A stretch of 64,000 bases of DNA from Pseudomonas urmiensis (GTDB lineage Bacteria > Pseudomonadota > Gammaproteobacteria > Pseudomonadales > Pseudomonadaceae): assembly GCF_014268815.2 (NCBI RefSeq), contig NZ_JABWRE020000001.1, positions 3,973,001-4,037,000 of the forward strand, read 5' to 3'. The position numbers and the translations under genes were made by a program. The notes beneath the pieces were generated by a model. That model made no database searches, had not been told where the DNA came from, and saw only the letters and a list, made by a program, of their open reading frames with translations. Of the stretch, positions 1 through 64,000 are shown piece after piece (position 1 is the first letter of the stretch; each line of letters opens with the position of its first letter).

Positions 1-219
1 GAGCTTGAGCCGCGCAGCCAGCGCCGGCTCATCGAGCAACTCGCTCTCTTGCAACACCTGGGCAAACGACAAAATTTCCGCACGCGAAGCGACATCGAAC
101 AGCGCCGGGCTGTCCAGTTGCTCGGGCCACAGGCTGCGGTCCAGGCTGGCTTGAATCGGTGGGGCGGCCTGCACGGCCAGGCTGAACCAGCCTGCCAGCA
201 AGGCTAAGGCAATGCGCAC
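1..219 (-). CDS. Secreted protein of unknown function, N-terminal part (cut by window edge)
   Basis: The minus-strand frame from a GTG at 219 gives a clear signal peptide (VRIALALLAGWFSLAVQA, then APP), so the product is probably exported to the periplasm. The remaining visible residues (about 50) are polar and rich in Ser, Leu and Glu, with the recognisable stretch ASLDRSLWPEQLDSPALF. The gene runs off the left edge, so its length and family cannot be judged. It is divergent from yaaA, with about 145 bp between the two starts. I do not recognise the function. Confidence 0.55.
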   Translation of the reverse strand, partial: MRIALALLAGWFSLAVQAAPPIQASLDRSLWPEQLDSPALFDVASRAEILSFAQVLQESELLDEPALAARLKL

Positions 220-364
220 GGTCGGACTCTCCGCAAATCCCGTTCAATCATGAGCCGCACTATAACGCGAGGCTCGCCGATGTTCTGTGACTATCGTCGG
301 CATAGTTTGGACTTACCCCGGCCAGCCCGTAGAATCCGCCTCTACGATTCAAGGAGCCGACCTG

Positions 365-1141
365 ATGCTGACGGTGATTTCCCCCGCCAAGACCCTCGAT
401 TACGACACCCCTGCAGTGACCCAGCGCTTCACCCTGCCGCAGTACCTGGACGACTCGCAGGAGCTGATCACCCAGCTGCGCGAGCTGAGCCCTGCGCAAA
501 TCAGCGAGTTGATGCACCTGTCGGACAAACTCTCCGGCCTCAACGCCGCACGCTTCGGCAGCTGGACCCCAGACTTCACCCCAGCCAACGCCAAGCAGGC
601 GCTGCTGGCGTTCAAGGGTGACGTGTACACCGGGCTCGACGCCGAAAGCCTCAGCGAAGACGACTTCAGCTATGCCCAGCAGCACCTGCGCATGCTCTCC
701 GGCCTGTATGGCCTGCTGCGCCCGCTCGACTTGATGCAACCCTACCGCCTGGAGATGGGCACCAAGCTGGCCAACGCCCGTGGCAAAGACCTCTATGCAT
801 TCTGGGGCACGCGGATCAGCGAATGGCTGAACCAGGCCCTGGCCGAGCAAGGCGATGACGTGCTGCTCAACCTGGCCAGCAACGAGTACTTCAGCGCGGT
901 CAAGCGCAACGCCTTGAATGCGCGGGTCATCAACGTCGACTTCAAGGACTGGAAAAACGGCCAGTACAAGATCATCAGCTTCTATGCCAAGAAGGCCCGG
1001 GGGATGATGAGCCGGTTCGTGATCCAGGAGCAGATCAACGATCCTGAGCAGCTCAAGCAGTTCGATGTGCAGGGGTACTACTACAGTGCCGAGCAGTCGA
1101 AGACGGATCATTTGGTGTTTTTGCGCGATCATTCAGAGTGA
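365..1141 (+). CDS. yaaA: Peroxide-stress protein YaaA (UPF0246 / DUF328)
   Basis: The 258-aa product starts [16 protein letters not shown], the hallmark N-terminus of the YaaA family, and has the usual family length. YaaA lowers intracellular free iron and protects DNA and protein during peroxide stress in E. coli; it is cytoplasmic and binds DNA. I chose the ATG at 365 because an AAGGAG ribosome-binding site lies at 351-356. The open frame extends upstream to 287, but that extension does not look like the family. The conserved C-terminal half ([24 protein letters not shown]) is intact. A strong hairpin spans the stop codon. Confidence 0.95.
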
Positions 1142-1149
1142 ATGATCGC
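1125..1149 (+). terminator. Hairpin at the yaaA stop codon
   Basis: A perfect 10-bp inverted repeat (GCGATCATTC / GAATGATCGC, 5-nt loop) includes the yaaA stop. There is no T-run after it, so it may be a weak terminator or a 3'-end stabiliser. Confidence 0.4.
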
Positions 1150-1158
1150 GGCACGAGA

Positions 1159-1359
1159 TCAGGTTGTATCGTGCATCAGCATGTTGCTAAGCGGTAATCC
1201 TGTCAGATCCCGCACAAGCGGGGTCTGAAAGACGGAGCCCAGGGCCACAACCTGAATCACGCCCTTCGGCCCGTGGGTCAAGGCCAGCACGACGGCGACG
1301 GTTTGGGCTTTGTCCGGATTCTGCTCAATGAACTCGATGATGTCAGACAGCGCGCGCAA
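1159..1359 (-). pseudogene. Displaced fragment of a CdiA/FhaB C-terminal region
   Basis: The 66-codon minus-strand frame begins LRALSDIIEFIEQNPDKAQ and follows the large hemagglutinin gene at about 3640-3780 nearly residue for residue (there LRALSDINEFIEQNPDKAQ). DNA similarity runs from roughly 1203 to 1362, then stops on both sides. In the fragment the match ends after QTPL and the frame closes soon after, so no toxin domain is left. CDI loci often carry displaced cdiA 3' ends downstream of the main gene, and this is one such orphan remnant. The IS3 element lies between it and the main gene. Confidence 0.75.
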
Positions 1360-1360
1360 G

Positions 1361-1435
1361 TTATTTCAAAAGCATAGAGCTATAATAAAAAAGAGATGTC
1401 GCCATATCTTTCGATAGCAACCACCAAGGCTCTAT
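1361..1435 (-). pseudogene. Possible 3' end of an immunity-type gene cut by the IS3 element
   Basis: Reading the minus strand out of the IS left end, an AT-rich frame (EPWWLLSKDMATSLFYYSSM..., ending LLK) runs to a TAA at 1361-1363, directly before the displaced cdiA fragment. In orphan CDI arrays an immunity gene normally precedes the next orphan module, so this could be the tail of one. It is only about 24 codons, and the assignment is inference. Confidence 0.25.
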
Positions 1436-1453
1436 TGAATCGCCCTTGGTTTG

Positions 1454-2335
1454 CTAGACACTCTCCAAGCTCAGAAAATAGCGTTTCTCATACTCTACTG
1501 GCGACAGCTGCATAGCACTGCCGTGTCGGCGTTTAGGGTTATAAAACATCTCGATGTAATCGAAAATATCACTCCGGGCTTCGTCACGTGTCGCGTAGGT
1601 CTTTCGTCGAATCCGTTCCCGCTTCAAAAGCTGGAAAAAGCTCTCGGCTACGGCATTGTCATGGCAGTTTCCCCGCCGGCTCATGCTGCTGATCACATTG
1701 TTGGCCTTCAGAAAACTTTGCCAATCCGAACTGCTAAATTGACTGCCTTGGTCTGAATGAATCATCACTTGCTGCTGTGGCTTGCGGCGCCATAGGGCCA
1801 TCAGCAATGCGTCAATAGCTAGGTCGCTGCACATCCTGGGCTTCATTGACCAACCAATCACTTGGCGAGAAAACAGATCCAGCACTACCGCCAGATACAG
1901 CCATCCTTCATGGGTGCGAATGTATGTGATGTCTGTCACCCAGACCTTGTTCGGCTCACTGACCTTGAACTGCCGCGCAAGGTGATTCGGCGAGGCTACG
2001 GTCGGCTTCCCGCCATAAAATCCTGGGCGCCGCCGATAGCCCGTTTGCGAACGCAGCCCCTCTGCCTGCATCAAGCGGCCCACTTGATTTCGCCCGCAGG
2101 TTTCTCCCAGCTCACGCAGGTCATCGTGAATTTTGCGATAGCCGTACACACCGCCACTCTCCAGCCAAGCATGCTTGATCAAACCGAGCAGACGATGATC
2201 TTCTTTTACTCGGGCAGTTTGAGGCTCGGCCAGCCAGACGTAGTAGCCGCTGGGATGCACCTTGAGGGTTTGGCAAAGGCGCCGCACCGGGTAATCCGTC
2301 GAGTGCTTCTTGATGAAGGCGTACTTCAGCCGCAC
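1454..2335 (-). CDS. IS3-family transposase OrfB (DDE catalytic subunit)
   Basis: The 293-aa product has the HTH_21 region (GVYGYRKIHDDL) followed by an rve integrase core. The DDE triad is visible: Asp in WVTDITYIR, Asp in HSDQGSQF and Glu in NAVAESFF. The annotated GTG start at 2335 overlaps the end of orfA. In this family OrfB is normally made as an OrfAB fusion by -1 frameshifting in that overlap, so the free start may not be used. The length is normal and there is no internal stop, so the transposase may be active. Confidence 0.93.
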   Translation of the reverse strand: MRLKYAFIKKHSTDYPVRRLCQTLKVHPSGYYVWLAEPQTARVKEDHRLLGLIKHAWLESGGVYGYRKIHDDLRELGETCGRNQVGRLMQAEGLRSQTGYRRRPGFYGGKPTVASPNHLARQFKVSEPNKVWVTDITYIRTHEGWLYLAVVLDLFSRQVIGWSMKPRMCSDLAIDALLMALWRRKPQQQVMIHSDQGSQFSSSDWQSFLKANNVISSMSRRGNCHDNAVAESFFQLLKRERIRRKTYATRDEARSDIFDYIEMFYNPKRRHGSAMQLSPVEYEKRYFLSLESV

Positions 2336-2604
2336 TCCTTGGCAAAGTACGCGGCGGCCTTCTTTAAGATGTCTCGCTCTTCCGTCACGCGTTTGAGTTC
2401 AGCGCGTAGCTTACGCAGTTCAGCCTGCTGATCATCGTCTTGCTGACGCTGTTCTTGGGGCTTGCTGTAGAGCTTGATCCAGGCGTAAAGGCTGTGAACG
2501 GATATCCCCAGACGCTGGGCAACATCGGCGACAGGCTTGCCTTTCTCGGTCACTTGCTTGACCGCTTCGATTTTGAATTCTTCGGGGTAACGCTGACGAC
2601 TCAT
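2326..2604 (-). CDS. IS3-family transposase OrfA (HTH subunit)
   Basis: The 92-aa product begins MSRQRYPEEFKIEAVKQV and contains an HTH_Tnp_1 helix-turn-helix (VADVAQRLGISVHSLYAWIK). A C-terminal leucine-heptad segment (LRAELKRVTEERDILKKA) is typical of the OrfA dimerisation region. It binds the terminal repeats of the element. Its stop lies inside the start region of orfB, the normal frameshift overlap. Confidence 0.93.
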   Translation of the reverse strand: MSRQRYPEEFKIEAVKQVTEKGKPVADVAQRLGISVHSLYAWIKLYSKPQEQRQQDDDQQAELRKLRAELKRVTEERDILKKAAAYFAKECG

Positions 2605-2733
2605 GGCACCTCCTGTTTGGGCCTCATTATGAGGCTTGGAGGTGTCTAGGAAACCAGAGGCGATTCACAGCTTGAGTACAAGAAGACTACAGGATGAGTG
2701 CAGGAAGGCGGCAAAAAGGGTGCAAATAGAGTG

Positions 2734-2758
2734 CAAAACACCGGCGCAAGGCCGGTGT
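2734..2758 (-). terminator. Rho-independent terminator of the cdiA/cdiI unit
   Basis: On the minus strand a stem ACACCGGC / GCCGGTGT with a 5-nt loop is followed by TTTTGC. It lies about 35 bp beyond the stop of the immunity-gene candidate. Confidence 0.65.
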
Positions 2759-2792
2759 CGATAGTGCCTGATCAAGTTGGATATATTGAAAA

Positions 2793-3023
2793 CTACATCT
2801 GTCGAATATCAGATAAAAAATCATAAAATTCTTTTTCTGTCATCTCAAACTCTGGCCCTTCGACCATTGCCATTAGTGACAACAACGCAATGTCTAAATC
2901 TTTTGTGAGAGAAAGGTTTGGATCTTGGTAAATATCAAGTGCCTCTTTTGATATTTTAAAAATATCAAATCCATCAGCAACTACTCTTCCAAGTCTGTCA
3001 GCCACTATGTCTTCCATGCTCAT
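2793..3023 (-). CDS. Putative CDI immunity protein
   Basis: This small acidic 76-aa protein (MSMEDIVADRLGRVV…) is encoded directly after the CdiA-type gene. Its ATG overlaps the toxin gene stop as ATGA, so the two are translationally coupled, as is usual for toxin-immunity pairs. The DNA is AT-richer than the surroundings, as is common for exchangeable CDI cassettes. I do not recognise the family. The assignment rests on position, overlap, size and composition. ATG 3017 is an alternative start. A terminator follows at 2734-2758. Confidence 0.6.
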   Translation of the reverse strand: MSMEDIVADRLGRVVADGFDIFKISKEALDIYQDPNLSLTKDLDIALLSLMAMVEGPEFEMTEKEFYDFLSDIRQM

Positions 3024-6000
3024 TGCTGCCCCCAACTCTTTAGCTCTGCTCCGGTCGGAGGGTAGTGCTGAGCATCAACCGGCTGCCCATTAATACTTTT
3101 CGGGTGGACACGGATTACTTCTCCTGCATGGTCATAGCTTTCCATCCATTGCCTCGTACTGCCCGTCTTAGGATCAAACTCCGTGGCGAAAGAAGCACCC
3201 CGAGTAGGTCCTTCTGTCCTTGCAGGAACCTCTTGTGTGTAGTAACGAATACGGCCATCAGGCAGTGTTCTAGTGACCGCTGCTGTCTCTTGAGCTTTTT
3301 GTAGTCCTGATAGTTTCGCTCTCAATGCAGCTTGGGCATTTGCACTTGTGGCTTCAGTAGCTACAACTTCTCCCGTTGTAGCAGTAGCTTTTGCACCTCC
3401 ATTACCCCTCTCAGCCCCCGTCTTGACTTCACGCGACGGGCCATCAGCACCAGCTTTACCGCCTTTAACGGCTGATATACCAGTCCCGATGATGCTCGCA
3501 ACCAGACTACCACCGCCCATCAGGTACTTGTCAAAACTATCATCCTTCCTAAGCCCCTGGCCTTCCATATGCTCGGCAATCTTCTGCCCCACATAGTCCT
3601 GCATGCCCTGCAAGCGGGCCATCAGCTCTTGCCCAAGCGGGGTTTGCTCGGCGGCGCTCATGGCCACAGCCTGAATCACGCCCTTCGGCCCCTGGGTCAA
3701 GGCCAGCACGACGGCGACGGCCTGGGCTTTGTCCGGGTTCTGTTCAATGAACTCGTTGATGTCAGACAGTGCGCGCAAGTTTTCCTGCAGCAGGGTCAGT
3801 CTCGCGGCGGCGACCTCTGAGGGAGGAAGATTCACGACCGTGGGTGCTTTTATCGGCTCAAGCGCTTGGGCAACGACGCCTTTTACCTGTTCAGCATGTT
3901 CCGGGCTGATGTTCCAGAACTGGCTCAGCTGCTCCAAGACGCGATTCTGGAAGTCACCATCTGCCATCATCGCCATGGCTTGGCTGCGACTCTTGCCGCT
4001 GAGGATCAACTGCTCCAGGGTCTGCTCGGCAAACTCACGGCTGGTGACAGCGCCCACCCCGGCGGGCATCTGCCGGCCCATCACCCGCTCAAGACGATTG
4101 AGCGTAGCGTTGAGTCCGGTACTGGCCTGCTCGAAGTTCTTCTGCGCGGTCTTGTTGTAATCAAGCAGTCCAGCGCTCCACTGCTGCAGCGTCTCCTGCG
4201 GATTCAGTGCATCGTCCAAGGAGCTACCGGTCACGTAGAGGTCGGTGCGCGACTCTTTGTCCCGAGTGATCGCGTAGGCCTTGTCCAGATCCCGGTTCAA
4301 ACCGCTAGTCGAGGCCTGGCCTGTCTCGGCATCCTGGCGCACCGTGATATCACCTGCGCCGACCGTGGCACGAACGATCTGCTCGCGATCCTTCTCATAC
4401 TCCCAACCGCTTACGCTCCAGCCGTTCTGGCCCTTCTCTCCTTTACCAACCTGGCTACTGTCCTGTTGGGCGCTGCCTGAATCGTTGCTGAAAGTGCCGC
4501 CGACGTTCAGGTAGTAACCGTGCTCTTTGTCTTTGCCGGCGATATCGCTGTAGCCCAGGCTGCCGGTGTCGAGCTTGAGGTTGCCGTTGTCAGCGGCGAT
4601 CAACGCACCATCTAGCTGGGTATGGTCTTGGGTTCGGATGTCGACCTTGCTGGCACCGGTGATGCGGGTCTGGTTCTCGACCCATTCGATCTTGCCTGAG
4701 GTTTGGCCGTACCCCACCGAGCCACTGGCGCCAGCACCCGGCCCCACCGTAACGGTCGCGCTGAGGTCGAACTCCTTGCCCTTGACCTTGCCGGTATCGA
4801 CGGCCGAGGCCACGCTCAGATCTCCGCCCACCTGGCCGATCACTTGGTCGCCGCGCAACTGCGCACCGGCGATGGAGGTGTCCTTGCCGCTGGTAAATTT
4901 CAGCTGGTCGCTGGCGTAGATGTAGGCCTCTTGGTGGCGCTGCGCTTCGCGCTCCAGATTGCCCTTGCCCAGGTTGACGCTGGCATAGATACCCAGGCCT
5001 TCCGATCCAACGGTAATTCCCACTTCACCGCCGCCACTGCGGCGGTTGTGTTCCTGGCTGCTGTCGTTTTGCGCAGCGCGGATGTTCAAGTCATTGCCCG
5101 CAGCCAGATCGATACCCCGCCCGGCCTGAACCCCACTGCCAATGATGTTCAAGTCGTTGCTGGCATCGAGCTTGACATCGCGTCCGGCGTTGAGCTGGCT
5201 CGGCGTCGAGGTGCCTTGTGCGCTATCGGCGCTGGCGGTGCCATGGCTAGCGCCAATACCCAACTTGAAGCCGCCACTGGTACCGCCGTGCACGCCCCCC
5301 CAACTCTGCGACTGTTGGCTTTCCTGGCTAACGCTACCCTGGGCAACGTCAATGTCGATGTCTCGACCCTTGATGGCAATATCGCGCCCGGCTTGCAACT
5401 GACCGCCCTTGATCGTCACGTCGTTGCCGGCGTCGAGAGTGATGTCGTTGCCGGCGTCCAGTGTCGATGTGCGATTGCCTTGGTCGATGCTGGTCTGCTG
5501 ACTGCTCTGGGCGCTGCGACCAAATTTGCCATCAGCGGTCGGGCCAGCCAGGAACTGATTGACCGAATCGATCGCCTGCAAGGTGCTTGATCCCTTGCTG
5601 ACGGCGTTCTCGCCCTTGCCTGCGCTACTTACCGCATCCTTGGTATTGCCAAAGTTATGATTGATCGAGCCTCCCGCGCCGTGACTGACGTACTCATGCT
5701 CCTGCTCTCGGACCTGAGTTTCTCGGGCAGCATCGATGTTGATATCGCGGCCAGCCCCAAGCTTGATGTCATGCCCAGCGATCAGGTCGGAGCCGGTCTG
5801 GTTGAAATCACGCCCTGCGGTTACATCCAGATCTTGCCCTGCCTTGAGCTGACTGGCGGCGGCCAGCTGTTGACGCAGGCGGTCTTTGGCCTTTTCCTTC
5901 TCACTACCGGCAAAGAAACTGACGCCGTTATCGTCGCTGGCAAAGCTCAAGCCCACCTGGGTGGTCTTGGACCACTGCTGATCGTCACGGTGATTCTCGG

Positions 6001-6595
6001 CTGCAGCCACGTTGACGTCGCGCCCGGCATTGAGGGTGACGTTGCGTCCGGCATTCACTCCACTGCCCAGCAGATTGATGTCGCGCTCTGCCTGGAGCGT
6101 CGCGTCACGCTCGGCCACCACCTGACTTGCGACACTAGTGCTGCTCCGGGCCTCTTGCCCTGCGGCCTTGGCCGAGGCCACCGAGACTGATCGGATCACC
6201 AGATCCGAGGACACCGACAGGCCGACCTTCTTCTTGTATTCCTCGGAGCGGCTGTAGGTTGTGTCGTTGGCAGCAACCAGGTTGATGTCGCCCTTGCTGT
6301 CTAGCAACCCAGCGCGCAACTCTACATCGTTACCCGCATTGGCCTCGCTGGCGCGCAGACGCAGGTCGTTCCCAGCAGCTAGGACGATGTCGTTGCCCGC
6401 GTCCAGTTCGCTGGCTACCTGACTCGCGCTGGTCTTGAGCTGGCTCTTGCCGCTCTTCGACAGCCCAAGGAATCCGGACTTGGTTTTCTTGCTGTATTCG
6501 CCGTGCTCTTCGACCCCAGAGAGTACCGCCACATCGCCCGTAGCTCCCACCATCAGGTCGCCGCCAGCCTTGAGTTGACTACCTATGACGCTCAC
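3020..6595 (-). CDS. 5'-truncated CdiA/FhaB-type hemagglutinin with C-terminal toxin region
   Basis: The 1191-residue frame starts (GTG 6595) in the middle of the repeat region. It contains many FHA-type repeats of the form LDAGNDITLDAGNDV / LNAGRDVKLDASNDL up to about residue 650, then the pre-toxin region and a C-terminal variable tail. The signal peptide, the TPS secretion domain and most of the stalk are missing. Upstream in the same frame only about ten codons remain before a TGA near 6630. No CdiB-type transporter gene is present. The last ~100 residues (WMESYDHAGEVIRVHPK, DAQHYPPT) are the putative toxin, which I cannot assign to a family. Without an export signal the product is unlikely to be delivered; it may serve as a recombination reserve. 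Confidence 0.8.
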   Translation of the reverse strand: MSVIGSQLKAGGDLMVGATGDVAVLSGVEEHGEYSKKTKSGFLGLSKSGKSQLKTSASQVASELDAGNDIVLAAGNDLRLRASEANAGNDVELRAGLLDSKGDINLVAANDTTYSRSEEYKKKVGLSVSSDLVIRSVSVASAKAAGQEARSSTSVASQVVAERDATLQAERDINLLGSGVNAGRNVTLNAGRDVNVAAAENHRDDQQWSKTTQVGLSFASDDNGVSFFAGSEKEKAKDRLRQQLAAASQLKAGQDLDVTAGRDFNQTGSDLIAGHDIKLGAGRDINIDAARETQVREQEHEYVSHGAGGSINHNFGNTKDAVSSAGKGENAVSKGSSTLQAIDSVNQFLAGPTADGKFGRSAQSSQQTSIDQGNRTSTLDAGNDITLDAGNDVTIKGGQLQAGRDIAIKGRDIDIDVAQGSVSQESQQSQSWGGVHGGTSGGFKLGIGASHGTASADSAQGTSTPSQLNAGRDVKLDASNDLNIIGSGVQAGRGIDLAAGNDLNIRAAQNDSSQEHNRRSGGGEVGITVGSEGLGIYASVNLGKGNLEREAQRHQEAYIYASDQLKFTSGKDTSIAGAQLRGDQVIGQVGGDLSVASAVDTGKVKGKEFDLSATVTVGPGAGASGSVGYGQTSGKIEWVENQTRITGASKVDIRTQDHTQLDGALIAADNGNLKLDTGSLGYSDIAGKDKEHGYYLNVGGTFSNDSGSAQQDSSQVGKGEKGQNGWSVSGWEYEKDREQIVRATVGAGDITVRQDAETGQASTSGLNRDLDKAYAITRDKESRTDLYVTGSSLDDALNPQETLQQWSAGLLDYNKTAQKNFEQASTGLNATLNRLERVMGRQMPAGVGAVTSREFAEQTLEQLILSGKSRSQAMAMMADGDFQNRVLEQLSQFWNISPEHAEQVKGVVAQALEPIKAPTVVNLPPSEVAAARLTLLQENLRALSDINEFIEQNPDKAQAVAVVLALTQGPKGVIQAVAMSAAEQTPLGQELMARLQGMQDYVGQKIAEHMEGQGLRKDDSFDKYLMGGGSLVASIIGTGISAVKGGKAGADGPSREVKTGAERGNGGAKATATTGEVVATEATSANAQAALRAKLSGLQKAQETAAVTRTLPDGRIRYYTQEVPARTEGPTRGASFATEFDPKTGSTRQWMESYDHAGEVIRVHPKSINGQPVDAQHYPPTGAELKSWGQQ

Positions 6596-6849
6596 ATCGC
6601 GTCCGCCATCAAGATCTGATGGATCAACCTTCCGATGTATCGAGAATCAGCGGCGATTCCACCTACTACCATGGTCCCAGAATTTTGGAGGGCGTCGTTC
6701 TCTCTTTCCGACAGCCAACAGAAAAGACCTACTAAAAAAATGGACTTTCGCGATCCGAATGAGACGCGCACCAAAACGGCCCGTCGCCGCGACATAAAAC
6801 TGGCGCCAATATTTCGTCTAGCGGATTGTTATCGCCAAACGCCATAAGA

Positions 6850-6859
6850 CCGTTCGTAC
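6850..6859 (+). promoter_or_regulatory. AlgR-like binding site upstream of algD
   Basis: ACCGTTCGTA matches the P. aeruginosa AlgR site ACCGTTCGTC at 9 of 10 bases. It lies about 170 bp upstream of the predicted algD promoter, consistent with the far-upstream AlgR sites known there. Confidence 0.5.
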
Positions 6860-6938
6860 TTTTTTGACGAATTTTGAAAAAATTTTTCGGATACTGGCAC
6901 AAAACTATCTCACCCCGTTTTCGCCCTTTATATATAGG

Positions 6939-6960
6939 GATGGCACTCGCCAGTGCCATC
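6939..6960. repeat. Perfect inverted repeat in the algD upstream region
   Basis: GATGGCACT / AGTGCCATC with a 4-nt loop, inside an AT-rich stretch. It could be an operator or a terminator shielding algD from upstream transcription. Confidence 0.5.
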
Positions 6961-7025
6961 AGTATGAAAGTATTTACGCCTGAAAAAATATTTAGAAATC
7001 ATTCATTCTGCACGAACCCCCTCAG

Positions 7026-7053
7026 GAACTTCTGCTAGCCGCGGTCGCTCATA
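7026..7053 (+). promoter_or_regulatory. Predicted AlgU (sigma-22) promoter of the alginate operon
   Basis: GAACTT (7026-7031), a 17-bp spacer and TCATA (7049-7053) match the extracytoplasmic-stress promoter form of algD in P. aeruginosa (GAACTT-N17-TCCTA). Transcription would start near 7060, leaving a leader of about 435 nt before algD. The whole 6596-7494 interval has no convincing gene and holds this promoter, an AlgR-like box and two hairpins. Confidence 0.65.
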
Positions 7054-7339
7054 GCACCCGTAACGATTCACGAGCGTTGAACGTGAGAGATGACTTACAG
7101 ATGACAACGGCAGGTATCTACACCCGCCCAGGAAAGTTCGACAGCGGCAATGGCACGCGCCACTAAGCCCTGTCACACGGAGGATAGACGCGCCCCCTTT
7201 AATCGTCCTAGTGGTTGATTTCAAAGGATTTATTCACTTGAAAAAACAAGCACAGCAGTTCGCCAAGTAGCGTTCTGCATTTAAGACGGCTGCATTTCAG
7301 GGCACGCCTTTTAATTATCGGCCTTTGACTGCCATTTAA

Positions 7340-7361
7340 GAGTGCACAACTTTTTGCACTC
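7340..7361 (+). promoter_or_regulatory. Inverted repeat in the algD leader
   Basis: GAGTGCA and TGCACTC form a perfect 7-bp stem with an 8-nt loop, about 135 nt before the algD start and inside the predicted 5' leader. It may be an RNA hairpin or a DNA operator. Confidence 0.4.
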
Positions 7362-7494
7362 CGGATTTATTCATGCCTGCGTTCGGTGAAGTGTCTTTTC
7401 GCCATGGATCCGTGCGCCCGAATACTGCTGGTTAATCAACCCGGTCGGCTCTTCCGCTGAAGGGCTGGCGTGATAAACACACGAGGTGAATGCG

Positions 7495-8811
7495 ATGCGT
7501 ATCAGCATCTTTGGTTTGGGTTATGTGGGTGCAGTCTGTGCAGGTTGCCTGTCGGCACGGGGCCATGAAGTGATTGGTGTGGACGTGTCCGCCACCAAGA
7601 TCGACCTGATCAACAAGGGCAAGTCGCCCATCGTCGAACCGGGTCTGGAAGAACTGCTGCAGCAAGGCCTGGCCAATGGCCGCCTGCGTGGCACCACCGA
7701 CTTCGCCGAGGCCATCCGTGCCAGCGACGTGTCGATGATCTGCGTCGGCACGCCGAGCAAGAAAAACGGCGACCTGGGCCTTGAGTACATCGAGTCGGTG
7801 TGCCGCGAGATCGGCTACGTGCTGCGTGACACCACCCGCCGCCACACCATCGTGGTGCGCAGCACCGTGTTGCCAGGCACCGTCAAGAACGTGGTAATCC
7901 CAATCCTGGAAGACTGCTCGGGCAAGAAAGCCGGGGTCGACTTCGGTGTGGCGGTCAACCCTGAGTTCCTGCGGGAAAGCACCGCGATCAAGGACTACGA
8001 CCAGCCACCAATGACCGTCATCGGTGAACTGGACAAGGCCAGCGGCGACGTTCTGCAAGCACTGTACGAAGAGCTCGACGCGCCGGTGATCCGCAAGGAC
8101 ATCGCCGTGGCCGAGATGATCAAGTACACCTGCAACGTCTGGCACGCGACCAAGGTCACCTTCGCCAACGAGATCGGCAACATCGCCAAGGCGGTCGGCG
8201 TCGATGGTCGTGAAGTGATGGATGTGGTCTGCCAGGACAAAGTCCTCAACCTGTCGCAGTACTACATGCGCCCAGGCTTCGCCTTCGGCGGCTCGTGCCT
8301 ACCCAAGGACGTGCGCGCCCTCACCTACCGCGCCTCCAGCCTGGATGTGAAAGCGCCGCTGCTCGACTCGCTGATGCGCAGTAACGAATCGCAGGTGCAG
8401 AACGCCTTCGACATCATCGAAAGCCACGACAAACGCAAGATCGCCCTGCTTGGCCTGAGCTTCAAGGCCGGCACCGACGACCTGCGCGAGAGCCCCCTGG
8501 TCGAGCTGGCCGAGCGCCTGATCGGCAAGGGCTACGAGCTCAACATCTACGACCAGAACGTCGAGTACGCCCGTGTCCACGGCGCCAACAAAGACTACAT
8601 CGAGTCGAAGATCCCGCACGTGTCCTCGCTGCTCAACGCCAACTTCGAGCAAGTGGTCAACGACGCCGAGATCATCATCCTGGGCAACCGCGACGAGCAG
8701 TTCCGTGCCCTGGCCGACCGTGCCCCGGAAGGCAAGCAAGTGATCGACCTGGTCGGTTTCATGAGCAAGCCGACCTGCTCCACCAGCCGCACCGAAGGCA
8801 TCTGCTGGTAA
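7495..8811 (+). CDS. algD: GDP-mannose 6-dehydrogenase AlgD
   Basis: Oxidises GDP-mannose to GDP-mannuronate, the committed and rate-limiting step of alginate synthesis, in the cytoplasm. The 438-aa product begins MRISIFGLGYVGAVCAG with the Rossmann GxGxxG. The catalytic cysteine lies in GGSCLPKD (Cys268, the same number as in P. aeruginosa). The C-terminal end AEGICW-like (TEGICW) matches the family. I chose ATG 7495 rather than 7486 because MRISIF is the family start; a GAGGTG ribosome-binding site lies just upstream. First gene of the 12-gene operon, controlled from the AlgU-type promoter. Confidence 0.98.
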   Translation: MRISIFGLGYVGAVCAGCLSARGHEVIGVDVSATKIDLINKGKSPIVEPGLEELLQQGLANGRLRGTTDFAEAIRASDVSMICVGTPSKKNGDLGLEYIESVCREIGYVLRDTTRRHTIVVRSTVLPGTVKNVVIPILEDCSGKKAGVDFGVAVNPEFLRESTAIKDYDQPPMTVIGELDKASGDVLQALYEELDAPVIRKDIAVAEMIKYTCNVWHATKVTFANEIGNIAKAVGVDGREVMDVVCQDKVLNLSQYYMRPGFAFGGSCLPKDVRALTYRASSLDVKAPLLDSLMRSNESQVQNAFDIIESHDKRKIALLGLSFKAGTDDLRESPLVELAERLIGKGYELNIYDQNVEYARVHGANKDYIESKIPHVSSLLNANFEQVVNDAEIIILGNRDEQFRALADRAPEGKQVIDLVGFMSKPTCSTSRTEGICW

Positions 8812-8822
8812 GCCAGCCTGAC

Positions 8823-8842
8823 GCGGGGCCGCAAGGCCCCGC
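8823..8842 (+). other. Strong hairpin between algD and alg8
   Basis: GCGGGGCC-GCAA-GGCCCCGC is a perfect 8-bp GC stem closed by a GNRA-type loop, with no T-run after it. It lies 12 nt after the algD stop. It may protect the algD message end or set the algD : alg8 ratio rather than terminate. Confidence 0.6.
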
Positions 8843-8864
8843 TCTTCACTGAATTTCGCGACGG

Positions 8865-10355
8865 ATGCCGAACATGCAAAGGTTCCAGACAGTGCTGTTG
8901 CAGTGCGCCGGGTGGCTGCTCTACATGAGCCTGCTCATGCTGATCGCCCTGGCCCTGCCCAGCGACATCTTCGACTCGCAGTCGAAGCACTTCATCTTCC
9001 TGGTCGGCGCTGTCGGCATCTGGCGCTACTCGATGGGCGCCACCCATTTCATCCGCGGCATGATCTTCCTGTACGGCGTCTACCCGTACCTGCGCAACAA
9101 AGTGCGCAAGCTGGGCAAGGCCGCGGACCCGTCCCACGTGTACCTGATGGTCACCAGTTTTCGTATCGATGCGCTGACCACCGCCCAGGTCTACAGCTCG
9201 GTGATCCGCGAAGCGATCAACTGCGGCTACCCGACCACTGTGGTCTGCTCGCTGGTGGAGAAGTGCGACGAACTGCTGGTGAAAAGCCTGTGGGCAAAAT
9301 ACAACCCGCCTGAACACGTCACCCTCGATTTCGTGCGCATCGCCGGTACCGGCAAGCGCGATGGCCTGGCCTTTGGCTTCCGCGCCATCTCGCGAATGAT
9401 GCCCGACCAGCACGCGGTGGTGGCGGTGATCGATGGCGACACCGTGCTCGGCGAGGGCGTGGTGCGCAAGACCGTACCCTGGTTCAAGCTGTTCCCCAAT
9501 GTCGGTGGCCTGACCACCAACGAATTCTGCGAAGTGCGCGGCGGCTACATCATGAGCGAGTGGCACAAGCTGCGCTTCGCCCAGCGCCACATCAACATGT
9601 GCTCGATGGCCCTGTCCAAGCGCGTGCTGACCATGACCGGGCGGATGTCGATGTTCCGCGCCAGCGTGGTGACCAACCCCGAGTTCATCGCCGACGTCGA
9701 GAGCGACTCGCTGATGCACTGGCGCCTGGGCCGCTTCAAGTTCCTCACCGGCGACGACAAGTCGAGCTGGTTCAGCCTGATGCGCCTGGGCTACGACACC
9801 TTCTATGTGCCGGATGCGGCGATCAACACGGTCGAGCACCCGCCGGAAAAAAGCTTCCTCAAGGCCAGCCGCAAACTCATGTACCGCTGGTACGGCAACA
9901 ACCTGCGGCAGAACTCGCGCGCCTTGGGCCTGGGCCTCAAGCGCCTGGGGCTGTTCACCAGCGTGGTGCTGTTCGACCAGCGCGTGTCGATGTGGACCAG
10001 CCTGCTCGGCCTGACCGTCGCGGTGATCGCCAGCCTCAAGTTCGGCATGGCCTTCCTGCTGGTGTACCTGCTGTGGATCGGCATCACCCGGCTGATCCTG
10101 ACCATCATGCTGCTGTGCTCGGGCCACAGCGTGGGTCCGGCCTATCCCGTGATTCTCTATTACAACCAGATCGTCGGCGCGTTGATGAAGATCTACGTGT
10201 TCTTCCGCCTCGACAAGCAGTCCTGGACCCGCCAGCCCACTGCCCTCAAGCGTGACCTTGCCAGCTTTCAACAATGGTTCAACACCTGGTCCTCCCGCAC
10301 CATGACCTTCTCGGCCGCGAGCATCTTCGTCGCCGTGCTGTTCATGGTCGTGTGA
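8865..10355 (+). CDS. alg8: Alginate polymerase Alg8
   Basis: Inner-membrane family 2 glycosyltransferase that polymerises GDP-mannuronate into polymannuronate. The 496-aa product has N-terminal membrane segments ([16 protein letters not shown], then [11 protein letters not shown]), a cytosolic GT-A domain with the acidic motif [12 protein letters not shown], the acceptor region [11 protein letters not shown], and C-terminal membrane helices. It acts with Alg44 and needs c-di-GMP bound to Alg44. ATG 8874 is an alternative start. The length matches the P. aeruginosa protein closely. Confidence 0.97.
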
Positions 10356-10392
10356 GCCACCCCGGATCGGATACAACAGGAACGAAATCGCC

Positions 10393-11559
10393 ATGAATAC
10401 CGCCGTGAACGTCAATGTCGTGCATGAGTCCGAAGCCCAGCGCCAGCACGCCCGGGTCCGCATCCCCGCCAAGCTGCGCTTCCTGGATGGCAATCGCGAG
10501 CCACAAGAGGTCAAGGTCGACGACCTCTCCGCTGGGGGCCTGTCCTTCCATGCCAAGCGCGCGCTGCCGATCGGCGATGTGCTGCGCGGTCGCCTGCAGT
10601 TCGTGGTCGACAACCTCGGCCTGTCGATGGATATCGAATTCCTCGTGCGTGCCAGCGACCCCGCCACCGGCCGTACCGGCGCCGAGTTCCAGAACCTGGA
10701 ACCGCGTGACATCGCCACCCTGCGCCACATCATCACCTCGCACCTGTCCGGTGAACTGATCACCGCCGGTGACGTGCTCAGTACCTTGCAGCGCGACAAC
10801 TTCACCAAGGCGCGCAAGCAGAAAGACGGCGGCTCGGGCCTGAGCGCCTTCGGCCGCCTGCGCGCCGTGACCGTGACCCTCGGCGTGTTCGTGGTGGGTA
10901 TCGCCGCCTTCGGCTTCGTCGCCAAGTCGCTGTATGGCATGTACTTCGTCAGCCATGCCGAAGCCGGTGTGGTCGCAGTGCCGACCACCACCGTCACCAT
11001 GCCGCGCGATGGCACCGTCAAAAGCCTGGTGGAGAGCGGCGGCCAAGTGGTCAAGGGCGCGCCGCTGGCAAGCTTCAGCACCAGCATGCTGGACATGCTC
11101 AAGGGCCATCTGGACGACGCGCAATTGGAGCCGGCCAAAGTCGAGGAACTGTTCGGCAAGCAGCTCGCTGGCACCCTCACCAGCCCCTGCGACTGCGTGG
11201 TTGCGCAGCAACTGGTGGACGACGACCAGTACGCCAGCAAAGGCCAGCCGATCTTCCAGCTGATCCCCCGCACCACCAACCCGATGATCGAGGCGCGCTT
11301 CAGCTATCGCCAGTTCGACGAGGTCAAGCCAGGCACCCGGGTCAACTTCCAGATTGCCGGCGAAGACGAAGTACGCACGGGTCAGATCGTCAGCAGCGCC
11401 AGCCTCAACAGCGCAGACCTGGCCTCCGACATCCGCGTGCAGATCAAGCCAGACGGCGCGCTGCCTGCTGAACTGGCCGGTCGCCCAGCGTCGGTCAACA
11501 GCGACCGCGGTCCGTCGCTGAACTGGCTGATCGACAAAGCCGTCGCCCGTGGGCTTTAA
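10393..11559 (+). CDS. alg44: Alginate co-polymerase Alg44, PilZ c-di-GMP receptor
   Basis: 388 aa. The N-terminal PilZ domain carries the c-di-GMP-binding residues Arg17 and Arg21 (RQHAR) and the DxSxxG motif Asp44-Ser46 (DLSAGG), at the same positions as in P. aeruginosa. A single membrane helix follows (about residues 155-180), then a periplasmic HlyD-like barrel-sandwich region. It links polymerisation by Alg8 to the periplasmic export scaffold and makes the operon responsive to c-di-GMP after translation. It follows alg8 by 37 bp. Confidence 0.97.
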   Translation: MNTAVNVNVVHESEAQRQHARVRIPAKLRFLDGNREPQEVKVDDLSAGGLSFHAKRALPIGDVLRGRLQFVVDNLGLSMDIEFLVRASDPATGRTGAEFQNLEPRDIATLRHIITSHLSGELITAGDVLSTLQRDNFTKARKQKDGGSGLSAFGRLRAVTVTLGVFVVGIAAFGFVAKSLYGMYFVSHAEAGVVAVPTTTVTMPRDGTVKSLVESGGQVVKGAPLASFSTSMLDMLKGHLDDAQLEPAKVEELFGKQLAGTLTSPCDCVVAQQLVDDDQYASKGQPIFQLIPRTTNPMIEARFSYRQFDEVKPGTRVNFQIAGEDEVRTGQIVSSASLNSADLASDIRVQIKPDGALPAELAGRPASVNSDRGPSLNWLIDKAVARGL

Positions 11560-11571
11560 GAGGATCTGACC

Positions 11572-13059
11572 ATGACCCTCCAGCATACGAACTTCGTGGG
11601 AGCGAGCTTGCCTCGCGACAGCGCCCGAGCAGGCGACCGTCATCGCGGGGCAAGCCCACTCCCACGCACTGCGACGTTGCTCGCCATCGCCATCACTTTG
11701 GCCGGCTGCGCGGGCCTGCCCGACCAGCGCCTGGCCAACGAAGCGATGAAGCGTGGCGACACCGCCACCGCCGAGCGCAACTACAAGGCCCTGGCCGACC
11801 TCGGCTACAGCGACGCCCAAGTGGGCCTAGCCGACATCAAAGTCGCCTCCCGCGACCCCGCCCAGCTCAAGGAGGCCGAGGCCACCTACCGCGACGCCGC
11901 TGCCACTTCGCCGCGTGCCCAGGCGCGCCTTGGCCGCCTGCTGGTGGCCAAGCCCGACAGCACCCAGGCTGAACGCGAAGAAGCCGAGACCCTGCTCAAG
12001 CTCGCCGCCAAGCAAGGCGAAGGCAACACCCTGATCCCGCTGGCGATGCTCTACCTGCAGTACCCGCAGAGCTTCCCCAACGTCAACGCGCAACAGCAGA
12101 TCGAGCAATGGCGCGCCGCCGGCCAGCCGGAAGCGGGCCTGGCGCAGATCCTGCTCTACCGCACCCAGGGCACCTACGACCAGCACCTGGATGACGTCGA
12201 GAACATCTGCAAGGCCGCAATCAACAGCACCGACATCTGCTACGTCGAGCTGGCCACCGTCTACCAGAAACGCAACCAGGCCGACCAGCGCAACGCCCTG
12301 CTCGAGCAGCTCAAGGCCGGCTATGCCCGCGGCACTGTGCCGGCTACCCGGGTCGACAGCGTCGCCCGCGTGCTGGCTGATCGCAACCTCGGCCAAACCG
12401 ATGAGAAGACCGCCAAGGAGCTGCTCGAACACGTGGCCCCGGTCAACCCAGCCTCCTGGGCCAGCCTCGCCCAGCTGCTGTACGACTTCCCCGAACTGGG
12501 TGACACCGAACAGTTGCTGGCCTACATCGAAAAGGGCCGCGCCGCCGAACAGCCACGCGCCGAACTGCTGCTGGGCCGCCTCTACTACGAAGGCAAGACC
12601 CTGCCGGCCGATGCCGAGAAAGCCCAAACCCACTTGCAGGCCGCAGCCGATGCCGGCGAGATCAGCGCCCACTACTACCTCGGCCAGCTCTATCGCCGGG
12701 GCTATCTGGGCCAGGTCGAGCCACAGAAGGCCGTCGACCACCTGCTCAGCGCCGCTCGCGGCGGTCAGCTCAGCGCCGACTACGCCTTGGCCCAGCTGTA
12801 CAGCGAAGGCCACGGCATTCGCCAGAATCCGGGCAATGCCTGGGTGTTCGCCCAGTTGGCCCAGGCCAACCCCACCGAACAGTCCAGCGCCATGCTGCAA
12901 CAACTCGATCAGCAACTGACGCCTGACCAGCGCAGCCAGGCCGAGCGCCTGCTGGCGCAGGAGAAGCAGGCGCGCGGCAGCATGGCCCAGGGCGCCAACA
13001 GCGTCATGGCCATCGAAGCCCTGCAAGACGATGAAGACGCCGAGGACGCCTCCCTATGA
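11572..13059 (+). CDS. algK: Alginate export lipoprotein AlgK (TPR scaffold) with an abnormal signal peptide
   Basis: Outer-membrane lipoprotein with Sel1/TPR-like repeats that positions AlgE and the periplasmic complex. The 495-aa product has the lipobox LAGC (Cys46), then [16 protein letters not shown] as in other AlgK proteins. Repeats such as [22 protein letters not shown] and [15 protein letters not shown] fill the C-terminal half. The oddity is the N-terminus: residues 8-33 are encoded by an inverted pair of REP sequences (11595-11668), giving a 45-residue leader with a highly charged insert before the hydrophobic core. The frame stays open, so a functional leader is plausible. The start at 11572 has a GAGGAT-like site. 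The stop overlaps algE as ATGA. Confidence 0.95.
11595..11668. repeat. REP inverted pair inside the algK coding sequence
   Basis: Two facing copies of the genome's REP core (GTGGGAGCGAGCTTGCC… and …CGCGGGGCAAGCCCACTCCCAC) lie in the 5' end of algK and encode [14 protein letters not shown] … RGASPLPRT. The left copy has diverged slightly (GAGCTTGCCTCGCG). Confidence 0.9.
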
Positions 13060-14534
13060 CGCTCAACCCTTTCGTGAAAGCCGGTATCGGCCTGAGCTTC
13101 GCCCTGCTGTGGTCGTGCCCGACCCTGGCTGACATGACTGCGCAGAAGAACTTCGGCCTGGAAGTGAAAGTCACTGCTCAATCCGAAGACGACCGCGACC
13201 TGGGCACCCGCTCCGGCGGTGACGTCAACGGCCTGGGCCTGGACCTGCGCCCCTGGGTATATGGCGAGCGCGGTAACTGGAACGCCTACGCCATGGGCCA
13301 GGCGGTGACCGCCACCGACATCATCGAGACCGACACCCTGCGCGCCTCGGACGATGGCAGCGCCATCGATACCGGCGACGACAGCCGCCAGCCCGACAAA
13401 AGCTACCTGGCCCTGCGCGAGTTCTGGGTCGGCTACAACGGCTTCACGCCCTACCCCGGCGAATACCTGCGCTTTGGCCGGCAACGCCTGCGCAACGACG
13501 ACGGCATGTGGCGCGACACCAATATCGAGGCGCTGAACTGGACCTTCGACACCACCCTGCTCAAGGCCGATGTCGGCGTTGCCCAGCGCTTCAGCGAATA
13601 CCGCACCGACCTGACTGAGCTGGCCGCCGAAGACGAAGACCGCACGCACGTCTACGGCAACGTCGCCGCGCAGTGGACGCCAGGTCACTGGGTTGGCCTG
13701 CGCGCCCATCACACCCATGACAGCGGCAGCCTGAACAAACCCGGCGAGACCATCGACACCCTCGACAAGACCCGCACTGGCGATCTCACCTGGCTTGGCC
13801 TTGAGGCCAACAGCGATGCCTACAACTGGCGCAACGACCACACCGTCAACTACTGGGGCAGCCTGACCTGGCTGACCGGCGATCGCGACAAGCTCAGCAG
13901 CGAGACGCGCAATGGCGAGCAAGTGGTTACCGGCAAGCAGAGCGGTGACGTCAACGCCTGGGCCACCGACCTGGGTATCCGCCTGCGCCTGGACCCCAAC
14001 TGGCAGGTCGGCGCCGCCTATGCCCGCGGCAGCGGCGGGGGTGGCAGCGACGGCTCGAACAACTTCGAACAGACCGGCCTTGAGAGCAATCGCTCCAACT
14101 TCACCGGCACCCGTTCGCGCGTCCACCGCTTCGGCGAGGCCTTCCGTGGCGAGCTGGGCAACTTGCAGGCAGCCACCCTGTTCGCCTCCTGGCAGCTGCG
14201 CGAGGACTACGACGCAAGCTTCATCTACCACAAGTTCTGGCGCGTCGATGACCAACAGAACATCGGCTCCAGCGGCATCAATGCGGTGGTCGAGGACAAC
14301 GGCGTCAACCGCCCGCTGATCAGCGGCGAGAAGGACCTGGGCCAAGAGATGGACGTGGTCGTCACCAAGTACTTCAAGCAAGGCTTGCTGCCGGCTTCGC
14401 TGAGCCAGTCGATCGACGAACCGTCGGCCCTGGTACGCCTGCGCGCGGGTGTCTTCAAGCCGGGTGACGCCTATGGCAAAGAAGCCGATTCGTACATGCA
14501 CCGCGCCTTTGTCGACGTGATCTGGCGCTTCTGA
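13056..14534 (+). CDS. algE: Outer-membrane alginate export porin AlgE
   Basis: 492 aa. A signal peptide (cleavage near LADMTAQ) precedes an 18-strand beta-barrel domain with alternating aromatic and polar residues, and the chain ends in the outer-membrane signature IWRF. AlgE is the anion-selective pore through which alginate leaves the cell, docked on AlgK. The ATG overlaps the algK stop (ATGA), so translation is coupled. Length and order match the family. Confidence 0.97.
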
Positions 14535-14551
14535 GCCGGGAGAGGAAAGCT

Positions 14552-16108
14552 ATGAACCTGCACCCGCATCTTCGCCACAGTCTGCTCGCCAGCGCCTTGC
14601 TGCTGGCCGCAGGCATGGTCCAGGCCGCCGAGCCGGAAATGGCCAAAGGTCTGCAGCAGGCCAAGACCTACACGGTATCCAGTGCGCCGGTCGAGCCGCT
14701 GCACATGGATCCGCCCAAGCTGCCCGATCTTTCCGGCTATACCGCGCAAGCGGTGCAAAAGAAGATCGATCGCAGCCGCAAGGGCAAGGTCAGCGTGCGC
14801 CGCATGCTCCAGGAAGAGTCGCTCAAGGAGTTCATCGGCGGCGACAACAAGGCCGCCGAATGGGTCCAGCGCCAGCACGGCATTCCCCGGGCGATCTTCG
14901 TCGATGACGGGCATGTCGACATGGCGCAGCTGAGCAAGCAGGTGCCTGACCAGTATCTGCGCGAAGTCTCGCCTGGGGTGTTCCTTGCCCGCCTGCCGAT
15001 CGTGGTCGGACAGAAGGGCATCCTTGAGATCGACGGCAAGGTCAAGGAGCTGCGCCTGTCGCAAGAGGGCGGCTCGTTCCTGGTCAACGACGGCAGGCTG
15101 TTCGTCAGCGACACCCAGGTCACCGGCTGGCGCGAGAAGGACAACGGCCCATCGACCTTCCGCTCGCCCAAGGAATTTCGCCCCTTCTTGCTGTCGTGGG
15201 GTGGCACCGAGACCTACATCGTCAACAGCAAGATGGCCAGCTTCGGCTACGCCAAGTCCAAGTCGTATGGCGTGAGCATCTCGCAGTACACGCCGAACAT
15301 GGCCAAGCGCATGGGCCGCCCGGAACCGACCGGCTGGATCATCGGCTCCGAGTTCAGCGACATGTGGTACGGCTTCTATTGCTACGAGACCAGCGACTTC
15401 GTGGTCAAGGACAGCACCTACCGCGACAACATCGTCTACGGCATCGACCCACACGACCGCTCGCACCGGCTGATCATCGCTGGCAACACCGTGTACGGCA
15501 CCAAGAAGAAGCACGGCATCATCGTTTCGCGTGAGGTCAACGACAGCTGGATCATCAACAACAAGAGCTACGACAACAAGCTCTCCGGGGTAGTGATCGA
15601 CCGTAACAGCGTCAACAACCTGATCGCCTACAACGAGATCTACCGCAACCATACCGACGGCATCACCTTGTACGAAAGCGGCGACAACCTGATCTGGGGC
15701 AACAAGCTGATCAACAACCGTCGCCACGGCATTCGCGTGCGTAACAGCGTCAACATCCGCCTGTATGAAAACGTCGCCATGGCCAACGGCCTGGTCGGGG
15801 TCTACGGGCACATCAAGGACCTGTCCGACACTGACCGCGACATCGCCCTTGACCCGTTCGATACCAAGGTCTCGTTGATCGTCGTCGGCGGTGAGCTGGC
15901 GGCCAATGGTTCCGGGCCTTTGTCGATCGACTCGCCGCTGTCGGTCGAGCTGTACAAGGTGTCCATGCTCGCCCCGCGCAAAGCCAGCGGCATCAGCCTC
16001 AATGGCGTGCTTGGCGAGCGCCAGGACGAAATCCTCGACCTGCTGGTACGCCAGCAGAAGGCCGTGCTGATCGACCCGGTCGAACGCCAGACCGAAATGA
16101 TCGATTAA
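14552..16108 (+). CDS. algG: Periplasmic mannuronan C5-epimerase AlgG
   Basis: Converts mannuronate to guluronate residues in the polymer. 518 aa with a signal peptide (ALLLAAGMVQAAEP), an N-terminal beta domain and a right-handed parallel beta-helix (CASH repeats, e.g. DNIVYGI, NNKSYDNKLSGVVI, YRNHTDGITLYES). The catalytic DPHD motif is at residues 299-302. A GAGAGGAAA ribosome-binding site precedes the ATG. AlgG is also part of the periplasmic scaffold that protects the chain from AlgL. Confidence 0.97.
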   Translation: MNLHPHLRHSLLASALLLAAGMVQAAEPEMAKGLQQAKTYTVSSAPVEPLHMDPPKLPDLSGYTAQAVQKKIDRSRKGKVSVRRMLQEESLKEFIGGDNKAAEWVQRQHGIPRAIFVDDGHVDMAQLSKQVPDQYLREVSPGVFLARLPIVVGQKGILEIDGKVKELRLSQEGGSFLVNDGRLFVSDTQVTGWREKDNGPSTFRSPKEFRPFLLSWGGTETYIVNSKMASFGYAKSKSYGVSISQYTPNMAKRMGRPEPTGWIIGSEFSDMWYGFYCYETSDFVVKDSTYRDNIVYGIDPHDRSHRLIIAGNTVYGTKKKHGIIVSREVNDSWIINNKSYDNKLSGVVIDRNSVNNLIAYNEIYRNHTDGITLYESGDNLIWGNKLINNRRHGIRVRNSVNIRLYENVAMANGLVGVYGHIKDLSDTDRDIALDPFDTKVSLIVVGGELAANGSGPLSIDSPLSVELYKVSMLAPRKASGISLNGVLGERQDEILDLLVRQQKAVLIDPVERQTEMID

Positions 16109-16122
16109 GGAAAGCCAAGACC

Positions 16123-17565
16123 ATGACGACCCCACACCTGATGAAACTGCTCGGTCTGTCCGCCGCCCTGCTGGCGATCAGCCAAGGCGTGCGCGCCGAA
16201 GACGTGCAAGCGCCAAGCTTCAGCGCCGAGCCCTGCTGCCAGCTGTGCCCAGAAGCACATGACGCCAGCCGCTACACCACTCGCTACCAGCAGAACTTCA
16301 CCACCCTGGTGCAGGCGCAAGGCGACTGGCTGTTCCGAACCCGCGAAGACCTGCGCACCGAGTTCACCACCACTGCCGCCGGCTACAAGCGCTTGCAGCA
16401 GGTACACGACGCGTTCAAGAAACGCGGCGTTGAACTGGTGGTGGTGTACCAGCCAACCCGTGGCCTGGTGAACCGCAACATGCTCAACCCGCAAGAGAAA
16501 GCCGCCTTCGACTACCAGAAGGCGCTGGGTAACTACCAGGCCATGCTGCAGCGCTTCGCCAAGATGGGCTACAGCGTGCCGGACCTGTCGCCGCTGACCA
16601 ACGAGCAACTGGCCGCCGCCGACCAGGGCAAGGACTTCTACTTCCGCGGCGACCAGCACTGGACCCCGTATGGCGCCGAGCGCGCAGCGAAGATCGTCGC
16701 CGATACGGTGCACAAGATGCCCGCCTTCGAGGGCATCCCGCGCAAGGAATTCGAAACTCACAAATCCGGGCGCATGGGCAAGACCGGCACCCTGCACAAC
16801 GTCGCCGGCCAGCTCTGTGGCACCAGCTATGCGGTGCAGTACATGGACCAGTTCGCCACTGAGCCGAAGGGTTCGAGCGGCGGCGACGACCTGTTCGGTG
16901 ACAGCGGCAACGCCGAGATCACCCTGGTCGGCACCAGCCACAGCGGCAAGAACTACAACTTCTCGGGCTTCCTGCAGCAGTACATCGGCGCCGACGTGCT
17001 CAACGTCGCCTTCCCTGGTGGCGGCCTGGAAGGGGCGATGATCCAGTACCTGGGCAGCGAAGAGTTCCAGAAAAACCCACCGAAGATCCTCATCTGGGAG
17101 TTCTCGCCGCTGTATCGCCTGGACCAGGAAACCATCTGGCGGCAGATCCTCGGCCTGCTCGACGATGGCTGCGACGATCGCCCGGCGCAGATGAGCGCCA
17201 GCGCCACCCTCAAGCCCGGCAAGAACGAGCTGATGGTCAACGGCAAGGGCGGCGTGATCAAGGATCTGGTCAACCGCAACCTGCAGATGGACATCAAGTT
17301 CGAGGACACCTCGGTCAAGGTTCTGCAGGCCACCTTGTGGTACCTCAACGGCCGTCATGAAGACATCAAGATCGAGAAACCGGAAACCTCCGACACCGAC
17401 GGGCGTTTCGTCTTCCAACTGCGTGAAGACGAAGACTGGGCCAGCCAGAACCTGCTGGCGCTGGAAGTCCAGGGGCCAGAACAAGGCACCCAGAAGGTCG
17501 AGGCCAAGCTGTGCAAACGCAACAACTTCGCCAGCCCCGCGCACACCGCGCAAGCTGGCCAGTGA
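16123..17565 (+). CDS. algX: Alginate O-acetyltransferase AlgX
   Basis: 480 aa. Signal peptide (to GVRAED), an SGNH-like acetyltransferase domain and a C-terminal carbohydrate-binding module. The catalytic triad is visible: Asp177 and His179 in RGDQHW, and the serine in GTSHSG (Ser272), each offset by three from the P. aeruginosa numbering. It transfers acetyl groups onto mannuronate in the periplasm, supplied through AlgI, AlgJ and AlgF. AAGGAAAG lies upstream of the start. Confidence 0.97.
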
Positions 17566-17573
17566 GGCGAACC

Positions 17574-18677
17574 ATGACCAACACTCGCACCATCACCGCC
17601 CCCGCCCTGCTCGCCCTGGCGCTGTTTGGCAGTGCCGCGCATGCCGCGTTGGTGCCGCCCCAGGGTTACTACGCCGGGATCGAGCAGATCAAGACCACCG
17701 ACGGCAAGTTCCAGTGTGAAGCGGCGCCCAAGCCCTACACCGGTGCGCTGCAATTTCGCAGCAAGTACGAAGGCTCGGACAAGGCCCGGGCGACGCTCAA
17801 CCTGGCGTCGGAAAAAGCCTTCCGCAGTTCCACCCAGGACATCACCACGCTGGAGCGCGGCATCAGCAAGATGGTCGGTCAGTACATGCGTGACGGCCGC
17901 CCGGCCCAGCTCGATTGTGCACTGAGCTGGCTCGGCACGTGGGCGCGCGCCGATGCCTTGATGTCGACCGACTACAACCACACCGGCAAGTCCATGCGCA
18001 AATGGGCGCTGGGCAGCATGAGTGGTTCGTGGTTGCGTCTTAAGTTCTCCAACTCCCAGCCACTGGCCGCGCACCAGGCCGAGGCCGAACTGATCGAGAA
18101 GTGGTTCGCCCGCCTCGCCGAACAGACCGTGCGCGACTGGAGCGACCTGCCGCTGGAGAAGATCAACAACCACAGCTACTGGGCGGCCTGGTCGGTCATG
18201 GCCACCGCCGTGGCAACTGACCGCCGCGACCTGTTCGACTGGGCGGTGAAGGAATACAAGGTCGGCGCCAACCAGATCGATGAGCAGGGCTTCTTGCCCA
18301 ACGAGCTCAAGCGCAAGCAGCGCGCGCTGGCCTATCACAACTACGCCCTGCCGCCACTGGCGATGATCGCCAGTTTCGCCCAGGTCAATGGTGTCGACCT
18401 GCGCGGTGAGAACAACAACGCCTTGCAGCGCCTGGGCCAGAAAGTCTTGGCCGGTGCCAAGGACCCGAGTGCGTTCAAGCGCCGCAATGGGGAGAAGCAG
18501 GACATGAAAGACCTCAAGGTCGACAGCAAGTACTCCTGGCTCGAACCCTATTGCAGCCTCTACGCCTGCAACGGCGACACCTTGCAGCGCAAACGGGGCA
18601 TGCAGCCGTTCGACAGTTTCCGCCTCGGCGGCAACCTGACCCGGGTCTACGACCCGAGCGCAGAAAGCAAGAAGTAA
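17574..18677 (+). CDS. algL: Periplasmic poly(beta-D-mannuronate) lyase AlgL
   Basis: 367 aa. A signal peptide ([13 protein letters not shown]) precedes an (alpha/alpha)-barrel lyase domain of polysaccharide lyase family 5. The conserved NNHSYW motif carries Asn199 and His200, which neutralise the carboxylate, and a tyrosine-bearing motif ([13 protein letters not shown]) supplies the general acid/base. AlgL clears polymer that leaks into the periplasm. ATG 17574 is chosen because the signal peptide starts there; the frame is open upstream to 17511 inside algX. A REP pair follows the stop. Confidence 0.97.
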
Positions 18678-18698
18678 CACACATGTGAAAGTGAACTG

Positions 18699-18788
18699 CG
18701 TGGGAGCGGGCTTGCCCCGCGATAGCGTCGGCAGGCGCAGCGGTGTTGTCGCCATTGACGCTATCGCGGGGCAAGCCCGCTCCCACGC
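18699..18788. repeat. REP inverted pair between algL and algI
   Basis: GCGTGGGAGCGGGCTTGCC… and its inverted partner flank a short spacer and form a long perfect stem. It splits the alginate operon into algD-algL and algIJFA. The remaining ~90 bp before algI hold only a G-rich run and the AAGGAG ribosome-binding site. Confidence 0.95.
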
Positions 18789-18879
18789 ACAGTGCTCTTA
18801 CATCAGGTGACCCTGCACTTTTCGTGGGGGGTTTGGGGGGCTGCTGCCCCGGATGCTGTGAACAATAAGGAGAACCGGG

Positions 18880-20337
18880 ATGGTCTTCTCGTCAAACGTG
18901 TTCCTGTTCCTGTTCTTGCCGATCTTCCTCGGCCTGTACTACTTGAGCGGGCAACGCTATCGCAACCTGCTGCTGCTGGTTGCCAGCTACATCTTCTACG
19001 CCTGGTGGCGGGTCGACTTCCTCGCGCTGTTCGCCGGGGTCACCCTGTGGAACTACTGGATCGGCCTGAAAGTCGGCGCCGCTGGCGTGCGCACCAAGCC
19101 GGCCCAGCGCTGGCTGCTGCTCGGCGTCGGTGTCGACCTGGCGATCCTTGGCTACTTCAAGTACGCCAACTTTGGCGTCGACAGCCTCAACGCGATCATC
19201 ACCTCGTTCGGCCTTGAACCGTTCATCATCACCCACGTGCTGCTGCCGATCGGTATCTCGTTCTACATCTTCGAGTCGATCAGCTACATCATCGACGTGT
19301 ACCGCGGCGACACCCCGGCCACCCGCAACCTGATCGACTTCGCCGCGTTCGTGGCGATCTTCCCACACCTGATCGCCGGCCCCGTGCTGCGCTTCAAGGA
19401 CCTGGTCGACCAGTTCAACAACCGCACCCACACCCTGGACAAGTTCTCCGAAGGCTGCACCCGCTTCATGCAGGGCTTCATCAAGAAAGTGTTCATCGCC
19501 GACACCCTGGCGGTGGTCGCCGACCACTGCTTCGCCCTGGAAAACCCCACCACCGGCGATGCTTGGCTGGGCGCCCTGGCCTACACCGCGCAGCTGTACT
19601 TCGACTTCTCCGGCTACAGCGACATGGCCATCGGCCTGGGCTTGATGATGGGCTTCCGTTTCATGGAGAACTTCAAGCAGCCGTACATCAGCCAGTCGAT
19701 CACCGAGTTCTGGCGGCGCTGGCACATCAGCCTGTCGACCTGGCTGCGCGACTACCTGTACATCACCCTGGGCGGCAACCGCAAAGGCACCTTCAACACC
19801 TACCGCAACCTGTTCCTGACCATGCTGCTCGGTGGTCTGTGGCATGGCGCCAACTTCACCTACATCATCTGGGGTGCCTGGCACGGCATGTGGCTGGCGA
19901 TCGAACGCGCCCTGGGCCTGGATACCAACCCGCAGCGCTTCAACCCGGTCAAATGGGCCTTCACCTTCCTGCTGGTAGTGGTCGGCTGGGTGATCTTCCG
20001 CGCCGAGAACCTGCACGTCGCCGGGCGTATGTACGGTGCCATGTTCAGCTTCGGTGAATGGCAGCTGTCGGAACTCAACCGCGCCAATCTCACCGGCCTG
20101 CAAGTGGCGACCATGTTCATCGCCTACGCGAGCCTGGCGTTCTTCGGCCTGCGCGACTTCTACCGCAATGCCAAGCCAACCGCCAAGGCAACCCCGGTGC
20201 AGATCAACGCCGACGGCTCGATCGGCCTGGACTGGACCCGGGTGATGGCCCGTGTGCTGGTGCTGCTGCTGTTCGTCGCCTCGGTGCTCAAGCTCTCCGC
20301 GCAGAGCTACTCGCCATTCCTCTACTTCCAGTTCTGA
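18880..20337 (+). CDS. algI: Alginate O-acetylation membrane protein AlgI (MBOAT)
   Basis: 485 aa, polytopic inner-membrane protein of the MBOAT family that passes acetyl groups across the membrane for alginate acetylation. The invariant MBOAT histidine is in GLWHGANF (His322, as in P. aeruginosa), and a second conserved histidine is in AWHGMW. At least ten hydrophobic segments are visible. An AAGGAG site precedes the ATG. It works with AlgJ, AlgF and AlgX. Confidence 0.97.
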   Translation: MVFSSNVFLFLFLPIFLGLYYLSGQRYRNLLLLVASYIFYAWWRVDFLALFAGVTLWNYWIGLKVGAAGVRTKPAQRWLLLGVGVDLAILGYFKYANFGVDSLNAIITSFGLEPFIITHVLLPIGISFYIFESISYIIDVYRGDTPATRNLIDFAAFVAIFPHLIAGPVLRFKDLVDQFNNRTHTLDKFSEGCTRFMQGFIKKVFIADTLAVVADHCFALENPTTGDAWLGALAYTAQLYFDFSGYSDMAIGLGLMMGFRFMENFKQPYISQSITEFWRRWHISLSTWLRDYLYITLGGNRKGTFNTYRNLFLTMLLGGLWHGANFTYIIWGAWHGMWLAIERALGLDTNPQRFNPVKWAFTFLLVVVGWVIFRAENLHVAGRMYGAMFSFGEWQLSELNRANLTGLQVATMFIAYASLAFFGLRDFYRNAKPTAKATPVQINADGSIGLDWTRVMARVLVLLLFVASVLKLSAQSYSPFLYFQF

Positions 20338-20350
20338 GGCACGGACGACC

Positions 20351-21508
20351 ATGACCCGGACACTTCGCATCACCTACTCCCTGACCTTCCTCGGCCTGCT
20401 CACAGGCTTGGGCGTGTGGTCGCTCAGCGGCGCCTCGACGTTCCAGCGCACCGAGCAGATGACCCTGCTCAACGGCAAGCTGGCCAAGGCCGCCGAGACC
20501 CATTACGACGATCAGTTCCCGATCAAGCGCATCAGTACCAACCTCTGGGCGGCACTGGATTTCAAGCTATTCAACGAAGGCCGCCCCGGCGTGGTGCTGG
20601 GGCGCGAGCAGTGGCTGTTCAGCGACGAAGAGTTCAAGCCCACTGCTGGCGCCGAGCAACTGATGCAGGAAAACCTGGCGCTGATCCGCGGCGTGCGCGA
20701 CACCTTGCAACGCCAAGGCACGCAACTGGTGTTGGCGATCGTCCCAGCCAAGGCGCGGATCTACTCCGAATACCTCGGCCAGGAGCTGCCGGCTAGCCTG
20801 CATGGCGACCTGTACAACCAGTTCCATGCCCAGGCGCGTCAGGCCAACGTATTCGCCCCTGACCTGCAAGCGCCAATGGAGCAAGCCAAAGCGCGTGGCC
20901 AGGTGTTCCTGCGTACCGACACTCACTGGACGCCAATGGGCGCCGAAGTCGCCGCCCAGGCGGTGGCCGAAGCGGTGGCCCGCCAGAGCCTGCTCAGCGG
21001 CGACCCACAGGCGTTCATCACCCAAGCGGGCGAGACCAAGCCATACAAGGGCGACCTGACCAACTTCCTGCCACTCGACCCGCTGTTCAGCAACCTGCTG
21101 CCCGCTCCGGACAACCTGCAGCAACGCAGCACCCACGCGGTCGAGGCCCAAGGCGAGACCGGCGATGCGCTGTTTGCCGACAGCCAGATCCCGGTGGCCC
21201 TGGTCGGCACCAGCTACAGCGCCAACCCGCACTGGAACTTCCTCGGCGCCCTGCAGCAAGCGCTGCGCAGCGATGTCGCCAACTACGCCGAAGACGGCCA
21301 CGGGCCATTGCTACCGATGCTCAAGTACCTGCAAAGCGATGCCTTCAAGAATGCCGCGCCACAGGTGGTGGTGTGGGAATTCCCCGAACGTTATCTGCCA
21401 ATGAAAAACGACCTCAGCGCGTTCGATCCGCAGTGGATCGCGCAGCTGAAAAACACCCGTAAATCTGAAGAAAACCTGGCCCTGTCGTCCAACCGGGCGA
21501 ACCACTGA
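20351..21508 (+). CDS. algJ: Alginate O-acetyltransferase AlgJ
   Basis: 385 aa, membrane-anchored SGNH-like protein paralogous to AlgX but without the carbohydrate-binding module. An N-terminal signal anchor (LTFLGLLTGLGVWSL) is followed by the catalytic residues Asp190 and His192 (RTDTHW) and Ser288 (GTSYSA), at the P. aeruginosa positions. It is thought to relay acetyl groups from AlgI to AlgX in the periplasm. ATG 20351, 13 bp after algI, is the family start. Confidence 0.97.
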   Translation: MTRTLRITYSLTFLGLLTGLGVWSLSGASTFQRTEQMTLLNGKLAKAAETHYDDQFPIKRISTNLWAALDFKLFNEGRPGVVLGREQWLFSDEEFKPTAGAEQLMQENLALIRGVRDTLQRQGTQLVLAIVPAKARIYSEYLGQELPASLHGDLYNQFHAQARQANVFAPDLQAPMEQAKARGQVFLRTDTHWTPMGAEVAAQAVAEAVARQSLLSGDPQAFITQAGETKPYKGDLTNFLPLDPLFSNLLPAPDNLQQRSTHAVEAQGETGDALFADSQIPVALVGTSYSANPHWNFLGALQQALRSDVANYAEDGHGPLLPMLKYLQSDAFKNAAPQVVVWEFPERYLPMKNDLSAFDPQWIAQLKNTRKSEENLALSSNRANH

Positions 21509-21525
21509 TAGAGAGGAACACGCAC

Positions 21526-22182
21526 ATGACCCATAAGCCATCTTTTGCCAAAGCCCTCACCCTCGCAGCCGGCCTGTCCCTTTCCGCGCTGGCCTCGGTA
21601 CAAGCCTTCGCCGGCGCTGACGCGGCCCTGTACGGCCCTAGCGCGCCTAAAGGTTCGACCTTCGTGCGCCTGTACAACGCCAGCAGCGCACCGACCGCCG
21701 CCAGTGTCGGCAACACCCAGATCAAGCAGGTTGGCGCGCAAGCCAGCAGCGACTTCAGCTTCCTCCCAGGCGGCGACTACACCGCCCAGGTCGCGGGCAA
21801 ATCGGTGCCGGTCAAGCTCGCCTCGGACAAGTACTACACCCTGGTCAACAACAGCGGCGGCAACCCGCAGTTGATCGAAGAGCCACCGTTCAAGAACAAG
21901 CAAAAAGCCCTGGTCCGCGTGCAGAACCTGACCGACCAGCAACTGACCCTGAAGACCGCCGACGGCAAGACCGAAGTGGTCAAGCCGGTGGCCGCCAACG
22001 GCCGTGGTGAGCGTGAGATCAACCCGGTCAAGGTCAACCTGGCCCTGTACCAAGGAGACAAGAAAGTCGGCGACGTCAAACCCGTCGCCCTGGAACGCGG
22101 CGAAGCTGCCGTGCTGTACGTCACTGGCTCCGGCAACAGCCTGTCGCCGGTGTGGGTAACCCGCCCTGTGTCCACTAACTGA
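21526..22182 (+). CDS. algF: Alginate O-acetylation protein AlgF
   Basis: 218 aa periplasmic protein with a signal peptide ending VQAFAGAD. The remainder is beta-rich (two beta-sandwich-like halves, e.g. GSTFVRLYNAS and ALVRVQNLTDQQLTL). AlgF is needed for alginate acetylation and is proposed to link AlgJ and AlgX; it has no known catalytic motif. AGAGAGGAA lies before the ATG. Confidence 0.96.
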   Translation: MTHKPSFAKALTLAAGLSLSALASVQAFAGADAALYGPSAPKGSTFVRLYNASSAPTAASVGNTQIKQVGAQASSDFSFLPGGDYTAQVAGKSVPVKLASDKYYTLVNNSGGNPQLIEEPPFKNKQKALVRVQNLTDQQLTLKTADGKTEVVKPVAANGRGEREINPVKVNLALYQGDKKVGDVKPVALERGEAAVLYVTGSGNSLSPVWVTRPVSTN

Positions 22183-22215
22183 TCCCCTGCCTCTATCGAC
22201 CTTTGGAGAAACATC

Positions 22216-23670
22216 ATGATTCCGGTAATTCTTTCTGGTGGTAGCGGTTCGCGTCTGTGGCCTCTGTCGCGCAAGCAGTTCCCCAAGCAGTTCCTCGCCC
22301 TGACCGGTGAGCACACCCTGTTCCAGCAGACCCTCGAGCGCTTGGTGTTCGAAGGCATGCAGGCGCCGATCGTGGTCTGCAACAAAGACCACAAGTTCAT
22401 CGTTCAGGAGCAACTGAGCGCGCTGAACCTTGAGACCCAGGCGATCCTGATGGAGCCGTTCGGCCGTAACACCGCGCCAGCGGTGGCGATGACCGCGATG
22501 AAGCTGGTCAACGAAGGTTGCGATGAGCTGATGCTGGTGCTGCCGGCCGACCATGTGATCGATGACCAAAAAGCCCTGCAACGCGCCCTGGCCCTGGCCA
22601 CCGTGGCGGCCGAGCGCGGCGAAATGGTGCTGTTCGGCGTGCCGGCGACCAAACCGGAAACCGGCTATGGCTACATCCGCTCCAGCCAGGACGCGCTGCT
22701 GCCCGAAGGCGTGGCCCGGGTTGCCCAGTTCGTCGAAAAACCTGACGAAAAACGCGCCACCGAGTTCGTCCGCGCCGGCGGCTACTTCTGGAACAGCGGC
22801 ATGTTCCTGTTCCGCGCCAGCCGCTTCCTCGAAGAGCTGAAAAAGCACGATCCGGACATCTACGACACCTGCCTGCTGGCCCTGGAGCGCAGCGATGAAC
22901 AAGGCGACACCCTCAGCATCGACGAAGCCACCTTCGCCTGCTGCCCGGACAACTCCATCGACTACGCGGTGATGGAAAAGACCCAGCGCGCCTGCGTGGT
23001 GCCGCTGTCGGCCGGCTGGAGCGATGTCGGCTGCTGGTCGTCGCTGTGGGACGTGCACGAGAAAGACGACAACGGCAACGTCACCAAAGGCGATGTGGTG
23101 GTGCAGGACAGCCGCAATTGCATGATCCACGGCAACGGCAAGCTGGTGTCGGTGATCGGTCTTGAGAACATCGTCGTGGTCGAGACCAAGGACGCCATGA
23201 TGATCGCCCACAAGGACAAGGTCCAAGGCGTCAAGCAGATGGTCAACACACTCGACAAGCAGGGCCGCAGCGAGACCCAGAACCACCTTGAGGTGTACCG
23301 CCCGTGGGGCTCGTACGACTCGGTCGACATGGGTGGACGCTTCCAGGTCAAGCACATCACGGTCAAGCCCGGTGCCAGCCTGTCGCTGCAGATGCACCAC
23401 CACCGCGCCGAGCACTGGATCGTGGTCTCGGGCACGGCGGAGGTGACCTGTGACGAGAACGTGTTCCTGCTCACCGAGAACCAGTCGACCTACATCCCGA
23501 TCGCCTCGATCCACCGCCTGCGCAACCCCGGCAAGATCCCCCTGGAGATCATCGAAGTGCAGTCCGGCAGCTACTTGGGCGAGGATGATATCGAGCGCTT
23601 CGAAGACGTCTACGGGCGCACGTCCACGCCGATGGAGCGTGGGGTTTCGGTGAAGACCATCGCCCAGTAA
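22216..23670 (+). CDS. algA: Mannose-6-phosphate isomerase / GDP-mannose pyrophosphorylase AlgA
   Basis: 484 aa bifunctional cytoplasmic enzyme. The N-terminal nucleotidyltransferase domain carries LSGGSGSRLWPLSRKQFPKQ, with the pyrophosphorylase signature and Lys in FVEKP. The C-terminal type II phosphomannose isomerase cupin has the zinc-ligand motif QMHHHRAEHW. It makes fructose-6-P into mannose-6-P and mannose-1-P into GDP-mannose; the mutase step between them (AlgC) is not in this window. It is the last gene of the alginate operon, and a REP pair follows. Confidence 0.97.
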   Translation: MIPVILSGGSGSRLWPLSRKQFPKQFLALTGEHTLFQQTLERLVFEGMQAPIVVCNKDHKFIVQEQLSALNLETQAILMEPFGRNTAPAVAMTAMKLVNEGCDELMLVLPADHVIDDQKALQRALALATVAAERGEMVLFGVPATKPETGYGYIRSSQDALLPEGVARVAQFVEKPDEKRATEFVRAGGYFWNSGMFLFRASRFLEELKKHDPDIYDTCLLALERSDEQGDTLSIDEATFACCPDNSIDYAVMEKTQRACVVPLSAGWSDVGCWSSLWDVHEKDDNGNVTKGDVVVQDSRNCMIHGNGKLVSVIGLENIVVVETKDAMMIAHKDKVQGVKQMVNTLDKQGRSETQNHLEVYRPWGSYDSVDMGGRFQVKHITVKPGASLSLQMHHHRAEHWIVVSGTAEVTCDENVFLLTENQSTYIPIASIHRLRNPGKIPLEIIEVQSGSYLGEDDIERFEDVYGRTSTPMERGVSVKTIAQ

Positions 23671-23713
23671 GCGATTCCCTGAACACCTGGGGACATTGAC
23701 TACGTGGTGACCA

Positions 23714-23805
23714 CGTGGGAGCGGGCTTGCCCCGCGATAGCGTCATGGCAGACAACGCAATCACTCTGTCAGATCGCTATCGCGGGGCAAGCCCGCTCCC
23801 ACGCC
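23714..23805. repeat. REP inverted pair after algA
   Basis: ACGTGGGAGCGGGCTTGCC… faces …CGGGGCAAGCCCGCTCCCACG around a ~45-bp spacer; GATAGCG/CGCTATC extends the stem. It may act as the 3' stabiliser or terminator of the alginate operon. Confidence 0.95.
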
Positions 23806-23820
23806 CCCCCGCCTATTAGT

Positions 23821-23856
23821 TCCATCAACCAACAGGTCCATCAACCAACAGGTCCA
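23821..23856. repeat. Short tandem repeat (16-bp unit)
   Basis: TCCATCAACCAACAGG occurs twice in direct tandem, with a third partial unit (TCCA). It lies between the REP pair and the next gene. Confidence 0.8.
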
Positions 23857-23953
23857 CGCAGCCATCCTTGCGTGCGCCAACGTTGCTTTTTGAGGTGAAC
23901 CCCTTTTACAGCTACGATGGTCAAACCCGCCCAACCAAGGCATGTCCTGCACA

Positions 23954-24418
23954 ATGATCATCGGCGCTCTGCTCATCCTCACCTGGCTGGTCCTGCTCCT
24001 GCGCTATCCGGCCAAGGCCCTGCCGATCTCCCTGGCCGCCGTATTGGGCCTGGGGCTGGTTGCGCTGTGGGTAGTCTGGCAAGACAGCCGCGAATCTTCG
24101 CAGCTGGCCCGCCTGGAATTGCGCCTGACCTACGCTCCTGATCAGTGTCCTGCCGACCGCGCCCTGCGCGTGACCATGAAAAACGGCAACAAGGCCCCCC
24201 TCACCGAACTACGCTGGCGAGTCGGCGCCTATGCGCCGGGCGACACCGTCAACCTCGCTGAAAGCACCTACAGCGCACCGCGCTACCGCGGCCCCGGCGA
24301 ATTGCAACCTGGCGCCGAGTGGAGCGACTGCCTGCCCTTGCCGCCGCTGCGTTCAGGCTATCGCCCGCAGACCCTGGAGTTTCGTCCAGAACACCTGCAA
24401 GGCTCGTTTGCCAACTAG
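23954..24418 (+). CDS. Small membrane-anchored protein of unknown function
   Basis: 154 aa (158 if started at 23942). Two adjacent N-terminal hydrophobic segments (IIGALLILTWLVLLL and LAAVLGLGLVALWVVW) are followed by a soluble domain of about 100 residues with a beta-sandwich look (RLTYAPDQCPADRALRVTM, ELRWRVGAYAPG). Two cysteines in that domain could form a disulphide if it faces the periplasm. I do not recognise the family with certainty. It stands alone downstream of the alginate operon. Confidence 0.7.
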   Translation: MIIGALLILTWLVLLLRYPAKALPISLAAVLGLGLVALWVVWQDSRESSQLARLELRLTYAPDQCPADRALRVTMKNGNKAPLTELRWRVGAYAPGDTVNLAESTYSAPRYRGPGELQPGAEWSDCLPLPPLRSGYRPQTLEFRPEHLQGSFAN

Positions 24419-24490
24419 CATTTTTGTCAGTTTCGCCGCGGCACCACCTGGCATTGAATAGGCGCATTGCCTTGTCAGGAGGACGTTGTC

Positions 24491-25054
24491 GTGCACCTGC
24501 ATCCCCTCTGCGACCCCGATGCCCTGGACGACCTGCTCGATGCCGAACGCCGCGAGCGGCGCAGCGTGATCTTCGTCGGCTCGCACAGTTGCCCGCCGTG
24601 CAACAGCCTGCGGCCGGTCTATAAACGCCTGGCGCGCCGCCTGCGGGGCATCACCTTTTACGACTTGAACCTCGACCAGTTCGAAGATCCCGCCTGGGAG
24701 GGCTGGCTAACCGCCGTGTTCAAGGACCTCGACCTGCGCTACATCCCCTCGCAGATCCTGCTGCCGGTCAGAGGCTCAGCACAGGTGGTGCGCGTTGGCC
24801 GCGCGGCACCGTTGCGTCAGGCATTGGCAAGGCTGCATCGCCCCGGCTGCGCTATGATCGAACCTTCATCCCTTTTGCGCAGACCCCGCCATGCCCACAG
24901 TTCTCATCACCGGCTGCTCCAGCGGCATCGGCCGCGCCCTGGCCAACGCCTTCCGCGATACTGGTCACGAAGTCTGGGCCACGGCCCGCAAGCTCGAGGA
25001 TGTGCAGCAACTGAGCGCGGCTGGTTTCTGCGCACGACAGCTGGATGTCAATGA
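24491..25054 (+). CDS. Thioredoxin-fold protein with a CPPC motif
   Basis: The thioredoxin-like part (first ~115 residues) has RSVIFVGSHSCPPCNSLRPV, with the CPPC redox pair at the start of a helix, and a YIPSQILLPV segment matching the cis-Pro loop region. There is no signal peptide, so it is probably cytoplasmic. GTG 24491 is chosen because CAGGAGG lies 8 nt upstream. The last ~55 codons are odd: they are basic, low-complexity and overlap the SDR gene by 164 bp in another frame, so the original stop may have been lost by a small indel just before 24870. Confidence 0.65.
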   Translation: MHLHPLCDPDALDDLLDAERRERRSVIFVGSHSCPPCNSLRPVYKRLARRLRGITFYDLNLDQFEDPAWEGWLTAVFKDLDLRYIPSQILLPVRGSAQVVRVGRAAPLRQALARLHRPGCAMIEPSSLLRRPRHAHSSHHRLLQRHRPRPGQRLPRYWSRSLGHGPQARGCAATERGWFLRTTAGCQ

Positions 25055-25715
25055 TGCCCACGGCCTGACGCAGTTGGCCGGCGAGCTCGAACAGCGCCAT
25101 GGCGGCCTGGATATCCTGATCAACAACGCGGGCTACGGCGCCATGGGGCCGCTGCTCGATGGCGGGGTCGAGGCGCTGCGTCAGCAGTTCGAGACCAACG
25201 TATTCGCCGTGGTCGGCGTGACCCGCGCGCTGTTCCCGCTGCTACGTCGCAACCGCGGCCTGGTGGTGAATATCGGCAGTGTTTCCGGGGTGTTGGTGAC
25301 GCCGTTTGCCGGCGCCTACTGCGCCTCGAAAGCCGCCGTGCATGCACTCAGTGATGCCCTGCGCCTGGAGCTGGCGCCGTTCGGCATCCGGGTGATGGAG
25401 GTCCAGCCTGGGGCGATTGCTTCGCAGTTTGCCAGCAATGCCCAGCAGCAGGCCGAGCAGGTATTGGCGGCTGATTCACCGTGGTGGCCGCTGCGCGAAC
25501 ATATCCAGGCACGCGCGCGCGCTTCGCAGGACAAACCCACACCGGCCGCGCAGTTCGCTCAGGGATTATTGGCGGCAACACAGAAGTCGCCGACGCCGGC
25601 GCTGGTGCGCCTGGGCAATGGCAGCACCGCGCTACCGCTGCTGGCGCGCTTGCTGCCGCAGCGGTTGCTCGACAAGGTGCTGCGCAAGCGCTTTGGGTTG
25701 TTGCGACCGCTTTGA
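24891..25715 (+). CDS. Short-chain dehydrogenase/reductase, classical type
   Basis: 274 aa NAD(P)-dependent oxidoreductase. The cofactor motif TGCSSGIG is at residues 8-15, then NNAGYG, the catalytic Ser in NIGSVSG and the YCASK active site (YxxxK). The C-terminal ~80 residues are longer than in minimal SDRs and hydrophobic, as in the YciK/retinol-dehydrogenase-like group. The substrate cannot be read from sequence. The upstream thioredoxin-like frame overlaps its start. Confidence 0.9.
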   Translation: MPTVLITGCSSGIGRALANAFRDTGHEVWATARKLEDVQQLSAAGFCARQLDVNDAHGLTQLAGELEQRHGGLDILINNAGYGAMGPLLDGGVEALRQQFETNVFAVVGVTRALFPLLRRNRGLVVNIGSVSGVLVTPFAGAYCASKAAVHALSDALRLELAPFGIRVMEVQPGAIASQFASNAQQQAEQVLAADSPWWPLREHIQARARASQDKPTPAAQFAQGLLAATQKSPTPALVRLGNGSTALPLLARLLPQRLLDKVLRKRFGLLRPL

Positions 25716-25723
25716 CTGTGGTG

Positions 25724-25837
25724 ACCGCTTCGCGGGCAAGCCCGCTCCCACAGGGCCCGAGTCGTTTGAGCCAGGTGTGTAGAGCCTGAGACCGACGCTG
25801 TACCTGTGGGAGCGGGCTTACCCGCGAAGAGGCCGGC
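25724..25837. repeat. REP inverted pair (CTTCGCGGGCAAGCCCGC variant)
   Basis: Two facing REP units with the CTTCGCGGG outer variant, between two convergent SDR genes. It may serve as a bidirectional terminator. Confidence 0.9.
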
Positions 25838-25841
25838 ACAG

Positions 25842-26354
25842 TCAGCACAAGGGCTGGACGCCAACCGCAGCCAGATCAACCACCCTGGTCGCCACCTGCT
25901 CCGCCACCCCAGGCACAACCGCATCAACCCTCACCCCAGTGCTGGCCAAGGTCTCGCCCATCCCGCGCACTAGAGTCTTCAGCTCGCGCTTAGCGCACAG
26001 AAACACCAGCCGCCCCCAGTTACGCGCCACCATACCCTGGGCGTAATGGCGTGCCAGGCTGGTAGCGCAGACTTGGGCCACGGCTAAGCCGTTGACCAGG
26101 ATGTCAGTGTGCGGCACGCGCTCGATCAGCGTCTGGATGCCCTGGTCAGTGCTCAGGTCGGCAGCGACGCCGATGAGGCGAGCGGCGGGAAGTGCCTCGC
26201 GCACCTGCCTGAACGCTTCATCGACGTGGGCCTGACTGCGGCCGTTAAGCACCACTTCGGCGCCGGCCTGGACCAAGCCGATCACGATCGCCAAACCCAG
26301 GCCGGTGGTGGAGGCAGTGACGATGGCGCGCTTGCCGTTCAGGGGAAGATGCAT
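25842..26354 (-). pseudogene. Decayed short-chain dehydrogenase
   Basis: The minus-strand 170-residue frame starts MHLPLNGKRAIVTASTTGLG with a slightly altered cofactor motif and keeps VLNGRSQAHVDEA and DILVNGLAVAQV, but then skips. The region that should hold the catalytic Ser and YxxxK is missing, and the chain joins directly to TLASTGVRVDAVVPG. Usual SDRs of this type are about 260 aa. An internal deletion has removed the active site, so it is probably non-functional. Confidence 0.65.
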
Positions 26355-26412
26355 CTGCGGCCTCCTCGTTAGTTGGTTGGGGCTTGCTTTGCAGCCGCAA
26401 AGCGGCCCCGCT

Positions 26413-27861
26413 TCACACCCTAGGCGGCTCTTGGTCAAACGCCTGCCACCCCCCACCCAACGCCTTGTACAAACCCACCATGGCCTGCGAAACCGCCGCC
26501 GAGCTGTCGATCCACTGCTCTTCACTGGCCAACAACGCCGACTGCACGCTCAGCACATTGAGAAAGTCCACCGCCCCTTCGACGTACTGGCGCTGAGCGG
26601 TTTGCAAGGCAATCCGGTTCTCCCGCACCGCCTCGGCCAAATGATCGCGGCGCAGCTGACTGGCGTTATACAAGCGCAACACATCGTCGATCTCATGCCA
26701 GGCAGCCAGCACCACCTTGCGGTAGTTCAGCGCCGCTTCCTGTTGCTGGGCCTCGCGCAATTGCAAAGTTCCGGTCAGCCTGCCACCTTCGAAAATCGGC
26801 AGCGACAACTGCGGGCCAAAGGCAAACCGGCGTGAGTCCCACGCGCCAAAATCAGACAGCTGCATGGCCTGGAAACCCATGCTGCCGGACAAGCGAATAC
26901 TGGGGTAGAAATCGGCCTTGGCCACGCCGATGCTGGCGGTGGCAGCATGCAAGCGCGCTTCGGCCTGGCGGATATCCGGGCGGCGCTCAGCCAGCTCAGA
27001 TGGCACGCCAATGGCGAATTTCTCCTGCGGCGCCGGCAGCTCGCCGGTCTTCAGCAGCTCGCTCTGCAAGCTGCGCGGTGGCTCGGCGGCGAGCAGGCTC
27101 AGGGCGTTGATCAGGTCATCGCGGCGCGCCTCCAGCGTTGGCAGGCGCGCTTCGATCGAGGCCACCTGGGCCCCGGCCTGGGCCACATCCAAACGGGTGG
27201 CAACGCCTTGCGCCTGGCGATCCTGGGACAGCTCTAGGCTGTGCTGGGCGACCTTGAGGTTGTCCTGGGTGACCTCCAGGGTGTGCTGTACGGCGCGCAG
27301 CTGAATGTAGTTACCGGCAGTTTCCGACAGCAACGCCAGCAGCACCCCGCGCCGATCATTCTCGGCCACGGCCACTGTCGCATCGGCGGCTTCCACCTGC
27401 CGCCGTACCCGGCCCCACAGGTCCAGCTCCCAGCCTGCGACCAAGTCGCCCTGCCACAGGTTGAACGCCGACTTGCCGGCCTTACCGGACGGGTCGTTGA
27501 GGCCTTCGGCGCTATTGCGGGCACGACTGTAACCGGCATTGGCATCCACCGACGGCGCCTGCTCGGCCGCCACGCTGCTACGCAGGGCGCGGCTTTGCAG
27601 CAGGCGGGCGCTGGCCATCTGCAAGTCGAGGTTGCGCTCGGCGACGCGCTGGATCAGGGCGCTGAGCTGGGCATCGTGAAAGCTGTCCCACCAGCGCAGC
27701 TCCAGCGGTTCGGCCACCGGCTGGCTAGCCGCAGCCGGGCCTTGTAGCGCCGCCCAGTCCTGCGGCGCTTGGCTGTCAGGGCGCTGGAAGTCCGGCCCGA
27801 GGGTGCAGCCTGCCAGCAGTACGGCAAGCAGCAAGGGGCTCAAGGGCAATAGCGGTTTCAT
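26413..27861 (-). CDS. Outer-membrane efflux lipoprotein (NodT/OprM family)
   Basis: 482 aa. A lipoprotein signal peptide (LLLAVLLAGC) is followed by two OEP repeats, with motifs such as WWDSFHDAQLSALIQ, AERRPDIRQAEARL and FYPSIRLSGSMGF that define RND/MFS-linked outer-membrane channels. It supplies the exit duct for the membrane fusion and MFS proteins encoded upstream. Its ATG overlaps the stop of the fusion-protein gene (ATGA, 27858-27861), so the three genes form a tight operon. Confidence 0.93.
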   Translation of the reverse strand: MKPLLPLSPLLLAVLLAGCTLGPDFQRPDSQAPQDWAALQGPAAASQPVAEPLELRWWDSFHDAQLSALIQRVAERNLDLQMASARLLQSRALRSSVAAEQAPSVDANAGYSRARNSAEGLNDPSGKAGKSAFNLWQGDLVAGWELDLWGRVRRQVEAADATVAVAENDRRGVLLALLSETAGNYIQLRAVQHTLEVTQDNLKVAQHSLELSQDRQAQGVATRLDVAQAGAQVASIEARLPTLEARRDDLINALSLLAAEPPRSLQSELLKTGELPAPQEKFAIGVPSELAERRPDIRQAEARLHAATASIGVAKADFYPSIRLSGSMGFQAMQLSDFGAWDSRRFAFGPQLSLPIFEGGRLTGTLQLREAQQQEAALNYRKVVLAAWHEIDDVLRLYNASQLRRDHLAEAVRENRIALQTAQRQYVEGAVDFLNVLSVQSALLASEEQWIDSSAAVSQAMVGLYKALGGGWQAFDQEPPRV

Positions 27862-28940
27862 CGGGCAGTCACCTCTTTGCCTGCGAGGGTGTCGCCTTGG
27901 GTGTCGATGGTGGCTACCACCGACATCCCCACGCGCAGGCGCTGCAACAGTGGCTGGCCGTCATCGAAGACGATCTTCACCGGGATGCGCTGGACCACCT
28001 TGGTGAAGTTGCCGGTGGCGTTATCCGGTTTGACCGCAGCGAAGGTCACGCCCGTGGCTGGGGCGATGCTCTGGACATGGCCCTTGAGGGTTTCGCCAGC
28101 GAAGGTGTCGACGCTGATGCTCACCGGCTGCCCGAGTTGCACGTGGGTCAGTTGGGTTTCCTGGAAGTTGCCCACGACGTAGGCCTGCTCCAGCGGCACC
28201 ACCGACAGCAAGCGTGCGCCCGGATTGACGTAGGCACCGACGCGCAAGGCGCGCTCGCCGACCATGCCGTCGACGGGGGCAGTGATGCGGGTATAGGACA
28301 GATCCAGCTCGGCCTTCTCCACCCCGGCTTCGGCCCGCTTGAGCTGGCCATCGGCACTGGCGACCTGGGCACTGAGAATGTCCACCTGCTTGCGGGTGGC
28401 GACCAATGCCGCCTGGGTGTTGGCCAGGCGCGCACGGGCCTGATCGACCCGGCTGCGCGCTTGCTGGGCATTCTGCACGGTACCGGCGCCCTGCTCGGCC
28501 AGACGGCTGTAGCGATTGACCTCATGCTCGGCGAAGGCCATCTCAGCCTGGGCCGCTTTCACCGCCGCCTCAGCCTGGGCGATCAGAGAGCCTTGGCGGT
28601 CGAGCGTGGCGCGGGCATCGGCGCTTTGCGCCTTGGCTACCAGCAACTGCGCTTGCGCAGCATCGAGGGCGGCCTGATAGTCGCGCGCATCGATCGTCGC
28701 CAGCAACTGGCCGGCCTTGACCTGCTGGTTGTCCTCGACCAAGACCTCTTTGATGAAACCTGCCACTTTTGGCGCGACCACGGTGTAGTCGGCGATCACG
28801 TAGGCATCGTTGGTCCGTTGCTGATGGTCGCTGCCGAGCAGCCACGGGCCAATCAGGCCGGCCAGGACGGCCACGGCCAGCACCGAGCCGATGACGAGAG
28901 TCTTGCGATTGTTGGTCATGTTCTGTGTTCTCGAATTCAT
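27858..28940 (-). CDS. Membrane fusion protein, EmrA/HlyD family
   Basis: 360 aa periplasmic adaptor. One N-terminal membrane anchor (LVIGSVLAVAVLAGLIG), a biotinyl-lipoyl-like segment (VAPKVAGFIKEVLVEDNQQVKAG), a long alpha-helical hairpin rich in Ala/Gln, and a beta-barrel region (TRITAPVDGMVGERALRVGA). It bridges the MFS pump and the outer-membrane channel. ATG 28919 (MTNNRK) is an alternative start; neither start has a strong ribosome-binding site. Confidence 0.92.
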   Translation of the reverse strand: MNSRTQNMTNNRKTLVIGSVLAVAVLAGLIGPWLLGSDHQQRTNDAYVIADYTVVAPKVAGFIKEVLVEDNQQVKAGQLLATIDARDYQAALDAAQAQLLVAKAQSADARATLDRQGSLIAQAEAAVKAAQAEMAFAEHEVNRYSRLAEQGAGTVQNAQQARSRVDQARARLANTQAALVATRKQVDILSAQVASADGQLKRAEAGVEKAELDLSYTRITAPVDGMVGERALRVGAYVNPGARLLSVVPLEQAYVVGNFQETQLTHVQLGQPVSISVDTFAGETLKGHVQSIAPATGVTFAAVKPDNATGNFTKVVQRIPVKIVFDDGQPLLQRLRVGMSVVATIDTQGDTLAGKEVTAR

Positions 28941-28948
28941 CCAGGGGT

Positions 28949-30490
28949 TCAGGCCACCGCACGCGGTGGATAGACCCGAGTGGGCACGAAAGGAATAAGG
29001 CAGATAAGGGCCACGGCGATGCCCGCCATGACCAGGTACAGATCGGCCGAGGTCAGCACCAGGGCCTGTTGATGGATGCGTTGCGCAAGGCCTGCGGCGC
29101 GATCATCGATCAGCGGCGCATTACCCAGGCTGTCCACCAGGTGGTTGGAATGAAAATGCCGGCGCAGGGTCCCAAGGGCATCGAGCAGGCCGGTGGCGAT
29201 CACCGCAGACAAGCCCTTGACGGTGTTGAACCAGGACGAGGCGAACGGCCCCTCCTGCGGCGTCATGCCGTTGGTGGAAAGCATCAGCAGCGGCAGCACG
29301 GCCATCGGCTGGCCAAACACCTGCAGCAAGTAGAAACCGTAGAAGTTGTCGCGAATCCACTGCGAGGTCAGCAGGCTGCTGCCCACGCACGACAGCGCCA
29401 GCATCGCCAGGCCAACCGCCAGCACCCAACGGCAATCCACTGCGCGGATGTTACACAGCGCAGCAGTCAGCGGCAGGGCCAGCAGTTGCGGCATGGCCAC
29501 CAGCATCATCAATGGGCTGGTCTGCGCCGGCCGATAGCCCTGGATCTGCGCCAGGTACGCCGATGGAATTGTGCCCACACCGGAAAGCACGATCAGCACC
29601 CCGGCCAAGGTCACCAGGGCGAAACTGAGGTTACGCCGCGAGAGCATGCGCAGTTGAAAGAACGGCAGCGGCTCGGACCATTCGTTGTACATGAACAGCA
29701 CCAACAGCAGCAGGCCGCCACCGAGCAGCCAGCAGATCAGCGGCGAGTCGAACCAGCCCCAGCGGTCACCCAGCGACAGGCCGAGGACGATGCAACTGAG
29801 CGCCGGTAAACCGAGCAGCACCCCGCGCCAGTCGAACTGTTTGAAGCGCTCCAGGCGCAGCGGGTCTTGCGGCAGGCCCCAGCCGACGCAGGCCATCGCC
29901 AGCAGGGAAGGCAGGATGATCTGCCAGAACGCCCACTGCCAGCCGACATATTCGGTCCACAACCCCGCCAGCGGCGTGCCAAGGTTAGGGCCGAAGGTGG
30001 CAGTCAGGGCGTAGCAGGCCAGGCCATAGACCTTGATCCCCGGCGGCAGGAAGCGCAGGGCGACGCTCATCAGCATTGGCGGCAAGGCGCCTGAGGCCAG
30101 GCCTTGCACGACGCGCAGCAGCATCAGGCTGTGCAGGTTGGGTGCATAGGGTTGCAGCAAGCCGAGCACAGCGAACAAGCCGATGGCAGTCAGGGTGAAG
30201 CGGCGTAGCGAGAAGGTCGTGGCCAGCCAGGGTGAAAACGCCATGGCCGACACCGAAGCCGCGGCGTACACCGCCAGCAGCCAGGCGCCCTCGTCGGCGC
30301 CGATGCCCATGGCGCCGCGGATATCGGCCAGGGAAATCTTCGTCACCGCTTCGTTGAGACCCGCGCAGAGCACTGCCAGCAGTACGCCAAACAAGCCGAC
30401 CACCACCCGCAGGCCGAACGCCGTTTGCGCAGGCGCAGCGGGCGCCGAGGCGGTAGCGAGCGCGGCGGTAGGCGCGGTCAAAGAACTCAT
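28949..30490 (-). CDS. MFS drug exporter, DHA2 family (EmrB-like, 14 TM)
   Basis: 513 aa inner-membrane proton-coupled exporter with about 14 hydrophobic segments. Motif-A-type residues follow the second helix (FSPWLATTFSLRRFTL), and motif C-like GPNLGTPLAG lies in helix 5. With the adaptor and channel downstream it forms a tripartite pump that would expel amphipathic compounds directly out of the cell. ATG 30490 has GGAGAT 9 nt upstream. The gene order MFS, adaptor, channel on one strand with tiny gaps supports one transcript. Confidence 0.93.
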   Translation of the reverse strand: MSSLTAPTAALATASAPAAPAQTAFGLRVVVGLFGVLLAVLCAGLNEAVTKISLADIRGAMGIGADEGAWLLAVYAAASVSAMAFSPWLATTFSLRRFTLTAIGLFAVLGLLQPYAPNLHSLMLLRVVQGLASGALPPMLMSVALRFLPPGIKVYGLACYALTATFGPNLGTPLAGLWTEYVGWQWAFWQIILPSLLAMACVGWGLPQDPLRLERFKQFDWRGVLLGLPALSCIVLGLSLGDRWGWFDSPLICWLLGGGLLLLVLFMYNEWSEPLPFFQLRMLSRRNLSFALVTLAGVLIVLSGVGTIPSAYLAQIQGYRPAQTSPLMMLVAMPQLLALPLTAALCNIRAVDCRWVLAVGLAMLALSCVGSSLLTSQWIRDNFYGFYLLQVFGQPMAVLPLLMLSTNGMTPQEGPFASSWFNTVKGLSAVIATGLLDALGTLRRHFHSNHLVDSLGNAPLIDDRAAGLAQRIHQQALVLTSADLYLVMAGIAVALICLIPFVPTRVYPPRAVA

Positions 30491-30613
30491 GGACGGACAT
30501 CTCCAGCAACATAATCGGGGCTGGAGCAAGTCTAAGAAGGTCGAATGCTTACGAAAACTGACTTATTGGCAGTTTTAAGTTGCGTCAGGCGCAATCCGCT
30601 TTAACCGCGTCGC

Positions 30614-30710
30614 CTTCTTCGCGGTCAAGCCCGCTCCCACAGGGATGGGTGTGTACTCACTGTTTGTGTCCGGCGCGCTCAGTGTGGGAGCGGGCTTGCC
30701 CGCGAAGAAG
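30614..30710. repeat. REP inverted pair
   Basis: CTTCTTCGCGG… CCCGCTCCCACAGG faces GTGTGGGAGCGGGCTTGCCCGCGAAGAAG, between the LysR gene end and the efflux operon. Confidence 0.92.
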
Positions 30711-30722
30711 ACACCGCCGATG

Positions 30723-31631
30723 TCACGGATCGACACTGCAACAAGCTTTCAAGGTCTGGCGCAACCAGCGGTGCGCCGGATCACTGTGAAAACGTGGGTG
30801 CCACGCCTGCATCACATTGACCCGTTCCAACGGCACCGGGATCTCGAACGAACGCAACGGCAGCCCGAGCTTGGTAACGCTGTTGAGGATATTGGCCGGC
30901 ATCGGCAGGATCAGGTCCGAATCGGGCAGCGAGAACAGCGCCGAGTGAAAACTTGGGGTAATCAGCGCCACCCGCCGCTGCACCTTGAAGTTGGCCAGCT
31001 CGACATCGATCGGGCCATTGGCCCGGCCGCGCCGCGACACGCTGATCTGTGGATAAGCGGCAAAGCGCGCCGGGGTGATCTCGGCATCGAAGATCGGATG
31101 ATCGCGGCGCGCCAAGCCAACATAAAAGGTATGGAACAAGCTCTGCACCTTGATCTCTGGCGCCAGGTCGATGCTTGAGCTGATCACCAGGTCAGTGCGC
31201 CCGTCGCGCAGCACGCTGTCATCATCACCGCCTGGGCTCTCGGGCACGAAGCGCAGGACCGTGCGCGGTGCCTGTTCGTGCATCATGCGCAACAGCTGGG
31301 CGCCATACAGGGCGATGAACAGGTCGTTGGTGCGGATGTTGAAGGCCCGATCCAGGTTGAGCAGGTCGACGTCTTCGGCGCTGCGAAACACCTGCCCGGC
31401 CTGCTCGACCAGCAGGCTGACCTGCTCGCGCAGGGCCAGGGCGCGTGGCGTGGGGACCAGGCCGCGACCCGCACGCACCAGAATCGGATCGCCCAGTGCA
31501 TCGCGGATGCGCCCCAGCGTTCGGCTCATGGCTGCCGGGCTCAGGTTCATGCGCTGGGCTGCGCCAACCACGCTGCCTTCATCGAGCAGGGCGTCGAGGG
31601 CGACGAGCAGGTTCATGTCCGGGAGTTGCAT
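30723..31631 (-). CDS. LysR-family transcriptional regulator
   Basis: 302 aa. N-terminal winged HTH (VVGAAQRMNLSPAAMSRTLGRIRDALGDPIL, given here as residues ~20-50) and a C-terminal PBP2-type ligand-binding domain (LVISSSIDLAPEIK, DHPIFDAEI). It resembles the NodD-like LysR subgroup, with FIALYGAQLLR after the linker. It lies on the same strand just upstream of the MFS efflux operon and is its likely regulator, although the REP pair between them argues for separate transcripts. Confidence 0.9.
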   Translation of the reverse strand: MQLPDMNLLVALDALLDEGSVVGAAQRMNLSPAAMSRTLGRIRDALGDPILVRAGRGLVPTPRALALREQVSLLVEQAGQVFRSAEDVDLLNLDRAFNIRTNDLFIALYGAQLLRMMHEQAPRTVLRFVPESPGGDDDSVLRDGRTDLVISSSIDLAPEIKVQSLFHTFYVGLARRDHPIFDAEITPARFAAYPQISVSRRGRANGPIDVELANFKVQRRVALITPSFHSALFSLPDSDLILPMPANILNSVTKLGLPLRSFEIPVPLERVNVMQAWHPRFHSDPAHRWLRQTLKACCSVDP

Positions 31632-31762
31632 GGCCGTGGTCCGTGGCGGCTGGGGGAAGCGCGATGTTAACAGGTCGCCGATTGCGCCAGACGCAACGGC
31701 GCCGTGCGTGGGGGGCTATTTATCCTGATCGGTGGATCGGCTCAGAATGCTGTAGAGACTTT

Positions 31763-31854
31763 GCCGGCCTCATCGCGGGGCAAGCCCGCTCCCACGCAGT
31801 TATCGGTGTGAGAGAAATTGCGTGGGAGCGGGCTTGCCCCGCGATGAGGCCGGC
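31763..31854. repeat. REP inverted pair
   Basis: Outer arms GCCGGCCTCATCGCGGGG and CCCCGCGATGAGGCCGGC are perfectly complementary, giving a long stem before the UspA gene. Confidence 0.95.
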
Positions 31855-31894
31855 AGTTGTTGCATCAATACCTGCCCCAGACCGAGGAGCCTGC

Positions 31895-32341
31895 ATGCCC
31901 CGCCCCGTCCTGATCGCCATCGACGCCTCCCCCGCTGCCAGCGCCCTGCTGAACCTGGCGCTGCGCTACTGCCGCCCGGACGAGCAGCAACTGCACGTGC
32001 TGATGGCCATCGACTCAAGCTTTGCTGTGCACGACAAACCCCTTCCCTTCAGCGCAGGCGAGCTGGAGGAATACCCCGCCGCCTGCGAAGAACAGCAACT
32101 GGCCGAGCAGGCCGTGTCCGAGGCGCTGACAACCCTGCGCAACGCAGGCTTCAATGCGCAGGGCTGCATGATCGCCGCTGAGCCGGTCGAGGCCATTGTC
32201 GACAAGGCCAAGGCGCTGGACTGCGAACTGATCATCATCGGCCACCGCCACCTGTCGCGGCTGGGCCGGCTGCTGGATCCGTCGATTAGCGCCAAGGTGA
32301 TTGATCGGGTGCAGGTTCCGGTGTTGGTGGGGGCTGCGTAA
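31895..32341 (+). CDS. Universal stress protein (UspA family)
   Basis: 148 aa cytoplasmic Usp-fold protein: starts MPRPVLIAIDASPAASALL and ends with the family pattern IIIGHRHLSRLGRLLDPSIS…VQVPVLVG. The G-2x-G-9x-G(S/T) ATP motif is partly degenerate (GHRHLSRLGRLLDPSIS), so ATP binding is uncertain. ATG 31895 has GAGGAG upstream; the frame is open further upstream through the REP pair but that part is not protein-like. It stands alone between two REP pairs. Confidence 0.92.
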   Translation: MPRPVLIAIDASPAASALLNLALRYCRPDEQQLHVLMAIDSSFAVHDKPLPFSAGELEEYPAACEEQQLAEQAVSEALTTLRNAGFNAQGCMIAAEPVEAIVDKAKALDCELIIIGHRHLSRLGRLLDPSISAKVIDRVQVPVLVGAA

Positions 32342-32360
32342 CCTGGGTGGATTGACTGAC

Positions 32361-32445
32361 GCCATCGCGGGGCAAGCCCGCTCCCACGCCGTTCGCTTCT
32401 ACGAGGGCCAGGCTACGTGGGAGCGGGCTTGCCCCGCGATGGCGG
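32361..32445. repeat. REP inverted pair
   Basis: GCCATCGCGGGGCAAGCCCG… faces …CGGGCTTGCCCCGCGATGGC. It separates the UspA gene from the end of the FUSC efflux operon, so both end into it. Confidence 0.95.
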
Positions 32446-32470
32446 CAAAAGGCGCACTGCCAGTGCTGGA

Positions 32471-33331
32471 TCAACCCTCGCCAGGCTTGACCACCACGGT
32501 ACAGGTAGTCCCCGCCGCCAACAAAAACCCGTCCGGCACTTCATCGATGTGAATCCGCACCGGCACTCGCTGGGCCAAGCGCACCCAGTTGAAGGTCGGG
32601 TTCACATCGGCAATCAATTCGCGGCTCTGCGGGTTGTCGCGATCATAGATCCCGCGAGCGATGCTCTCCACATGGCCCTTGATCCGCTCGCCACTCATCA
32701 TCTGCAGCTCAGCCTGATCGCCCACCTTCACATGTGGCAGCTTGGTCTCTTCAAAGAACCCATACACCCAGAACGAGTTCTCATCGACCACTGCCATCAC
32801 CGGCTCGCCGGTACGCGCATAGTCGCCACGATGGATATTCAGGTTGGTCACGTAACCGTCGACGGTGGCCACGATGCGCGTACGCTTGAGGTTGAGCTCG
32901 GCTGCCGCCAATTGCGCCTGGGCCTGCTGGTAATCGGCCAGGGCGGAGCTTGCGATGTTGCTGGCGTCGTCGCGGTTTTCCTTGGAGATCACCAGGTTGT
33001 CCATGTCGGCGCGGCGCTTGGCGTTGACCTTGCGCATCTCCCAGGTGGCCTTGCGCGAAGCGACCAGGGCCTTGGCCTGATCGACCGCGACCTGATAGTG
33101 CTCGGCGTCGATCTGGATCAGCACATCGCCCTTCTTTACCCGCTGGTTATCGCGCACCGGCACGTCGGTGACATAGCCCGGGACGTCGGCGGCGACGTTG
33201 ATGATGTCGGCGCGCACGCGGCCGTCGCGGGTCCACGGGGTGGTCATGTAGTGCAGCCACAACTGGCGGCCGATGGCCACGGCGGCGACCAGCACCAGCA
33301 GGGTGGCAATCAGGCTGAAGAACTTTTTCAT
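32471..33331 (-). CDS. Membrane fusion protein of an AaeAB-type aromatic-acid exporter
   Basis: 286 aa HlyD/AaeA-like adaptor: one N-terminal membrane anchor (FFSLIATLLVLVAAVAIG), the lipoyl-like half-motifs around VAADVPGYVTDVPVRDNQRV and RIVATVDGYVTNLNIHRGDY, and a helical hairpin between them. It partners the FUSC permease upstream. ATG 33331 is chosen because MKKFFSLIATL is a clean signal anchor; the frame is open to 33436 but unlike the family. AAGGAT-type site upstream. Confidence 0.92.
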   Translation of the reverse strand: MKKFFSLIATLLVLVAAVAIGRQLWLHYMTTPWTRDGRVRADIINVAADVPGYVTDVPVRDNQRVKKGDVLIQIDAEHYQVAVDQAKALVASRKATWEMRKVNAKRRADMDNLVISKENRDDASNIASSALADYQQAQAQLAAAELNLKRTRIVATVDGYVTNLNIHRGDYARTGEPVMAVVDENSFWVYGFFEETKLPHVKVGDQAELQMMSGERIKGHVESIARGIYDRDNPQSRELIADVNPTFNWVRLAQRVPVRIHIDEVPDGFLLAAGTTCTVVVKPGEG

Positions 33332-33341
33332 CGAAGGATTC

Positions 33342-33542
33342 TCACCAGTAGACAGACAGCGCCATGGCGCCGAAAAGGCAGATGAACAGGCACAGGCGCA
33401 GCAACGCCGGGTGCCAGAAGAAGCGGTAGCCGTCAACGCTTGCGATGAAGCGGTCCAGGCCCCAGGCCAAGCCTGCGGCGAACAGGAACATCAAGGTCAT
33501 GGTGGGCATGTACACGCCATGGAAGGCGATCTCACGGGGCAT
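33342..33542 (-). CDS. DUF1656 (AaeX-like) small membrane protein
   Basis: 66 aa with two hydrophobic segments (MTLMFLFAAGLAWGLD and LLRLCLFICLFGAMALS) and the DUF1656 start PREIAFHGVYMP. Small proteins of this family are encoded between the FUSC permease and the adaptor in AaeXAB-type operons; their role is unknown. Its start overlaps the end of the permease gene by 11 bp, and the adaptor start follows 10 bp after its stop. Confidence 0.88.
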   Translation of the reverse strand: MPREIAFHGVYMPTMTLMFLFAAGLAWGLDRFIASVDGYRFFWHPALLRLCLFICLFGAMALSVYW

Positions 33543-35709
33543 GGTGCAATCCTTTCGCCGGGGCCAGCGGCGACTGTGGGTCGAGCAGGGAAGTACGGAT
33601 GAAGTGCAGGTAGCTTTGCGAGCGGCGCAGCACCGAGGTGTCGAAGTGGCGGGCGAACGGCTCGTCGGTGGCTTGCACGCGACTGATCGCATGGTCCACC
33701 GCGACCAGCGCGCGCTCGTGGTTGCTGGCGTTGGGTTGCAGGAACAAGCGCGCCAGCGCCCGGCCCATCACCCGGATCGCCTGGCGCCAGGGCTGCGACT
33801 CGGCATAGGCCGGGTGCACTGGGGCGCGGTCCTGCTCCTTGCGCAGCTCGATGATGGCGTGGCCGACTTCCAGCACCACGAACATCCAGCGCATCAGTTC
33901 GCTCTGCACCTGCGGCTTGCCAGCGGCCAGGCCATAGGCTTGGTGCAGCAAGTCGCGAGTGCGGCTTTCGAATGCCGAGCTCAGCCCGCGCAGGCGCCCG
34001 CCGATGGCGAACAGCACCTGCTCACGCAGGTCGCGCTGCAAACGGCTCCACAGCCAGCGGCTGTTGGGCGGCAGGATGATCGCCCCGGCGGCAGCGCAAA
34101 CCAGCATGCCGATGACCATGCCGATGTAGTCGTTGATGAAGGTGTAGGGGTTGTACACGGTGAGGTTGTTCGGCACCGAGCCGATGGCGAAGAACACCAG
34201 CAAGCCAATCCCGTAGCCGGCGTAGGCCGGGCGCGAGGAGAGGAACGCGCCGAGCACGAATACCGGCGCCAGGACCATGCACAACAGCGGGAAGCCATCG
34301 ATCCAGGGGAAGACGAAGAAGGTTTCGAAAAAGCCGATAAAGGCGCCGATCAGCGTGCCGCAGGCCATCTGGAACGACATGCGCTTGGGGTTGGGCGAAG
34401 CCGCCGACAGGCCGACGGTGACGGTGGCGATCAGGGTCATCATCGCCCCGCTCGGCCAGTCGCTGATCAGCCAGTAGCTGCCCAGCAACAGCAGCACCGC
34501 CGAAGCGCGTACCCCGGCAGCCAGCGACACCAGCCAGTTGGTCTGCGACACATAGGGCTCGTCCCACTGCTCGCGCTGGTGGTTGTGCGCAGACAGCGAG
34601 GCGTGGGTTTCGGCGTAGCTGAACATCTCGTCGACGAAGCGGTACAGCAGCTCGAAGGCGGTGTGGAAGTCGAGCAGGTCGGCTTCGCTGGGGTTGGTCT
34701 CCAGGTACTCGGCGCGCAGGGTGCGCACCTGGGCTTGCAGGCCCTCCTTGTAGGCGGCCAGCTCCAGGGTCAGGCGTAGTGCATCGGCATCGGTCAGGGC
34801 CCGGCCGACGTAGGGTTCGAGCAACTCGGCGAGGGTTGCAAGCCCCGGCTCGATAGCGCCGACGATCTGCAACGGCCCGCGTGCGCGCAAGCGTTCGAGC
34901 AAGCGGTGCAGGGCATTGAAGCGGGTGGTGATGGCCATGAACTCGCTGTTCATGCGCACCAGGCGACCGCTGCGCCGACGCATGTGCGGGTCTTCGAAGG
35001 CGGTGACGTTACGCAGGCTTTCCAGGCCCACGGCCTCGGCGATGAAGCGCACGTTGCTGGTTTCGAAACGATCACGCTGGCTGTCGCCCCGCAGCGCCTC
35101 GACCACCACCCCTGCGAAGACGCCAAAGCGCTGGTACAGGGCGTTGCGCATGGCAGCGCTGGCCGACTGCGGCAGGATCGCGGCGCTGACCATGGTCGAC
35201 ACCAGAATCCCCAAGGAGATCTCCAGTACCCGCCACACGGCGGCCATGAAGGCTTGGTCAGGGTGTTCCAGCACCGGCAGGCCGATCATCGCCGCGGTGT
35301 AGCCAGCGAGCACGAAGCCGTAGGCGCGGAAGGTCCGGTAGCGCATGGCGCCTGCCGAGCACAGGCCCACCCACAGGGCCAGGCTGGGCAGGAATAGCTC
35401 GGTGTTCTGCGGAAAAAGCGCAATCAGCGCGACCATCATCGCTGAACCTGCCAAGGTGCCGAGCACCCGGTAGAAGCTCTTGGCGAACACATGCCCGCTC
35501 TGTGGCTGCATGACGATGAACACGGTGATCATCGCCGTGCGCGGCTGCGGCAGTTCCAGGCGCATGGCCAGCCACAGGGTGATGAAGGCTGCGGCCAGTA
35601 CCTTGAAGATGTAGACCCAAGTCACCCCGTCGGTACGCGCCCAGGCGAAGAAGCCCCGGCGCCACTCCAGGCTTTGCAGCCAGCGCACGGGCAAGCTCGA
35701 TGTGCTCAT
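33532..35709 (-). CDS. FUSC-family inner-membrane permease (AaeB-like)
   Basis: 725 aa. Two blocks of membrane helices, each of about five or six segments (residues ~30-180 and ~380-530), separated by and followed by cytosolic helical domains, the standard fusaric-acid-resistance / AaeB layout. It would pump aromatic carboxylic acids or similar compounds, using the adaptor and outer-membrane lipoprotein encoded beside it. Its start overlaps the stop of the lipoprotein gene by 4 bp. Confidence 0.93.
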   Translation of the reverse strand: MSTSSLPVRWLQSLEWRRGFFAWARTDGVTWVYIFKVLAAAFITLWLAMRLELPQPRTAMITVFIVMQPQSGHVFAKSFYRVLGTLAGSAMMVALIALFPQNTELFLPSLALWVGLCSAGAMRYRTFRAYGFVLAGYTAAMIGLPVLEHPDQAFMAAVWRVLEISLGILVSTMVSAAILPQSASAAMRNALYQRFGVFAGVVVEALRGDSQRDRFETSNVRFIAEAVGLESLRNVTAFEDPHMRRRSGRLVRMNSEFMAITTRFNALHRLLERLRARGPLQIVGAIEPGLATLAELLEPYVGRALTDADALRLTLELAAYKEGLQAQVRTLRAEYLETNPSEADLLDFHTAFELLYRFVDEMFSYAETHASLSAHNHQREQWDEPYVSQTNWLVSLAAGVRASAVLLLLGSYWLISDWPSGAMMTLIATVTVGLSAASPNPKRMSFQMACGTLIGAFIGFFETFFVFPWIDGFPLLCMVLAPVFVLGAFLSSRPAYAGYGIGLLVFFAIGSVPNNLTVYNPYTFINDYIGMVIGMLVCAAAGAIILPPNSRWLWSRLQRDLREQVLFAIGGRLRGLSSAFESRTRDLLHQAYGLAAGKPQVQSELMRWMFVVLEVGHAIIELRKEQDRAPVHPAYAESQPWRQAIRVMGRALARLFLQPNASNHERALVAVDHAISRVQATDEPFARHFDTSVLRRSQSYLHFIRTSLLDPQSPLAPAKGLHHAP

Positions 35710-37232
35710 TGGCTGTGGTCCGGCTTGTCGAAGATGGCCAGGGTGGCTGGGGTTTTCGGCGCGGCCTGGCGCTGTTCGGCAGGTGCATCCTGGCCCGCTT
35801 GCAGACCACCACCTAACGCTGTGACCAGCTCGGCATGGGCGGTCAGGCGCGCGGCTTGGACCTGCTGCTGCACTTGCTGCTGGCGGAACAACAAGGTCTG
35901 CGCATTGAGCACGTTGAGGTAGTCGGTCAGGCCGCGCTGGAAGGCGACCAGGGCAATGTCGTAGGTCTTCTGCGCGGCGGCCACCGACGCTTGGGCGAAG
36001 TGCGCCTGCTCTTTCATCGACTCGCGGCGGATCAATTGATCGGAGATGTTCTTCAGCGCGCCGATCACGGTCTGGTTGTAGCGCGCCACGGCGACGTCAT
36101 ACCCCGCCGAGGCCACACCCAACTGCGCGCGCAGGCGGCCACCATCGAAGATCGGCAAGCTGATGGCCGGGCCGACGTTGTAGTTGAACTTGCGCCCGGT
36201 GAGAAACTCCAGCGCGCCACCCCCAGTGGCCATGAAGCCCAAGCTGCCGACCAGGTCGACGTTGGGGAAGAAGCCTGCGTGTGCGACGTCGATACCCCGC
36301 GCCTGCGCCGCGACCTGCCAGCGGCTGGCGACCACGTCGGGGCGCTGGCCGACCAATTCGGCGGGCAATGCCGAAGGCAAGGTCAGCGCTGCGCCAAGGG
36401 TCAGGCTCGGACGCTGGAGCTGCGCGCCCTCCCCCGGCCCCTTGCCGGCCAGGGCCGCCAGCTGGTTACGCGCCAGGGCGATTTCTTCATTGAGCGCGTC
36501 GAGCTGGCGATGGGTCTCGGGCAGCGGCGCTTCGGCCTGGCTGACCTCGAAGTGAGTGCCGATGCCGCCCTCCAGGCGACGCTTGGCCAGGCCCAGGATC
36601 TGCTCCTGCTGTTCGAGCTCGGACTTGACGATGTCGCGCTGGGCAAAGTGCAGGGCCAGCTGGATGTAGACCTTGACCAGGTTGTTTTCCAGCTCCAGCT
36701 GAGCCTGGCGCGCTTCGGCCACGCTCATGTGGGCCAGGTCGAGCGCCTGCTCGCTGGCGTTGCGCTCGCGCCCCCACAGGTCCAGGGCATAGCTCAGGCC
36801 AAGGGCGGCATTGTTGTCCCAGGTGTTGGCACCCGACAACGCGCCGGGGCCGTAGAACTGATCCTCTGGCCAGTTATGCCGCTTGAGGCTGGCCTGGCCG
36901 TTACCCTGGAGTTTCTCCGCCGATTCGACCACGCCGGCCATAGCCTTGGCTTCGCGCACTCGCGCTACGGCCATCGCCAGGCTCGGGCTGCCGGCCAGGG
37001 CCAGGGCTACCCAACGGTCGAGCTGGGCATCGCCATAGGCGCGCCACCACTGCTGGTCGGGCCAGCGGGCATCGCGGGCGGCCTCGCTGATGGCGTGGTC
37101 GGTGGCTAGGGTATTGGCTTGCAGCGTCTTGCTTTGCGGGGCGATACCCCAGGTTCCGATACAGCCAGACAAGGACAGGCTAAGGGCACAGGCACTGAGC
37201 GCATTCAGCGCTCTGATGATGCGACGCGGCAC
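35706..37232 (-). CDS. Outer-membrane efflux lipoprotein (NodT family)
   Basis: 508 aa from GTG 37232, which gives a compact lipoprotein signal peptide MPRRIIRALNALSACALSLSLSGC-like (cysteine 24). A longer TTG start at 37274 is possible. Two OEP repeats follow, with WWRAYGDAQLDRWVALAL and VGQRPDVVASRWQVAA typical of efflux channels. First gene of the lipoprotein-FUSC-DUF1656-adaptor operon; its end overlaps the FUSC start as ATGA. The operon is divergent from a LysR regulator. Confidence 0.9.
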   Translation of the reverse strand: MPRRIIRALNALSACALSLSLSGCIGTWGIAPQSKTLQANTLATDHAISEAARDARWPDQQWWRAYGDAQLDRWVALALAGSPSLAMAVARVREAKAMAGVVESAEKLQGNGQASLKRHNWPEDQFYGPGALSGANTWDNNAALGLSYALDLWGRERNASEQALDLAHMSVAEARQAQLELENNLVKVYIQLALHFAQRDIVKSELEQQEQILGLAKRRLEGGIGTHFEVSQAEAPLPETHRQLDALNEEIALARNQLAALAGKGPGEGAQLQRPSLTLGAALTLPSALPAELVGQRPDVVASRWQVAAQARGIDVAHAGFFPNVDLVGSLGFMATGGGALEFLTGRKFNYNVGPAISLPIFDGGRLRAQLGVASAGYDVAVARYNQTVIGALKNISDQLIRRESMKEQAHFAQASVAAAQKTYDIALVAFQRGLTDYLNVLNAQTLLFRQQQVQQQVQAARLTAHAELVTALGGGLQAGQDAPAEQRQAAPKTPATLAIFDKPDHSQ

Positions 37233-37414
37233 AGCTGCGATTTCCCGAGGAAAGAAGTGGATGAGGCCGGGCAATTCTAGGGGGCCGTCGCACTGGCGAT
37301 AAGCGCATAATCCTGCGAATCTTTGTTACCAAAACAGCGATAATCCGGCTTTGGTCGAAGGAACAAATCTGTAACTTCGTGTCACAATTTCGGCCTCTAC
37401 CTAGAGAGTGACCC

Positions 37415-38362
37415 ATGGACACCCTGCAAAACATGCGTGCTTTCAGTTGCGTGGCCCAGCTCGGCAGCTTCACCGCTGCCGCAGTGCAACTAGACACCAC
37501 CACCGCGAACGTGTCGCGGGCGGTCTCCAATCTGGAAGCCCATCTGCAAACTCGGCTGCTCAACCGCACCACCCGGCGCATCGCCTTGACCGAGGCGGGC
37601 AAGCGCTACCTGATGCGCTGCGAGCAAATCCTTACCTACGTGGAAGAAGCCGAAGCCGAAGCCAGCGATGCCCACGCCCGCCCTGCCGGGCAGTTGAAGG
37701 TGCATTCGATGACCGGCGTCGGCCAGCATTTCGTCGTCGATGCAATCGCCCGCTACCGCGAGTCGCACCCGGACGTGACCTTCGATTTGACCATGGCCAA
37801 CCGCGTGCCCGACCTGCTCGACGAGGGTTACGACGTATCCATCGTGCTGGCTACCGAGCTGCCTGACTCAGGTTTTGTCTCGCAGCGCCTGGGGATCACC
37901 TACAGCATCGTCTGTGCCTCGCCCGAGTACGTCGCCAAGCATGGCATTGCGCAAAAGCCGATCGACCTGCTCAAGCACGCGTGCCTGCGCATGGTCAGCC
38001 CGGTGATTCCGCTGGAGAAATGGCTGTTCGACGGGCCGGAGGGCCAGGAGATGGTCAACATCACCAGCTCGCCGTTCCAGGTCAACTCCGCCGATGCGAT
38101 GAAGACGGCGATCCGCAGTGGCATGGGGGTGGGCGTGTTGCCGATCTATTCGGCCATCGATGGCCTGCGCGATGGCAGCATCGTGCGGGTGATGCCCGAT
38201 TACCGCTTGCAGGAGCTGAACCTGTACGCGATTTATCCCTCGCGCCAGTACCTGGATGCCAAGATCAAGACCTGGGTCGAATACCTGCGTAACTCGTTGC
38301 CGGAGATTCTTGCCGCGCATGAGGCGGACCTGAAAACCCACGAGTTACTGGTCGCCAATTGA
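37415..38362 (+). CDS. LysR-family regulator (AaeR-like)
   Basis: 315 aa. HTH at residues ~1-60 (FSCVAQLGSFTAAAVQLDTT, then SNLEAHLQTRLLNRTTRRI) and a substrate-binding domain typical of the CrgA/AaeR subgroup (LDEGYDVSIVLATELPDSGF, SADAMKTAIRSGMGVGVLP). It is divergent from the FUSC efflux operon across about 180 bp, the classic position for its regulator. The inducer is probably an aromatic acid, by analogy only. Confidence 0.92.
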   Translation: MDTLQNMRAFSCVAQLGSFTAAAVQLDTTTANVSRAVSNLEAHLQTRLLNRTTRRIALTEAGKRYLMRCEQILTYVEEAEAEASDAHARPAGQLKVHSMTGVGQHFVVDAIARYRESHPDVTFDLTMANRVPDLLDEGYDVSIVLATELPDSGFVSQRLGITYSIVCASPEYVAKHGIAQKPIDLLKHACLRMVSPVIPLEKWLFDGPEGQEMVNITSSPFQVNSADAMKTAIRSGMGVGVLPIYSAIDGLRDGSIVRVMPDYRLQELNLYAIYPSRQYLDAKIKTWVEYLRNSLPEILAAHEADLKTHELLVAN

Positions 38363-38428
38363 AAAACCTGCTGCACGGCGGTGAAGGACAATGGTAGGTT
38401 GCTAATCATTGGCTTCGTCATCGTCAGT

Positions 38429-38510
38429 GCCGGCCCCATCGCGGGGCAAGCCCGCTCCCACCCGGCTGAAACTCTGCGTGGGAGCGGGCTTGCCCCGCGA
38501 TGCGGTCGGC
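38429..38510. repeat. REP inverted pair
   Basis: GCCGGCCCCATCGCGGGG… faces …CCCCGCGATGCGGTCGGC, between the LysR gene and the dehydrogenase gene. Confidence 0.93.
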
Positions 38511-38548
38511 ACTGACACTCCACCACCGCCTTGCAGAGAAGTAGCCCG

Positions 38549-39523
38549 ATGAAAAAGACCGTCCTGGCCTTCAGCCGCATCACCCCGGCCATGGCCGAGC
38601 GCCTGCAGCACGACTTCAACGTGATCCTGCCCAACCCCAAGCTCGGCGACATCAATGCCCAGTTCAACGAAGCCCTGCCCGAGGCCCACGGCCTGATCGG
38701 CGTCGGCCGCAAGCTTGGCCGGGCGCAGCTCGAAGGCGCAGCCAAGCTGGAAGTCGTGTCGAGTGTGTCGGTCGGCTACGACAACTACGACCTGGATTAC
38801 TTCAACGAGCGCGGCATCGCCCTGACCAACACCCCTGACGTGCTCACCGAAAGCACTGCCGACCTGGGTTTCTCGCTGATCATGGGCTGCGCCCGTCGCA
38901 CCGCGGAGCTGGACGCCTGGACCAAGGCCGGCCAGTGGCAAGCCACTGTTGGCCCAGACCGCTTCGGCAGCGATGTGCACGGCAAGACGCTGGGCATCAT
39001 CGGCCTGGGCAACATCGGCGCCGCCGTCGCCCGGCGTGGCCGCTTTGGTTTCAACATGTCGATCCTGTATGCCGGCAACAGCCGCAAGCAGGCGCTGGAA
39101 CAGGAACTCGGCGCGCAGTACCGCAGCCTCGATCAGCTGTTGGCCGAGGCGGATTTCGTCTGCGTGGTAGTGCCGCTGTCTGACGCTACCCGCAAGCTGA
39201 TCGGCGCTCGCGAACTGCAGATGATGAAGCCCAGCGCGTTCCTGATCAACATCGCCCGTGGGCCGGTGGTAGATGAGGCTGCGCTGATCGAGGCGCTGCA
39301 GGCCGGCACCATTCGCGGCGCCGGGCTGGATGTGTACGAGAAAGAACCGCTGGCCGATTCGCCGCTGTTCAAGCTGCCCAATGCCTTGACCCTGCCGCAT
39401 ATTGGCTCGGCCACGGCCGAGACCCGTGAAGCGATGGCCAACCGGGCGCTGGACAACCTGCGTGCGGCACTGCTCGGTGAGCGGCCTCGGGATCTGGTCA
39501 ATCCGCAGGTGTGGAAGCACTGA
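38549..39523 (+). CDS. D-2-hydroxyacid dehydrogenase (GhrB / 2-ketogluconate reductase type)
   Basis: 324 aa cytoplasmic NAD(P)H-dependent reductase. The cofactor motif LGIIGLGNIGAAVARRG is near residue 150. The catalytic Arg is in NIARGPVVDE, Glu in AGLDVYEKEPL, and His in LPHIGSATAETR. The group reduces glyoxylate, hydroxypyruvate or 2-keto-gluconate; the exact substrate cannot be read here. ATG 38549 is the family start, with GAGAAG upstream. It is flanked by REP pairs on both sides, so it is a single-gene unit. Confidence 0.93.
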   Translation: MKKTVLAFSRITPAMAERLQHDFNVILPNPKLGDINAQFNEALPEAHGLIGVGRKLGRAQLEGAAKLEVVSSVSVGYDNYDLDYFNERGIALTNTPDVLTESTADLGFSLIMGCARRTAELDAWTKAGQWQATVGPDRFGSDVHGKTLGIIGLGNIGAAVARRGRFGFNMSILYAGNSRKQALEQELGAQYRSLDQLLAEADFVCVVVPLSDATRKLIGARELQMMKPSAFLINIARGPVVDEAALIEALQAGTIRGAGLDVYEKEPLADSPLFKLPNALTLPHIGSATAETREAMANRALDNLRAALLGERPRDLVNPQVWKH

Positions 39524-39530
39524 CAGGCCA

Positions 39531-39615
39531 GCCTCATCGCGGGGTAAGCCCGCTCCCACGCCATTCTCGCAAGGCTAGGTTGGCGTGGGAGCGGGCTTGC
39601 CCCGCGATGAGGGCT
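39531..39615. repeat. REP inverted pair at convergent gene ends
   Basis: CCTCATCGCGGGGTAAGCCC… faces …GGGCTTGCCCCGCGATGAGG. Outer flanks CTGACAGG / CCTGTCAG (39520, 39625) extend the palindrome into the end of the EamA gene. Confidence 0.93.
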
Positions 39616-39621
39616 AACCTG

Positions 39622-40524
39622 TCAGCGCACAACTACAGCCCCTTGCACTACTTTGACCTTCGGTTTACGAAACACCAACACGTTCCCCGCCATCACCGCC
39701 ACCAGCCCCAACAGCGCTGGCGCCGTCCATTGATAACCCTCGGCAACCGCCGACACGTTCAGCGCCACCAACGGGAACAGCACCGTGCAATAGGCCGCGC
39801 GCTCCGGCCCCATGCGCCCGACCAGGGTCAGGTACGCGGTAAAGCCGATGACCGAGCCCGGGATCACCAGGTACAGCAACGAGCCGATATAGCGCGTGTT
39901 CCATTCCATGGCGAATGGCACCCCGTTGAGCAGGCAATACACCGCCAACATCGCCGCGCCGTAGACCATGCCCCAGGCGTTGGTGGTCATCGGCTTGAGC
40001 CCGGCTTTTTGCTGCATGCTCGAAAGCATGTTGCCGGCCGAGAAACACAGCGTGCCGAGCAGCGCCAGGCCCAGGCCGTAGAGGGTTTCGCGGCTGGCAG
40101 CGTGGCTGGACAGTTCGGGCCAGAACAATAACCCCAGCCCGAGCAAGCCCATCGCCCCACCGGCCAAAACATTGCTGGCGATCCGTTGGCCGAAGAACAC
40201 CCGCGCATTGAGCGCATTCCACAGGGTCGCGGTGGAGAACACCACGGCGATCAGGCCGCTGGCGATCCATTGGCTAGCAGTCAGGAAGCACATGAAGTTG
40301 ACGCAGAACAGGCACAGGCCCTGGGCCAGGCAGATCAAATGGCCACGGCGGTTCATCGGTTGCAGGCGGCGGGTCAGCAGGAGGATGGCGAACAGGATCA
40401 GCCCAGCCAGGGCGAAGCGGTAGACGATCGAAACGGGGATGGCAACCACGCCCAGTTGTAGCTTGAGGGCAATCCAGGTGGTGCCCCAGATGAGCACGGT
40501 GAGCAGGTAGAGCGACAGGTTCAT
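39622..40524 (-). CDS. EamA/DMT-family transporter
   Basis: 300 aa with about ten hydrophobic segments in two EamA repeats (first starts LYLLTVLIWGTTWIALK; second around AGNMLSSMQQKAGLK). Members export amino acids, purines or other metabolites from the inner membrane; the substrate is not visible. ATG 40524 is followed by MNLSLYLLTVLIWG, the usual family start. Divergent from an AraC gene across a REP pair. Its last codons are inside a REP-flanking palindrome. Confidence 0.92.
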   Translation of the reverse strand: MNLSLYLLTVLIWGTTWIALKLQLGVVAIPVSIVYRFALAGLILFAILLLTRRLQPMNRRGHLICLAQGLCLFCVNFMCFLTASQWIASGLIAVVFSTATLWNALNARVFFGQRIASNVLAGGAMGLLGLGLLFWPELSSHAASRETLYGLGLALLGTLCFSAGNMLSSMQQKAGLKPMTTNAWGMVYGAAMLAVYCLLNGVPFAMEWNTRYIGSLLYLVIPGSVIGFTAYLTLVGRMGPERAAYCTVLFPLVALNVSAVAEGYQWTAPALLGLVAVMAGNVLVFRKPKVKVVQGAVVVR

Positions 40525-40551
40525 GGCTGGATCCTCAGGCAGGTATTGGTA

Positions 40552-40632
40552 CCCATCGCGGGGCAAGCCCGCTCCCACGCAGATAGCCAGTGCTGGATAG
40601 GCAGCGTGGGAGCGGGCTTGCCCCGCGATGGG
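40552..40632. repeat. REP inverted pair between divergent EamA and AraC genes
   Basis: CCCATCGCGGGGCAAGCCCG… faces …CGGGCTTGCCCCGCGATGGG. Unusually it sits between two 5' ends, so it is transcribed in a leader if either promoter lies outside it. Confidence 0.93.
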
Positions 40633-40756
40633 CATCACATGGAGCCAGTGTCGAGCCTCGGATGACCGGTGCGCTTGCACAAACTTGCGCTTTTCCATCG
40701 CCAGGCACTGCCAACCCCGCCATTGCGCAGTAGGATGGCACTCAGAGGAATCACCC

Positions 40757-41632
40757 ATGCCGCCACTGACCCAGCTGCAAGTCTTCAACGCCATGCACGC
40801 CTCGCCCAACGCTCGCCTGGAACACAGCGCGCAACTGGGCGAGGGGCTGGCTGCTGCGTTATGGAGCAACCGCGACGATGCCCGTGACTACCAGGCGCCC
40901 AGCCATCACACCTTGTCCTGCTACATCGCCGACGGCACCGGCACATTCCGCCGCCAGCGCCCGTCCGACAAAGGCGCGCCCGACAAGCTGTGCATCATGC
41001 CCGCCGGCCATGAATCGAACTGGGTGGTCAACGGCGCCATTCGCCTGGCGCACCTGTACATCAGCGAGGAGCAGTTCGCCCTTGGCTGCATTCGCCTGCT
41101 CGATCGTGAGCCGCGCGAGATGCAGCTACAAGAAGCGACCTTCCTTGAAGATGCGCAGCAGGCCCGGCGTTTTCGCCAGCTGATCAGCTTGAACTGGGAC
41201 GAGCCCGGCGAGCGCTTGCTGGCCAGCAGCCTGGCCCACGATATCGTCGACCACGCAGTGCTCAGCCAGGCCGGTCTACGCCAAGGCCTGCGCCTGAAGG
41301 GCGGCCTGGCACCGAGCCTGCGCCGGCAACTGGTCGAGTACATCGAAGCGCACCTGGATCAACCGATCACCCTGGCGGACCTGGCGCTGCGCTGCAACCT
41401 TTCCGAATACCACTTCGCCCGGATGTTTCGCGCAAGCTTCGGCCTGCCGCCGCACCAATACCTGCTGGCGCGGCGTCTGCAGCGGGCCTGCCAACTGTTG
41501 CGCCTGGGCGATCTGGCGCTGGTGCAGATCGCCCTGCTGTGTGGTTTTGCCAGCGCCAGCCACTTCAGCAATCGCTTTCGCCAGGCACTCGGTGCGACCC
41601 CTGGCGAGTATCGTGCAGCGTTCGCCCATTAG
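40757..41632 (+). CDS. AraC-family transcriptional regulator
   Basis: 291 aa. An N-terminal cupin-like sensing domain (LSCYIADGTGTFRR, IMPAGHESNW) and two C-terminal HTH motifs (ITLADLALRCNLSEYHFARMF and LVQIALLCGFASASHFSNRF) followed by the AraC signature GATPGEYR. ATG 40757 has AGAGGA 8 nt upstream. It could regulate the divergent EamA transporter. Its stop overlaps the end of the convergent receptor gene by 4 bp. Confidence 0.92.
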   Translation: MPPLTQLQVFNAMHASPNARLEHSAQLGEGLAAALWSNRDDARDYQAPSHHTLSCYIADGTGTFRRQRPSDKGAPDKLCIMPAGHESNWVVNGAIRLAHLYISEEQFALGCIRLLDREPREMQLQEATFLEDAQQARRFRQLISLNWDEPGERLLASSLAHDIVDHAVLSQAGLRQGLRLKGGLAPSLRRQLVEYIEAHLDQPITLADLALRCNLSEYHFARMFRASFGLPPHQYLLARRLQRACQLLRLGDLALVQIALLCGFASASHFSNRFRQALGATPGEYRAAFAH

Positions 41633-44031
41633 AACTCGAAGGTGCTCGACAGGCTGACTTGACGTGCATCGCCGAGGGCGACGAAGTAACGGTTGACTGC
41701 CGAGGTGTAGTACACCCTATCGAACAGGTTCTTCACGTTCAGTTGCAAGCGTACTTTGTGCTCATCCAACTGGGTCTCGTAACTGGCGAAAGCATCGGCG
41801 ACGGTGTAGGCCGGCAGGTCGAAATCGTTGCTCGCGTTGCCTGCGCGCTCGCCCACATAGCGAGCGCCCGCCCCCAGCCGCAGGCGGTCGCCACCGAACA
41901 GGCTGCCGTAGTCGTACACCGCCGACAGCGAGCCGCTGTGACGGGCGACGTTCTGCAGGCGCTTGCCCTTCAGTTCAGGGTCCTTGGTCACTTCGGCGTC
42001 GGTGAAGGCATAGCTGCCGATCAAGCTCCAGCGCTCGCTGAGCTGGCCGGTCAGGTCCAGCTCCACCCCTCGTGAACGCACTTGGCCTGCGTTGCTGTAG
42101 ATGATCGTGCCGGGGTTGCTGTCGCCGTCGGCGACCAGCACGTTGCGCTTGGTGATATCGAACAAGGCCAGGTTGCCGGTGAGCTGGCCGGGGATGTCGA
42201 GCTTGGCGCCCAGCTCCCAGGATTTGCCTTCTTCAGGTGCAATACCGCCATCGAGCAGCAAGGTCTGGCCGCCGCCGATGCTCAGCGGAGCGATGCTCGA
42301 ATTGGGCTTGAACGACTCGCTATAGCTGCCATACAACGACAGCTGCTCATCGACCTTGTACACCACGCCCGCATTCGGCACCCAGGTCTGGCCACTGTTG
42401 TCAGTGTTGGCCTTGAACGGGCGGCCGCGTCCGGCGTATTGGTCGTACTGCTGGAAACGCCCACCGGCCACCAGGATCCAGTGCTCATCCAGGTGCAGCG
42501 CATCCTGGATAAACAGCGAGTCCGTGCGCAGCTTGTCGGTCTGGTCGCTGTCGCTGGCACGCACGTTGCTGCCTTCCTGTTGCTGGCCGTAGAGCGGATT
42601 CTCATAGCTGAAGGTCGCGCTTGGGGTCTGGCGGATGAGGTCGCCACGAAACACCTTGCGGTCCTCGTGATCGACGCCCACCAGCAGGTCATGGCGCATG
42701 CCCGCCACCACCACGTTGCCGTTAAAGCTGAAGGTGGCGAACTGATCGCGACTCATGGCGTTGTGGGTGCCGTCGATGCTGCGCGTCAGCGTACCCTTGG
42801 CTTCATTGACGGCGGTGACTCGGACTTGGCTGGCATCGTAGGTTTCGCGGTTGAAGCTGTAGCCAAAGTGCGCTTTCCAGTCATCGCTGAGCTGATGATC
42901 GACCTCCAGGCGGTACAGGTCCGAGCGCCCTTCCATGTCGTTGAAGGGCTCGTCCAGACGGCGCGTGGCGGGGATGTTCAGCGGATGCCCGTCGCTACCA
43001 AAGGCGGTGCCACGGTCGAAGGGATAGAGAAACTCGCGGTGCTCGTAGGCCAGTACCACTTGCGTGTCCTCGCCCAGCCAGGCCAGCGACGGCGCCACCA
43101 GGGATTCGCGGTGCACGCCGTAGTTGCGCCAGTAGTCTTCGTCTTCATGGTCGACGATCAAGCGATAGGCCAGTGGGCTGTCGCCCAGCGCGCCGGTGCT
43201 GTCCAGGCCACCGCCACTGCCGTTCTTGCCACTGCCGTAGGTCGAGCCGCGCAGGGTCAAGGCGTTGTACTGCTCATGTTGCGGGCGCTTGCTGACCACG
43301 TTGATCACCCCGCCCGGGTCCTGGATGCCATACAGCAATGATGCCGGCCCCTTGAGCACTTCGACCCGCTCGGTGCTGGCATTGAGGCTGCGGCCCTGCA
43401 CCAGCGGCATGCCGTCGCGCATGATCGAGCCGTCGCGGTTGTCACCAAAACCGCGCTTCATCACCGTGTCGGAAGTGCCGCCGAAGTTGTTGCCCTGGGT
43501 GATGCCGCTGACATTGGCCAGGGCGTCGTCGAGGTTGCGCGGGGCCTGGTCGCGGATGACCTGGGCCGGGACCACGTTGATCGCCTGGGGAATGTCCTGG
43601 ATCGGCCCCTGGCCACGCATGATCGAGGCGCTGGCCGGCGGCTGGTAGCTGTAGTCGTCCATCTGCGAATTGACGTTGGTGGCCTCAAGGTTCAGCGCGC
43701 CGGCGCTGTCGGCCAATTCCAGGGTCAGGGTACGTGCGTCGAGCCGGCGCCAGCTTAGGCCAGCATTGCCGAGCAACTGCTGCAAGGCTTGCTCGGCACT
43801 GAGCGAGCCGTTCAGCGCTGGCGATTGCAGGTTGGGCAGTTCGAGGGTGTAGACCACACTCTGGCCGGTGGTGCGGCTGAACGCGTTGAGGGCTGCGGCC
43901 AGCGGCTGGCTGGGCTGGGCGAAGGCATACAGCTGGGTCTGCTGGGCAGCGCTGGCAACCGGCACCACGCCGACGGCGGACAGGGTGCCAAGACCGAGCC
44001 AGAGAGACACGCAACGCGGGGAGAACTTCAT
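41629..44031 (-). CDS. TonB-dependent siderophore receptor with signalling (STN) domain
   Basis: 800 aa outer-membrane receptor. Signal peptide (VGVVPVASAAQQ), STN secretin/TonB N-terminal domain (residues ~35-110) that signals to the FecR partner, plug domain (QDIPQAINVVPAQVI, GDNRDGSIMRDGMPLV) and a 22-strand barrel ending in STFEF. It resembles FpvA/FiuA-type ferric-siderophore receptors; the ligand is unknown. It is the last gene of the DUF3649-PepSY-DUF3325-sigma-FecR unit, with a 134-bp gap after the FecR gene that may hold a sigma-dependent promoter. Confidence 0.95.
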   Translation of the reverse strand: MKFSPRCVSLWLGLGTLSAVGVVPVASAAQQTQLYAFAQPSQPLAAALNAFSRTTGQSVVYTLELPNLQSPALNGSLSAEQALQQLLGNAGLSWRRLDARTLTLELADSAGALNLEATNVNSQMDDYSYQPPASASIMRGQGPIQDIPQAINVVPAQVIRDQAPRNLDDALANVSGITQGNNFGGTSDTVMKRGFGDNRDGSIMRDGMPLVQGRSLNASTERVEVLKGPASLLYGIQDPGGVINVVSKRPQHEQYNALTLRGSTYGSGKNGSGGGLDSTGALGDSPLAYRLIVDHEDEDYWRNYGVHRESLVAPSLAWLGEDTQVVLAYEHREFLYPFDRGTAFGSDGHPLNIPATRRLDEPFNDMEGRSDLYRLEVDHQLSDDWKAHFGYSFNRETYDASQVRVTAVNEAKGTLTRSIDGTHNAMSRDQFATFSFNGNVVVAGMRHDLLVGVDHEDRKVFRGDLIRQTPSATFSYENPLYGQQQEGSNVRASDSDQTDKLRTDSLFIQDALHLDEHWILVAGGRFQQYDQYAGRGRPFKANTDNSGQTWVPNAGVVYKVDEQLSLYGSYSESFKPNSSIAPLSIGGGQTLLLDGGIAPEEGKSWELGAKLDIPGQLTGNLALFDITKRNVLVADGDSNPGTIIYSNAGQVRSRGVELDLTGQLSERWSLIGSYAFTDAEVTKDPELKGKRLQNVARHSGSLSAVYDYGSLFGGDRLRLGAGARYVGERAGNASNDFDLPAYTVADAFASYETQLDEHKVRLQLNVKNLFDRVYYTSAVNRYFVALGDARQVSLSSTFEF

Positions 44032-44165
44032 GGACGCTGACCTGTGAGAGGGTGATTACTTGCGAATGAATCGCACTTCCACTCACTACACGGATGCCAC
44101 GTCCTGGTACCTCACCTGTGCTGTGAAAAAAGTTGAAAAATACATTGCCAGTGTCGGCGCTAAGG

Positions 44166-45149
44166 CTACTTCAAAAGGGTCAACCGCCCCAACAAGGTGC
44201 TGCGCGAAAAGCCCATGACCTTGCCCAGCGAGTCCAACGCTAGCAGCGGCTCCTCGACCGGGAAACTTCCACTGACCTTACGCAGGCCTTGCTCGCCATC
44301 GAGCAGCACGATCCGCCCAGGGTAATAACGGCTGAGATCCTCGATCACCTGCGCCAACGGCACCTGGTAATAATTCAACCAGCCCTGGCGCCAGGCCAGG
44401 CGGCTGTCACTGTCCACCGCCAACACCTGCCCGGCCACGCCATCGGCATAGGCCAGTTGTTGATTAGCGGTTAGCTCGCGAGGCTGCTGACCCTGCCCGG
44501 AGGTTACCGCGACCCGCCCGCTACGCACCGTGACCTGCGCCCCCCCGCCCTGCTCACGCACCTCGAACTGGGTGCCAAGCACCCGCACCTGGCCACCACC
44601 GGCATCCACCAGGAACGGCTGGCCGGTATGGGTCACCTCAAAGAACGCAGCACCGCGCAACAGCCGCACGCGCCGCTCGCCCTGGGCAAAATCGATGGCT
44701 ACTGCGCTGCCCGCATCCAGGGTCATGCGCGACTGGTCTGCCAGGGTGATCTGCTGCACCTGCCCAGCGCTGGTGTAGTCGGCCTGCACATCCTGCAACC
44801 AGAATTGCGGCTGCCAACCGCCCAGGGTGCCCAGTGCCAACACCAGGCACGCGGCAACCGCCAGGGCGCCAGCACGGCGTCGCCAGGGGTTGCGGGCTGG
44901 CGCCTGGCGGATGGCATCGAGGTAGTGCTGCAGGCTGTCCTGCTCCTCGCCAGCCAGTTTCGCTGCCGGCGCTTCACTCAGGCGCCACAGTGCCTGAGCC
45001 TCGGCATAGGCCTGGCGATGGGCGGGGTCGGCCAGCAGCCAAAGCTTGAACGCAGCACTCTGTGCCTCGGCGGGATGCTGATTGATCCGGCTCAGCCAGC
45101 TCAGGGCCGCCTGGGCAGGGTCGGCGCAGATCGGGTCGGTACGGCTCAT
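44166..45149 (-). CDS. FecR-family anti-sigma / sigma regulator
   Basis: 327 aa inner-membrane protein: N-terminal DUF4880 cytosolic domain (AALSWLSRINQHPAEAQSAAF), a membrane helix (AGALAVAACLVLALGTLGG), and a periplasmic FecR domain (DQSRMTLDAGSAVAIDFAQGERRV as two blocks) plus a C-terminal STN-like end. It passes the signal from the receptor STN domain to the ECF sigma factor. Its ATG overlaps the sigma stop as TGATG, so translation is coupled. Confidence 0.94.
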   Translation of the reverse strand: MSRTDPICADPAQAALSWLSRINQHPAEAQSAAFKLWLLADPAHRQAYAEAQALWRLSEAPAAKLAGEEQDSLQHYLDAIRQAPARNPWRRRAGALAVAACLVLALGTLGGWQPQFWLQDVQADYTSAGQVQQITLADQSRMTLDAGSAVAIDFAQGERRVRLLRGAAFFEVTHTGQPFLVDAGGGQVRVLGTQFEVREQGGGAQVTVRSGRVAVTSGQGQQPRELTANQQLAYADGVAGQVLAVDSDSRLAWRQGWLNYYQVPLAQVIEDLSRYYPGRIVLLDGEQGLRKVSGSFPVEEPLLALDSLGKVMGFSRSTLLGRLTLLK

Positions 45150-45721
45150 CAACGGGCGCTCCCTGGTCTGCGCACGGCGGATGCGGGCTCGGCAATACTC
45201 GCCTTGCACGCTTCGAGGGCGCGCATCATATGCTTTTCCACAGCGCTCTGGGACAGTTGCATGGCCTTGGCGATCTCGCCGTAGGTGCAACCATGGATGC
45301 GGTTGAGCAGGAAAATTTGCCGGGTCCGTTCCGGCAGGGCACGCAGCGCGGCCTCGATCCGTTGCAGGTCATGCTCGACTTGCAGCGCTTGCTCCATGGC
45401 TTGGCTGGGTGAGTCTTGATCCACTGCGAGCAGGCCTTCAACGATTCGCCCGCGGCTGCCTTCACTACGCAGATGATCGATGGCCAGGTTGCCGGCACAG
45501 CGCAGCAGGTAGGTGTCCAGCGCCTCGACCTTGACCTCGGGGCGCCGCCAGAAACGCAGGAACAACTCCTGGACCAGATCAGCCGCGGTGGCACGACAGC
45601 CCACGCGGCGGCTGACCAACGCCTCCATGCGCGCACGTTGGGCGAGGAACACTTGCACGAAGCGCGCGCGGCCAGTGGCGCTGTCGGCTTCAGGCTTGCT
45701 GATGTCTAGCGGCTCGCTCAA
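45149..45721 (-). CDS. ECF sigma factor, iron-starvation (FecI-like) type
   Basis: 190 aa with sigma region 2 (ATAADLVQELFLRFWRR) and region 4 (LPERTRQIFLLNRIHGCTYGEIAKAMQLSQSAVEKHM, here residues ~130-165). It would transcribe the receptor gene when the matching siderophore is bound. It starts 4 bp after the DUF3325 gene stop and is coupled to the FecR gene. It is embedded inside a longer uptake unit rather than heading its own transcript. Confidence 0.94.
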   Translation of the reverse strand: MSEPLDISKPEADSATGRARFVQVFLAQRARMEALVSRRVGCRATAADLVQELFLRFWRRPEVKVEALDTYLLRCAGNLAIDHLRSEGSRGRIVEGLLAVDQDSPSQAMEQALQVEHDLQRIEAALRALPERTRQIFLLNRIHGCTYGEIAKAMQLSQSAVEKHMMRALEACKASIAEPASAVRRPGSAR

Positions 45722-45725
45722 GCGC

Positions 45726-46052
45726 TCACACGCCGATCACGGCCAGCAGTGGCCCAAGCACCACGCTTGCTGCGGCAAGGCCCAGCAGCAGGCGTGGCTG
45801 ATAGGGCAAGCCGAACACCCACAGGGTCACGCCTGCCATCAGCACAGCGATCCACTCCACCAGCCCCAACGCCCAACCGCGCAGTTGCACGGCAAGCACC
45901 AGCGACAGCGCCAACAGCAGCCAGCCGCCGATCCGCAGCGCCCGCGCCTGAGCGCCGCTGGGCTTGCGCTTGAGCAGCTCGTTGAAGTGCTTTTCCATGC
46001 TCAGGCACAGGCCGGCAAACCCGGCAAAACCGATCAAGGCAATGCTTAGCAT
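45726..46052 (-). CDS. DUF3325 membrane protein
   Basis: 108 aa with three hydrophobic segments (LSIALIGFAGFAGLCLSM, ALRIGGWLLLALSLVLAV, LVEWIAVLMAGVTLWVF). Small proteins of this family are encoded with PepSY and DUF3649 proteins in iron-uptake loci of Pseudomonas; their biochemical role is unknown. Its start overlaps the PepSY gene stop by 7 bp. Confidence 0.85.
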   Translation of the reverse strand: MLSIALIGFAGFAGLCLSMEKHFNELLKRKPSGAQARALRIGGWLLLALSLVLAVQLRGWALGLVEWIAVLMAGVTLWVFGLPYQPRLLLGLAAASVVLGPLLAVIGV

Positions 46053-47626
46053 CCGTTCACCTCGACCACTTCAGCGCTGGCCTTGGCCGTGCGCGGGGCG
46101 CGCTTGGCGACCGTCTTGGGCGCGCGCAGCATCTTGTTCGCCGCCCAGCCGAGGAACAGGCCGGTGCCTAGCGCAGTCAGGTCAAAGCCTGCCATGGCCC
46201 AATCACCGGCAGCGATCGACTGATCCAACCCCAGCCCAGTGGTCAGCGCATTGAGCAGGGGCAACAGGGCAAATGCCAGCGCGCCCAGCGCCAGTTGCTC
46301 GCCCCAGGCCTTGCGCCCGGGTCGCAGCACGGCATGCACCAGCGACACTGCCCACGCCAGGAAGAAGGCCTTGACCTCCCAGTCGGCGCGGCCCTGCAGG
46401 GCAACCGGCAGCAGGCGGTTGGCCCAGAAGAAAGCCGCCACGCCCAGCAGCAGACCGCTCATGCTGGCAATGTTCAACACTTCGACCAGGCGCAGTTCAC
46501 CCGGCAGGCTGGCGCTCTTGGCATGCTTGAGCTGGCGCTTGCCCAGCCACATCACCAGGCCGGTGCCAATCACCACAGTGCCAGCAATGCCGAAGGCAAA
46601 ATACAGCCAGCGCAGCCAAGGGCCAGCGAAGTTACCCATGTGCAAACCGGCGAAACTGAAGGCGGTCATCATCGCAGCGGATTCCGGGGCGCCCTGGCGC
46701 AGCAGCTCGCCGCTGACGCCATCGAAGGTCCAGTTGGCGCTGCGTCTGTAGGCCACGTGATCGGCGGCGGCCTGGGTGAAGGTGACCCGGGCACTGCTGT
46801 CGCCAGGGTTCTGAATCTGGATGTAGCCCATGCGCGCACCGGGGGCCAGGGTCTGGACCTTGGCATAAAGCTCGGGCAATGGCGCCATCGGCGCGGCAAC
46901 GCCAGTCACTGCAGGTGGGTCGTCGCGGCCGAACAGGTCGTTGAAATAACCGCCACTATCGCCGTAGCTGGCAAGGATGCCGGCCGGCATCACCATGTAC
47001 ATGAACAGCACCAGGCTGCTGTAGCTGATCATCAGGTGGAAGGGCAGCACCAACACACCGATCGCGTTGTGTCCATCCAGCCAGGAGCGCTGGCCCTTGC
47101 CCGGGCGGAAGGTGAAGAACTCCTTGAAGATCTTCTTGTGGGTGATGATCCCGGTCACCAGCCCAAGCAGCATGATGAAAGCGCACAAGGTCGATAGCCA
47201 GCGGCCCCATGGGTAGGGCATTTCGAGCTGGAAGTGGAAACGGTAGAAGAACTCGCCGCCGCGGCTGTCACGGGCCTCGACCGGCTCGCCACTGTGGGCG
47301 TCCAGCGCTTTGCTGGTGAAGCCGCGCCGGCCTTGGGCGTTGGGGTCGCGCCAGTTGACGCTCAGGGCCGCCTCGCGCTCATTGGGCAGGCGGATGAACC
47401 AGCTGCTGGCGTTGCCGGCGTTGCTCTGCAGGTACTGCTGGGCCAAGCCCAGGCTTGCGACCGGGTCGAGCTGATGGCTGCGGATCTCCGGCTGGGTCCA
47501 GTGGCTGATCTCTTCCTTGAAGTACGACAGCGTGCCGGTCAGGAAGATGGCGAACAACAGCCAGCCGAAGATCAGGCCGGTCCAGGTGTGCAACCAGGCC
47601 ATGGCCTGGCGGAAGCCCTCTTTCAT
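46046..47626 (-). CDS. PepSY-associated membrane protein (siderophore-reductase type)
   Basis: 526 aa inner-membrane protein. Starts MKEGFRQAMAWLHTWTGLIFGW, the PepSY_TM (PiuB/FoxB-like) N-terminus, with a conserved HxWxG-type histidine motif, a periplasmic PepSY region (residues ~45-150) and further helices (RWLSTLCAFIMLLGLVTGIITHKK; LHMGNFAGPWLRW). FoxB-like members reduce iron in imported siderophores. ATG 47626 overlaps the DUF3649 stop (ATGA); the frame upstream of it is a shadow. Confidence 0.93.
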   Translation of the reverse strand: MKEGFRQAMAWLHTWTGLIFGWLLFAIFLTGTLSYFKEEISHWTQPEIRSHQLDPVASLGLAQQYLQSNAGNASSWFIRLPNEREAALSVNWRDPNAQGRRGFTSKALDAHSGEPVEARDSRGGEFFYRFHFQLEMPYPWGRWLSTLCAFIMLLGLVTGIITHKKIFKEFFTFRPGKGQRSWLDGHNAIGVLVLPFHLMISYSSLVLFMYMVMPAGILASYGDSGGYFNDLFGRDDPPAVTGVAAPMAPLPELYAKVQTLAPGARMGYIQIQNPGDSSARVTFTQAAADHVAYRRSANWTFDGVSGELLRQGAPESAAMMTAFSFAGLHMGNFAGPWLRWLYFAFGIAGTVVIGTGLVMWLGKRQLKHAKSASLPGELRLVEVLNIASMSGLLLGVAAFFWANRLLPVALQGRADWEVKAFFLAWAVSLVHAVLRPGRKAWGEQLALGALAFALLPLLNALTTGLGLDQSIAAGDWAMAGFDLTALGTGLFLGWAANKMLRAPKTVAKRAPRTAKASAEVVEVNGC

Positions 47627-47928
47627 GGGTTTTTCATCCAGTAGGCCAATCCATTGATCATCCCCAGCAGCAGGCTCGGCAGCAGCACGCCAAGCCAGGC
47701 GCGCCAGGCGCTGCGACAGGCAAAGCACCAGATGAAGGCCAGCAGGTAGAACACGAACGACGACAACAGGCCGGTCAGGGCCGCGTCCACTTGCGCCAAC
47801 GGCGCCAGCAAGGCAATGCAGACACTGGTCATCGACGCCAGCAGGTAGCCGCCCAGCAACGCGGCCAGGCTGCGTGAAGTCACGGCCAGTCGATAGCTCA
47901 GGGGCAACCCGGCGGCTTTGCTTTTCAT
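47623..47928 (-). CDS. DUF3649 membrane protein
   Basis: 101 aa with three hydrophobic segments (LAALLGGYLLASMTSVCIALLA, LLSSFVFYLLAFIWCFA, LGVLLPSLLLGMINGLAYW). Family found at the head of PepSY-DUF3325 iron-uptake operons. It is the first gene of this unit, and a probable Fur box lies just upstream (47958-47976). Confidence 0.85.
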   Translation of the reverse strand: MKSKAAGLPLSYRLAVTSRSLAALLGGYLLASMTSVCIALLAPLAQVDAALTGLLSSFVFYLLAFIWCFACRSAWRAWLGVLLPSLLLGMINGLAYWMKNP

Positions 47929-47957
47929 GACGCGGTCCGAGAAAACGGGGCTGCAAT

Positions 47958-47976
47958 AATAATGATTTCAATTCTC
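47958..47976. promoter_or_regulatory. Probable Fur box in the divergent iron-uptake promoter region
   Basis: AATAATGATTTCAATTCTC matches the 19-bp Fur consensus GATAATGATAATCATTATC at 13 positions by eye. It lies 30 bp from the DUF3649 start and about 130 bp from fecI, so it could repress both units in high iron. Confidence 0.6.
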
Positions 47977-48107
47977 ATAAGCAAAGTTCAGGCGACACGT
48001 TTTGATGAAATCCGTCGATCGGCAAGGATTGCCGTAGGTCGATCGCCTGAATACAATGCGAACAATTCTTACTTCCAGTTGCGCAATCAGGCGCCGGAGT
48101 GTCGACG

Positions 48108-48602
48108 GTGTCCAGCGCCCTCTCTTCCACGGTCGAAGGCCTTTATCACGCCCACCACAGCTGGTTGACCGGCTGGCTGCGGCGGCGCCTGGGTTGTCCG
48201 CAAAACGCCGCGGACCTGGCCCAGGACACCTACATCCGCCTGCTGCAGGCACGGGAAGTGCCGCAGCTGGTAGAACCGCGGGCCTTTCTGACCACGGTGG
48301 CCAAGCGCGTGCTGTGCAACCACTTTCGCCGCCAGGAACTGGAGCGCGCCTACCTCGAGGCCTTGGCCCAGGTGCCCGAAGAGGTCGCGCCGTGCGAGGA
48401 GCAGAAGGCGATCATCTTCGAGACGTTGCTGGAGCTCGACCGCTTGCTCGACGGCCTGGCGCCCTTGGTCAAGCGGGCGTTCCTGCTGGCTCAGGTCGAT
48501 GGCCTGGGCCAGGGCGAAATCGCACGCGAGCTGGGCATCTCCCTGGCCACGGTCAAACGCTACCTGAACAAGGCGGCCATGCGCTGTTACTTCGCCCTGT
48601 GA
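48108..48602 (+). CDS. fecI: ECF sigma factor FecI
   Basis: 164 aa (GTG 48108). Sigma region 2 (GCPQNAADLAQDTYIRLLQ) and region 4 (LGQGEIARELGISLATVKRYL) are both clear; region 4 matches FecI closely. GGAG at 48096-48099 lies 8 nt before this GTG; a GTG at 48099 would overlap the site and is less likely. It directs transcription of fecA. The stop overlaps the fecR start (GTGA). Confidence 0.93.
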   Translation: MSSALSSTVEGLYHAHHSWLTGWLRRRLGCPQNAADLAQDTYIRLLQAREVPQLVEPRAFLTTVAKRVLCNHFRRQELERAYLEALAQVPEEVAPCEEQKAIIFETLLELDRLLDGLAPLVKRAFLLAQVDGLGQGEIARELGISLATVKRYLNKAAMRCYFAL

Positions 48603-49528
48603 ACAGCACCTTCTGCGCGCAGGTGGCCGAGCAGGCCGTGCACTGGCTGATCGAGTCCCAGGACGAAACGTTCGACGCTGCCCAGCAGCAGGCATTCGAG
48701 CGCTGGCTGGCCGCAGACAGTGAGCACCAGCGCGCCTGGAGCCATATTCAACAGGTCAACCAGCGCCTACGTGGCGTCGCCTCCCCGGTGGTGCACGCCA
48801 CCTTGCAGGCGCCGCCCTCCCCGGCCCGCCGCCGGGCACTCAAGGCGCTGCTGCTGGTGGGCATGGCCAGCGCCGCCGGCCTGGGCCTGCAGCAGCACAC
48901 AGCGCTGCCTGGGCTGATGGCCGATTATCGCAGTCCGGTGGGGCAGCGGCGGCGCATGACCCTCGGCGACGGCAGCGAGCTGCAGCTCAATACCCGCAGC
49001 GCCGCCGATGTGCGCTTCGACGGCCAACAACGGCTGGTGCGCCTGTTCGAAGGTGAACTGCAACTGCAAGTGGCCAAGGATCCACGGCCGTTGCTGCTGC
49101 GCAGTGCCGAGGGGGTGCTGCGCCTGGACCAGGGCCGGTTCAACGTGCGCCAGTTCAGTGGCTTTAGCTTGGTGTCGGTGTTCGACGGCAGCGCGAGCGT
49201 GGCTGGGCACGCCTTACTGGCGGGGCAGCAGGCCAGGTTCGCTGGCAGCGGGTGGCAGGCGATCGCCCCACTGCAGCGCAATGTTGGCGCCTGGGTCGAC
49301 GGCATGCTGGTGGCCTCGCAGATGCGCCTGGCGGATTTTCTCGACGAGCTGGGGCGTTATCGACACGGCCAGTTGGGGTGCAGCGAGCAGGTCGCGGACC
49401 TGCGTATTTCCGGCTCGTACCCGTTGGATGACAGCGAGCGGATTCTGCAGATGCTGGAGGTGGCGCTGCCGGTGCGGGTGAGGCGCTTTACCCGGTACTG
49501 GGTGACGGTTGAATCCCGGACCAGTTGA
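48599..49528 (+). CDS. fecR: FecR sigma regulator
   Basis: 309 aa from a GTG that overlaps the fecI stop. DUF4880 domain (VAEQAVHWLIESQDETFDAAQ), one membrane segment (ALLLVGMASAAGLGL), FecR periplasmic domain (MTLGDGSELQLNTRSAADV) and C-terminal DUF4974/STN-like region (FLDELGRYRHGQLG). It transfers the ferric-citrate signal from FecA to FecI. Confidence 0.94.
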   Translation: MNSTFCAQVAEQAVHWLIESQDETFDAAQQQAFERWLAADSEHQRAWSHIQQVNQRLRGVASPVVHATLQAPPSPARRRALKALLLVGMASAAGLGLQQHTALPGLMADYRSPVGQRRRMTLGDGSELQLNTRSAADVRFDGQQRLVRLFEGELQLQVAKDPRPLLLRSAEGVLRLDQGRFNVRQFSGFSLVSVFDGSASVAGHALLAGQQARFAGSGWQAIAPLQRNVGAWVDGMLVASQMRLADFLDELGRYRHGQLGCSEQVADLRISGSYPLDDSERILQMLEVALPVRVRRFTRYWVTVESRTS

Positions 49529-49547
49529 GTCAGTCGGCTGTCAGCAC

Positions 49548-49580
49548 CGACCTCTTCGCGGGCAAGCCCGCTCCCACAGG
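49548..49580. repeat. Single REP unit between fecR and fecA
   Basis: CCTCTTCGCGGGCAAGCCCGCTCCCACAGG is one solitary REP; an eroded partner (CTCGCGAAAAGGCC, ~49647) follows. The rest of the 240-bp gap should hold the FecI-dependent fecA promoter, but I could not fix it by eye. Confidence 0.85.
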
Positions 49581-49767
49581 TACAGCGCCAACCCTGAGAT
49601 CAGCGCTATCCCCCGTAGGATCGGCGGTGTGCCGCTGCGACTTGCTCGCGAAAAGGCCAGTACAGACACCGAAATAAAAAGGTTTTGAAAAATATCGAAA
49701 TCACCTGAGCCATTTAGCAACGCTCGCGTGACAGAGAAGGCAAAACCCCTTCTCAAGGACCACTCAC

Positions 49768-52095
49768 ATGCTGCTTCGCCCCAGCCCTCTCGTTCAGGCA
49801 CTTTTGCTCGCCACCACCCTCGGCCTCGCTGTGCCCGCCACCCAAGCGGCCGATGCCCGCGCCTACCACATCGTGGCCGGCTCGCTGGAAGATGCGCTCA
49901 ACCAGTTTGGCCGCGAAAGCGGTGCGCTGATCTCGTTCGGCTCGCAGTTGACCCAAGGCCTGCAAAGCCCAGGGCTGGACGGTCAGTACGAGGTGCGCCA
50001 GGGCCTCGATGCCTTGCTGCGCGGCAGCGGCCTGCAAGCCCGCCAGGAGGCCGACAATGCCTTCAGCCTGCAACCCATCGTCGCTCCTGCTGCCGGTGCG
50101 CCAGTTGAATTGGGTGCCTCGACCGTGGTCGGCGACTGGCTGGCCGAAGCCCAGCAGGACAACGTTTTCGAGCACCCCGGCGCGCGTGACGTGATCCGCC
50201 GCGAAGCGTTCGAACGCAGCGGCGCCAGCAGCGCGCGCGAAGTGCTCAACCGCATCCCCGGGGTCAATGCCCCGGAAAACAACGGCACCGGCAGCCATGA
50301 CCTGGCGCTGAACTTCGGCATCCGTGGCCTCAACCCACGCCTGGCCTCGCGCTCGACCGTGCTGATGGACGGCATCCCGGTGCCGTTCGCGCCCTATGGC
50401 CAGCCGCAGCTGTCGCTGGCCCCGCTCAGCCTGGGCAACATGGACGCGGTAGACGTGGTGCGCGGCGGCGGTGCGGTGCGCTACGGGCCGCAGAACGTCG
50501 GCGGCATCGTCAACTTCGTGACCCGCGCCATTCCTGAACAGGCGACCTTCAAGGCCGCCATGCAAAACCAGATCAGCCCCTCGTCCAGCCACGATGGCTT
50601 CAAGAACAGCGCCAACCTGCTGGTCGGTGGCACCAACGACAACGGCCTGGGCGGCGCGCTGCTGTACTCCGGCACCCGTGGCGGCGACTGGCGCGAACAC
50701 AGCGACACGCAGATCGACGACCTGATCCTCAAGGGCAAGCTGCAGCTCGACGAGGCCAACAGCCTGCACGCCATGGCCCAGTACTACGAGGGCGAGGCGC
50801 AAATGCCTGGCGGCCTGAGCAAGGCCGACTTCGATGCCGACCCGTATCAGTCGACCCGCTTGAAAGACAAGTTCTGGGGCCGTCGCACGCTGGTCAACGT
50901 CGGTTATGACTACAAGCAGGATGACCGCCAGTTCAGCGTCAATAGCTTCTTCACCAAGACCCTGCGCAGCGGTTATCTGGACCAGGGCAGTTTCGTCTCG
51001 CTGTCGCCGCGCGAGTACTGGGTGCGTGGTATCGAAACGCGTTTCTCGCAAGGCCTGGCGCTGGGCGACAGCTGGCACGAACTGGGCGTTGGCTACCGCT
51101 ACATCAACGAGGCCGGGCACGAACTGCGCTTCCGCGAGCCGGTCAATGGCGAGCTGCCCACCACCGCCAGTCGCAACGACCGCGACACCCGCGGCAGTAC
51201 CGAAGCGCATGCCATCTACCTCGATGACCGCATCGACATCGGCCGCTGGACCATTACCCCGGGCGTGCGCTACGAGATGATCGATTCCGAGCAGAGCAAC
51301 AAGCTCAACGGCCAGCGCTACCAGGGCAGCTACAACACCGCCCTGCCGGCGCTTAACGTGATGTACCACTTGACCGACAGCTGGAACCTCTACGCCAACA
51401 CAGAAGGCTCGTTCGGCAGCGTGCAATACAGCCAGATGCCCAACCGGGTCAGCAGCGGTGAGGTGAAACCGGAGAAAGCGCGTACCTGGGAAGTCGGCAC
51501 CCGTTACGACAACGGCGATTTGCAGGCAGAAATCGGCGCGTTCCTGATCAACTTCGACAATCAGTATGAAAGCAACCAGACCAACGACTCGGTGATCGCC
51601 CGTGGCGAAACCCGTCACCAGGGCATCGAGACCAGCGTGCGTTATGCCCTGGATGGCTTGAGCCCTGCCCTGGCCGGCTTCGATGTGCATGCCAGCTACG
51701 CCTTCGTCGATGCCACTATCCGCGAAGATGGGCCGAACAAAGGTAACCAGGTGCCGTTCTCGTCCCGCCACAAGGGCACCCTGGGCGTGGGCTACACCGA
51801 AGGTCCGTGGCAGTTGGACCTGGACAGCAGCTTCCAGAGCAGCCAGTACGCCGACAACGCCAACACCGGCGAAGAGAGCGCGGATGGCAGCACCGGGCGG
51901 ATTCCTGGCTACATGCTGGTCAGCACCCGCGCGGCCTACGATTTCGGCCCGCAGTTGTCCAACCTCAAGGTCGCGGTGGGGGTGAAGAACCTGTTCAATC
52001 GCGAGTACTACACCCGCTCGTTCGATGACAACAACAAGGGCAAGTACGTCGGCGAACCTCGGACTTTATACCTGCAAACATCGGTTGCGTTCTGA
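49768..52095 (+). CDS. fecA: Ferric citrate receptor FecA (TonB-dependent, with STN domain)
   Basis: 775 aa. Signal peptide (to ATQAADA), STN domain (YHIVAGSLEDALNQFGRESG), and a plug with the FecA-specific run NNGTGSHDLALNFGIRGLNP and LMDGIPVPFAPYGQPQLSLA, which closely follows E. coli FecA. The barrel ends in TSVAF with a terminal Phe. It imports ferric dicitrate using TonB energy and signals via FecR to FecI. Confidence 0.96.
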   Translation: MLLRPSPLVQALLLATTLGLAVPATQAADARAYHIVAGSLEDALNQFGRESGALISFGSQLTQGLQSPGLDGQYEVRQGLDALLRGSGLQARQEADNAFSLQPIVAPAAGAPVELGASTVVGDWLAEAQQDNVFEHPGARDVIRREAFERSGASSAREVLNRIPGVNAPENNGTGSHDLALNFGIRGLNPRLASRSTVLMDGIPVPFAPYGQPQLSLAPLSLGNMDAVDVVRGGGAVRYGPQNVGGIVNFVTRAIPEQATFKAAMQNQISPSSSHDGFKNSANLLVGGTNDNGLGGALLYSGTRGGDWREHSDTQIDDLILKGKLQLDEANSLHAMAQYYEGEAQMPGGLSKADFDADPYQSTRLKDKFWGRRTLVNVGYDYKQDDRQFSVNSFFTKTLRSGYLDQGSFVSLSPREYWVRGIETRFSQGLALGDSWHELGVGYRYINEAGHELRFREPVNGELPTTASRNDRDTRGSTEAHAIYLDDRIDIGRWTITPGVRYEMIDSEQSNKLNGQRYQGSYNTALPALNVMYHLTDSWNLYANTEGSFGSVQYSQMPNRVSSGEVKPEKARTWEVGTRYDNGDLQAEIGAFLINFDNQYESNQTNDSVIARGETRHQGIETSVRYALDGLSPALAGFDVHASYAFVDATIREDGPNKGNQVPFSSRHKGTLGVGYTEGPWQLDLDSSFQSSQYADNANTGEESADGSTGRIPGYMLVSTRAAYDFGPQLSNLKVAVGVKNLFNREYYTRSFDDNNKGKYVGEPRTLYLQTSVAF

Positions 52096-52262
52096 CGGCC
52101 CTAGATGATTTCGAATTTATTGCAACAGGAAATTTTTCTTTCTCGGGGGGTTGAATTCGCCGCGCGGATGCCTGACCTTAGAGTCAAGAGGCGAAAAAAT
52201 TCCACAGGCCTCAGTGGCCTAGGCACGTCTCTTTGCGAGCAAGCTGAATAAGGATTGAAGTC

Positions 52263-52610
52263 ATGCAAATCCAGGTCAACAGCAGCAACCATATCGAAGG
52301 CAACATCCGGCTTAACGAGTGGGTCCGCAGTACGCTTGAAAGCACCCTCGAACGCTACGAGGACGACCTCACCCGCATTGAGGTCCACCTGCGCGACGAA
52401 AACGGCGCCAAGCCCGGACCGCATGACAAACGCTGCCAGATGGAGGCTCGCCCCAAAGGCCACCAACCGATTTCCGTGACCCACACCGCCACTTCGCTGG
52501 ACCAGGCGGTCGATGGCGCCGCCAGCAAGCTGAACAACGCGCTGGAACACTTCTACGGCAAGCTGCGTAGTAAGCGCGTGATCCTTGAAGCGCATGACCC
52601 CGAGGAATGA
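52263..52610 (+). CDS. hpf: Ribosome hibernation factor, HPF/RaiA family (short form)
   Basis: 115 aa: begins MQIQVNSSNHIEGNIRL and contains the S30AE-type pattern RYEDDLTRIEVHLRDENG and ALEHFYGKLRSKR. The basic surface would bind the 30S decoding region and silence idle ribosomes. Cytoplasmic. Unlike the rpoN-linked hpf gene, this copy stands alone, and a strong terminator follows 20 bp after the stop. The symbol is by family only. Confidence 0.85.
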   Translation: MQIQVNSSNHIEGNIRLNEWVRSTLESTLERYEDDLTRIEVHLRDENGAKPGPHDKRCQMEARPKGHQPISVTHTATSLDQAVDGAASKLNNALEHFYGKLRSKRVILEAHDPEE

Positions 52611-52630
52611 TCGAGGTTGCTTGAACACAA

Positions 52631-52658
52631 ACGCCCGGTGCATTGCACCGGGCGTTTT
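52631..52658 (+). terminator. Rho-independent terminator after the HPF gene
   Basis: A stem ACGCCCGGTG / CACCGGGCGT with a 5-nt loop, then TTTTGGTTT, 20 bp downstream of the stop. Confidence 0.9.
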
Positions 52659-52746
52659 GGTTTGTGCCTTGACCCGATCAGTGGCCCTGAACCAACCCGC
52701 CTGTACGTCGGTCAACCCCTGCATTGCCAATTACAGATGCGCGATC

Positions 52747-53043
52747 ATGAACAATCCATTCGATCAAATCAGCGACGCCTTTGCCCCACGCTACCGGGTC
52801 AACCTGAGCATCGAACGCCTGGATGGCAGCATCATGCTGACCTTGTCCGATGACAGCGGCATCGTCGCCAAGCGCCTGATCAGCCAAGCCCAGCGCAACG
52901 ACCCCGTGCGCTTGCAGCGGGTGATCGACAGCATCCGCCTGGGCCTTGCCATCGAACAGGGCGAGAACCCCCTTGAGGTGCTCGCAGCCCTCACCCGCGA
53001 CCCACGCCAGCAGCATTTCAGCACCAGCCACATCGCCAACTGA
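52747..53043 (+). CDS. DUF3509 protein
   Basis: 98 aa small soluble protein beginning MNNPFDQISDAFAPRYRVNL, with a beta-strand-rich first half (NLSIERLDGSIMLTLSD) and a helical second half (RVIDSIRLGLAIEQGE). It resembles the DUF3509 family of Pseudomonas; no function is known. The ATG at 52747 is chosen because the family starts there. It is convergent with psiE, stop to stop, 3 bp apart. Confidence 0.8.
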   Translation: MNNPFDQISDAFAPRYRVNLSIERLDGSIMLTLSDDSGIVAKRLISQAQRNDPVRLQRVIDSIRLGLAIEQGENPLEVLAALTRDPRQQHFSTSHIAN

Positions 53044-53046
53044 GCG

Positions 53047-53517
53047 CTAGCGGCCCTCGTCGACTTCCTTGCCGCTGGCATCCAGCACCCGGCTCGACGG
53101 GTAGCGGTAGGAGGCATAGCGCACCACCAGGATCGCAAAGGCCAGCAGCAGGATGCCGCCGCACAGGTACAACAGGCCAACATCCGGCGCCTTGTGGTGC
53201 GACACATCGCCGATCAGCAAGCGGGTCAGCGCCGTGATCGCCACGTACAGTAAAAAGCGAATGGGCATGTGGTTGGTCTTGAAGTAGATCCCCACCATCG
53301 CTCCCAGCTCCAGGTAGATGAACAGCAGCAGGATGTCATCGACGCTGACCCCACCTTTGCTGAGCATGTCCAGGAAGGTCATCACAGCGGCCCAGGCCGT
53401 GATCCCGCCGATACCGAACAACGCCAGGTAGTGGAACGACTCGACGCACAGGTTGCCCAGCGAGTCGGCCGAGCCATGCAGGCCCTTGCGCAGTTTTTCT
53501 GCCCATTTGATGTTCAC
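53047..53517 (-). CDS. psiE: PsiE-family phosphate-starvation membrane protein
   Basis: 156 aa with four hydrophobic segments (FHYLALFGIGGITAWAAVM, DDILLLFIYLELGAMVGI, IRFLLYVAITALTRLLI, LYLCGGILLLAFAILVV), the PsiE family layout. Function unknown beyond phosphate-starvation induction in E. coli. GTG 53517 (VNIKWAEKLRK) has GGGGAA upstream; an ATG at 53559 is possible but adds 14 non-conserved residues. Confidence 0.88.
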   Translation of the reverse strand: MNIKWAEKLRKGLHGSADSLGNLCVESFHYLALFGIGGITAWAAVMTFLDMLSKGGVSVDDILLLFIYLELGAMVGIYFKTNHMPIRFLLYVAITALTRLLIGDVSHHKAPDVGLLYLCGGILLLAFAILVVRYASYRYPSSRVLDASGKEVDEGR

Positions 53518-53702
53518 GATGTTCGATTCCCCGATACGAGCTGAAGGATGATGCGCCACGCCTGTGACGCTTGTGCCATGCAGTTAAAGGGCCAGGCCCT
53601 TGGCTTGGAAGGCGACCGATTGCCGCAAGGCACCTATGGGCTACGCTTTTCCCGGATATAAATGGCCACTATTGGGTTGCATTGAAGTGGCCAGAGCGAT
53701 TA

Positions 53703-53718
53703 CTGTATATCGATACAG
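53703..53718 (+). promoter_or_regulatory. LexA box (SOS operator)
   Basis: CTGTATATCGATACAG fits the gammaproteobacterial LexA consensus and is a perfect palindrome apart from the central bases being self-complementary. It lies 42 bp before the yebG start at 53761. Confidence 0.9.
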
Positions 53719-53760
53719 TAATTGATCAATCCAACCAGCTAAAAGGCACAGAGGTGATGA

Positions 53761-53838
53761 ATGGCCGTCGAAGTGGTGTACCGCAGCAGCCGCGACCCGG
53801 AGCGTTTGTTCATGATTTATCGGACAGTGCGAGTGTAA
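53761..53838 (+). pseudogene. yebG: Truncated yebG (first ~18 codons)
   Basis: MAVEVVYRSSRDPERLFM is a normal Pseudomonas YebG N-terminus with a GAGGTGA ribosome-binding site and a LexA box upstream. After the 18th codon the sequence no longer resembles YebG and stops seven codons later (taa 53838). GC-rich codon use matches the chromosome. The break marks the left edge of the AT-richer island. Confidence 0.8.
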
Positions 53839-54050
53839 CGATGCAGCGCCAGGCCTTGCAGTCTACGTTTAAAGACTATCCAAATCAGTCAGTTAAGCTA
53901 GTACACCTGTGGTCCGTTAGATAGGTTTTTTCGAGGTCGATGTACAGATGTGAGCGATCACGGGTGTACAGTTACCCCCTAGGTATTGATTATTTTTTCA
54001 GAGCACTGCCACAAGTTGTTGGGTAGACCATAAATTTTGAGAGGCCGATT

Positions 54051-54317
54051 ATGGCAGTAGAAGTCTTGTACCGAAGCACTCGCGATTTGGAGAAGGTTTT
54101 TTTGGATCGAAAATTAGCTGATGCACATGACCAAATGCTTGAATTGGCAGAAATTTTAACTGCCGTTCTCATTAAAAATGTACCGGGCCTTGACGAAAAA
54201 CAAGCGGAGGACGCAAGCATTTTTATGGCGAAAAATAGAGCAATCTTTGCGTCGGCGTTTAAGAGTGGTGCTAATGCGTTAGATCAGTTGACAGGGAAAG
54301 ACGATAGCGCCAATTGA
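54051..54317 (+). CDS. yebG: YebG-family DNA-damage-inducible protein, divergent copy
   Basis: 88 aa. MAVEVLYRSTRDLEKVFLDR, then helices DAHDQMLELAEILTAVL and DEKQAEDASIFMAKNRAIFASAF, the full-length YebG pattern. The DNA is AT-rich and clearly diverged from the truncated copy 290 bp upstream, so it is a replacement rather than a tandem duplicate. I see no CTGT-N8-ACAG box directly upstream. A sequence AGTAC-N4-GTGG at 53900 resembles the P. putida LexA2 box (AGTAC-N4-GTGC) with one difference, which is only suggestive. YebG function is unknown. Confidence 0.85.
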   Translation: MAVEVLYRSTRDLEKVFLDRKLADAHDQMLELAEILTAVLIKNVPGLDEKQAEDASIFMAKNRAIFASAFKSGANALDQLTGKDDSAN

Positions 54318-54450
54318 GATGGTGTCACAACACATACCCAACCCATTTGATGCAGGGCGGAATCAGCATGCTTGAACGTCCCGCTTTCGGCCCCATAATC
54401 GCTTTTGATGATGGATAGCTATGGACGGGGCGTTGCTTAAACTACTGAGC

Positions 54451-55368
54451 CTAGAAGTCCGATCGAATCCCCGAAGCATCGAGAGTTTCATGGTCTTCGG
54501 ATGTACTCGCCGCAGAGTTGATCCAATCCTCCTCTTGATCGTGCCAGTCGCCCGTGTCTACCATCAAAGAGTCTTCGACGAACTCTAGCGCCTCAGGATT
54601 TGGATTTGCCGCTTCGCAGGTCAATTCGCAGGTGTAATCGAACGACTCATCTAGTTCGGCTCCATCGCCCCTTCTGAGATCAGAGTTAGATCCCCACTGC
54701 AGTGTTACCCCTATGCTACCGCTTACCCTGATATGTACGGTCTCAGAGGTGATACTGGTAACCTCATGCGAGTCCACGTAGATTTCTTCAAGGGAATAGT
54801 GCGTGGCTAGCTCATCCACAGCGTCCAAACTTTCCCCAACAATCTGCTGGACCGTTGCATCATTGATCGCATGCGATAAACGATCCCCGACGGCGGCTCT
54901 GCACTCTTGGATGCAGGCCATCAGTCCGGCCACGGCTTCGATTGTTTCTACTGCGAGGCGCTCGATATCGTCTTCTTCCAAGAGGAAAACTTCTGGTGTG
55001 ATGTGGACGTACCCGTTCAAACGGACTACGGCATCTCGAAGCTCCTCAAACTCCTGAGCGAAGTCCAACCGGAGCTTTGTTCGCACGTAGTGGTTGGAAA
55101 GCCCGCCCTGCGTTGCATACACACACCGCTCGACTCGCGTTACCTCCGGGACAACGCCTTCTGCCTTCTGCTGCCACCATATGCACTTTTTCACCTCGGC
55201 GTCTGGAGCAAGGCGCTTCAGCGTGTGACCCACCAGCTCGCGCATAGCAAAGGCGAAGTTATGAAAGCGCAGCCTGTTCCTGCGGTCTTCGAGATTAAAC
55301 ATCGCAGCTTCATAAAGGCAACGCTCGAACTGAGCATCACCGATTAACTGCAAGATCCTTTCGTCCAT
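54451..55368 (-). CDS. Defence-island protein, possibly a pPIWI-associated-type nuclease
   Basis: 305 aa from ATG 55368 (AGAGGA site 6 nt upstream). The N-terminal ~170 residues are helical (MDERILQLIGDAQFERCLYE, RFHNFAFAMRELVGHTLKRL, KKCIWWQQ), and the C-terminal ~130 are acidic and beta-rich (TVHIRVSGSIGVTLQWGSNS, FDYTCELTCEA). The start pattern recalls proteins annotated as pPIWI-associating nuclease (pP_pnuc_1), but that is from memory and unverified. It lies on the same strand 180 bp after the 45-aa ORF that trails the 1374-aa gene, so it may be part of that unit. Cytoplasmic; no membrane segment. Confidence 0.6.
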   Translation of the reverse strand: MDERILQLIGDAQFERCLYEAAMFNLEDRRNRLRFHNFAFAMRELVGHTLKRLAPDAEVKKCIWWQQKAEGVVPEVTRVERCVYATQGGLSNHYVRTKLRLDFAQEFEELRDAVVRLNGYVHITPEVFLLEEDDIERLAVETIEAVAGLMACIQECRAAVGDRLSHAINDATVQQIVGESLDAVDELATHYSLEEIYVDSHEVTSITSETVHIRVSGSIGVTLQWGSNSDLRRGDGAELDESFDYTCELTCEAANPNPEALEFVEDSLMVDTGDWHDQEEDWINSAASTSEDHETLDASGIRSDF

Positions 55369-55547
55369 GTTCTTCCTCTCGTCTACGACCATTCCGGATC
55401 ATCGCTCAGAGCGGGAATGGAAGTCACCTATAGGCTAAGCGCAACGGATGTTATGCGCTTCAGGGGACCATGCAGTCAGGGCTTGGCCAATAATGGCCGA
55501 GCAAGGGGCAACAGCCCCAGATCCATGGTAACTGCCGCAGCCTCGCG

Positions 55548-55685
55548 TTAAATCCAACGACGCTCAAACACAGCATGCTCGTCGACCGGCGGGACATCCA
55601 TTCGAACCCAACCAGTTAAGCAGTTCATCATCGACTCGCTAGTCAAGATCTCGGTCATGATGAACTGCTCCATAGCCATATTCAT
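55548..55685 (-). CDS. 45-aa ORF translationally coupled to the large defence gene
   Basis: The minus-strand ATG (55685-55683) overlaps the stop of the 1374-aa gene as TGATG. The ORF encodes MNMAMEQFIMTEILTSESMM followed by NCLTGWVRMDVPPVDEHAVF and ERRWI, and stops at TAA 55548. No separate ribosome-binding site is visible, as expected for termination-reinitiation coupling. It is net acidic with a Met-rich start. I do not recognise it; expression is inferred only from the overlap. Confidence 0.45.
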   Translation of the reverse strand: MNMAMEQFIMTEILTSESMMNCLTGWVRMDVPPVDEHAVFERRWI

Positions 55686-58600
55686 CAGTGTAAGCGGCGA
55701 CGAATACCTGCTTGATTGTCCTCTCGAATCGCTTCATGATCGTAAGTTCTAGCCAAACTCATAAGCAACTTCGAAGCAACAAATGGATGTGAAAACTGTA
55801 AAGCTTCACTCCAAGTTCGATATCTAGTAGCGAGCTCGCGTTCTTGCTCGCCCCCCTCACCACGAAAATGTGCACCCCGAGAGTTGTAAACTCCTGTATG
55901 CGCCCCCTCCATCATTGGCTCAGACTGAATATCTTCAATCACGTTACGAACAGGCGTGCACGGCCAGATGCCATCTTTTCCCACTGGTGCGTGCGAAAGG
56001 AGCTTCCCAATACAAACATCCGCAATGTCTCCACGACTCAGTTCGTTACACGACTGGCGGACCGCCTCTATCCATTTCGCAAGACGCACTTCATCAACCT
56101 CGCCGAAATCATCCTGTCCAGGCAGGCGGTGTATAGTCTCTAGCAACCTGTAACCGCGCTTGGCCATTTCGCCTATGCGATCTGGCGTGATTTGAAACTC
56201 AGCAGGGTCGGTCGCGCCATCCGCTCGTTTGTACATCCAGCAAATTGCCTGAACGTATAATTCAGGATGCTGCTCAATGTATTTTTCAAGATTGGGAACT
56301 TTGGAAACTTCGGACCTGCTCCAGGGTTGTCCTAATACATCTATATATGCGAACTCCAGGCTAGCCATTTGCTCAAGAGATATAGATGAAGATCGATTTA
56401 ACTGATTGAACGCTTCTTCGACGTGGTAATGCTCTAGCATGTACTGATCAGGCAGATCCCTACCACCTTTTGCCATCTCTGACAACAGCTTGAAAATTAC
56501 CATTCCGTCAATTTTAGCTATCTCATATCGAATGCACGAAAATGCTGCGCGAGGTCTTTCGGCATTTAACAAGCGCTCGACAGCTTCGCTGCTCTCCGAT
56601 TCTGGGCCATGCAGCCATTCCGGCGCTACCTCGCCCCAGTAACGTAACTGAGCACGCTCTCCAAGGGTATCAACCAGCTTCCAAGTGCCTTTTCCAAACG
56701 GGGCAAGCAAGAAAAGATCAACCATACCCTCCTCAGACTCACCAGAGATGACTTTGAGCAAGATGGTTTCGCGCTGAACGTCATCCGTGATAGCTCGAAT
56801 TGCACCACCGATGAGGTTCTTCTGAGAATGGACCTCACTCTCACCGATGAGGATCGGATCAAGTGCAAGTCGAAGTAATTCGACCAACTCCGATTCCGAC
56901 AGGACGGAGCCAGCGGCAAGGGAACCAATCACCCAAGGAGCTCCTCCTTGTTCGGACAATTTTAAAATTCCGGAAAAACCACGTTGCATGAATACTTCGC
57001 GTAACGCTTCTGCTCTCTGATCGTTGATGCGCTTTTCACGCTCACGGTAGTTAGACTCTTCAATATTCTCTAATTCGTCAGCAGACTCCTCGACCCAAGC
57101 ATTGCGGAACAGCCACAAATACTTATGAAGTAGATCGCTCGGTTCAAGCGCGTCATAGGCGGCTTTTCCTGCTGCGGTTAAACTGTCGTCAACACCAGTC
57201 CTCTTCGCACGTAGAACCGCACGACGCGATAGTGTTGAAACTCGAATTTTCTCGCGCATCACTGCCTTGTCAGCGTCACTTGCCTCAGCCTTTGCCCAAC
57301 TCTCAATTAACTTCCATACTCTAGCCTGGTCCTCGTTACTCAGCGATTGTAAGCGATCGACTAAATCACTGAGCATTTCCAAGGTGTAATCCGCCCAGCT
57401 CAAAGAGAGCTCAACCACCTCACGTACAAACTCTCTAATCGGCCCCCACGTAGGAAGGGGCTCGCCGTATCCATAACCATCAGCGCGCCATCGCGGCTTG
57501 TGACTATAGTCGCCAACTTGACTGTGATTCTCAAACTGAGCGATACAAATCTTCCATGCGACATCAGGAAACTTCAAAGCTAGTTTCTTAATCAAATCCA
57601 CACGTTGGGGTAGACTTGCCGCGGTCTGAGGCATCCATGCTCGAAAAATCGAGCGCAGCGAATTTGCGGGCTTGTTGAGCCAGTTGTCCTTAATCTCTAT
57701 CTGCGCGAGCCGTGCGAGAATCAAGGCAGCACGGTGTAAGGTAGCGGGATTCCATGACAGCCCTTCAAGCGCCCACAACAACCCCGTTCGACTTGGGCTA
57801 CCGCCTAGCAAGCCCGGGCTGACTGGCCTCAGAAGTCCAAATACCGCAGGACTCTCCGATCGAAGGTCCCGCTCCAATATAGATAGAAATTCATCTGGAG
57901 CTGCTTCTGCATAAGTCGGAAGGTCGCGATCATTAGCTTCTAAAGCTCGTGTTGTTAAAGGAGCCCGAAGCAAATCACGAACTACCCGAATTACCTCCGT
58001 TTCAATATCAATGCCGAAGCGCCCCCTGAACACTTCTTCGCCGTGAACCGCGAGTAAAACCAACGTTTCCGATATGCCTTCTCTGAAGGTGCTGGAGAAT
58101 TCGCGCACCTTGCCATGATGTGGCGCAATCCAACGCTGGTCTTCATCAAGGTCGAGAGCGGGGTCGTCCTCTCCTAGGACCATGCGTGCCATTTCAAAAT
58201 AGCGAGTTAGGTCAACTTCCATGATCCCGTCAGCGGCTGCGTAGAGCAGATCAAGCTTTGAAACCACTCCTCTGGCGGTGCCTATCGACCATATCGGCGC
58301 GTCGTTAAGTTTTGCCAAGTTTTGACAGTCTTTTTCAAGCTCGTCGTAGGGGCGCTCACCAGCCAGAAGTGAGAGCCCTATTTTATCGGCGTCGTTCCGG
58401 CTATCCCAAGCCCCGACGAGCAGAAATGGAACAAGCTTGGTTGCTATATGGACGTTCGCAGCCCACTCTGGCAATTGCACTGCTTGTACGGACGAGAGAC
58501 GTCTTCGCAAAACAGTAAGAGAGCGGCCCGAAATTTTAGCAAGCTGAGTGACTTCATCCCTACTCTTGCCCATCCCTTCCAGGGCCGTATTGAACGCCTG

Positions 58601-59809
58601 ATAGCTAGCCGGCTCCAAGATTACATCAGGAATCTTTATTGCGGCATTACGAGGATAAATTACAAACGAGTGCATAGACTTTGCGAAGGGAGCAAGATCT
58701 CGCTCAACCTCACGAGTGTATACGACCGGTATGAACGTTTGTTTACCCGAAGCGAGCCGAGGCAGCACATCAGGCTTGTCAAATACCAAGACCCGATCTC
58801 GATATGAAGCTAACTCTTCACCGCCATATTCACTAAGTAACTGGGCAAGAAATGCAAGCGCCTCTTCTGTTGAATCTGCAGCGATAGTAATTGGACGCTC
58901 TGGCGTATTGGATAAGCGGCTTATAACTGTGCGCTTTGCAGACTCAATCGCAGAATTGAATAGAGCACCTGTGAGAGGAGGCGCTGCGACCTCGGCCCAG
59001 TCTGCCCAGCATTTGTCGAGCGAACGAACGGCCTGTGCTGGGGTGCATGTCTCATTGGCGAACCATGCTTGGGCTGGCAGAGACTGCTCAAGCCATTGCT
59101 CAAGATCGCTCGCGTCATAAGCACGCACATCCCTCCACAGATTTAGCTCTTTCTTAGAATTAACCCAGGTAGCCTTCCCAGCCCAACGGCGGGGGGTAAC
59201 AAACACAAACGTCGTTTCGGCACGCTCTCTGTCTTCGAGCGCAGCTACGCTCTTCTCAAAGTCGCCACTTGCTTTAGAGCGGGGATCTTCATTGGTTCCA
59301 AACTCCCAGCCGGAGCGACCGACTGGAATCCAAGGCGTCCCCTCGCCTGCTGTAACGAAACCATCCCACCCCGGTCGCTCGGCATCGTCATTGCCAGGAA
59401 AGTCGACTTTTGTGAGCCCGCGGCCGGTCGAGTGCACAAGCGTGCGCAAGAAAACGGCCAAGCGGGATCGCGCTCGAATGCTGTGGGAGACCCACCCTTC
59501 AATGGCATTAGCCTGAATCGCTAGGAATGGGGGGACATAGGTCACCGCATCAACAGGCGCTGCCTTTCGCTGGGCTCGCGACGCCTCGTATTGCGCCTGC
59601 ATCTCCATCAAGTCCCTGAGCGGAAACTTAAACGCCTTCTCTAGTCGGGCAGCCATTTCCGCAGATAAAGCAGCCTTACCATTGAGCAGGTTCGATAAGG
59701 CAGGCCGCCCAACGCCTACAAGCTGGGCAGCCTTCGTGACTGACATCCCGGACGGGATGACCTCTGTCTTAATGCGTATCCCAGGGTGTAGAGCATCGAT
59801 GGTCGGCAT
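55685..59809 (-). CDS. Large putative defence protein: HigA-like HTH, PD-(D/E)XK-like nuclease region, NTPase-like region without visible P-loop, helical C-terminus
   Basis: 1374 aa from ATG 59809 (GAGG upstream). Residues ~5-75 form a HigA/VapI-type XRE HTH (GMSVTKAAQLVGVGRPALSN, LLNGKAALSAEMAARLEKAF). Residues ~100-245 look like a restriction-endonuclease fold: Glu104, Asp149 (RPGWDGFV), Glu169 (SGWEFGTNEDP), Lys179, then the hydrophobic strand TTFVFVTPRRW. Residues ~285-440 resemble a STAND-type NTPase core, but the expected P-loop position reads ITIAADSTEEALAF with no GK(S/T). About 900 mostly helical residues follow. No membrane segment. A palindrome at 59861-59884 suggests autorepression by the HTH. 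A 45-aa ORF is coupled to its stop. Domain calls are by eye. Confidence 0.75.
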   Translation of the reverse strand: MPTIDALHPGIRIKTEVIPSGMSVTKAAQLVGVGRPALSNLLNGKAALSAEMAARLEKAFKFPLRDLMEMQAQYEASRAQRKAAPVDAVTYVPPFLAIQANAIEGWVSHSIRARSRLAVFLRTLVHSTGRGLTKVDFPGNDDAERPGWDGFVTAGEGTPWIPVGRSGWEFGTNEDPRSKASGDFEKSVAALEDRERAETTFVFVTPRRWAGKATWVNSKKELNLWRDVRAYDASDLEQWLEQSLPAQAWFANETCTPAQAVRSLDKCWADWAEVAAPPLTGALFNSAIESAKRTVISRLSNTPERPITIAADSTEEALAFLAQLLSEYGGEELASYRDRVLVFDKPDVLPRLASGKQTFIPVVYTREVERDLAPFAKSMHSFVIYPRNAAIKIPDVILEPASYQAFNTALEGMGKSRDEVTQLAKISGRSLTVLRRRLSSVQAVQLPEWAANVHIATKLVPFLLVGAWDSRNDADKIGLSLLAGERPYDELEKDCQNLAKLNDAPIWSIGTARGVVSKLDLLYAAADGIMEVDLTRYFEMARMVLGEDDPALDLDEDQRWIAPHHGKVREFSSTFREGISETLVLLAVHGEEVFRGRFGIDIETEVIRVVRDLLRAPLTTRALEANDRDLPTYAEAAPDEFLSILERDLRSESPAVFGLLRPVSPGLLGGSPSRTGLLWALEGLSWNPATLHRAALILARLAQIEIKDNWLNKPANSLRSIFRAWMPQTAASLPQRVDLIKKLALKFPDVAWKICIAQFENHSQVGDYSHKPRWRADGYGYGEPLPTWGPIREFVREVVELSLSWADYTLEMLSDLVDRLQSLSNEDQARVWKLIESWAKAEASDADKAVMREKIRVSTLSRRAVLRAKRTGVDDSLTAAGKAAYDALEPSDLLHKYLWLFRNAWVEESADELENIEESNYREREKRINDQRAEALREVFMQRGFSGILKLSEQGGAPWVIGSLAAGSVLSESELVELLRLALDPILIGESEVHSQKNLIGGAIRAITDDVQRETILLKVISGESEEGMVDLFLLAPFGKGTWKLVDTLGERAQLRYWGEVAPEWLHGPESESSEAVERLLNAERPRAAFSCIRYEIAKIDGMVIFKLLSEMAKGGRDLPDQYMLEHYHVEEAFNQLNRSSSISLEQMASLEFAYIDVLGQPWSRSEVSKVPNLEKYIEQHPELYVQAICWMYKRADGATDPAEFQITPDRIGEMAKRGYRLLETIHRLPGQDDFGEVDEVRLAKWIEAVRQSCNELSRGDIADVCIGKLLSHAPVGKDGIWPCTPVRNVIEDIQSEPMMEGAHTGVYNSRGAHFRGEGGEQERELATRYRTWSEALQFSHPFVASKLLMSLARTYDHEAIREDNQAGIRRRLH

Positions 59810-59860
59810 CGTGAATCCTCGGTGTATTAAGCTGTGGAGTCGAGCTCGCTCCAAAATATT

Positions 59861-59884
59861 GTATTGCGTAGCGCTACACAATAC
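59861..59884. promoter_or_regulatory. Palindromic operator upstream of the 1374-aa gene
   Basis: GTATTGCGTAGCGCTACACAATAC (shown in two halves: GTATTGCGTAGC and GCTACACAATAC) is a 24-bp palindrome with one mismatch pair, 52-75 bp before the ATG. HigA-type HTH proteins bind such sites in their own promoters. Confidence 0.65.
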
Positions 59885-60105
59885 ACTAATGTAGCTCCAG
59901 CAGGAGAGATGTGGACCATTTGACTGCTTGACCCTGTCAGGAGACGTAGGATTTTCGTCAAAGGCCTAAAGCTTGAATCAGCGGGCGTATTGAAGGGAGT
60001 GATCGCAGCGCCCAGCGGTGGCGGCTGGTTCCGAGCAGCCGATGATACTGCTCACGCGAGTGACTCAACGGTGGGATTTGGTTTTCTCGCCCCGTAAAAA
60101 GCAAA

Positions 60106-60127
60106 AACCCCGCAGCATGGCGGGGTT
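60106..60127 (-). terminator. Terminator-like hairpin with no upstream gene
   Basis: On the minus strand GAACCCCGC…GCGGGGTT is followed by TTTTGCTTTTT, a good rho-independent terminator, but no minus-strand gene lies to its right. It may be left over from a lost gene. The rest of the 59810-60221 gap holds only the palindrome above and promoter-like AT-rich DNA. Confidence 0.55.
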
Positions 60128-60221
60128 CTTACTCAGGGTACGCGGGCACGACCGGAATTCCGGAAAACCCACGTTTCGAGAGTGAAGATAGTAGAAAACC
60201 GATACGTTGACAAGGGACTCT

Positions 60222-61160
60222 ATGCATTTCCACCTGACCGCCCCGCGCCTCAAGACCCTCGACACATTTTTCGTTACCACGAGCGACAGCGATCTCTTGG
60301 GATGCTATGCATGGACGCAAGCAGTCGGAGCCGCTCTCCTACCAATCCTCGGCGACCTCGAGGTCAGCCTTCGCAATGCCCTGCATAGAGGCCTGTCCCA
60401 GTACTATAGCGGAGCGGACAGCTTCGAGTGGATGCTCAAAACGAGACCTAACCCGTCCAGTCCTGCCGAGCCAACCTACTGGCACAAGCTCACACGATAC
60501 ACCCATGAGGATGTACTCGGCGCGGTAGGGAAAATCGCGAAGAAGAAAGGAAAAGGGAATGCAACTGTTGACGACATTGTCGCGAAGGTCCCCTTCGGAT
60601 TCTGGGAAACGATTATCAAAGGCTTGAAGCATAAATCGCACCCTGCTGGCATGCAGGCTAGCGTTTTATCAATAGCATTTCCAAACGCCCCTGACCTGGC
60701 TACGACGCCATACGATGATGCAGCGTTTGTCGACCGACTGGCTAATCTACTTAGCCAAGTACGAGATGTTCGAAATAGGATTGGCCATCACGATCAGATC
60801 TGGAGAACGCCGGAGTTTGACTCATATGGCAATCTGGGCTTTATACCTCGCCGGCCACGCCAAACGGTAAACAGCCTCCGTTTGCTCGCAAACCAAATAA
60901 CTTGGCTAGCAGGCTGGATAGATCCCGAAATTACTAATTACATTAAGGCGTCCGATCACTGGTGGTCCCTGCAAGCTCTGCTGACAAAAGAAGCATTGAC
61001 AGTGTATCGGAAGAACGGTGGTAGGGTCGGTACGTACGAGGCGGTGATTCGCACGACACCACAGCATGAAGTCGTCACTTGGCCTAACAAGACTCCTCGT
61101 ACTCCTGAAAAAATCCATAGGATCAATCGTCGCAGAGTATCTAACAAAATTTTCTATTGA
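60222..61160 (+). CDS. Abi-like (AbiD/F, Abi_2-type) HEPN protein
   Basis: 312 aa. The N-terminal part (WTQAVGAALLPILGDLEVSL, RNALH) and the motif RDVRNRIGHHD (Arg184…His189, an Rx4H HEPN ribonuclease motif) match abortive-infection proteins of the Abi_2/AbiD group, which cut RNA during phage attack. Helical throughout, cytoplasmic. ATG 60222 is chosen (AAGGGA just upstream; TTG 60207 possible). AT-richer than the core genome. It stands alone, convergent with a short remnant frame at its end. Confidence 0.72.
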   Translation: MHFHLTAPRLKTLDTFFVTTSDSDLLGCYAWTQAVGAALLPILGDLEVSLRNALHRGLSQYYSGADSFEWMLKTRPNPSSPAEPTYWHKLTRYTHEDVLGAVGKIAKKKGKGNATVDDIVAKVPFGFWETIIKGLKHKSHPAGMQASVLSIAFPNAPDLATTPYDDAAFVDRLANLLSQVRDVRNRIGHHDQIWRTPEFDSYGNLGFIPRRPRQTVNSLRLLANQITWLAGWIDPEITNYIKASDHWWSLQALLTKEALTVYRKNGGRVGTYEAVIRTTPQHEVVTWPNKTPRTPEKIHRINRRRVSNKIFY

Positions 61161-61324
61161 AGCCAATCGCTGCTGATAAGCCGTTCGTTAGCCTTGAGAA
61201 ACTCATAATCTGAAGGCCTATACCCATATTGCACTGGGTAGCGCAAGCCTCTCCCCCAAATACACATAGAGCAGCCTGGGCTCACTGACAACCCGTTGGT
61301 TGCTGAGTGGAAAAAATCCGCACC
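61154..61324 (-). pseudogene. Short protein-like frame, perhaps the C-terminus of a lost gene
   Basis: Reading leftward, an open frame of 56 codons after a TAA encodes …NGLSVSPGCSMCIWGRGL then RYPVQYGYRPSDYEFLKANE and RLISSDWLQ, ending at TAG 61154. The composition (Trp, Tyr, Gly pattern) looks like real protein. An internal ATG at 61267 has no clear ribosome-binding site. It overlaps the end of the Abi-like gene by 7 bp. Probably a 3' remnant. The rest of 61325-61494 is AT-rich with nothing recognisable. Confidence 0.3.
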
Positions 61325-61494
61325 TTACTGACTGGAGACTAAACAGTTTAGAATAACAATACTGAAACTCGCTTCCGTATTTAATAGTACTGATTGAAGC
61401 CAATTTTAAAATCAACACAAAGACAGCTAAGCTAGAGCAGTCGATTTGCCTTCTAAAAGTTGCAACGACAAATAAAATACTCAAGTTTCTTTAC

Positions 61495-61947
61495 TCATCC
61501 ATTCACGCGCAGATCGCGCTCAGCCAAAAAAATAATTTCTGTGACCTTGAGGTTTTCTTGCTGGGGCGAGTGATGAATGCTGTAACAAGCCCCACCTACA
61601 ACCTTGTAGATGTACCCCTCTTCCGCTCCTGAAGCGTCTTCAGCAACGCTCACTTCCTGGAGCGGTTCCATCACCCAGTCGCTCCCTCCCCTCATGTGAC
61701 CAGGGGACATCAGGTGAGCCTGCGCGAACCATGAGCGGTCATCAAGCTCCGAAAGCATTTGTTTCAGGATCGGTACCGTAGGGATCATCAGCATGCTGCC
61801 CACGATGTCGTCACCGTAATCGCGCACAAGCTCCACGTAAAACCATGGGTGGTGCAGTTCCAGCTCAATAAATTTCCAGTGACGGCTGGCAGGCTCGCCG
61901 AAAATGCCTGCTGGGCTGAGTTCGGCATGTCTATAGGTCTTGAACAT
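61495..61947 (-). CDS. Hypothetical protein divergent from a small XRE regulator
   Basis: 150 aa soluble protein (MFKTYRHAELSPAGIFGEPA…; HHPWFYVELVRDYGDDIVGS). GAGGG lies upstream of ATG 61947. I do not recognise a family. It shares an 85-bp intergenic region, with a palindrome, with the XRE gene on the other strand; a regulator divergent from its target is a common layout, so it may be controlled by it. Confidence 0.65.
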   Translation of the reverse strand: MFKTYRHAELSPAGIFGEPASRHWKFIELELHHPWFYVELVRDYGDDIVGSMLMIPTVPILKQMLSELDDRSWFAQAHLMSPGHMRGGSDWVMEPLQEVSVAEDASGAEEGYIYKVVGGACYSIHHSPQQENLKVTEIIFLAERDLRVNG

Positions 61948-62007
61948 CGAAAAACCCTCAAAATATTAACAATAGTTAATGGATGTATGACGTTCAAGAC
62001 GGCTTCA

Positions 62008-62028
62008 TCATTCCTTTTGTAGGAATGA
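62008..62028. promoter_or_regulatory. Palindrome overlapping the XRE gene ribosome-binding site
   Basis: TCATTCC and GGAATGA with a 7-nt spacer lie directly before ATG 62033 and between the two divergent genes. It is a plausible operator for the XRE protein. Confidence 0.5.
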
Positions 62029-62032
62029 AAAA

Positions 62033-62320
62033 ATGGAGCTGAAACAGGCATTTGGTAAGGCAATGAGGCTGCTGAGAAAATCCCGTAGCCTCAGCCAAGA
62101 AGATTTCGGCGGCCACAGTAGCCAAACCTACCTTAGTCAACTGGAAGCCGGAGGAAAGGGCCCTACCCTCGAAATGGTGCATGGGCTCGCCTCTGCCATG
62201 AATGTCCATCCTTTGACGATCTTGACCCAGTGCTACCTTTTTATGGACGAGGATGCCACCCTGGACTCAATCATTGAGCGAGTTCGTGAGGAGCTAAGCG
62301 TGACACCATTGGCCCCATGA
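62033..62320 (+). CDS. XRE-family (SinR-like) transcriptional regulator
   Basis: 95 aa. Single HTH_3 domain, residues ~5-65: MRLLRKSRSLSQEDFGGHSS, then QTYLSQLEAGGKGPTLEMVH and LASAMNVHPLTIL. Probably dimeric and acting on its own promoter palindrome. Typical of regulators in islands and prophages. Confidence 0.88.
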   Translation: MELKQAFGKAMRLLRKSRSLSQEDFGGHSSQTYLSQLEAGGKGPTLEMVHGLASAMNVHPLTILTQCYLFMDEDATLDSIIERVREELSVTPLAP

Positions 62321-62353
62321 GGATGGGCGCTTGCCCCTTCAGCATAAACTGAG

Positions 62354-62446
62354 ATGTCCGATAGGATGCAACCAAGGGCTGCGCTGTCTGACCCAGCGGC
62401 GGAGTTGATCCTTGGCGCAACCTACGAGGCAGAGGAGCGGCAATGA
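62354..62446 (+). CDS. 30-aa ORF coupled to the next small ORF
   Basis: MSDRMQPRAALSDPAAELIL then GATYEAEERQ, stopping in an ATGA overlap with the 55-aa ORF at 62443. Its ribosome-binding site is weak. Too short to judge on its own; the overlap is the main reason to list it. Confidence 0.25.
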   Translation: MSDRMQPRAALSDPAAELILGATYEAEERQ

Positions 62447-62610
62447 AGGGCCGACGGAAGGTAAAGACTGACAAGTGGCGTCTAAAGGCAGAAAATGAAG
62501 GCGGCGCCCGGGAGCTTTTGCGAGGGCGGGAACAGACGCAAGGAAGGTTCCTCGACATAGCGGCACAAGTCGGCAAAGGAATGGAACCCGTTGGCCGACT
62601 TGCCGGTTGA
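62443..62610 (+). CDS. 55-aa basic ORF upstream of the DUF2384 gene
   Basis: MKGRRKVKTDKWRLKAENEG and GARELLRGREQTQGRFLDIA, ending GRLAG. A good AGAGGAG ribosome-binding site lies 6-7 nt upstream, and the ORF ends 30 bp before the DUF2384 gene start. The N-terminus is basic. No family recognised. Confidence 0.35.
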   Translation: MKGRRKVKTDKWRLKAENEGGARELLRGREQTQGRFLDIAAQVGKGMEPVGRLAG

Positions 62611-62640
62611 GAGATAGGATTTCACCTTTGAGGTGTGCAA

Positions 62641-62907
62641 ATGAACGATCCTCAGATACTAGCGCTGTGCCCAAGTTCACCACAGGGGTGTTGGAGCATC
62701 GACCACCGATGCTTCAAGGGAAGGTGCGAACAAACCTTGCATCTGGCAACGCTAGTGCTTGGCGGTCGTGTGCTTGCCGCGCAATGGCTGTACAAGCCAG
62801 CGATCGGGCTAAGGCATCAGTCACCTTGCAGCATCTTGGTAACTCGATCGGGCTACCAGCAAGTGGTGACACTTCTAGGACGAATTGAATACGGTGTCTA
62901 CGCTTAA
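62641..62907 (+). CDS. MbcA/ParS/Xre-type antitoxin-like protein (DUF2384)
   Basis: 88 aa from ATG 62641 (GAGGTG 5 nt upstream). The C-terminal half, VLAAQWLYKPAIGLRHQSPC then SILVTRSGYQQVVTLLGRIE and YGVYA, matches the toxin-binding DUF2384 domain of RES-Xre and ParST antitoxins (pattern A..WL..P...L....P..LL.T..G...V..LLGRIE.G). The N-terminal part is unusual, Cys-rich (LCPSSPQGCWSIDHRCFKGRC) and not an HTH. No RES or ParT toxin gene is next to it. Confidence 0.65.
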   Translation: MNDPQILALCPSSPQGCWSIDHRCFKGRCEQTLHLATLVLGGRVLAAQWLYKPAIGLRHQSPCSILVTRSGYQQVVTLLGRIEYGVYA

Positions 62908-62965
62908 CGCCGCTGGGTTCCATGCCAGAGTAACTGCCCACAACTCGTCTGACATAGGATCAGCT

Positions 62966-63568
62966 GTGTCCATCGCAGAGTCTATCTCGAACCGTATCAA
63001 GCGTATGCGTAAGGGGAGGCCCTTTGTTAGGAACGTATTCGAGAGAACGGGCTCACGCACTGCGGTAAACAAAGCTCTGTCTCGGATGGTGCTCAGTGGT
63101 TCTCTGGAGCGTGTTGCCCGCGGCGTTTACATGCGTCCCATGCGCAGCCGATACACGGGCAAAATGATTCGAGCCAACCCGATTTCTGTGTTAGAAGCCG
63201 TTGCCAGGGCAAGAGGCGAGACTATTCAGATCCATGGTGCAGAAGCTCTTCGCCGACTGGGGCTAAGTGTTCAAATGCAGGTTTTGCCCACTTTCTACAC
63301 CAGCGGAAGGACACGTGAGATCAAGATTGGTAACGCGGTTGTTCGGCTGCGCCATGCGTCTCGCCGACGACTCCAACAAGCGGGAACGAAAATAGGGATG
63401 GCACTGACCGCCCTTTTCTATCTCGGAGAAAATGGCGTAACTGAGCAGATCGCGATCAAGATCGCCAATTCGCTCGATCACGAGGAATTCAATAAGCTTA
63501 TGACGTGCAAAATGCCTAAGTGGATGCGCTCAGCACTGGCCAATTGCAATTGGAATGCGCGCGAATAA
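62966..63568 (+). CDS. AbiEi-like antitoxin-type protein (DUF6088)
   Basis: 200 aa from GTG 62966 (AGGATC upstream); the frame is open to 62885, but family members start at SIAESISNRIKRM. The N-terminal winged helix (RTAVNKALSRMVLSGSLERVARGVYMRP, split here at ~residue 40-68) and the middle QIHGAEALRRLGLSVQMQVL / FYTSGRTREIKIG fit DUF6088, related to AbiEi of type IV toxin-antitoxin systems. Such genes are usually followed by an AbiEii nucleotidyltransferase toxin; none follows here. Confidence 0.78.
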   Translation: MSIAESISNRIKRMRKGRPFVRNVFERTGSRTAVNKALSRMVLSGSLERVARGVYMRPMRSRYTGKMIRANPISVLEAVARARGETIQIHGAEALRRLGLSVQMQVLPTFYTSGRTREIKIGNAVVRLRHASRRRLQQAGTKIGMALTALFYLGENGVTEQIAIKIANSLDHEEFNKLMTCKMPKWMRSALANCNWNARE

Positions 63569-63746
63569 ACTCGCGAACAGGCAGACCGCAGATAGTAAGC
63601 TACGCCGGCTCCCGCAGAAGCATCACCATTTTCCAGGCCTGCGCAGTATTGTGGAGCCGCGTTTGCCGGCAATGAGCCACGCACATGCCCCTTAATTCAG
63701 ATGCCGGCCAAGGGTTGAAAGAGGCTCCATGGCTAGTTAGTGAAGC

Positions 63747-63810
63747 TCAAGGCTTCGATACCGCCAGCTTCTCACCAGTCTTCAGAACCGTCTTGAACGT
63801 TAGCTCATCC
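63747..63810 (-). pseudogene. Possible C-terminal gene end truncated at 63811
   Basis: On the minus strand a frame entering from 63810 reads DELTFKTVLKTGEKLAVSKP and stops at TGA 63747. It abuts the GTAAGCGTCC box at 63811, as if an insertion cut a gene. The 63569-63746 stretch shows nothing recognisable. Confidence 0.25.
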
Positions 63811-63909
63811 GTAAGCGTCCGGCGAACTCACCTTCCGAACTCCAGCATTAAGGGCGATGGTGTCCGCGTATTTTTAGGCGGACGCGATCACCCTTATCGG
63901 TAAGCGTCC
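63811..63909. repeat. Repeated GTAAGCGTCC boxes, possible IS66-type end
   Basis: GTAAGCGTCC occurs directly repeated at 63811 and 63900. IS66-family elements start with GTAAGCG-type ends, so an element may begin at 63811 and continue past the window. No transposase gene is visible in the remaining 90 bp, so this is tentative. Confidence 0.3.
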
Positions 63910-64000
63910 AGTAATCCCATCCCTTGATCCTTAGGCTGCACAGCGCTGCCCACTCAGCACTGACACACCAGAAACAAAGCAGCTGACTGAATACCTAAAA

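Follow-up and report, generated by a model that had tools for sequence, protein, structure and literature searches.

We describe a 1374-residue protein, encoded within a 64,000-nucleotide stretch of Pseudomonas urmiensis DNA (the window, that is, the whole stretch analysed), that is best explained as a self-repressed, apparently NTPase-dead and mobile stand-alone anti-phage immune protein resembling Avs and PD-lambda-4A. We assign this reading a probability of roughly 0.6. The evidence comes from the order and conservation of the protein's domains, from a palindrome that accompanies its N-terminal DNA-binding domain across the family and from the genomic contexts of its relatives. The relevant features, in window coordinates, are as follows.

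55685 to 59809, minus strand: family gene of 1374 codons plus stop, an open reading frame with a conserved ATG at 59809
59861 to 59884, no strand assigned: candidate 24-bp palindromic operator, GTATTGTGTAGCGCTACGCAATAC in gene sense, 52-75 bp upstream of the ATG (-75 to -52)
59567 to 59809, minus strand: HigA-type helix-turn-helix (HTH), residues 1-81 (Pfam HTH_3, NCBIfam TIGR02607, Foldseek)
59030 to 59524, minus strand: predicted restriction-endonuclease-like domain, residues 96-260 (AlphaFold2 topology, invariance, profile alignment with PD-lambda-4A relatives)
59363 to 59365, 59303 to 59305 and 59273 to 59275, minus strand: codons of D149, E169 and K179
58490 to 58969, minus strand: STAND-like module, residues 281-440 (model, Foldseek, no Walker A)
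58220 to 58471, minus strand: winged-helix-like domain, residues 447-530, first element of a shared sensor core (model; core-only members match the profile from about here)
55688 to 58219, minus strand: alpha-solenoid and presumed sensor, residues 531-1374 (AlphaFold2 model)

Domain architecture and predicted structure

The open reading frame proposed in the sequence-only reading was confirmed on the minus strand, where it starts with the ATG at 59809 and ends at 55685. Its start agrees with that of 76 of 80 homologues (L040-L119), which align from query residue 17 or earlier. A longer frame opening at a TTG at 59881 was rejected as unnecessary, and its start would fall inside the palindrome. 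GC content at the locus is 50-54%, against about 64% around it. Apart from the HTH, no Pfam or NCBIfam family scores above its cut-off along the 1374-residue chain. PHROG 18693, in which the family has already been collected and is listed as being of unknown function, spans residues 99-1370 (E 1.3e-141), though its profile begins after the HTH; no description of the family was among the literature matches listed. Profiles and AlphaFold2 models support the proposed layout of HTH, nuclease, STAND-like region without a P-loop and helical part, and the domain order, an invariant residue triad and the absence of Walker motifs are all evident at the level of sequence.

The predicted nuclease domain was examined in an AlphaFold2 model of residues 1-640 (79-sequence alignment, pLDDT 88.7). 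The model places a helix at 113-128, strands at 130-136, 150-156 and 164-170, a helix at 176-190, a strand at 199-204, a helix at 212-221 and a strand at 227-231, which in this prediction is the element order of a restriction-endonuclease core. The sequence-only reading had staked its case on a nuclease fold at residues 100-245, and the predicted model contains one. As in PD-(D/E)XK enzymes, an aspartate (D149) lies just ahead of strand 2 and a glutamate (E169) near the end of strand 3 in the predicted structure, but the lysine two residues past the glutamate is absent, position 171 being G, S or T; K179 instead lies on the next helix. D149, E169 and K179 are invariant in all 78 members of an 80-member set that cover the region (two lack it) and in 19/19 members of a broader set, A1, at identities down to 24%. 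These three of the four PD-(D/E)XK residues originally proposed therefore stand, whereas E104, present in 56/78 and 7/19 members, varies and was rejected as a catalytic residue.

Restriction-endonuclease structures do not appear among the best 50 Foldseek matches, and the domain call therefore rests on topology, alignment and hits together. When aligned with PD-lambda-4A relatives, E169 corresponds to the glutamine of their Q-x-K motif and G171 to its lysine, so that activity would depend on K179 substituting for that lysine. In several PD-(D/E)XK families the motif III lysine is described as having moved to the helix after strand 3 (PMC1913061). Because K179 represents a relocation of this kind and is invariant, nuclease activity of the D149/E169/K179 domain is likely rather than proven.

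Downstream of the nuclease domain, strands at 307-311, 340-343, 360-363 and 382-386 with their intervening helices form a STAND-like module in the model. The third strand (359-363, FIPVV) carries no acidic residue and the P-loop position mostly reads A-D-S-x-E-E. A strict Walker A motif, GxxxxGK[ST], occurs between residues 270 and 460 in 0/80 members (one of which, L113, covers only the last part of this region). The looser pattern [GA]xxxxGK[ST] is found somewhere in the chain in 7/19 members of A1 and 34/80 of the larger set. In those seven the match falls at 407-409 (where the window model has a helix), 562, 876 or, within the nuclease, 71-77, and never after strand 1; two of the seven, L010 and L011, instead match the strict pattern within the nuclease domain. 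We considered a Walker A elsewhere in the chain and rejected it, the looser matches being scattered.

In a Foldseek search of the PDB, E values below 0.001 were obtained for Avs4 (8.4e-6 over 624 alignment columns), Avs3, SAMD9 and Apaf-1. Avs4 and Avs3 supplied the top three matches, and NLRP9, CED-4 and HigA structures ranked lower. TM scores over the whole chain are low, which is to be expected for a protein of several domains. The STAND matches and the 0/80 count agree with the original description of a STAND-like region without a visible P-loop. Since Walker motifs are missing, the usual ATP-driven STAND switch cannot work as such.

The remainder of the chain (residues 440-1374, pLDDT 89.0) was modelled separately. 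Its C-terminal 935 residues are almost wholly helical in the model, much as the sequence-only reading had it for about 900 residues; that reading needs correcting in that the sensor part starts with a winged helix, at about residue 447. The solenoid is most variable at about residues 921-1120 (56450-57049); its structure matches many unrelated alpha-solenoids and is uninformative on the ligand.

The winged helix and solenoid form a presumed sensor core that recurs, by sequence comparison, with other effectors or without the effector of the window protein. L027 has another type of nuclease (Q-V-K motif by our reading of its translation) that leads into the winged helix, and no NTPase module is visible; the nucleotide switch may thus have been lost stepwise, through decay of the STAND module and then its absence in L027. 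The L166 core stands alone near phage-type genes, such as one that we read as encoding a tape-measure-like protein. L026 is a 924-residue core directly after a GapS6a gene (NF047935, 4.7e-41).

GAPS6, the GapS6a/GapS6b system, is anti-phage, as its NCBIfam name also implies. The GapS6a of L026, the L026 core and the L166 core have a common Q-x-H-x-G-x-G-x-N motif, located at the termini that would come together, which in GapS6a and the L026 core takes the form Q-N-H-x-G-T-G-x-N-V. Three other GapS6a genes (L182-L184) have a different partner, which carries a similar motif but has no significant match to the window family. We rejected the window gene as a part of GAPS6, given these differing partners and a search of the window's own genome that found no GapS6a at E 0.001.

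The HigA-type domain and its candidate operator

Residues 1-81 match the NCBIfam HigA antidote family (TIGR02607, 3.3e-13) and Pfam HTH_3 (6.4e-8), both above curated cut-offs and both in keeping with the HigA-like DNA-binding domain first proposed; HigA/GraA structures are among the Foldseek matches listed, with target-normalised TM scores of 0.66-0.83. The domain is of the same HTH family as the HigA/GraA antitoxins, but here it makes up the first 6% of a nuclease-sensor protein. Eight of the 19 members of A1 have such an N-terminus and nine have no HTH at all, and repression is therefore not essential to the core function.

The palindrome first noted at 59861-59884 is real: 11 of its 12 arm pairs match, a score reached by 0/300 shuffles of the 160-base upstream region. 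Allowing up to three mismatches, the pattern GTATNGNGTARCGYTACNCNATAC has one site in the 5.79-Mb host genome, the gene's own. A sigma-70-like promoter scan of 59740-60010 passed no candidate. The palindrome region also scores as terminator-like (59885-59860).

The upstream regions of 81 genes (the window gene and 80 homologues) were compared, 76 of them being usable in having both upstream DNA and an N-terminus (L051, L077, L087, L113 and L117 were dropped). A palindrome with 12-base arms scoring at least 10 is present in 40/76 members, compared with 7/380 shuffles and 19/233 control-gene upstream regions. The core TGTARCGYTACA, with at most two mismatches, lies upstream of 72 of the 76 HigA-HTH members, the window included, the other four having no good core; it occurs in 14/760 shuffles, 5/233 control genes and 0/14 members without the HigA HTH. 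Those 14 comprise ten without an HTH, two with another XRE HTH, L027 and L117, and L006 and L008 among them are near-copies. Because the TGTARCGYTACA consensus was read from the same sequences, the count was repeated with the window's own undegenerated core, which was found in 53/75 homologues, 10/750 shuffles and 0/14 of the members without the HigA HTH. Among loci fetched later from viral contigs, the core accompanies 4/4 with the HTH (L159 and L162 coming from one sample) and 0/4 without it (one of these, L164, being a broken copy whose true start is not fixed).

Conservation also extends beyond the bases searched. Across 47 aligned regions, namely those in which the core has no more than one mismatch and enough DNA to either side, the outer GTA..TAC half-sites are 89-100% conserved, and past the bases that flank them conservation drops to about 28-55%. 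L089 carries a related form of the palindrome, TGTAATGTGTTGCATTACACATTACA, variants of which occur in L059, L063, L067, L068, L070-L072 and L084. Published operators contain the central palindrome TAACGTTA for GraA and TTAAC GTTAA for PaHigA (PMC6393540, PMC6987408), and their half-site is common to the family core TARCGYTA.

Tree reconstruction for 44 members (SH-aLRT support) placed the 28 HigA-HTH members in one clade together with L117, which lost the HTH within it. L117 has no operator, whereas its sister L084 (support 99) has both HTH and operator; the two have the same upstream gene, guaA by our reading. At the sequence level the candidate operator is thus tied to the HTH across the family, and this co-occurrence greatly strengthens the proposal that the palindrome serves the HTH. 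The association is strongly supported, and we infer from it that the HTH binds the site and represses the gene.

The sequence-only reading also proposed toxin-antitoxin logic, of which the repressor-type HTH with its co-occurring operator stands but the pairing does not. The HigA-family HTH expected of a HigBA system is present, whereas an adjacent HigB of the PF05015 type is not: across 22 genomes, PF05015 gave 13 matches and by position none was beside a family gene, the sole match in the window's genome adjoining another HigA 1.27 Mb away. Nor does any small ORF recur near the gene in more than two loci among 142 flanks. A HigB partner of the PF05015 type was accordingly rejected.

Relatives, neighbours and mobility

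The closest named system is PD-lambda-4A (PADLOC PDLC03990/PDLC03991), which has its nuclease, STAND-like NTPase region and helical C-terminus in the same order. Aligned by hhalign, 19 family members and five PD-lambda-4A relatives are homologous over the whole length (probability 99.1, pairwise E 8.9e-19, 1123 columns), compared with a probability of 0.1 for an unrelated helical protein set against either profile. PADLOC models capture the relationship less well, the PD-Lambda-4_A match being short and weak (residues 671-743 only, E 4.2e-5) and PDLC03991 being reached at E 0.01 by 6/19 members. All five relatives carry the Walker A sequence G-x-x-G-x-G-K-T as well as Q-x-K with invariant Q79 and K81, whereas the window family has neither the P-loop nor Q-x-K and adds the HigA HTH and candidate operator. 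One relative, L036, is extended at its N-terminus by what we take to be an HTH fused separately. In a review, PD-lambda-4 is listed as containing a P-loop NTPase and attributed to Vassallo et al. 2022 (PMC10952713). Their functional selection in E. coli yielded 21 systems, and the main text of their study does not name PD-lambda-4 (PMC9519451). Judged by sequence, the family is thus not PD-lambda-4 in the strict sense and is a distant relative of PD-lambda-4A.

Similar considerations apply to Avs4 and Avs3 (AVAST; 8dgf, 8dgc), which likewise combine an effector, a STAND-like module and a large helical C-terminus. The predicted structures contain all three parts, and the top Foldseek matches together with the modelled helical C-terminus uphold the Avs/STAND-like sensor-effector layout suggested at the outset. 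Identity is nonetheless about 10%, overall TM is low and neither Walker A nor Walker B is present; for want of Walker motifs the protein is not a member of Avs.

The neighbourhood of the gene is rich in defence functions. Abi_2/PD-T4-5-like and AbiEi-like genes lie nearby, consistent with the Abi-type neighbours claimed originally, as does a pPIWI-associated nuclease gene. Across the family, 150 neighbour proteins (drawn at random from 539 in 50 loci, none over 1200 residues) matched 35 PADLOC families at E 1e-15, compared with three for 150 control ORFs. The 25 listed of these 35 have one member each, and several models of the same name probably reflect one protein. The neighbour set spans many phyla, unlike the control set, which was drawn in the same way from 255 ORFs collected at 20 sites; nine of the ten genomes concerned belong to a single genus. 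This comparison answers favourably the question, posed with the original claim, of whether homologues lie near defence genes.

No neighbour family recurs in more than 4/50 loci, and by our reading the three largest neighbour clusters are an AMP-binding enzyme and two recombinase/integrase types. The downstream pPIWI-type nuclease was considered as a partner and rejected, because a related genome (G004) has that gene without a family member: G004 keeps yebG and the nuclease gene at 95.7% DNA identity up to about window position 55372, past which it has what we read as a transposase-like gene. These contexts fit a mobile single-gene defence element.

The homologues were collected by a pattern scan of a genome collection, in which 583/590 stretches were confirmed as relatives and 80 were kept. 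Distribution is patchy at E 1e-20, with members in 12/298 genomes of a genus sample and 11/398 of a phylum sample, the window being included in both. Pseudomonadota, Bacillota, Chloroflexota, Planctomycetota, Nitrospirota and others are intermingled within the HigA-HTH clade, and the gene therefore moves between phyla. It is present on plasmids (17 records at 80% cover) and on contigs of a viral collection (eight loci). In L161 its neighbours encode the small and large terminase subunits and an endolysin. The claim of a candidate new defence system accordingly holds as regards its defence-rich, mobile contexts but needs qualifying in that the family is not without kin, as the hhalign probability of 99.1 with PD-lambda-4A indicates.

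A working model and its alternatives

By analogy, the protein would work like the sensor-nucleases of Avs and PD-lambda-4A. Under this model, the fused HigA-type HTH would bind the 24-bp operator that lies upstream of the gene encoding it, and would hold the protein low. An infection signal would be detected by the winged helix and alpha-solenoid, the variable middle of the latter being the probable point of recognition. Detection would rearrange or oligomerise the protein by way of the STAND-like module, which is apparently free of nucleotide. In this way the helical part may sense a phage signal and thereby free the nuclease. Judging from its fold and invariance, the D149/E169/K179 nuclease would then be turned on and cut DNA, leading to abortive infection or to destruction of the invading DNA. 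Target engagement may also pull the HTH away from the operator and thereby raise the protein's own synthesis, much as GraT de-represses graTA.

A more specific version of the self-repressed immune protein, which we advance tentatively and at somewhat below even odds, is a nucleotide-independent STAND-like receptor that represses its own operator. Recognition would both free the nuclease and lift repression, the operator DNA playing the part of antitoxin, and the NTPase module would have decayed here and been dropped in sister lineages that keep the sensor.

MalT and AfsR are STAND-type transcription regulators, and the HTH on a STAND-like chassis with its conserved operator could be read in the same way: the HTH would be the output, the solenoid would be the sensor of a small molecule or partner, and DNA binding would be the sole role of the nuclease-like domain. 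Yet the single such site in the genome is the gene's own, the triad is kept in 19/19 members of A1 (nine of those without an HTH), no adjacent gene recurs and the contexts are mobile and rich in defence genes, which makes a regulator quite improbable. An addiction module that stabilises mobile elements would instead have the nuclease as toxin and the fused HigA part and operator as antitoxin, loss of the element leading to killing. Such a role, which we regard as unlikely, draws on the HigA ancestry and on the 17 plasmid records (80% cover) and eight viral-collection loci. But with toxin and repressor in one chain no differential decay is possible, neither a PF05015 HigB (22 genomes) nor a small ORF in more than two loci (142 flanks) accompanies the gene, and the sensor is the larger part of the protein and is found with other effectors.

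It is also conceivable, if rather unlikely, that the protein defends its host with a nuclease fold that no longer cleaves and serves only to bind DNA or as a scaffold. Glycine does replace the motif III lysine at position 171 in most members, but the invariant K179 sits on the following helix in the type of relocation described (PMC1913061), and D149 and E169 are constant throughout the sets that we examined. As for the palindrome, its terminator-like score at 59885-59860 would suit an RNA hairpin or terminator in place of an operator. This is very improbable, however: the bases on both arms are near-invariant rather than exchanged as pairs, no T run is conserved after the palindrome and the palindrome is absent from the examined members that have no HigA HTH.

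Immune nucleases must be kept low and yet respond fast. In the self-repressed immune protein proposed here, the repressor would be built into the sensor-nuclease itself, with an operator that is kept across phyla and lost with the HTH, and one gene together with one 24-bp site makes the self-control of an immune receptor directly testable. The conserved absence of the P-loop raises the question of how a STAND-like receptor switches without NTP. That the sensor core is found elsewhere with different effectors, in one case next to GapS6a, further points to a tradeable detection module that has no name in PADLOC or NCBIfam.

Neighbours of the giant gene in the window

Three further genes in the window match defence-related families:

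54451-55392, (-), pPIWI-associated predicted nuclease (Pfam pP_pnuc_1/2; PADLOC Aga_Nuclease, 3.6e-84)
60207-61160, (+), Abi_2 / PD-T4-5-like protein (PADLOC, 1e-22)
62885-63568, (+), AbiEi-like antitoxin gene (PADLOC, 7.6e-55)

The Abi_2 / PD-T4-5-like gene is oriented divergently from the giant gene. Downstream of the giant gene, no pAgo gene stands out in the window ORF list next to the gene for the pPIWI-associated nuclease, which is kept after yebG (DNA identity 95.7%) in G004, a close relative genome that lacks a member of the giant-gene family.

GapS6a and core-only sensors

In the stretches L026 7582-10676 and L166 4984-8700, a Q-N-H-x-G-T-G-x-N-V-like motif is common to the GAPS6 component GapS6a of L026 and the core-only sensors of both loci, which carry the winged helix and solenoid without the window's effector. 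This motif could provide a means of pairing GapS6a with a core-only sensor. A small hydrophobic protein, possibly a membrane protein, is encoded upstream of the L166 sensor.

Repressor-like domains in relatives and on plasmids

The family members at L019 and L028 begin with an XRE-type HTH that differs from the HigA type; the L019 domain matches Pfam HTH_3, and L028 adjoins an annotated AbiEi/AbiEii pair. The N-terminal part of a PD-lambda-4A relative (L036, 568-4626) looks like an HTH of its own, and this protein apparently represents a second, independent joining of a repressor-like domain to the sensor-nuclease architecture.

HigA-type HTH regions similar to the window's also occur in four plasmid matches (H24-H26 and H30), where the annotation places them either at a DNA methyltransferase gene or beside one. 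This placement suggests that the HigA-type repressor domain has been reused in other DNA-acting proteins.
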